The position numbers and the translations under genes were made by a program. Shown here one piece after another: positions 1 through 20,492 of a stretch of 20,492 bases of DNA (position 1 is the stretch's first letter; each line of letters starts with the position of its first letter). The stretch comes from a virus: positions 1-20,492 of the IMG/VR virus record IMGVR_UViG_3300046683_000040; one strand, 5' to 3'. The notes beneath the pieces are model-generated. The model was not told where the DNA came from. It was given only the letters and a program-made list of their open reading frames with translations, and made no database searches.

Positions 1-861
1 CAGATTACCTGACCAGCCGGTGAGATGGCTCATCGTCACTAGGTAACCGTCAGGGTCGCCCGCGTTGGCCCGCATCCAGCCTTGCGCGGTCTGGATTTTG
101 AACTGGTAGGTCTGCGCGTCGTAGGAGCAGGGATTGCGCGCGACTTGAATGCCCGCCTGTGATGCGTGCGTGAACGAATTATTGACTTTCCAGGTGCTGG
201 CCCCAGGTGTAACGCCACTGACAAATTGCGTGACATAAGTGCCCGGCGGAATGCCGGGACCGAACAGGCAGTCACCAACCACGATGTTATAGAGTCCAGT
301 GGCGTTAAAGGGCGGATACGGCGCGTTCGCCGTCACCGTCATGGTCCCGGCAGCAAATGACGCGGTCAGAAGATTGTAAACGTAGCCATCCTGCATCTTG
401 GTCGCCGCACCGATCATCTGTGCCGCCATCGAGAACGAAGTTGCGGTGGACAGTGAGATCGGCGTCGTGGTGCGGGATACGCCATTCACGCTGAACGTGA
501 ACGTGCTGTTCGGTGAGGTCGCCTGTAGCTGATCCAGGGTCAGCGTCGGCTTCTGTGCCGACATCAGCCACGCTGGCACCCACTGGTTGTAGTAAGTGCA
601 TGCGATCAGTAGCTGTCCCGGCCGCTTGGTCGCGTTGATATCAGCCAGAAAATACGTGCCCGCCAGCATCGAGATGTAGCTGGTCGGCCCAAAGAACGAC
701 TGCACCGATGTCAGGTCAGGAAACGAATAGACCTCCCCCAATGGAATGTGCTGATCCGTCGTGAGCAACAGTCCGTTGAGATCGAGGCCAACGCCGCCCG
801 CATTCAGAACACTCGGAACGACGGATACGATTTGTGCTGCGGGGATCGCTGAACCGCTCAT
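1..861 (-). CDS. Tail sheath protein, DUF3383-like (partial, C-terminus outside window)
   Basis: The first 287 residues are present; the frame is still open at the left edge. The start MSGSAIPAAQIVSVVPSVL and the following block (residues 24-85, GLDLNGLLLTT through GPTSYISMLAGTYFLAD) match the DUF3383 family, which forms the contractile sheath in several myovirus groups. Residues about 120-155 (SVNGVSRTTTPISLSTATS, then an alanine-rich helix) look like the sheath's embedded domain. Residues about 191-236 contain an extra glycine- and valine-rich segment (GPGIPPGTYVTQ) that I read as an inserted small beta domain. The start is fixed by AGGAGA seven bases upstream. The gene lies 59 bp after the neck/terminator gene, as expected where tail genes follow neck genes. 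The family call is by recognition of sequence style, not by search. Confidence 0.8.
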   Translation of the reverse strand, partial: MSGSAIPAAQIVSVVPSVLNAGGVGLDLNGLLLTTDQHIPLGEVYSFPDLTSVQSFFGPTSYISMLAGTYFLADINATKRPGQLLIACTYYNQWVPAWLMSAQKPTLTLDQLQATSPNSTFTFSVNGVSRTTTPISLSTATSFSMAAQMIGAATKMQDGYVYNLLTASFAAGTMTVTANAPYPPFNATGLYNIVVGDCLFGPGIPPGTYVTQFVSGVTPGASTWKVNNSFTHASQAGIQVARNPCSYDAQTYQFKIQTAQGWMRANAGDPDGYLVTMSHLTGWSGNL

Positions 862-920
862 AGCAGTCTCCTATTGTGGAAGTCCGGAATGCGTGCGCGG
901 TTCGCGCGGACGCGGGGTCG

Positions 921-1649
921 TCAGGGCACGATGAAAAGATCGACCGGGAACATGCGGATCAGCACCTCGTCGGCAAACTCCTGGCCGACCGTGACCACGA
1001 CGTTGGCCTGGAGGTGCAGATCAACGACCCAGCGATCCTCCCACTGGGACTCGGCGTTCTGGAATGCCGCCATATGTGGATCGTCGGCGTAGAGCGGCTG
1101 CATCTCCAGCGCGCCCGACGCGTCGAGGAACCGCTGGCAGCCATACTCGTCGCGCCACGTGGTCGCGATCGCCATCACATTGGCGCTGGAGTTCGGGCCA
1201 TGCACGTCGCACTGATAGACACAATCAGCCGGGTGCAGCATGGCATGCCGCCCAGCGTAGATTTTGCTGCCCGCCGGGACGCTCTGGGCGGGCGCCACGG
1301 TGTAGCTGCCGCGTGGGCCAGCGGTCGGCAGCGCCGCCGTCACGACCGTGCCAGGGACCACGGCGAGGCCGTAGAGCGGGTAGCCTGCCTGCACCGGGCC
1401 ACCGGTCTCCACGGTCAGCCTATCGCCCGCGATGCCACCGGTCAGCTTGATGTCGATGTTGCTGTCCCGGTTGGTGGCGAGCCGCTCGCGGCGTAGTGGC
1501 GATAGCACACAGAAATCCGGCGTCAGTGGTTCCGGCACGCGGTTGCCATAAGCCCTGATCACGTCAACGCCTGCGGGTAGCCACTCCAGCAAGACCGCGC
1601 GCATCACGGAGAGAATCTCGGTGTCGCCAAAATTGATCAGGGACGGCAT
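921..1649 (-). CDS. Neck/tail terminator protein, gp12-like (LIC_12616-type)
   Basis: The product is 242 aa. The N-terminus (DTEILSVMRAVLLEWLPAGVDVIRAYGNRVPEP) and the PDFCVLSPLRRERLATNRDS block resemble phage proteins annotated as neck terminator gp12-like or LIC_12616 family, which sit directly before a DUF3383 sheath gene, as here. The C-terminal third (CQRFLDASGALEMQPLYADDP, then WEDRWVVDLHLQANVVVTVGQEFADEV) also fits that family. Residues 76-131 hold a GT-VVT...GSYTV segment that looks like an inserted beta motif similar to one in the sheath. The ATG overlaps the stop of the preceding gene as TGATG, so translation is likely coupled. Inferred role: closing the tail tube at the head-tail junction. 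The family placement is moderately sure; the exact role is inferred from position. Confidence 0.65.
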   Translation of the reverse strand: MPSLINFGDTEILSVMRAVLLEWLPAGVDVIRAYGNRVPEPLTPDFCVLSPLRRERLATNRDSNIDIKLTGGIAGDRLTVETGGPVQAGYPLYGLAVVPGTVVTAALPTAGPRGSYTVAPAQSVPAGSKIYAGRHAMLHPADCVYQCDVHGPNSSANVMAIATTWRDEYGCQRFLDASGALEMQPLYADDPHMAAFQNAESQWEDRWVVDLHLQANVVVTVGQEFADEVLIRMFPVDLFIVP

Positions 1650-1903
1650 CAGTCGTCGTCATCGACCTGGGTGGCAAAGCCGGGAACCGCTGCGTTCGGT
1701 GTGGTCACCAGTGCCGGTTGCTGGTCTTTGGCACCATAGTAGATGTCGCGCCCGCGCTTGGCGCCGTAGAGCGGCTTGGCATCGCTGGCGCGTTTCTCGC
1801 GCATCGCCGCCGCAACCGCCTGTTCCTGTGGATGCCCGGCATGAACCATCTCGGAGATGTTGGAGGAGACGGTTTCCTGGCTGGTGCCGCTCTTGAGTGG
1901 CAT
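1649..1903 (-). CDS. Small accessory protein carrying a copy of a capsid N-arm peptide
   Basis: The product is 84 aa. Residues 1-40 are a predicted helix-rich, basic-ending head (SQETVSSNISEMVHAGHPQE, then AVAAAMREKR) of a type common in small phage proteins of unknown function. Residues 61-79 (QPALVTTPNAAVPGFATQ) closely match residues 41-58 of the major capsid protein in this window (QPQLVTTPNASIPGFFTQ). The protein ends in four aspartates. GGGAGT five bases upstream supports the start, and the stop overlaps the next start (TGATG). I do not recognise a function. The capsid-like tail suggests that it binds the same surface as the capsid arm, or arose by local duplication; both are inferences. 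Confidence 0.7.
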   Translation of the reverse strand: MPLKSGTSQETVSSNISEMVHAGHPQEQAVAAAMREKRASDAKPLYGAKRGRDIYYGAKDQQPALVTTPNAAVPGFATQVDDDD

Positions 1904-1906
1904 TGT

Positions 1907-2350
1907 CTACTCCCGCACCTTGATCATCCGGCGCAGCCCGTCGTCGCGGTGGCCGATCTGGCGCGGGCGCGGGAAATGCAGAGGGTTGACCACCACATCA
2001 GGCGGCAGGCCGGGATCAACCGGTGGCGGTTGTTCCACGATCTGCGCGCGCCATTCCGGTCCATACATCAGCCACTGATAGATCAGCCGCTGCTCGATAT
2101 CGTCGGGAACGTAGGTGTCATCGCCGCTTGGCCCCAGATCAGGCGCCCCGCCCGCATCCGCCGTTTCAGTTGGAACCACGACAGGCAGGAACTCGATCGC
2201 CGTCTCGGTCGCGACTTCGACCGCAGCTATGGTCTCGACAACCGGTTCAGTTGCGACATCGGTGAAATCGATCTGCAACTCAGGGAAGCGTTCCGCCTCC
2301 CGAAGCTGCACCACCGACGCTGGCTTACCCTCGTCTTCGTCGGGCGACAT
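1907..2350 (-). CDS. Hypothetical acidic phage protein
   Basis: The product is 147 aa, with an acidic, valine/threonine/glutamate-rich middle (residues about 28-75) that is probably extended. The C-terminal part has proline clusters (VEQPPPVDPGLPPDVVVNP) and a basic end (RPRQIGHRDDGLRRMIKVRE). Residues about 82-105 (PDDIEQRLIYQWLMYGPEW) resemble a stretch of the 63-aa protein encoded at 2670-2861. The start overlaps the preceding stop as TGATG, typical of this operon. No family is recognised. Its position among neck and tail-completion genes suggests a minor virion or assembly factor. Confidence 0.6.
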   Translation of the reverse strand: MSPDEDEGKPASVVQLREAERFPELQIDFTDVATEPVVETIAAVEVATETAIEFLPVVVPTETADAGGAPDLGPSGDDTYVPDDIEQRLIYQWLMYGPEWRAQIVEQPPPVDPGLPPDVVVNPLHFPRPRQIGHRDDGLRRMIKVRE

Positions 2351-2658
2351 CAGCCAAGCGAAATCCAGGTGCCGTCGCCGTTCGACAAATACAGGATAGT
2401 GCCCTGTGGCCCTTGGCTGTCCACATATTGCGAGCCTTGCTGGTCGAACCCCGGCGTGGCACCGCCGGGCGCGCCGACGCCCACTGAGATGACCATCGAT
2501 GCCGGTGGCGTGCCGATCGTCATCACACCGGTTGCCAGACCGCCGATTGCCTCCTGCAAGGCGCCGATTTCGCCCGCCGCTGCGGCGAAATTATCCCGCA
2601 CATCCTGGGTGTAAGCTTCACCGGTTTGCGGCTTGGTCACGTCGATTGCTGATGTCAT
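2350..2658 (-). CDS. Small fibre- or whisker-like protein
   Basis: The product is 102 aa from the ATG at 2658, chosen because GAGGAG lies eight bases upstream; a longer TTG start at 2673 has no such support and overlaps the neighbour more. Residues about 17-42 (YTQDVRDNFAAAAGEIGALQ) look like a helix able to coil. The C-terminal half (GSQYVDSQGPQGTILYLSNG, then DGTWISL) matches the short G-x-Y-x-D-x-x-G-x-x-LY beta motif often seen in phage fibre and collar proteins. Function is not known. A small trimeric virion attachment or whisker protein is a reasonable guess from these features. Confidence 0.65.
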   Translation of the reverse strand: MTSAIDVTKPQTGEAYTQDVRDNFAAAAGEIGALQEAIGGLATGVMTIGTPPASMVISVGVGAPGGATPGFDQQGSQYVDSQGPQGTILYLSNGDGTWISLG

Positions 2659-2669
2659 TGCTGCTCTCC

Positions 2670-2861
2670 TCAATTCACCCAGATGGTTGCGCCTTCGTCC
2701 CAGCGCGTGCTGCCGCCGTCCCAGCCTGTCGCTGGAACGATCGCGCCGTGATAAGGACCGAACTGCCGCCAGTAGTCCTGTAGCTGCTTTTGTATATCCG
2801 GCGGCACCGTGGTGTTTTCGACACCCACGCTGTCGAGTGCAGGCGCTGCGCTATCGCTCAT
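2670..2861 (-). CDS. Hypothetical 63-aa phage protein
   Basis: The start is set at the ATG at 2861 (MSDSAAPALDSVGV), six bases after AGGAG; a second ATG three bases earlier is too close to that site. The protein is acidic at the N-terminus. It holds the segment PPDIQKQLQDYWRQFGPYHG, which resembles part of the 147-aa protein encoded at 1907-2350, and ends in a tryptophan- and glycine-rich tail (GWDGGSTRWDEGATIWVN). Its start overlaps the preceding stop as ATGA or near it. Function is unknown. The overlap pattern and ribosome binding site make it a likely true gene. Confidence 0.6.
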   Translation of the reverse strand: MSDSAAPALDSVGVENTTVPPDIQKQLQDYWRQFGPYHGAIVPATGWDGGSTRWDEGATIWVN

Positions 2862-3289
2862 CATTGACTCCTGTGCAGAGAAACTGCGGGTGGCGGCGTG
2901 GTGAACGGCGACGCGGGCTTGTTCGCCTGCATGGTGACGACGACCTTGCTCCAGTCTGGCCACTGCTCTGAGACCATTGTCACCAGCCAGTCGTAACCGC
3001 TGAAACGAAACACATCGCCACCTTGCTGTTCGGCGCGAATGATCCCGGCCCAGCCGCCGTTCAGGTAGATCGATTTATGAATGCCCTGGATGTTGAACCC
3101 GGCATCCGCCAGCAACCGCAGATCGTCGGTGGTCAAATCCTGCACCTGGGCAGGACCACTGAGCGTGACATAGGTCGGCGTGCGCGAGCCGTCCGTGTTG
3201 GTCGTGTAACCGGTGGATCGCATGATCTCGACCGTCATGAACGGATTGACCATGCCGATCGCGCCCGAGACGATCTGATGTAAATTCAT
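2861..3289 (-). CDS. Phage neck/head-completion type protein of unknown function
   Basis: The product is 142 aa. The opening (MNLHQIVSGAIGMVNPFMTV), the middle STGYTTNTDGSRTPTYV and the block FNIQGIHKSIYLNG with YDWLVTMVSEQWPDWSKVVVTMQ resemble a protein family I associate with the region between capsid and sheath genes of contractile phages, usually annotated as hypothetical. The last 25 residues (ASPFTTPPPAVSLHRSQ) are probably disordered. The start overlaps the preceding stop by ATGA. Position suggests a head-closure or tail-completion protein; this role is inferred, not seen. Confidence 0.65.
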   Translation of the reverse strand: MNLHQIVSGAIGMVNPFMTVEIMRSTGYTTNTDGSRTPTYVTLSGPAQVQDLTTDDLRLLADAGFNIQGIHKSIYLNGGWAGIIRAEQQGGDVFRFSGYDWLVTMVSEQWPDWSKVVVTMQANKPASPFTTPPPAVSLHRSQ

Positions 3290-3729
3290 TCTTTCACCAC
3301 AACGTAGCTGACGCTGTTGACCATCAACGCGGTCTCGATCAGCGGCTTGGAGAAGCCCTTGCGGGCGATCGTGATATCCGCCAGTTTTGGCGTCATCAGC
3401 TTGTTGATGCTCTCCTTGATGCGCCCCTGGATTTCCTGCCCGAGAATATCCAGCGTCAGGTCGATATCACCGTCGTTCTGCTTCAACAGCACCGCCGCCA
3501 TCTTCGGCCATTTGTTGGATTGCTCCGCGATCATGATGCGGAAGAACGGGCGCGGCGGCTGGTTATGCACCGGCACGCCGAACTCGTTCCAGAACGCCAC
3601 CTGGGGAATCGTCGGTCCGTCGTCGGGATACCGCCCGCCGAGAAATCCCACCTTCAGCGTGCGTGGACCCGCCGCCTTGCGCGCCAGTTCGTTGAGCGCG
3701 CCGGGATGGCTCCTCAATACGGTCGCCAT
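3286..3729 (-). CDS. Putative tail-completion / HK97 gp10-like protein
   Basis: The product is 147 aa from the ATG at 3729 (MATVLRSHPGALNELARKA). The centre WNEFGVPVHNQPPRPFFRIMI is characteristic of the gp10/virion-morphogenesis group of tail completion proteins, where an N-E-F-G motif precedes a P-P-R-P-F-F motif. The second half is helical (KWPKMAAVLLKQNDGDIDLT, IQGRIKESINKL) and ends with a typical LIETALMVNSVSYVV segment. GGAGGGG lies about ten bases upstream. The reading frame is open further upstream, but that part lies inside the DUF4054 gene. It overlaps that gene by 16 bp and the next gene by ATGA. Expected role: joining tail to head. Confidence 0.7.
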   Translation of the reverse strand: MATVLRSHPGALNELARKAAGPRTLKVGFLGGRYPDDGPTIPQVAFWNEFGVPVHNQPPRPFFRIMIAEQSNKWPKMAAVLLKQNDGDIDLTLDILGQEIQGRIKESINKLMTPKLADITIARKGFSKPLIETALMVNSVSYVVVKE

Positions 3730-4235
3730 CCCGGCATCGCCCCTCCATACGGGATATAGACCTCGGGGAACGGCTGTGGTCCCAGGAAGTATTTCCAGGT
3801 GCGGTATTGCGCGGTCGCGGTCCAGAAGGCGGCGCCGTAGGGCGTCTGATAATACCACGCGGCATTGGGACCATCGCCCGCGCCCAGGTCACTCACACTG
3901 ACCGAAACCGAGCCTTCGGAGGCGCTGGTGATGCGTCCCACCAGCCCCGCCCCGCTACCAGCGGGCAGTGTGCCGCACGCCGTCAGGCCCCCGTTCAGCG
4001 CCGCGATATGGCACGTCATGAGATCGAGGTAGAGGTCGCGCGGTCCCGGTGGCGTCATCGTCACATCGTAGGGCACGGGCGAGCAGGCGGTGTTGTCACA
4101 CAGCAGGGTCGCCTGATCGAAGAACCACTGCGCGCGCGGCTGGGTGACGGCGGCAAATTCCGGATGCCGCGCCATCCAGGTGGCGTAGTCGAACACCACC
4201 ACATGAGGATCAGGCGCGGGCGCCGTGCCGCTCAT
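3714..4235 (-). CDS. DUF4054-type head-tail adaptor protein
   Basis: The product is 173 aa. The N-terminal part (VVVFDYATWMARHPEFAAVT, then AQWFFDQATLLCDNT) and the C-terminal block (GPNAAWYYQTPYGAAFWTAT, AQYRTWKYFLGP) are strong matches in style to DUF4054, which lies between capsid and tail genes in many myoviruses and is thought to be the head-tail connector adaptor. Between them are a helical segment (RDLYLDLMTCHIAALNG) and the short SVSVSDLGAGD strand. The ATG overlaps the previous stop as ATGA. The family call is firm; the adaptor role follows from family position. Confidence 0.8.
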   Translation of the reverse strand: MSGTAPAPDPHVVVFDYATWMARHPEFAAVTQPRAQWFFDQATLLCDNTACSPVPYDVTMTPPGPRDLYLDLMTCHIAALNGGLTACGTLPAGSGAGLVGRITSASEGSVSVSVSDLGAGDGPNAAWYYQTPYGAAFWTATAQYRTWKYFLGPQPFPEVYIPYGGAMPGWRPY

Positions 4236-4834
4236 GCCTCACGCTGCGGCTGCGCCTGCGCGGGCTGCTCGTCGGCGCGGCGTTCCGGCGGCGGTGGCGG
4301 CTGGCGGATAGCCTCCTGCGCCTCGGCCGCCGCTGCGGCGGCGTCGCGCGCCGATGCCTCCGCGATGTCGCGTTCCGCTTTGGCGGTCTCGACGACCGTC
4401 TCGGCGGCGACGCGCGCCGCTTCAGCTTGGCGCAAGCTGACCTCCGCCATGCGATGACGGAGCGAAGCGGTGCGTGCCTTCTCCGCTTCGCCACTGACAT
4501 CGATCGGCCCCAGCCGGGCGCCTTCGGCTGCCAGTGTGCCGCCGCTCTCGACCTCCAGACCGAGTTCGTAGCCGTATTTGTTGTTCACATCGCTCCAGCT
4601 ATCGATCTCGGCTTGCGTGACGATCTTGACGTTCGGCGCCAGATCGACGTTCAGCGCGATCCATTCGTTGAATGCCACGTCATCGACATCGTAAGTCAAA
4701 CCGACGCCGTGAACCGCAGCGGGATCACGCTCACCCACCAGATCGACCGAATAGGTCGCATCAAAACCGGGTTCCGGTGTGTTGGTGCATTGCACCGACA
4801 TCGGCAAGGATGACGCAACGATCACGAGAGCCAT
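4232..4834 (-). CDS. Paralogue C of a small virion-type family, with Ala-rich coiled-coil tail
   Basis: The product is 200 aa. Residues 1-93 match the N-terminal domain of the next upstream gene: both have VxVAS near the start, TPEPG at 19-23, GxRDP, GLTxDV, then an aromatic/asparagine stretch and KYGYELG or TYGYELG. Residues about 116-177 are rich in alanine, arginine and glutamate (EAARVAAETVVETAKAERD) and should form a long helix or coiled coil. A run of five prolines at 179-183 and a Gln/Ala/Arg end follow. AAGGA seven bases upstream supports the start. Function is unknown. The domain fusion suggests that a virion-binding head carries a spacer or oligomerising tail. Confidence 0.7.
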   Translation of the reverse strand: MALVIVASSLPMSVQCTNTPEPGFDATYSVDLVGERDPAAVHGVGLTYDVDDVAFNEWIALNVDLAPNVKIVTQAEIDSWSDVNNKYGYELGLEVESGGTLAAEGARLGPIDVSGEAEKARTASLRHRMAEVSLRQAEAARVAAETVVETAKAERDIAEASARDAAAAAAEAQEAIRQPPPPPERRADEQPAQAQPQREA

Positions 4835-4846
4835 TGGGGGTTCCTT

Positions 4847-5902
4847 TCAAGATTGAGTGCCGGAAGCGTCGATGCCCTGCACGGTGATCGCGCCGACCGA
4901 CTGGCGCAGCCGCATGGTCAGGGACACGTCCTGTGTCGGTCTTCCGGCGCGCGGATCACCAGTGCGCAGACCGACGCTGCCCATCAGCCCGGCGACCGAG
5001 CCACGCGACGCCAACATGGTGGGCGCCGACGCGTAGCCGATCGTCGAGGTGACGCCGGTCGTGTTGGAGTGAATGATAAACTGCCACGGCGCATAGGCCG
5101 ACAGCGAGGCGGTCAGCCAAGTGCCCAGCACGCCATTGATACCGGCGCAGATCGCCGCCGCGTCAGCTACCGTGCCGAAGCTGTGCGACAGCTTTAGATT
5201 GAGACCGTCCACCACGATATCGAAGCCGAGCGCAAAGCCCGTGTTGTTGTTGAAATAGCTGACCACGCTGGCGAGTTCGGTGTCGGTGAAATCGGCGCCG
5301 ATCAATTCGGCGGAGGTCGCCGCGATCGGCGCGGTGTAGGCCACGCTGTTGGATGGCGGCGCCTCGGTCGATCCGGCCGAGTTGGTCGCGGTGACGACGC
5401 AAGTGATGCTGTGCCCGTCGTTGGCGGCCAGCATCGGCAGCGTGTCGTTGTTGGCACCGATCGGCAGCGTGTCGTCCTGCATCCACTGGTAATCATACTG
5501 GGTCGGGACATTGTCCCAGTTGCCCATCGTGCAGCGCATGCGCTGCTCCTCCTGCCAGATGAACGGCACATCGACGTTGACCGGCGGCAGGATCGCGATC
5601 GGAGGCGGTATCTCCTCGTAGCCCAGTTCATAGCCGTAGGTGTTTGCCGGATCAGCCGCCGCGTCGATCTGGTCCTGCGTGGCAATCGCGATGAACTCAC
5701 CCAAATGCGGATTGGCGGCCATGAAATCATCGAACGCCGCCTGCTCCACATCGGGCGTCAGGCCCCAGCCGCTGATCGGGAGGCTGTTCGGATCGCGCTG
5801 GCCGACGATGGTATAGACGAACTCGGGGTCAACCCCCGGTTCCGGCGTGCTGAACATCAGGATGTTCATGTCCAGCCGCGAGGCGACGGTGACGGTGGCC
5901 AT
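4847..5902 (-). CDS. Paralogue B: three-domain virion protein with Ig-like and sheath-like domains
   Basis: The product is 351 aa. Residues 1-98 are the paralogue domain shared with its two neighbours. Residues about 115-190 form an Ig-like domain: C124, W140 in YDYQWMQDD, then GHSITCVVTATNSAGSTE with C168, the usual Cys-Trp-Cys pattern of bacterial and phage surface Ig domains. Residues about 196-325 resemble the embedded domain of DUF3383 sheath proteins (HSFGTVADAAAICAGINGVLG, then FIIHSNTTGVTSTIGYAS). GAGGAG lies five bases upstream of the ATG and the gap from the preceding gene is 9 bp. A role in decorating the head or tail surface is likely but inferred. Confidence 0.75.
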   Translation of the reverse strand: MATVTVASRLDMNILMFSTPEPGVDPEFVYTIVGQRDPNSLPISGWGLTPDVEQAAFDDFMAANPHLGEFIAIATQDQIDAAADPANTYGYELGYEEIPPPIAILPPVNVDVPFIWQEEQRMRCTMGNWDNVPTQYDYQWMQDDTLPIGANNDTLPMLAANDGHSITCVVTATNSAGSTEAPPSNSVAYTAPIAATSAELIGADFTDTELASVVSYFNNNTGFALGFDIVVDGLNLKLSHSFGTVADAAAICAGINGVLGTWLTASLSAYAPWQFIIHSNTTGVTSTIGYASAPTMLASRGSVAGLMGSVGLRTGDPRAGRPTQDVSLTMRLRQSVGAITVQGIDASGTQS

Positions 5903-5911
5903 AGCTTCTCC

Positions 5912-6340
5912 TCACGCCGTAACGGCGGTCTCGACCTTGCGTTTGAACTCAGCCGGGAGGTTGGCCGGATCGACCGCCTCCAGGCCGGTGAGTTCCTTGC
6001 GGTGATCGTGCGCCTGTTGGATCACGTCGTTGGCTTTGGCTTGGCCGAACACCAGACCGAGCCGCACCATTTCGGTGTCCTTGTTCTGCGCCAGCCAGAG
6101 CGCGAACTGATCGGCATCGACGCCATGCGTCAGACCGGCACCGTGGATGATCTGATGCGCAACGTCCTGACCGATCTTCCGGGCCGGGCCGTTCAGCTTG
6201 TGCGACCATGCGGTTGGGCGCCATCGCGTCACGTCTTTGACGCCGCCCGCCATCACCGGCACCGACACCGTCTCGGGCGCGAACACCCGCAGCATCAGCC
6301 CGTTGGGTATCTTGCAGGCGACTGAGACGGTTCCTGGCAT
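5912..6340 (-). CDS. Paralogue A: small phage protein downstream of the capsid gene
   Basis: The product is 142 aa from the ATG at 6340 (MPGTVSVACKIPNGLMLRVF), four bases after the capsid stop. It matches a widespread phage family of unknown function with an N-terminal V-x-VACK-x-P-x-GL strand, a LNG motif (HKLNGPARKIG) and a G-x-T-x-x-V-D-x-x-x-F-x-x-WLAQN helix. The C-terminus has TGLEAVDPANLPAEF, typical of that family. The helix block lines up with GLTPDVEQAAFDDFMAANPH in the next gene and GLTYDVDDVAFNEWIALN in the third. The ribosome binding site is weak (GAGG two bases away), so coupling to the capsid gene is likely. Confidence 0.75.
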   Translation of the reverse strand: MPGTVSVACKIPNGLMLRVFAPETVSVPVMAGGVKDVTRWRPTAWSHKLNGPARKIGQDVAHQIIHGAGLTHGVDADQFALWLAQNKDTEMVRLGLVFGQAKANDVIQQAHDHRKELTGLEAVDPANLPAEFKRKVETAVTA

Positions 6341-6344
6341 CGCC

Positions 6345-7391
6345 TCAGACCCCCAGCATCTGCGCGAACGCCATCGGGTAACGGATGATCGCACCCCAGG
6401 TTCCGCCGGTCTTCTTCTGCGCGTAGCTCGACAGGCTGCGCACCACATTGTGGTCGCGGCTCTTTTCGTTAAAGCCGCAATAGCCGGTCTTCTTGCCGTC
6501 GAACTCGGCCGCGATCAGTTGGATGACGTTGCCCGCCACCGTCGCATAGCGCGGATCGGAGACGTATTCGATGTTGGGGAAACTCTCCTTGATGAATGCC
6601 TTGATGGTGATGCCGAACGAATTGATCGCGGTCAGCGCGCCTGCGACCGTGTTCGGATAGATCAGCTTCATCGAGGACTCGGCGGTGATGTAGCCCTGGC
6701 TGACCGACGCGAGTTGATTGAACATCGACTGGAAGTCTTCGTAGATTTCCTCCGCCGTCGCGTTCACCACGCCAGCCGCCACCCACTTCACGCCACCCGC
6801 CGTCTTGGTGCCGGGCGTCAGCGCCGCTGGCAGCGACGGATCGTTGAGGATGCCGTAATTGAGCAATCCCGAGATGCCGTTGTGGTAGGTGAGGTCGAGG
6901 AACTTATCCAGCGTCTTGGCGGCGGACTGCTGCTTCTCGCTGACCAGTTCTAACTTGGCGGCCCCGGCACGCTCCACCTCCAGATCGCCGTATTCGATGA
7001 TGGTCTGGAACAGGTAAGCCTGCCGTTGCTCCCACTGCTCGTTCACATCGGAACGACCGTTGGTATTGTAATCACCATACGAGGAGACCTCGCCGGTGTT
7101 TTCCACGACCGGAATGAAGATGGTCTGATCGACCCAGGTGCCCTTTTTCTGCTCGCCCAGAATCTCCGCGCCCTTGTTCGGGGCTTGCAGAATGCGGACC
7201 ACCTCGGGATCGACCAACTGGGTGAAGAACCCAGGGATCGAGGCGTTCGGTGTGGTGACCAACTGCGGTTGCGCGTCGAACGCAAACGAGCGCAGATCGG
7301 CTGGCATGTAGTCCATCGCGTATGGAAACACGATGCCCCAATCCCGCTCCAGACGGGACAGATCACTGACGAAAGCGGGACTGCGGTGCAT
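6345..7391 (-). CDS. Major capsid protein, DUF2184 type
   Basis: The product is 348 aa, the usual size for this group. The N-arm (residues 40-70, QPQLVTTPNASIPGFFTQLV then DPEVVRILQAP), the AAEILGE-like block (KGAEILGEQKKGTWVDQTIF), the middle YLFQTIIEYGDLEVERAG and the C-terminal GYCGFNEKSRDHNVVRSLSS are all typical of DUF2184 capsid proteins with the HK97 fold. The segment YNTNGRSDVNEQWEQRQ corresponds to the expected E-loop region. AGGAGG seven bases upstream gives a strong start, as expected for the most abundant virion protein. It follows the cement protein and protease in normal phage order. Confidence 0.88.
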   Translation of the reverse strand: MHRSPAFVSDLSRLERDWGIVFPYAMDYMPADLRSFAFDAQPQLVTTPNASIPGFFTQLVDPEVVRILQAPNKGAEILGEQKKGTWVDQTIFIPVVENTGEVSSYGDYNTNGRSDVNEQWEQRQAYLFQTIIEYGDLEVERAGAAKLELVSEKQQSAAKTLDKFLDLTYHNGISGLLNYGILNDPSLPAALTPGTKTAGGVKWVAAGVVNATAEEIYEDFQSMFNQLASVSQGYITAESSMKLIYPNTVAGALTAINSFGITIKAFIKESFPNIEYVSDPRYATVAGNVIQLIAAEFDGKKTGYCGFNEKSRDHNVVRSLSSYAQKKTGGTWGAIIRYPMAFAQMLGV

Positions 7392-7431
7392 GATAAATCC
7401 TCCTACTCGGGGACCACTGTTTGGTTCGCTC

Positions 7432-7944
7432 TCAGCCGAGCGGGGTGTTGCTCATCTTGATCAATTCGCCCGTGGCACCAGCGGTTCCGGCGAACCACTT
7501 GGTCTCGGTGTAACCCGCGACGGTGGCGCCAGCGGCAGCGAACTGCACCTGACCGGTGGTGTTCGACGCGAACGCTTTCATACCGACCGCGACGCTGCCC
7601 GCGCCGGTATTGCGCACCCAGAAATCACCGCCATTGAACAACTCACCCACCGGAAAACCGGCGGGAATGACGAACGATGTCGCGGAGCCTGGGGTGGCGA
7701 AATAACTGGTGTTCAGGCCATTCATGTTGCGATGCAGGAACCCGGTCGGCGCGCCCGAGCCGGAATTGAGCAACAGCGTGTTGGTCGCGACATCGGCCCA
7801 GGCGAACCGCGCGATCAGCACGCCGCCCGCACCTGCCTTAAAGCCGCCCTCGTTACTCAGCACCGAGTGACGCGGGTTAGCACTCGCGAAATCACCCTCG
7901 ACGGCTGGCGCCTGAGTGATGTTGATGCTTTGCTGAAACGCCAT
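7432..7944 (-). CDS. Structural cement / head decoration protein, Gp24-like
   Basis: The product is 170 aa, almost all beta. The start (MAFQQSINITQAPAVEGDFA, then SANPRHSVLS) and the middle VLIARFAWADVATNTLLLNS, GFLHRNMNGLNTSYFA and VGELFNGGDFWVRNTGAGSV are characteristic of proteins annotated as structural cement protein Gp24. These bind between capsid hexamers and steady the head. AAGGAGG eight bases upstream is the strongest ribosome binding site seen here, in keeping with a product needed in high copy number. It lies between the protease/scaffold gene and the capsid gene, its normal place. Confidence 0.85.
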   Translation of the reverse strand: MAFQQSINITQAPAVEGDFASANPRHSVLSNEGGFKAGAGGVLIARFAWADVATNTLLLNSGSGAPTGFLHRNMNGLNTSYFATPGSATSFVIPAGFPVGELFNGGDFWVRNTGAGSVAVGMKAFASNTTGQVQFAAAGATVAGYTETKWFAGTAGATGELIKMSNTPLG

Positions 7945-7958
7945 GTGCGTCGCCCTCC

Positions 7959-8945
7959 TTAGTGCTTCACGAGGCGGTTGGCATTGGGGAACCGCTCCAT
8001 GAATTGCTTGTTGCTGTCATTATCCATCGCGACGATCTGGCGCGGCGCCTGCTGTTCGTTGGGCTTCGGTATCTTCGCCAGCAACGCCTTGTAGGCAGAC
8101 GGATGGATGTCGGTGACATCCTCGCCCATCTGTTCCAGCGCGAACTTGTAGACCTCACGCGCGCTGTCCATCGCCACCGCGAGATCACCCACCCACGGAC
8201 GCACGAACCGCGTCGCCTGCTCGCGCGCGTCCATTTGCTTGCGAGTTTTTTCGGTGGCTTCCTTGACCGCCTTCGCGATCGCCGCGTCCATCGCGACCTT
8301 GGTGACCGGCTTTGCATCCATAGCTGCGGTGTCCTTCATAGCGAGACCTGGGAGTTTTGCGGCAACGTCGTCCTCGTCCTCGGCGCAGTCGTCGTCGTCC
8401 TCGTCACCGACGACACCGTTGTCGTCGTCCTTCTTGGGCGGCGCGGCGGCGGGATCGGCTTCCTTATTGCCGTTGGCGGGCGGCGCTGCGGGATCGGGTT
8501 GCTCCACCGATTTCAGCGCATGCAGGATGATGGCGAGATCGTTGTCGTCGATCTGGCCTTGCAGGAGTTGCTGCACCTTGGCGGCGAGGTCGTCGTCGCG
8601 GGTGACCGGGGTCTCGGCAACGCCCGCGTCGGTCGGCGCCTGCGGATCGCCCGTGCCTGCTTCGCCGGGGGCTGCCAGCGCGCCGACATCGTCCGGTGCG
8701 CCCGCGCCCGCGCCGTCGAGATGCTCGTGGATATGCACCTCGGCGTCGTTCGCCATCTTGCCCTTGGTGGCGCGTAGAATCGCCGCCTCGACCGTGGGGC
8801 GCTTCTCTTTCCAGTTCTTCGCGGTGACACCAGCGAACAGCTTGCTGACATCAGGAACCTTCTGGTCCTTCGCCATATAGGGACCGAGATACGCCGCCGT
8901 AGAGCCAGCCAGAAAGGCTGCACGCGGCGACAGAAGCATCTTCAT
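7959..8945 (-). CDS. Nested scaffold protein from internal start (candidate)
   Basis: Inside the protease gene, in the same frame, the ATG of residue 189 (MKMLLSPRAAFLAGSTAAYL) has AAGGAGA five bases upstream. This is as good as any ribosome binding site in the window, although it lies in coding sequence (K-P-K-E-T-A). The 328-aa product would lack the protease domain and keep the scaffold part. Nested scaffold genes within protease genes are well known (lambda C/Nu3 arrangement). The site sits exactly at the domain boundary, which supports use. Whether it is used is an inference. Confidence 0.6.
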   Translation of the reverse strand: MKMLLSPRAAFLAGSTAAYLGPYMAKDQKVPDVSKLFAGVTAKNWKEKRPTVEAAILRATKGKMANDAEVHIHEHLDGAGAGAPDDVGALAAPGEAGTGDPQAPTDAGVAETPVTRDDDLAAKVQQLLQGQIDDNDLAIILHALKSVEQPDPAAPPANGNKEADPAAAPPKKDDDNGVVGDEDDDDCAEDEDDVAAKLPGLAMKDTAAMDAKPVTKVAMDAAIAKAVKEATEKTRKQMDAREQATRFVRPWVGDLAVAMDSAREVYKFALEQMGEDVTDIHPSAYKALLAKIPKPNEQQAPRQIVAMDNDSNKQFMERFPNANRLVKH

Positions 8946-9509
8946 CGCTGTCTCCTTGGGTTTACTGTCCATCACCACGACATCGGAACCGGCCCGCCCG
9001 GCCTCGACCAAAGCCACATGGTTGGCGCGGATGTTGGTCATCACGCCGTCGTATTGCTGACCCTGGTAGTTGCCGGGGGTCATCACCGGGTCGTAGCGAT
9101 AGGCGGAACTCAGTTCGCGCATCTCGCCCGACTCGATCATCGCGATCGCGGGGTCGCTCCAGAACACCAGCGAGTTGTCGATGTAGGGCGCGTTCCAGAT
9201 CGCGTGCGTGCCGGTGGAGCCGATCACCCGGCCGCGCTGATCGTCAGCGGCGGTGACCGGGATGTGCTGATCGAGGATTTGAATGTTGTTCCAGGTGGAC
9301 ACCGCTTTTTGCAGTTCCGCCGGATGCCGCAGTAACTGATAGACCCGATAGGGATCGAGGCCGAGTTGCTGATAGCCGGGGATTTCGTTGCCGTTGTAAC
9401 CATTGACGCAGGCTTTGGTCAGATGGCTGACCTGAACGTGCAGGCGGCCTTCCTCGTCGTAGCGCCGCATCGAGCGATCGAATGCCATTGTGATAGAGTC
9501 GAATGGCAT
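7959..9509 (-). CDS. Prohead protease fused to scaffold, DUF2213 type
   Basis: The product is 516 aa. Residues 1-182 form the DUF2213 protease domain: QILDQHIPVTAADDQRGRVI, then GEMRELSSAYRYDP and YDGVMTNIRANHVALVEAGR. Candidate catalytic residues are H82, S134 or S135, and H164, by analogy with assemblin-like proteases; this assignment is tentative. Residues 189-516 look like a scaffold: a helical start, an Ala/Pro/Asp-rich middle with an acidic run (about 360-395), and a helical C-terminus (AAIAKAVKEATEKTRKQMD). GAGG six bases upstream fixes the ATG at 9509. An internal start inside the gene would give the scaffold alone. It acts during head assembly on the capsid proteins encoded next. Confidence 0.85.
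   Translation of the reverse strand: MPFDSITMAFDRSMRRYDEEGRLHVQVSHLTKACVNGYNGNEIPGYQQLGLDPYRVYQLLRHPAELQKAVSTWNNIQILDQHIPVTAADDQRGRVIGSTGTHAIWNAPYIDNSLVFWSDPAIAMIESGEMRELSSAYRYDPVMTPGNYQGQQYDGVMTNIRANHVALVEAGRAGSDVVVMDSKPKETAMKMLLSPRAAFLAGSTAAYLGPYMAKDQKVPDVSKLFAGVTAKNWKEKRPTVEAAILRATKGKMANDAEVHIHEHLDGAGAGAPDDVGALAAPGEAGTGDPQAPTDAGVAETPVTRDDDLAAKVQQLLQGQIDDNDLAIILHALKSVEQPDPAAPPANGNKEADPAAAPPKKDDDNGVVGDEDDDDCAEDEDDVAAKLPGLAMKDTAAMDAKPVTKVAMDAAIAKAVKEATEKTRKQMDAREQATRFVRPWVGDLAVAMDSAREVYKFALEQMGEDVTDIHPSAYKALLAKIPKPNEQQAPRQIVAMDNDSNKQFMERFPNANRLVKH
8951..8957 (-). promoter_or_regulatory. Internal ribosome binding site for the scaffold start
   Basis: The minus-strand sequence AAGGAGA lies five bases before the ATG at 8945, inside the protease gene. 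The complement to the 16S rRNA tail and the spacing are near ideal, so it probably starts the scaffold-only product. Confidence 0.6.
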
Positions 9510-9532
9510 GGCAGACCTCGCGGGAGATGACA

Positions 9533-9727
9533 GTGATCACGGACATTGACGGCAAGCCGCTCTCGGCTGACTGGATCAAGGACAGCACGCACTGGCGCGG
9601 GCGCGTATTGACCGGGCGCTATCGCCACTGGTGTATCGAGTGGGACTTCCTGCCGGTCGATGAAACCTCGCGGGAATGGCCGTGCCGTTGCGCGCCCCGC
9701 CTCATGAAGCCGACGCAACCAGGATGA
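9533..9727 (+). CDS. Small plus-strand gene in an otherwise minus-strand operon
   Basis: The 64-aa product starts at GTG 9533, six bases after GGGAG; an ATG at 9527 directly abuts that site and is less likely. The protein is rich in Trp, Arg and Cys: DWIKDSTHWRGRVLTGRYRH, then WCIEWDFLPVDETSREWPCR. Third codon positions are mostly G or C, as in real genes of this GC-rich genome, and it fills a gap of about 190 bp that holds no convincing minus-strand gene. Only 23 bp separate it from the protease start, so it has no room for its own promoter there. I do not recognise a family. It could be a moron-like accessory gene; a chance frame is the alternative. Confidence 0.5.
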   Translation: MITDIDGKPLSADWIKDSTHWRGRVLTGRYRHWCIEWDFLPVDETSREWPCRCAPRLMKPTQPG

Positions 9728-9770
9728 TCAGGAACGCCAGCGCGAACTCGATAAAAAGCTGTTCCCTCAT
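9702..9770 (-). CDS. 22-aa hydrophobic peptide coupled to the adaptor gene (candidate)
   Basis: The peptide MREQLFIEFALAFLIILVAS plus AS is a charged head followed by one probable membrane segment. Its ATG overlaps the stop of the preceding gene in an ATGA junction, the arrangement used by most neighbours here. There is no separate Shine-Dalgarno sequence. It overlaps the end of the plus-strand gene by 26 bp. It could be a small membrane or lysis-timing peptide, or chance; too short to classify. Confidence 0.4.
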   Translation of the reverse strand: MREQLFIEFALAFLIILVASAS

Positions 9771-10144
9771 CCTAGGACCGGCGTGATCGTCATCGTCAGG
9801 TCGCGGATATAGAGCCGTCCTTGCAGCGTTTCGTTGACCGTGAAGGTCAGCCAATACGGCACCCCGGCCGACGCTGGCGGCGCGTAGAACCCGACCGTGA
9901 CGCGTAAGCCCCGGTCGTCCAGTGTGTTCGGCCACGAGGCGCCCGCGAGGCGCAGATCGTTGCCGGTGATCGCCGTGCCGTCCGCGCGGTAGATGCCGAT
10001 CGCCACCGTCGCGATCGAGGTGATCTTGTCACCGACGATGCCGAGATCGGTGGAGGCATCGATATAGCGCCCATCGACCTCGCCCGCGCGCAGCGGCGGC
10101 ATGCACACGGGACCGGGGGTTGGGGCGCAGTCGCAGCCGTTCAC
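9767..10144 (-). CDS. Fibre-tail adaptor-like beta protein
   Basis: The product is 125 aa from a GTG start that overlaps the fibre stop in a GTGA junction. After a Cys/Pro N-terminus (NGCDCAPTPGPVCMPPLRAG), residues about 24-125 look like one Ig-like beta sandwich: KITSIATVAIGIYRADGTAI, then GDLR-type strands, VPYWLTFTVNE and a final RDLTMTITPVLG. This pattern is that of small phage proteins placed next to fibre or lysis genes and named fibre-tail adaptor in some annotations. Its position right after the giant fibre fits a protein that joins fibre to tail or baseplate. The role is inferred. Confidence 0.6.
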   Translation of the reverse strand: MNGCDCAPTPGPVCMPPLRAGEVDGRYIDASTDLGIVGDKITSIATVAIGIYRADGTAITGNDLRLAGASWPNTLDDRGLRVTVGFYAPPASAGVPYWLTFTVNETLQGRLYIRDLTMTITPVLG

Positions 10145-13100
10145 AGCACGGACACTCCGACCAGTTGCGGTGGCAGGTAGACGCCCTGCGAGGCGATCTG
10201 TTCGCGCGGCTTGCTGGCATCGGTCTCGATCTGGCCGACACCTCTGATCCGCGCGCTGGTGTGCTGGTGCGATTTCTGTTCGCCGTCGAACCCGACGTGT
10301 CCCTGCCCGGCGATGGCAACGTGCGCCATGACCCGATCATGGCTGCGTTCGATCACATGGCCACGCGCGGTGATCCTGACATGCGCTTCGGCGTGCAGCG
10401 TGGCGCGGACATGCGACACCGTGGCGTGACCGGCGATCCTGACATGGGTCGAGACCAGCACATGAGCGGTTGCTCTGACGCTGCCCGCGCCGCCAAGCTT
10501 GGCATGCACCGGGAAGGGTGCCTTGCGGTGGCCCGCGACGAACGCACCCAGTCCGTGGATCATGGCCAGCGCGGGCGCCCAAACGCTGCCACGCGCCGTG
10601 ACGCTGCCAGCCCCTGTGATGCTCGCCCTGGCGTGCTGCGACCGCGCAGCGTGCGCCGTAGCCCCGCCAGCGCCGTGGATCGCGGCTGCCGCGTGGACCT
10701 GGGTGACGGTGACGCTGTCCACCCGCAGCCAGCTTGAGCCGTCGATCTGCGCCTCTGCCGAGACCTGACCGATCTGTGACCCGTTCGCCCTGGCCGTGCC
10801 GGTGCCGTGGATCGTGGCGCTTGCTGCCACCAGCACCCGCGTGACGCTCGCCCTGACCGTGCCGACGCCCGCGATGGTCTTGTCCACGTTGACCACGGCA
10901 GCGCGCAGGCCGATCGCCACTATGGCGCCCAGGCCCGCGATCAACGCCTCCGCCGCCACGGTGGCAGCGCGGAACGCATCGGCGCGGACCCTGCCGACAC
11001 CCGCGATCAGCGCCGCCGCGCCGAGCGTCTGGCGGATCGGCGTGCCGTCAGCGGCGACCTGTCCAACCCCACCGATGCCAGCACTGGCCACCGGACGATG
11101 GTTGAGCAGGCCCCTGACCTCACCCTCGCCGTCGAGCAGCGCCTCGGCGTGCCGCCATGCCGTGCCGTGCGCGTCAACCGTGCCCGCACCAGCCACCAGG
11201 GCTTGCCCTGCGGCCCGCACGGTGGCGGTCGCGTAGACGTTGCCCTCTGCCTCGATCAGCCCGTCACAGGGCGGCGCGCGCCTGCCCTGGACATGCACGG
11301 CGGCAGTCCCGGTGATCGTCGCCGCCGCTGTCTGCAAGACCGCGATGATCGTGTCGCGCACCCGCAAGAGACCAGCGCCCGCCATGGTGACGTTGCCGGA
11401 TTTGGCCGGGAACGCGGTGGCATACAGCCTGCTGTTTCCGGCGATCGTCGCGGCGCCGTAGCGCACCCGCTGCGACACCGCAGCGATCTGCCCGACGCCC
11501 CGGATGCGCGCGATAGTCGGATGCGCGACAGCGGCGGTTGCCTGCACGCCGCCGACGCCAAGCAGGCGCGCCTTGACGGCTTCCTTGGCGGCGAAACCGA
11601 CAATGACCGAACCAGTGCCGTGGATCACGGCATGCGCCGCGTGGAACTGATGCAGCCCCACGATGATGATGTTGCCGACGCCCGCCAGCGTCGCGTTGGC
11701 GCGTGCCTGTCCGACGAACGAACTGTCGGCGCTGATCAGCCCCTGGCCGTTGATCCGCGCCGCCGCCTGCACGACCTGGGTGGGCTTTGCCTCGACGCCA
11801 CGCAGCGCCCGTTGCGGGGCGCCGATCGGCGGCAGCATCAGCGACGTGACGTTGAGTATCTCAAGTTGCGGTGCGCCGATCCGCAGCGTGATGTCGATCG
11901 CGAGTTCCGAGAGGAACCGCATCAGCATCACCGGACGGGTGTAGTAGACGTTGGCTTCTGAGAATGGGAACGTCGTGACGGTGGAGCAGCGCGCCTGATC
12001 GAGCGGCGTGACGGCATCTGACGGCGTTACGATCGTATAATTATCGGTGATGTAGGTGCCGTCAGCCCTGAACGCCTGGGCATTCAGGTTGAAGGTGATG
12101 GGACTCCTGTCACCGTCGATGACCTTGAGGAACGCCGACAACGCGACGGTGTCATACTGATTGGCGCGGATTTCCTGATTACCGGCGAAGATGACATCAA
12201 CCACGAGATCGTTCGTGGTGCCGATCCAATGCACATCGATGTAAGGGATGCCGTTCTCGATGCCGGTGCCCAGGATAGTCTGCGTCAAGCCTGCGGTGCG
12301 CAGACCCTGCTGCCACCCGACAGGCCACGTCCCAGGCGTGCCAGGAACCGCGCCTTCGGCGCGCGGGTTGGTGATGAAGTTGGTCTTGCCGCCCTGGCCG
12401 GGAATCGCCAGCACCGGCAATGCCAGCTTGGCGAGTGTCGCGCCGACGCCGCCAGCGCCCGCGATCGTCGCGACACCGGGACGCACCGCGCTGGTGGTCG
12501 CGCTGACACTGCCGACGCCATCGATCTCCGCCTGCGCCAGCCCTGGCACGCGCGGCATCGCCAGCAAGCCGCGTGACGTAGTGCCTGGAACACCGACCGG
12601 CGGCAGAATTAGCGGCGTGCGAACTGAGCCACGCTCAAGCTGACAGGCGGCGATCCTGATGGTGAAATCAACCGCCCCGGAAGCAGGATAGTTCCACGCT
12701 AAAAAGCCACCACTGACCATCGTCGCGCCAGTGGGCGCTGCTGCGGTGCTGCCGTAAGCCGTCAGTGTCGCGTTAAGCAGTGTGCCGATGACAACGGGAT
12801 TATTGCCGACATCGAAATTCGAGACGTAGTAGAACGTCCCAGGCGGGATATTGGCGAGACTGCCGCCCACCAGAGCGAGCCATGCCGTGGTGGTAAACGT
12901 GTCGCCAGCGGCAACGATTGGCCAGTAAGTCGGCTCGACGTGGAGGAACGCATTGCCCGCCACCGCTGTGCCGGAAACCCGCACATCGACATAGGCAAAG
13001 CCGGTTCTCGCATCGACGCCGGTCGCGACGATCTGTCTGGTTACTCCAGGCTGCGCCGGGTTGTCTGATGGAAACCAATAGGTCGGATAAGCACCGCCCG

Positions 13101-16100
13101 AGCCGATCACGCCAAGCACCGCGCCCTCGGCGCGCGGGTTGCGCACGTAGTTGGTCTGCCCGCCACGACCATCGATCTGCGCGCCGGTCGGTGCGTAGTT
13201 TCGGGCATCGACCGAGAGCGAACCAACAGCAGTGATCCGCGCGCCAGCCGCCGCCAGCGTGTAGGCACTCGCTGTGACGCTGCCCGCGCCGCCGATGGTG
13301 ACGTTGCCAAGGATGGTCGGCGCGGCGACGACGGTGTCGGGGATCGCCTGCCACAGCGAGGTGTAGATCGGCGTCGCGGTAGCGTCGGTAATGCGACAGA
13401 CCACCGGGAAATCGGCGTTCGGTGCCCCTGGAGGTCTAAACGTGACCCGCTGCCACTGATTGGTCAGGCTGAGATTAGCGCCAAAACCCGGCGGTCCAGG
13501 GTAACCGCCGCCCTCAGCGTTGATTTGAATGGCCGTCCCGGCCCATCCGGCTGGTATCCATACCATCACGCTGACCGTCAGCGGGATGTAGGGTAACCCA
13601 ACAGTTCCGATAGCGCCCGCTTGGTTGGTTCCGACCCCAGATGCGATGTGCTTGAACACCAGCGCGCCGACAGAAGGTGGCACAATGTCGGTCGAGATGA
13701 CGCACGTATTCGTGCCGCCAGCAACAGGGATCGCCTGGGCTGATATCTTGTTACCGTTGCCACCCGCGATCACCGCCCCGGTCGGCACCGCCACAGGCGC
13801 GATGGACGCTGCTACACTGCCCGTGCCGTTGATCGTGGCGCCGGTCGGGGTGAACGATCCGGGCGCCGCCAGCAAGGCACGCGTGGTCAGCGCCCAGGTT
13901 CCAACCGGAGGCAGGATCAGCGGCGTGCGAACCGAACCACGCTCTAACTGTGCGCCCGATATGCGCAGGGTGAAGTCAACCGCGCCTGCGGCGTAGACGA
14001 TCTGGATGTAGCCGCCCTGAACTGAGCGGGTGCCACTAGGCGCGACTCCGGTCGTGCCCCATGCCGATGGTATCGCCGTGACCGAAGGTATCGGAATACT
14101 GACGATAATCTGACCAGTCGGCTGAAACGCCGAGACGAAATAGAGGTTGGTGATGTTGGCTAAGGTTCCGCCCGATACCGACAGCCAGACCGTGTTGATG
14201 AACTGACTGCCGCCGCCGAATGGAAACGTGCCGTTCTCGACATACAGATAGAACTGGCCGGTTCCTATCGTCGTGCCGGAATAGCGAACATCGATGTAGT
14301 TACAGCCGGTATATGCGTCCAGCCCTACGCCGACGACCTGTTGCGTTAATTGGGCTGGGAGTGAAGCGACATTCCAGGCTGACGGCAGCGTTCCCGGCGT
14401 GCCGGGCGCCGCGTTAATAGCGCGCGGATTGCGGATGTAGTTCGTGGCGCCGCCGGTCCCGTCGATCTGCGCGCTGGCGTTGATCGCGATACCGGGGGCT
14501 GCAAGCAAGGCACGCGTCGAGACCTGGGGCGAGCCTGCCGGTGGCCAGATCGGACTGCTGACCGGCCCGCGCTCCAACTGCGGCGACGCGATACGCAATG
14601 TGAAATCGATCGCCTGCAATACGTCGTAGTAGACCCAGATGCCCGACTGCACCTGGGTCATCGTCGGGTAAGGACCGATGCCGGTGCCGACCAACTGCTG
14701 GTCAATCAACGGAGCATTGGTGGGCACAAAGGTTTGCGGCGTCGTCCAACCATAGCTGAGAACGCCATTTGCAGCGTCCAACGCATACGTCATCAAATGG
14801 ACGCCGACGTTACCCGCCGAATAGGTCGGGAACGCCCCGGCTTGCAATTTTATATAGACCGAATTGGTCCAGGTCTCGCCGGATATTCCTCGCGTTGTAT
14901 AGCTGACAGTGACCGGATTATATGAAAACGCCAGATTAAAGGCCAGGGAGTTGGTCGGCCCTGTGGTCGTGCCGTATATACGAAGGTCTATATACGATAA
15001 TCCGCCCTCGGTGCCGGTCCCAGTGATCTGCCACGCCAGACCCGCGCCCATACTGAGACCGAGCCAGCCAATGGGCAGCGTCCCAGGCGTGCCTGGAACC
15101 GCGCCTTCCAGTCGGGGGTTGTATATCCAATTCGTGGTGCCGCCCTGCCCAGCGATCAGCGCATTCGCAACGGCTGGCGTGGTGACCAGATCGAGGTCGA
15201 GGCCGTAGAACTGATAATCCTGGGCCGAAATTGTCGGACTGGCAGACGGTGGATTAGCAAACGCCGACCACACCGAGCCACCGACGACGCCTCGCAGCGC
15301 CGTCAGGCTTTGGTCAGCCCACATCTGCCCGTCACCGGCTGCGGCAAGGGTCGCGAGGAAATAAGTGTTGCCAACCGTCAGCGTGGTCTGTGGCAGCGCC
15401 GTGTAGTAGAAGATACCGGGTATCGCGCCAGTCAGATCGATGGTGACGGTCTGCACCGTGGTGCCGCCGGTAACATCGTATATTCTGAGCGTGTGGATGC
15501 CCGTGCCACCGATCGGGCAACGAATGCCGATACGATTGAACGTCAGCGCAACAGCGGCTGTAAACCGCACACCGAGATCGCCGCCAAAATCCTGTCGGTT
15601 TGCTGTGCTGGCCGCAACGCCAAAACTTACCGCGAACCGGTTTGGCGTAACATCGCGACCACCGCTGGCGTTGGCGAAGATGCCGCGTTCTTGTGTTATA
15701 TACCGCGAAACCGCTGGCAGGATCGGCGCAGTCGGCACCGTGCCGATCTCAAGTTGCTGCGGGCCAAACCGCAACGTGATGTCGATCGGCAGACCGGCTG
15801 TTACATCGATACGAAAATCGGCAATCACATTAACGAGGAAATCTGGCGGGACATACGCGACAGAATAACGCGTCAGTGTCGCGGTCGGAGTGAACGGCCC
15901 AAACGCCGCACCGAAGCTGCCCGCAATACCAAGACCGCCACGAATGTCCAAGTTTGTAGCGCCAATATTGGCCAGACTGCCGCCGACCATCGCGACGTAG
16001 CAAGAAAAGACCAGGGGCGTGTTGCCGCCGAACGCAGGCATGACCGCCTGATTGTTAAACCCGAGAATGACGCCCGTGCCGGTCGGCGTGCCATAATGGC

Positions 16101-17808
16101 GCAGATCGACATAGGGCGTGCCATCCGCGAGCGTGCCGAAGCCAGTCACAGACACTGTGACGCCGTTGCTGGCGTAGTAGGCCCAGTAAGGCGGCTGCGA
16201 GCCGCCTGCCCCGAGAACCCCGACTGTTGCGCCCCATCCGCGCGGGTTGGGGATGTAGTTGACCGGCGCGCCGCCTGTGCCCGCGATCAGCGCGGAGGCG
16301 GCGACAGGCCCCCTGACGGCATTGGGCGCGACACCGCCCGCACCAGCGATCCGCGCCTGGGCGTTATAGATCAGCGTAGCATTCGCCAGCACGCTGCCAG
16401 CGCCATTGATCCGCGCCGATGTTTGGAACGCCTGCGGACCGGCCAGACGAATCGTTGCATCGGCACGAACTGCGCCAGCGCCACCGAACACCGCGCCTTG
16501 CATGATCGCTGGATTGAACGTCCAATGATTACCACTGTAAGGTCGGGAAGTTCCTAGCGTCGGTGCATCGTTATACGACGCGCCAGTGTTTGTCAGCCAC
16601 GCGCCGTTGTGTGTGATGTTGGACGCGGCACCAGAGCCGGTTGTGCCTGATCGGGTAAGCGGCGGGGTTTCCCATCCGTTTACCGTGTCCAGTGTGAACG
16701 TGTCGCCGATCGGACCATTGACGGTCAGAATATTGAGAATGCCCTGTCCTGCATTCAGAGGCTGGGGTCCGGTGCCGACACTTGGATTGCCAGAGGCAGC
16801 GTTATAGGCAAATCCAGATGGATTTCTGCTGGGAGCATAGCCACTGACAAAGACCGCCGACGACACCTCGGTGAGAGATGACGTGGTGATGTTGATATTC
16901 TGCCCGAATGGCAGACCTTTGGAATTGCCGCACCAATAAGCCTGATACGAGATACCCTGCGTGTTGGCGAGACCACCGAGACTGACATAGGTGTTGCCCG
17001 CGTTATCACTGACAGATACGACCGGCATCGTCGTGCTGAGTGCCGATACCTGAAAAAAGATGCCAGCACCAACTGGAACGCCACCGGTCGGAGCTGGAAT
17101 GATCTGAGCAGTCCCCGGCTTAGCATTAACGCTGCCGATATCGTAGAACGAGACACCGATGCTTGCCGGTCTGACCGCAAAGATGATGCAATTCCAATTG
17201 CGGGCAGCGAATGACGCGTTATAGTTTATCTGTGTTGAGGCGACGATCTGACCACCGGCAACCGTAAGGTCCGTGCCGCCTGTCGTGCCAACGCGCGTTG
17301 GTGGCGGATCGGACCAGCCGCTTGATTGCGTGAAACTGTCAGTGACAGGTCCGTCAGTGCCCACCGCAGCAAGGATCAGCGAGTTGGACAACATCGGCAC
17401 CACTGCCAGTGGCAGGCTACCCGTTGACGCGCTGGACTGGGCGCTGCCGGTGTTTACTGTCGCCGTATCGATCGGACGATAAGGGTCCGCTCCGGTGACG
17501 TAGAAAGCCGACAGGACGTAGGTCTGGGCAGAAGCCCCTGCACTGGACCTGATGGCAGTGCCAGCCGCCAGACCGGTTGGCGTAACATAATAATCCACCG
17601 ACAGGCCGTAATTCGACGTGCTGTTGCCTCGGTAGACAACAAGCACCGTAGGTGACCCGGCGACGGTGACGGTGTGTCCGACCGAATTATTGGCAAACGT
17701 ATATACGATGACGACCGCGCCAGCCGGTATGTCTACCGCCGTCGTGACCGTCGCGGAGGTCACACCTTTGACGGCAACGGTTCCCAGATCAACGGTCGTG
17801 AAGGCCAT
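10141..17808 (-). CDS. Giant modular tail-fibre / receptor-binding protein (2555 aa)
   Basis: Layout from the N-terminus: two similar beta domains (about 1-215 and 216-435); a short run of AxIxGxGxVxA repeats (about 437-515); then five modules beginning TNYIxNPRxEGAVPGTPG-like at about 516, 889, 1120, 1550 and 1806, each about 190-200 residues and ending in DITLRI-x-x-x-QLE. A DUF4082-like beta domain (about 718-873) follows module 1, and another beta domain (about 1350-1495) lies before module 4. The last 540 residues are about 25 further repeats, and the end is VYLPPQLVGVSVL. The modules resemble ligand- or carbohydrate-binding folds seen in phage tail proteins. No clear Shine-Dalgarno sequence precedes the ATG. 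Position between fibre and adaptor genes supports a receptor-binding role; no chaperone or peptidase domain is seen. Confidence 0.75.
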   Translation of the reverse strand: MAFTTVDLGTVAVKGVTSATVTTAVDIPAGAVVIVYTFANNSVGHTVTVAGSPTVLVVYRGNSTSNYGLSVDYYVTPTGLAAGTAIRSSAGASAQTYVLSAFYVTGADPYRPIDTATVNTGSAQSSASTGSLPLAVVPMLSNSLILAAVGTDGPVTDSFTQSSGWSDPPPTRVGTTGGTDLTVAGGQIVASTQINYNASFAARNWNCIIFAVRPASIGVSFYDIGSVNAKPGTAQIIPAPTGGVPVGAGIFFQVSALSTTMPVVSVSDNAGNTYVSLGGLANTQGISYQAYWCGNSKGLPFGQNINITTSSLTEVSSAVFVSGYAPSRNPSGFAYNAASGNPSVGTGPQPLNAGQGILNILTVNGPIGDTFTLDTVNGWETPPLTRSGTTGSGAASNITHNGAWLTNTGASYNDAPTLGTSRPYSGNHWTFNPAIMQGAVFGGAGAVRADATIRLAGPQAFQTSARINGAGSVLANATLIYNAQARIAGAGGVAPNAVRGPVAASALIAGTGGAPVNYIPNPRGWGATVGVLGAGGSQPPYWAYYASNGVTVSVTGFGTLADGTPYVDLRHYGTPTGTGVILGFNNQAVMPAFGGNTPLVFSCYVAMVGGSLANIGATNLDIRGGLGIAGSFGAAFGPFTPTATLTRYSVAYVPPDFLVNVIADFRIDVTAGLPIDITLRFGPQQLEIGTVPTAPILPAVSRYITQERGIFANASGGRDVTPNRFAVSFGVAASTANRQDFGGDLGVRFTAAVALTFNRIGIRCPIGGTGIHTLRIYDVTGGTTVQTVTIDLTGAIPGIFYYTALPQTTLTVGNTYFLATLAAAGDGQMWADQSLTALRGVVGGSVWSAFANPPSASPTISAQDYQFYGLDLDLVTTPAVANALIAGQGGTTNWIYNPRLEGAVPGTPGTLPIGWLGLSMGAGLAWQITGTGTEGGLSYIDLRIYGTTTGPTNSLAFNLAFSYNPVTVSYTTRGISGETWTNSVYIKLQAGAFPTYSAGNVGVHLMTYALDAANGVLSYGWTTPQTFVPTNAPLIDQQLVGTGIGPYPTMTQVQSGIWVYYDVLQAIDFTLRIASPQLERGPVSSPIWPPAGSPQVSTRALLAAPGIAINASAQIDGTGGATNYIRNPRAINAAPGTPGTLPSAWNVASLPAQLTQQVVGVGLDAYTGCNYIDVRYSGTTIGTGQFYLYVENGTFPFGGGSQFINTVWLSVSGGTLANITNLYFVSAFQPTGQIIVSIPIPSVTAIPSAWGTTGVAPSGTRSVQGGYIQIVYAAGAVDFTLRISGAQLERGSVRTPLILPPVGTWALTTRALLAAPGSFTPTGATINGTGSVAASIAPVAVPTGAVIAGGNGNKISAQAIPVAGGTNTCVISTDIVPPSVGALVFKHIASGVGTNQAGAIGTVGLPYIPLTVSVMVWIPAGWAGTAIQINAEGGGYPGPPGFGANLSLTNQWQRVTFRPPGAPNADFPVVCRITDATATPIYTSLWQAIPDTVVAAPTILGNVTIGGAGSVTASAYTLAAAGARITAVGSLSVDARNYAPTGAQIDGRGGQTNYVRNPRAEGAVLGVIGSGGAYPTYWFPSDNPAQPGVTRQIVATGVDARTGFAYVDVRVSGTAVAGNAFLHVEPTYWPIVAAGDTFTTTAWLALVGGSLANIPPGTFYYVSNFDVGNNPVVIGTLLNATLTAYGSTAAAPTGATMVSGGFLAWNYPASGAVDFTIRIAACQLERGSVRTPLILPPVGVPGTTSRGLLAMPRVPGLAQAEIDGVGSVSATTSAVRPGVATIAGAGGVGATLAKLALPVLAIPGQGGKTNFITNPRAEGAVPGTPGTWPVGWQQGLRTAGLTQTILGTGIENGIPYIDVHWIGTTNDLVVDVIFAGNQEIRANQYDTVALSAFLKVIDGDRSPITFNLNAQAFRADGTYITDNYTIVTPSDAVTPLDQARCSTVTTFPFSEANVYYTRPVMLMRFLSELAIDITLRIGAPQLEILNVTSLMLPPIGAPQRALRGVEAKPTQVVQAAARINGQGLISADSSFVGQARANATLAGVGNIIIVGLHQFHAAHAVIHGTGSVIVGFAAKEAVKARLLGVGGVQATAAVAHPTIARIRGVGQIAAVSQRVRYGAATIAGNSRLYATAFPAKSGNVTMAGAGLLRVRDTIIAVLQTAAATITGTAAVHVQGRRAPPCDGLIEAEGNVYATATVRAAGQALVAGAGTVDAHGTAWRHAEALLDGEGEVRGLLNHRPVASAGIGGVGQVAADGTPIRQTLGAAALIAGVGRVRADAFRAATVAAEALIAGLGAIVAIGLRAAVVNVDKTIAGVGTVRASVTRVLVAASATIHGTGTARANGSQIGQVSAEAQIDGSSWLRVDSVTVTQVHAAAAIHGAGGATAHAARSQHARASITGAGSVTARGSVWAPALAMIHGLGAFVAGHRKAPFPVHAKLGGAGSVRATAHVLVSTHVRIAGHATVSHVRATLHAEAHVRITARGHVIERSHDRVMAHVAIAGQGHVGFDGEQKSHQHTSARIRGVGQIETDASKPREQIASQGVYLPPQLVGVSVL
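10190..11775 (-). repeat. Array of about 25 degenerate 20-22-residue repeats at the fibre C-terminus
   Basis: The unit is roughly A-x-I-x-G-x-G-x-V-x-A followed by 8-12 variable residues, for example ALIAGVGRVRADAFRAATVA, ATIHGTGTARANGSQIGQVS and ASITGAGSVTARGSVWAP. I counted about 25 units by eye (residues about 2010-2535). At DNA level the units differ strongly and the region is very GC-rich, so the array is old and kept at protein level. A beta-helix or stacked-strand shaft is the likely structure. Confidence 0.75.
11790..16265 (-). repeat. Five NPR-type binding modules within the fibre gene
   Basis: Approximate spans are 15690-16265, 14500-15145, 13865-14452, 12560-13163 and 11790-12393. 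Each opens with a motif like TNYIRNPRAEGAVPGTPG, has a G-T-G-x-x-x-G-x-x-YIDVR-x-x-GT segment, and closes with QLERGSVRTPLILPPVG or a variant. Each is preceded by one repeat unit ending GxGG. Modules 3 and 4 share the closing GSVRTPLILPPVG exactly. The fold is probably a beta-sandwich like carbohydrate-binding modules; ligands are unknown. Confidence 0.7.
15190..15655 (-). other. DUF4082-like beta domain inside the fibre
   Basis: Residues about 718-873 of the fibre contain DLGVRFTAAVALTFNRIGIR, then GTGIHTLRIYDVTGG and TLTVGNTYFLATLAAAG. The order of a VRFT strand, an IR-strand, a G-x-H-T-L-x-IYD strand and a late NTYFLAT strand matches DUF4082, a domain of bacterial and phage surface proteins. 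It occurs once, between modules 1 and 2. Confidence 0.5.
16500..17808 (-). repeat. Duplicated N-terminal beta domain of the fibre
   Basis: Residues 1-215 and 216-435 share layout: an opening strand (DLGTVAVKG or DIGSVNAKPG), a VSxxxGNTYV- or VTVAGSPTVLV-like strand, a middle VTGADPYRPIDTAT or VSGYAPSRNPSGF segment, and an ending SGWSDPPPTRVGTTGG or NGWETPPLTRSGTTGS. This is an internal duplication. The N-terminal position suggests attachment to the tail. Confidence 0.6.
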
Positions 17809-17839
17809 GACGGCGCTGCGTCCCGCCGCCCTGGTGCGA

Positions 17840-18235
17840 TTAAGCCAAGGTAATGATCAAAGCGCCTGCTGCAAATACGAGGCTATCCCCCGCGTTCAGC
17901 GCCCTGGCAGTTGTGAGCGTGCCATACCACAACATATTGCCACCCGCCGCCGCAGCGGTGTCCCACACTTGCAGCCCCGAGATCGTTGCAGCGGAAAGGA
18001 TCGGCCCGAACGTCATCGCGCCGGTATTGGACGCACTGCCAGCGGGCGATGCAGCCGCTGCCATCAGCAGCGTCTGGCGCGTCATGCCCGAGCCGGTGGC
18101 GATCTCAGACCCCGACACCGACGACGGGACACCGAGCGACAGACCCACACTCCAGGTCGTCGGGCGCGTCACCGCCGCGTTGTTCAGGGAAAAATCCAAC
18201 ATTGCCTTTTCCAGGTATGCCGCTATGCCAGCCAT
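17840..18235 (-). CDS. Small tail-fibre protein
   Basis: The product is 131 aa. The start (MAGIAAYLEKAMLDFSLNNA), the WSVGLSLGVPSSVSGSEI segment, and the end ISGLQVWDTAAAAGGNMLWY then ALNAGDSLVFAAGALIITL match a common family of short phage tail-fibre proteins built as LNH...YVGL...WD...GNLLWYG...AGD. GAGGAGA lies six bases upstream of the ATG. The first 131 bp of the gene lie inside the end of the glycosyltransferase gene in another frame. It precedes the giant fibre and is likely part of the same host-recognition unit. Confidence 0.75.
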   Translation of the reverse strand: MAGIAAYLEKAMLDFSLNNAAVTRPTTWSVGLSLGVPSSVSGSEIATGSGMTRQTLLMAAAASPAGSASNTGAMTFGPILSAATISGLQVWDTAAAAGGNMLWYGTLTTARALNAGDSLVFAAGALIITLA

Positions 18236-19268
18236 GACTCTCTCCTCTCAAAGCGGCCTTGGCCGCGACAAAGACTTCCTCGTGTGAGATATCCGCGATG
18301 CACGCCGCCGCTTCGGCGTTCTCGGCTTTACGGCACGTCTCGATGGTGTCGTGCAGCTTGTGGCACGGCCAGCAATCGACGCGTTTCTGATCCGCGAACA
18401 GCGGCAGCGTGGCGGCCCAGTGCTTGGTGATGTTAACGGGCGACGCGTGGCTCAGAAGCATGATCTTCGGCACCGCTTCCATCGCGACGCCCCAGGCCAG
18501 CCCGGTGTCGGGCGAGATCACCAGATCGCACTGCTGCAAGGTCGTCAGCGAGCGGCGGATCGGCCAGGACGGCTTATCCTTGTCGGGCGAAATCGCCGCG
18601 TGCATACCGCTGTAGCCACTGTTGTATTCGCCCACAAAGTCCTGGATGTGCTTGGCGATCTTGGTCTCGGCCTCGGAGCCGAACAGCAGCACGGCGACGT
18701 TCAGTTCGCGCACCAGCTTGGCGACCAGCAAGGGCAGGTAGGGCCAGGATTTGTCGAGGCGCGAACCGGACAGGACGATACCGACAACATGACGATAGCC
18801 GCCAGCGCCGCGCACCGCGTCCAGCGTCCTGCGCGCGTGGTCGGTCTCCTCGATCGTCGGATAGAAGCGCGGGTTAAATTCATGCCGCACCCCCACGATG
18901 TCGTGGACGTATTCCAGGTAATTCACGCCGCAGTATTTGCGGCGCCACGCGGCGGGCCAGTGAAACTGGGTCTGCCCCGGCAGCAGCGCCAGCACGCCTT
19001 CGCAGGAGTGCGACAGGTTGAACCAGCGATCGTATTCGCGCCCGCGATGGGCGAACCATTGCTGCCAATGATTGCCATCGGCCGGGAGGTCGCCGGACTT
19101 GCGCACCGTCAGCTTGGCGATGTGCGGGTTGTTTTCAAAGACGACGTGCTGCGGTTCCTGGGCCATGACCTCGACGTTGTGCGTCTCGGCAAGCAGCGGC
19201 AGCACAGAGGACGCGATCAGGTTGTCGCCAATCCCTCCGAGACGGGCGAGCAGACACCACGGCTTCAT
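18105..19268 (-). CDS. Glycosyltransferase family 9 (heptosyltransferase-like)
   Basis: The product is 387 aa. The N-terminus CLLARLGGIGDNLIASSVLP is the usual GT9 opening; VVGIVLSGSRLDKSWPYLPL and LTTLQQCDLVISPDTGLAWG with D254 are the nucleotide-sugar binding side. Residues 299-323 hold four cysteines as C-x2-C-x9-C-x10-C (CWPCHKLHDTIETC then AAC), similar in kind to the metal-binding cysteine cluster of autotransporter heptosyltransferases. Residues 345-387 overlap the next gene in another frame and look non-conserved (low-complexity, no GT9 features). Start at 19268 is three bases after the previous stop, with no clear Shine-Dalgarno, so coupling is likely. Substrate unknown: surface glycan or a virion protein. 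Confidence 0.78.
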   Translation of the reverse strand: MKPWCLLARLGGIGDNLIASSVLPLLAETHNVEVMAQEPQHVVFENNPHIAKLTVRKSGDLPADGNHWQQWFAHRGREYDRWFNLSHSCEGVLALLPGQTQFHWPAAWRRKYCGVNYLEYVHDIVGVRHEFNPRFYPTIEETDHARRTLDAVRGAGGYRHVVGIVLSGSRLDKSWPYLPLLVAKLVRELNVAVLLFGSEAETKIAKHIQDFVGEYNSGYSGMHAAISPDKDKPSWPIRRSLTTLQQCDLVISPDTGLAWGVAMEAVPKIMLLSHASPVNITKHWAATLPLFADQKRVDCWPCHKLHDTIETCRKAENAEAAACIADISHEEVFVAAKAALRGESHGWHSGIPGKGNVGFFPEQRGGDAPDDLECGSVARCPVVGVGV

Positions 19269-19271
19269 GCG

Positions 19272-19442
19272 TTACAGGCGGCCGAGCAGAAACAACACCA
19301 GCAACACCACGAGGAGCAGGCCGACGAGGCCGATGCCGCCGCCGTAGTAGGGGCTGCCGTAATAGCCTCGGTGATAGCCGTAGCCCCCGCCGAACAGCAG
19401 GATGATCACCAGCACGATCAAAATGAGCAGGATCGGTGACAT
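19272..19442 (-). CDS. Two-TM small membrane protein, DUF3309-like
   Basis: The product is 56 aa: MSPILLILIVLVIILLFGGG, a central YGYHRGYYGSPYYGG loop, then GLVGLLLVVLLVLFLLGRL. Two hydrophobic helices flank a Gly/Tyr-rich loop, and the LLLLGR ending is that of DUF3309, a small protein family common in alphaproteobacterial genomes. GGAG nine bases upstream of the ATG supports the start. It lies three bases before the glycosyltransferase. Function is unknown; placed between lysis and glycosylation genes, it may be a holin-like or membrane-anchor protein, but this is a guess. Confidence 0.65.
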   Translation of the reverse strand: MSPILLILIVLVIILLFGGGYGYHRGYYGSPYYGGGIGLVGLLLVVLLVLFLLGRL

Positions 19443-19486
19443 GACGCGGTCTCCATTCAGTAAACGGCGCCAGTCATCGAGGGTGG

Positions 19487-19687
19487 TCAGGCTGGCTTAT
19501 GCACGACTTCGCGCATCTCGCCGGATGGCAGCTTCACCGAGAACGGCGGCGGCCCCATCTCGGCCAGCAACATGGGCGTCTTGGGTAATGGGTGCCAGAC
19601 GCCGTCATCAGTGATGTGCCCCCAGGGTTTGCCGTCGTCGAATGCTTCCAGCTTTTTCGCGAACTCGGTGACTTCCTCGCTGGGCAT
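19487..19687 (-). CDS. Hypothetical 66-aa protein next to the holin candidate
   Basis: The start ATG at 19687 has AGGAG five bases upstream, overlapping the stop of the preceding gene; a longer frame reaching 19837 lies wholly within that gene and is not used. The protein has a helical start (MPSEEVTEFAKKLEAFDDGK) and a probable beta part (WGHITDDGVWHPLPKTPMLL, then FSVKLPSGEMREVVHKPA). No membrane segment or signal is seen. I do not recognise it. Its place after a holin candidate allows, but does not show, a lysis-related role. Confidence 0.6.
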   Translation of the reverse strand: MPSEEVTEFAKKLEAFDDGKPWGHITDDGVWHPLPKTPMLLAEMGPPPFSVKLPSGEMREVVHKPA

Positions 19688-19695
19688 GGTCGCTC

Positions 19696-20316
19696 CTAAT
19701 GGGTGGCCAATCGCTTGGCGATTTCTCTTGCGGCGCCCACCGCGACGTTTTCGTTGCTGGCATCGGTCGGGGTGGACCACGCCAGATATATCACGCCGAC
19801 GAACGATTCGGGATTGGGCGGGATCGGAATGCCGCACCCACGCTTCATGCCACGTTCAGCGAGACGCCGCGCAACCGGTGTGCCGGTCACCTCCAGGTCA
19901 ACGCAGACCGGATGCCCCTCCAGCACATCGACCAGCTTTCGGATATCGGACGCATGATCGATGATCGGCAAGCGACGCGGCGAGGGAATCACCGCGCGCT
20001 CGCCGTCATGCCGCCGCGCGCCCAGGAACCACTGCGAATTGGATGACAGATCGACCGCCCAGATTTGGATCAGATCGGCATTGGTCTCGCTGGCGAGTTT
20101 GCCCAGCGCCTCGGGCACGTCGGCGGTCTTCAGTTCCGGGGTGTCCGGTGTCAGCCACGCCTCAAACAGATCGGCGCGCCGCTCGTAAATCACCCAGCCG
20201 AAAAACAACAGCATGGCCAGCCCGGCGATGGCGAACGCCTTCCACGGCTTGTCGATAAACTTGAGGACGCGATCGAGGAGACCGGAAACGCCTGACGGGG
20301 TGCCCTGATCGCTCAT
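19696..20316 (-). CDS. Holin candidate, T4 T-like
   Basis: The product is 206 aa with one membrane segment near the N-terminus (residues 26-44, KAFAIAGLAMLLFFGWVIY) and a large C-terminal domain. The layout fits phage T4 holin T (about 218 aa, one TM, large periplasmic domain), and from memory of that sequence several blocks line up: LDRVLKF before the TM, YERRADLFE after it, ADLIQIWAVDLSS, and GCGIPIPPNPESFVGVIYLA followed by ENVAVGAAREIAKRL at the end. C161 corresponds to a T4 cysteine; the second T4 cysteine near the end appears to be absent here, while C138 is present. GAGGTG five bases upstream supports the start. A membrane-anchored GAF-like protein is the alternative. Confidence 0.6.
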   Translation of the reverse strand: MSDQGTPSGVSGLLDRVLKFIDKPWKAFAIAGLAMLLFFGWVIYERRADLFEAWLTPDTPELKTADVPEALGKLASETNADLIQIWAVDLSSNSQWFLGARRHDGERAVIPSPRRLPIIDHASDIRKLVDVLEGHPVCVDLEVTGTPVARRLAERGMKRGCGIPIPPNPESFVGVIYLAWSTPTDASNENVAVGAAREIAKRLATH

Positions 20317-20358
20317 CGTGGCACCTCATGGAACCAGACCCCGCTGCCGCGCGTTAGG

Positions 20359-20385
20359 CCTCCTGGCCCGCTCCGGGCCAGGAGG
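20359..20385 (+). promoter_or_regulatory. Hairpin covering the ribosome binding site of the gene at 20396
   Basis: CCTCCTGGCCC pairs perfectly with GGGCCAGGAGG across GCTCC; one more G-C pair is possible at the loop. The 3' arm contains the GGAGG that would start the plus-strand gene. No run of T follows on either side, so a standard terminator is unlikely. It may hold back translation, or help separate the two divergent units. Confidence 0.55.
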
Positions 20386-20395
20386 AGATCATCCC

Positions 20396-20492
20396 ATGTC
20401 GTTGCAGGATACCGCCAATCAGATCAATGCCGCGCTCGACCGCATCACCCAGGCCGGTGGCAACCAACAGCAGGTTCAGCAGGCGGTGCAGG
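20396..20492 (+). CDS. Partial plus-strand gene, Gln-rich N-terminus (runs off right edge)
   Basis: Only the first 32 residues are present: MSLQDTANQINAALDRITQA then GGNQQQVQQAVQ. GGAGGAG at 20381-20387 is 8-10 bases before the ATG. The start looks helical and glutamine-rich. It is divergent from the holin gene, with 79 bp between the two starts and no visible sigma70-type promoter. Function cannot be judged from this fragment. Confidence 0.6.
   Translation, partial: MSLQDTANQINAALDRITQAGGNQQQVQQAVQ

Follow-up and report, generated by a model that had tools for sequence, protein, structure and literature searches.

The glycosyltransferase encoded in this viral window (the whole stretch of DNA analysed, an IMG/VR virus record of 20,492 bases) is a divergent GT-B enzyme of the GT9 family, and the group to which it belongs, whose members carry four cysteines in the C-terminal lobe, represents a phage branch new to GT9, with a conserved cassette linked to fibre genes. 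The gene lies on the minus strand at 18105..19268, begins with ATG and encodes 387 aa, with a core of about residues 1-345. The literature search turned up no publication that connects GT9, the cysteines and phages.

All recognised structural genes of the window are on the same strand as GT9. In minus-strand order, a 206-aa protein whose N-terminus is of membrane type is followed by two small proteins, GT9 and a gp80-type fibre gene, and then by a 2555-aa fibre-like protein, a head maturation protease, minor and major head genes, a neck terminator and a tail sheath. Given this order, with its head, neck and tail sheath genes, the phage is contractile-tailed and GT9 sits inside its structural block. 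Directly upstream is a 56-aa membrane-type, DUF3309-like protein (19272..19442, minus strand; Pfam 5.5e-4, just below cut-off), and the GT9 start lies 3 bases past the upstream stop codon. A search around the GT9 gene gave no sigma-70-like promoter. At the other end, the placement of the enzyme among fibre genes, proposed from the sequence-only reading, holds: the gene for the 131-aa gp80-type fibre/tail structural protein (17840..18235, minus strand; PF23140, Pfam 1.9e-25) adjoins GT9 in most relatives, and in the window its start overlaps the GT9 3' end by 131 nt (18105..18235, minus strand, from the ORF coordinates). An overlap of this length is unusual; one of similar length occurs at loci L002 and L011, and not at L006 or L008.

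Past residue ~345 the GT9 frame runs through the first part of the gp80-type gene, and conservation within the GT9 family is lost; in L006 and L008 this tail region is different or absent. Because the tail overlaps another gene and varies between relatives, a functional C-terminal extension is unlikely.

The large fibre-like protein (10141..17808, minus strand) is a candidate acceptor. It is repetitive, with 17 motifs of the A-x-I-x-G-x-G-x-V-x-A type against a mean of 0.6 in shuffled sequences, and these are often ~20 or 40 residues apart. Ser/Thr make up 12% of its last 555 aa, and the repeats are not especially rich in these residues.

The original identification as a phage GT9 was right, but for a divergent member. 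Against the GT9 profile PF01075 the protein scores 19.2 bits, below the cut-off of 22, and 50 of 69 relatives match the profile (E up to 0.1), the best at 3.1e-9. The AlphaFold model (mean pLDDT 95.4) has a clear GT9 fold. In structure comparison the Veillonella parvula GT9 (PDB 3tov) ranks highest (Z 26.1), ahead of WaaF (24.8), WaaC (21.6) and TibC (20.8); below TibC come plant NDH subunits (19-20) and, at 14.3 or less, other GT-B-like families. A PDB sequence search with the single protein as query returned chance matches only. Alignment with WaaC and WaaF places the GT9 active-site motifs in the phage protein. D15 (codon 19224..19226, minus strand), at the site of the catalytic Asp of G-x-G-D, aligns to the GD motif of both enzymes and is present in 69/69 members; K173 (codon 18750..18752, minus strand), in the donor-site motif S/T-R-x-D-K-x-x-P, aligns with the lysine of K-x-WP in both and is conserved in 68/69; and the DTG motif (D254-T255-G256) is conserved in 66-69/69. 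The best explanation of these features is a soluble enzyme from a divergent, phage-specific branch of GT9.

Translation confirms that the cysteines have the spacing first noted, with C299, C302, C312 and C323 forming C-x2-C-x9-C-x10-C exactly (residues 299-323, CWPCHKLHDTIETCRKAENAEAAAC; codons 18300..18374, minus strand). Spacing by itself is weak evidence, since 164 of 20,000 shuffles of the 345-aa core show the loose pattern. What indicates that the cluster is real and strongly constrained is its conservation: all four cysteines are invariant in the 69 aligned phage family members, whereas the remaining cysteines vary (C5 in 12/69, C247 in 32/69). Many members were first collected with a CWPCH-containing pattern, so the scan was repeated with patterns drawn from residues 1-265 only. 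The cluster was present in 62/62 complete distinct sequences, 46 of them with identical spacing, and three further sequences end at contig ends before it. By analogy with TibC, the cysteines most likely bind one zinc or iron ion, forming a structural knuckle that caps the C-lobe and is most likely not catalytic.

Close relatives of the enzyme were found in viral contigs only. Successive scans yielded 7 loci, then 13, then 93 with 80 retained, and the alignment comprises 69 members at about 30-50% identity. There were no relatives among 50,697 phage records (tblastn), in PHROGs or in a plasmid collection (tblastn), and the sole match in genome contigs, at 22% identity, came from a distant GT9 of Saprospiraceae. 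BFVD contains other phage proteins resembling GT9, variously RfaF-like or named Aah/TibC; their predicted fold is similar, but they constitute a separate family, and identity in the top six matches is only 11-16%.

A survey of cellular GT9 proteins, confined to Bacteroidota and E. coli, bears directly on the meaning of the cysteines. In Bacteroidota, the best PF01075 matches (L200-L229) carry the C-x2-C...C...C cluster at 25 of 29 loci, in the same alignment columns as the four cysteines of the phage protein. The cluster is absent from E. coli WaaC, WaaF, WaaQ and WaaU, and from Veillonella 3tov. Because ordinary Bacteroidota enzymes have the cluster in the same columns, we consider it, from these alignments, to be common in GT9 and no marker of protein glycosylation. 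The Bacteroidota and Veillonella proteins share the G-x-GD and D-[ST]-G motifs with the phage enzyme, and 3tov also its GT-B fold, but they are not phage fibre-linked genes, and the Bacteroidota proteins are only about 13-22% identical to the phage protein.

The link to fibre genes recurs across the phage family. Of the 51 loci with sufficient sequence, 43 have a gp80-type gene on the same strand no more than 2.5 kb downstream, and the distance to GT9 is 300 nt or less at 29 of 68 loci; many loci are fragments, and relatedness among loci inflates these counts. PF23140 was present in all seven contigs first tested, and seven contigs of 16-124 kb each have no more than one or two copies of the gp80 gene. 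The gp80 relatives carried by isolated phages sit in tail or structural modules; no annotated glycosyltransferase stands beside them in the three inspected. The repetitive fibre-like ORF is found at about 31/69 loci by motif count. Other companions are an FkbM methyltransferase, near GT9 in 27/69 and fused to it in 10, and a DUF5672 protein, near it in 25/69. The FkbM-type domain is N-terminal in nine of the fusions (L029, L086, L136, L174, L047, L063, L112, L187 and L087) and C-terminal in L064, making a two-domain sugar-modifying phage protein. At one locus (L035:8974-9408), a cysteine-rich protein without a Pfam match, similar to the YkgJ type, is encoded between the GT9 and DUF5672 genes.

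The donor sugar would be host-supplied in most of these phages, because the ADP-heptose synthesis gene rfaE_dom_II is absent from the 18 phage records searched and an NAD-epimerase occurs in 3 of the 18. The epimerases do not identify the donor. In the L038 and L018 contigs, NAD-dependent sugar epimerase genes lie at most a few kb from GT9 (G304:16030-16716, G003:54915-55544), which may be a clue to the donor sugar.

At roughly even confidence, we propose a late-expressed enzyme that adds a sugar supplied by the host to the fibre apparatus of the phage itself, its cysteines forming a structural metal knuckle. Observed behind this proposal are the fold, the conservation of the catalytic motifs and of the cysteines, and the synteny; we infer the metal, donor, acceptor and timing. 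The enzyme would probably be made late, alongside the structural proteins, since its gene lies in the structural block directly before, and overlapping, the gp80-type fibre gene. It would take a nucleotide sugar produced by the host and attach the sugar to a surface-exposed part of the virion: the gp80-type protein, the large repetitive fibre, or both. In related phages, altering or lengthening the glycan is the probable role of the FkbM methyltransferases and DUF5672 proteins, which is why we regard the locus as a putative fibre-decoration cassette. Fibre self-glycosylation, raised in the sequence-only reading, is thus plausible from the gene neighbourhood; the cysteines are not what supports it.

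A further reading is a true TibC/BAHT-type protein heptosyltransferase, oligomeric and with an iron finger, that would heptosylate the repetitive fibre. TibC binds ferric iron through Cys339/342/358/370, has an N-terminal barrel and thumb, and assembles as a dodecamer (PMC4358343). The phage protein shares with TibC and Aah the GT-B core, the approximate place of the C-lobe cluster, as had been proposed, and the S/T-x3-K spacing of TibC Thr226/Lys230. The cysteine spacing differs (x2-x9-x10 against x2-x15-x11 in TibC), and the alignment of TibC to the profiles stops 7-12 residues short of the first TibC cysteine, so that exact equivalence of the two clusters is likely rather than certain. Yet a finger that is also present in ordinary GT9 does not discriminate, and the nearest folds were those of ordinary GT9 enzymes and LPS heptosyltransferases, with TibC after them. 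The TibC/Aah profile TIGR04414 does not match the window protein up to E 10 and is not among the families matched by the 69 members. The TibC N-terminal beta-barrel (residues 1-97) is missing as well: the phage protein begins at the GT-B N-lobe, and residue 1 of the model aligns to TibC 95. Membership in the TibC/BAHT family is rejected on these two grounds, and the autotransporter-heptosyltransferase likeness loses its value as a special clue. The recognised neighbours are phage structural genes, no autotransporter being seen in the window, which is a fragment. The missing rfaE_dom_II counts against a heptosyltransferase, though the host could supply the donor. We consider this reading very improbable. 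Other phages may have an enzyme closer to TibC: BFVD lists a 924-aa uncultured phage protein named Glycosyltransferase Aah/TibC (A0A6J5SVC1).

The main rival to fibre decoration places the target on the host. During infection the enzyme would modify a surface glycan, the LPS core or some other, and alter the receptor, so that released virions avoid debris or other phages are unable to adsorb. WaaC and WaaF resemble the phage protein in fold (Z 21.6-24.8, above TibC), catalytic Asp and K-x-WP motif, and among curated models LPS heptosyltransferase I (TIGR02193) fits best, matched by 40/69 relatives, the best at 2e-8. The window protein itself, however, scores far below the curated cut-offs of the LPS enzymes (20.0 against 185.3 bits for TIGR02193, 14.1 against 134.6 for TIGR02195). 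Linkage to fibre genes fits a host-glycan role too, as such genes differ according to the host surface as well and can co-evolve with receptor-altering genes; but the position within the structural block, overlapping gp80, counts against it, FkbM and DUF5672 as companions suggest that the glycan is a dedicated one, and the window has no recognised flippase or serotype-conversion partner. We regard action on the host surface as possible but rather unlikely. Less likely still is action on some other substrate, such as a small molecule, a DNA base or a lipid, with gp80 merely marking a hotspot of accessory genes. The intervening and optional genes do differ between loci, as a hotspot would have it, but GT9 recurs beside gp80 across members at about 30-50% identity, and DNA is not known as a substrate of GT9 enzymes.

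Features that appear equivalent to the iron finger described as unique to TibC (PMC4358343) occur in ordinary GT9, which makes simple cellular enzymes a place to test what the finger does; in other GT9 enzymes that carry the cluster, the cysteines may play the same structural role as that proposed here. Tentatively, and with somewhat less assurance than an even chance, uncultivated phages may carry an undescribed large cassette of this cysteine-bearing GT9, often with FkbM, which is sometimes fused to it, and DUF5672, that glycosylates and methylates gp80-type fibres to give variable sugar coats. Were the fibre the target, uncultivated phages of a common family would sugar-coat their own receptor-binding apparatus, with a bearing on host range and adsorption.
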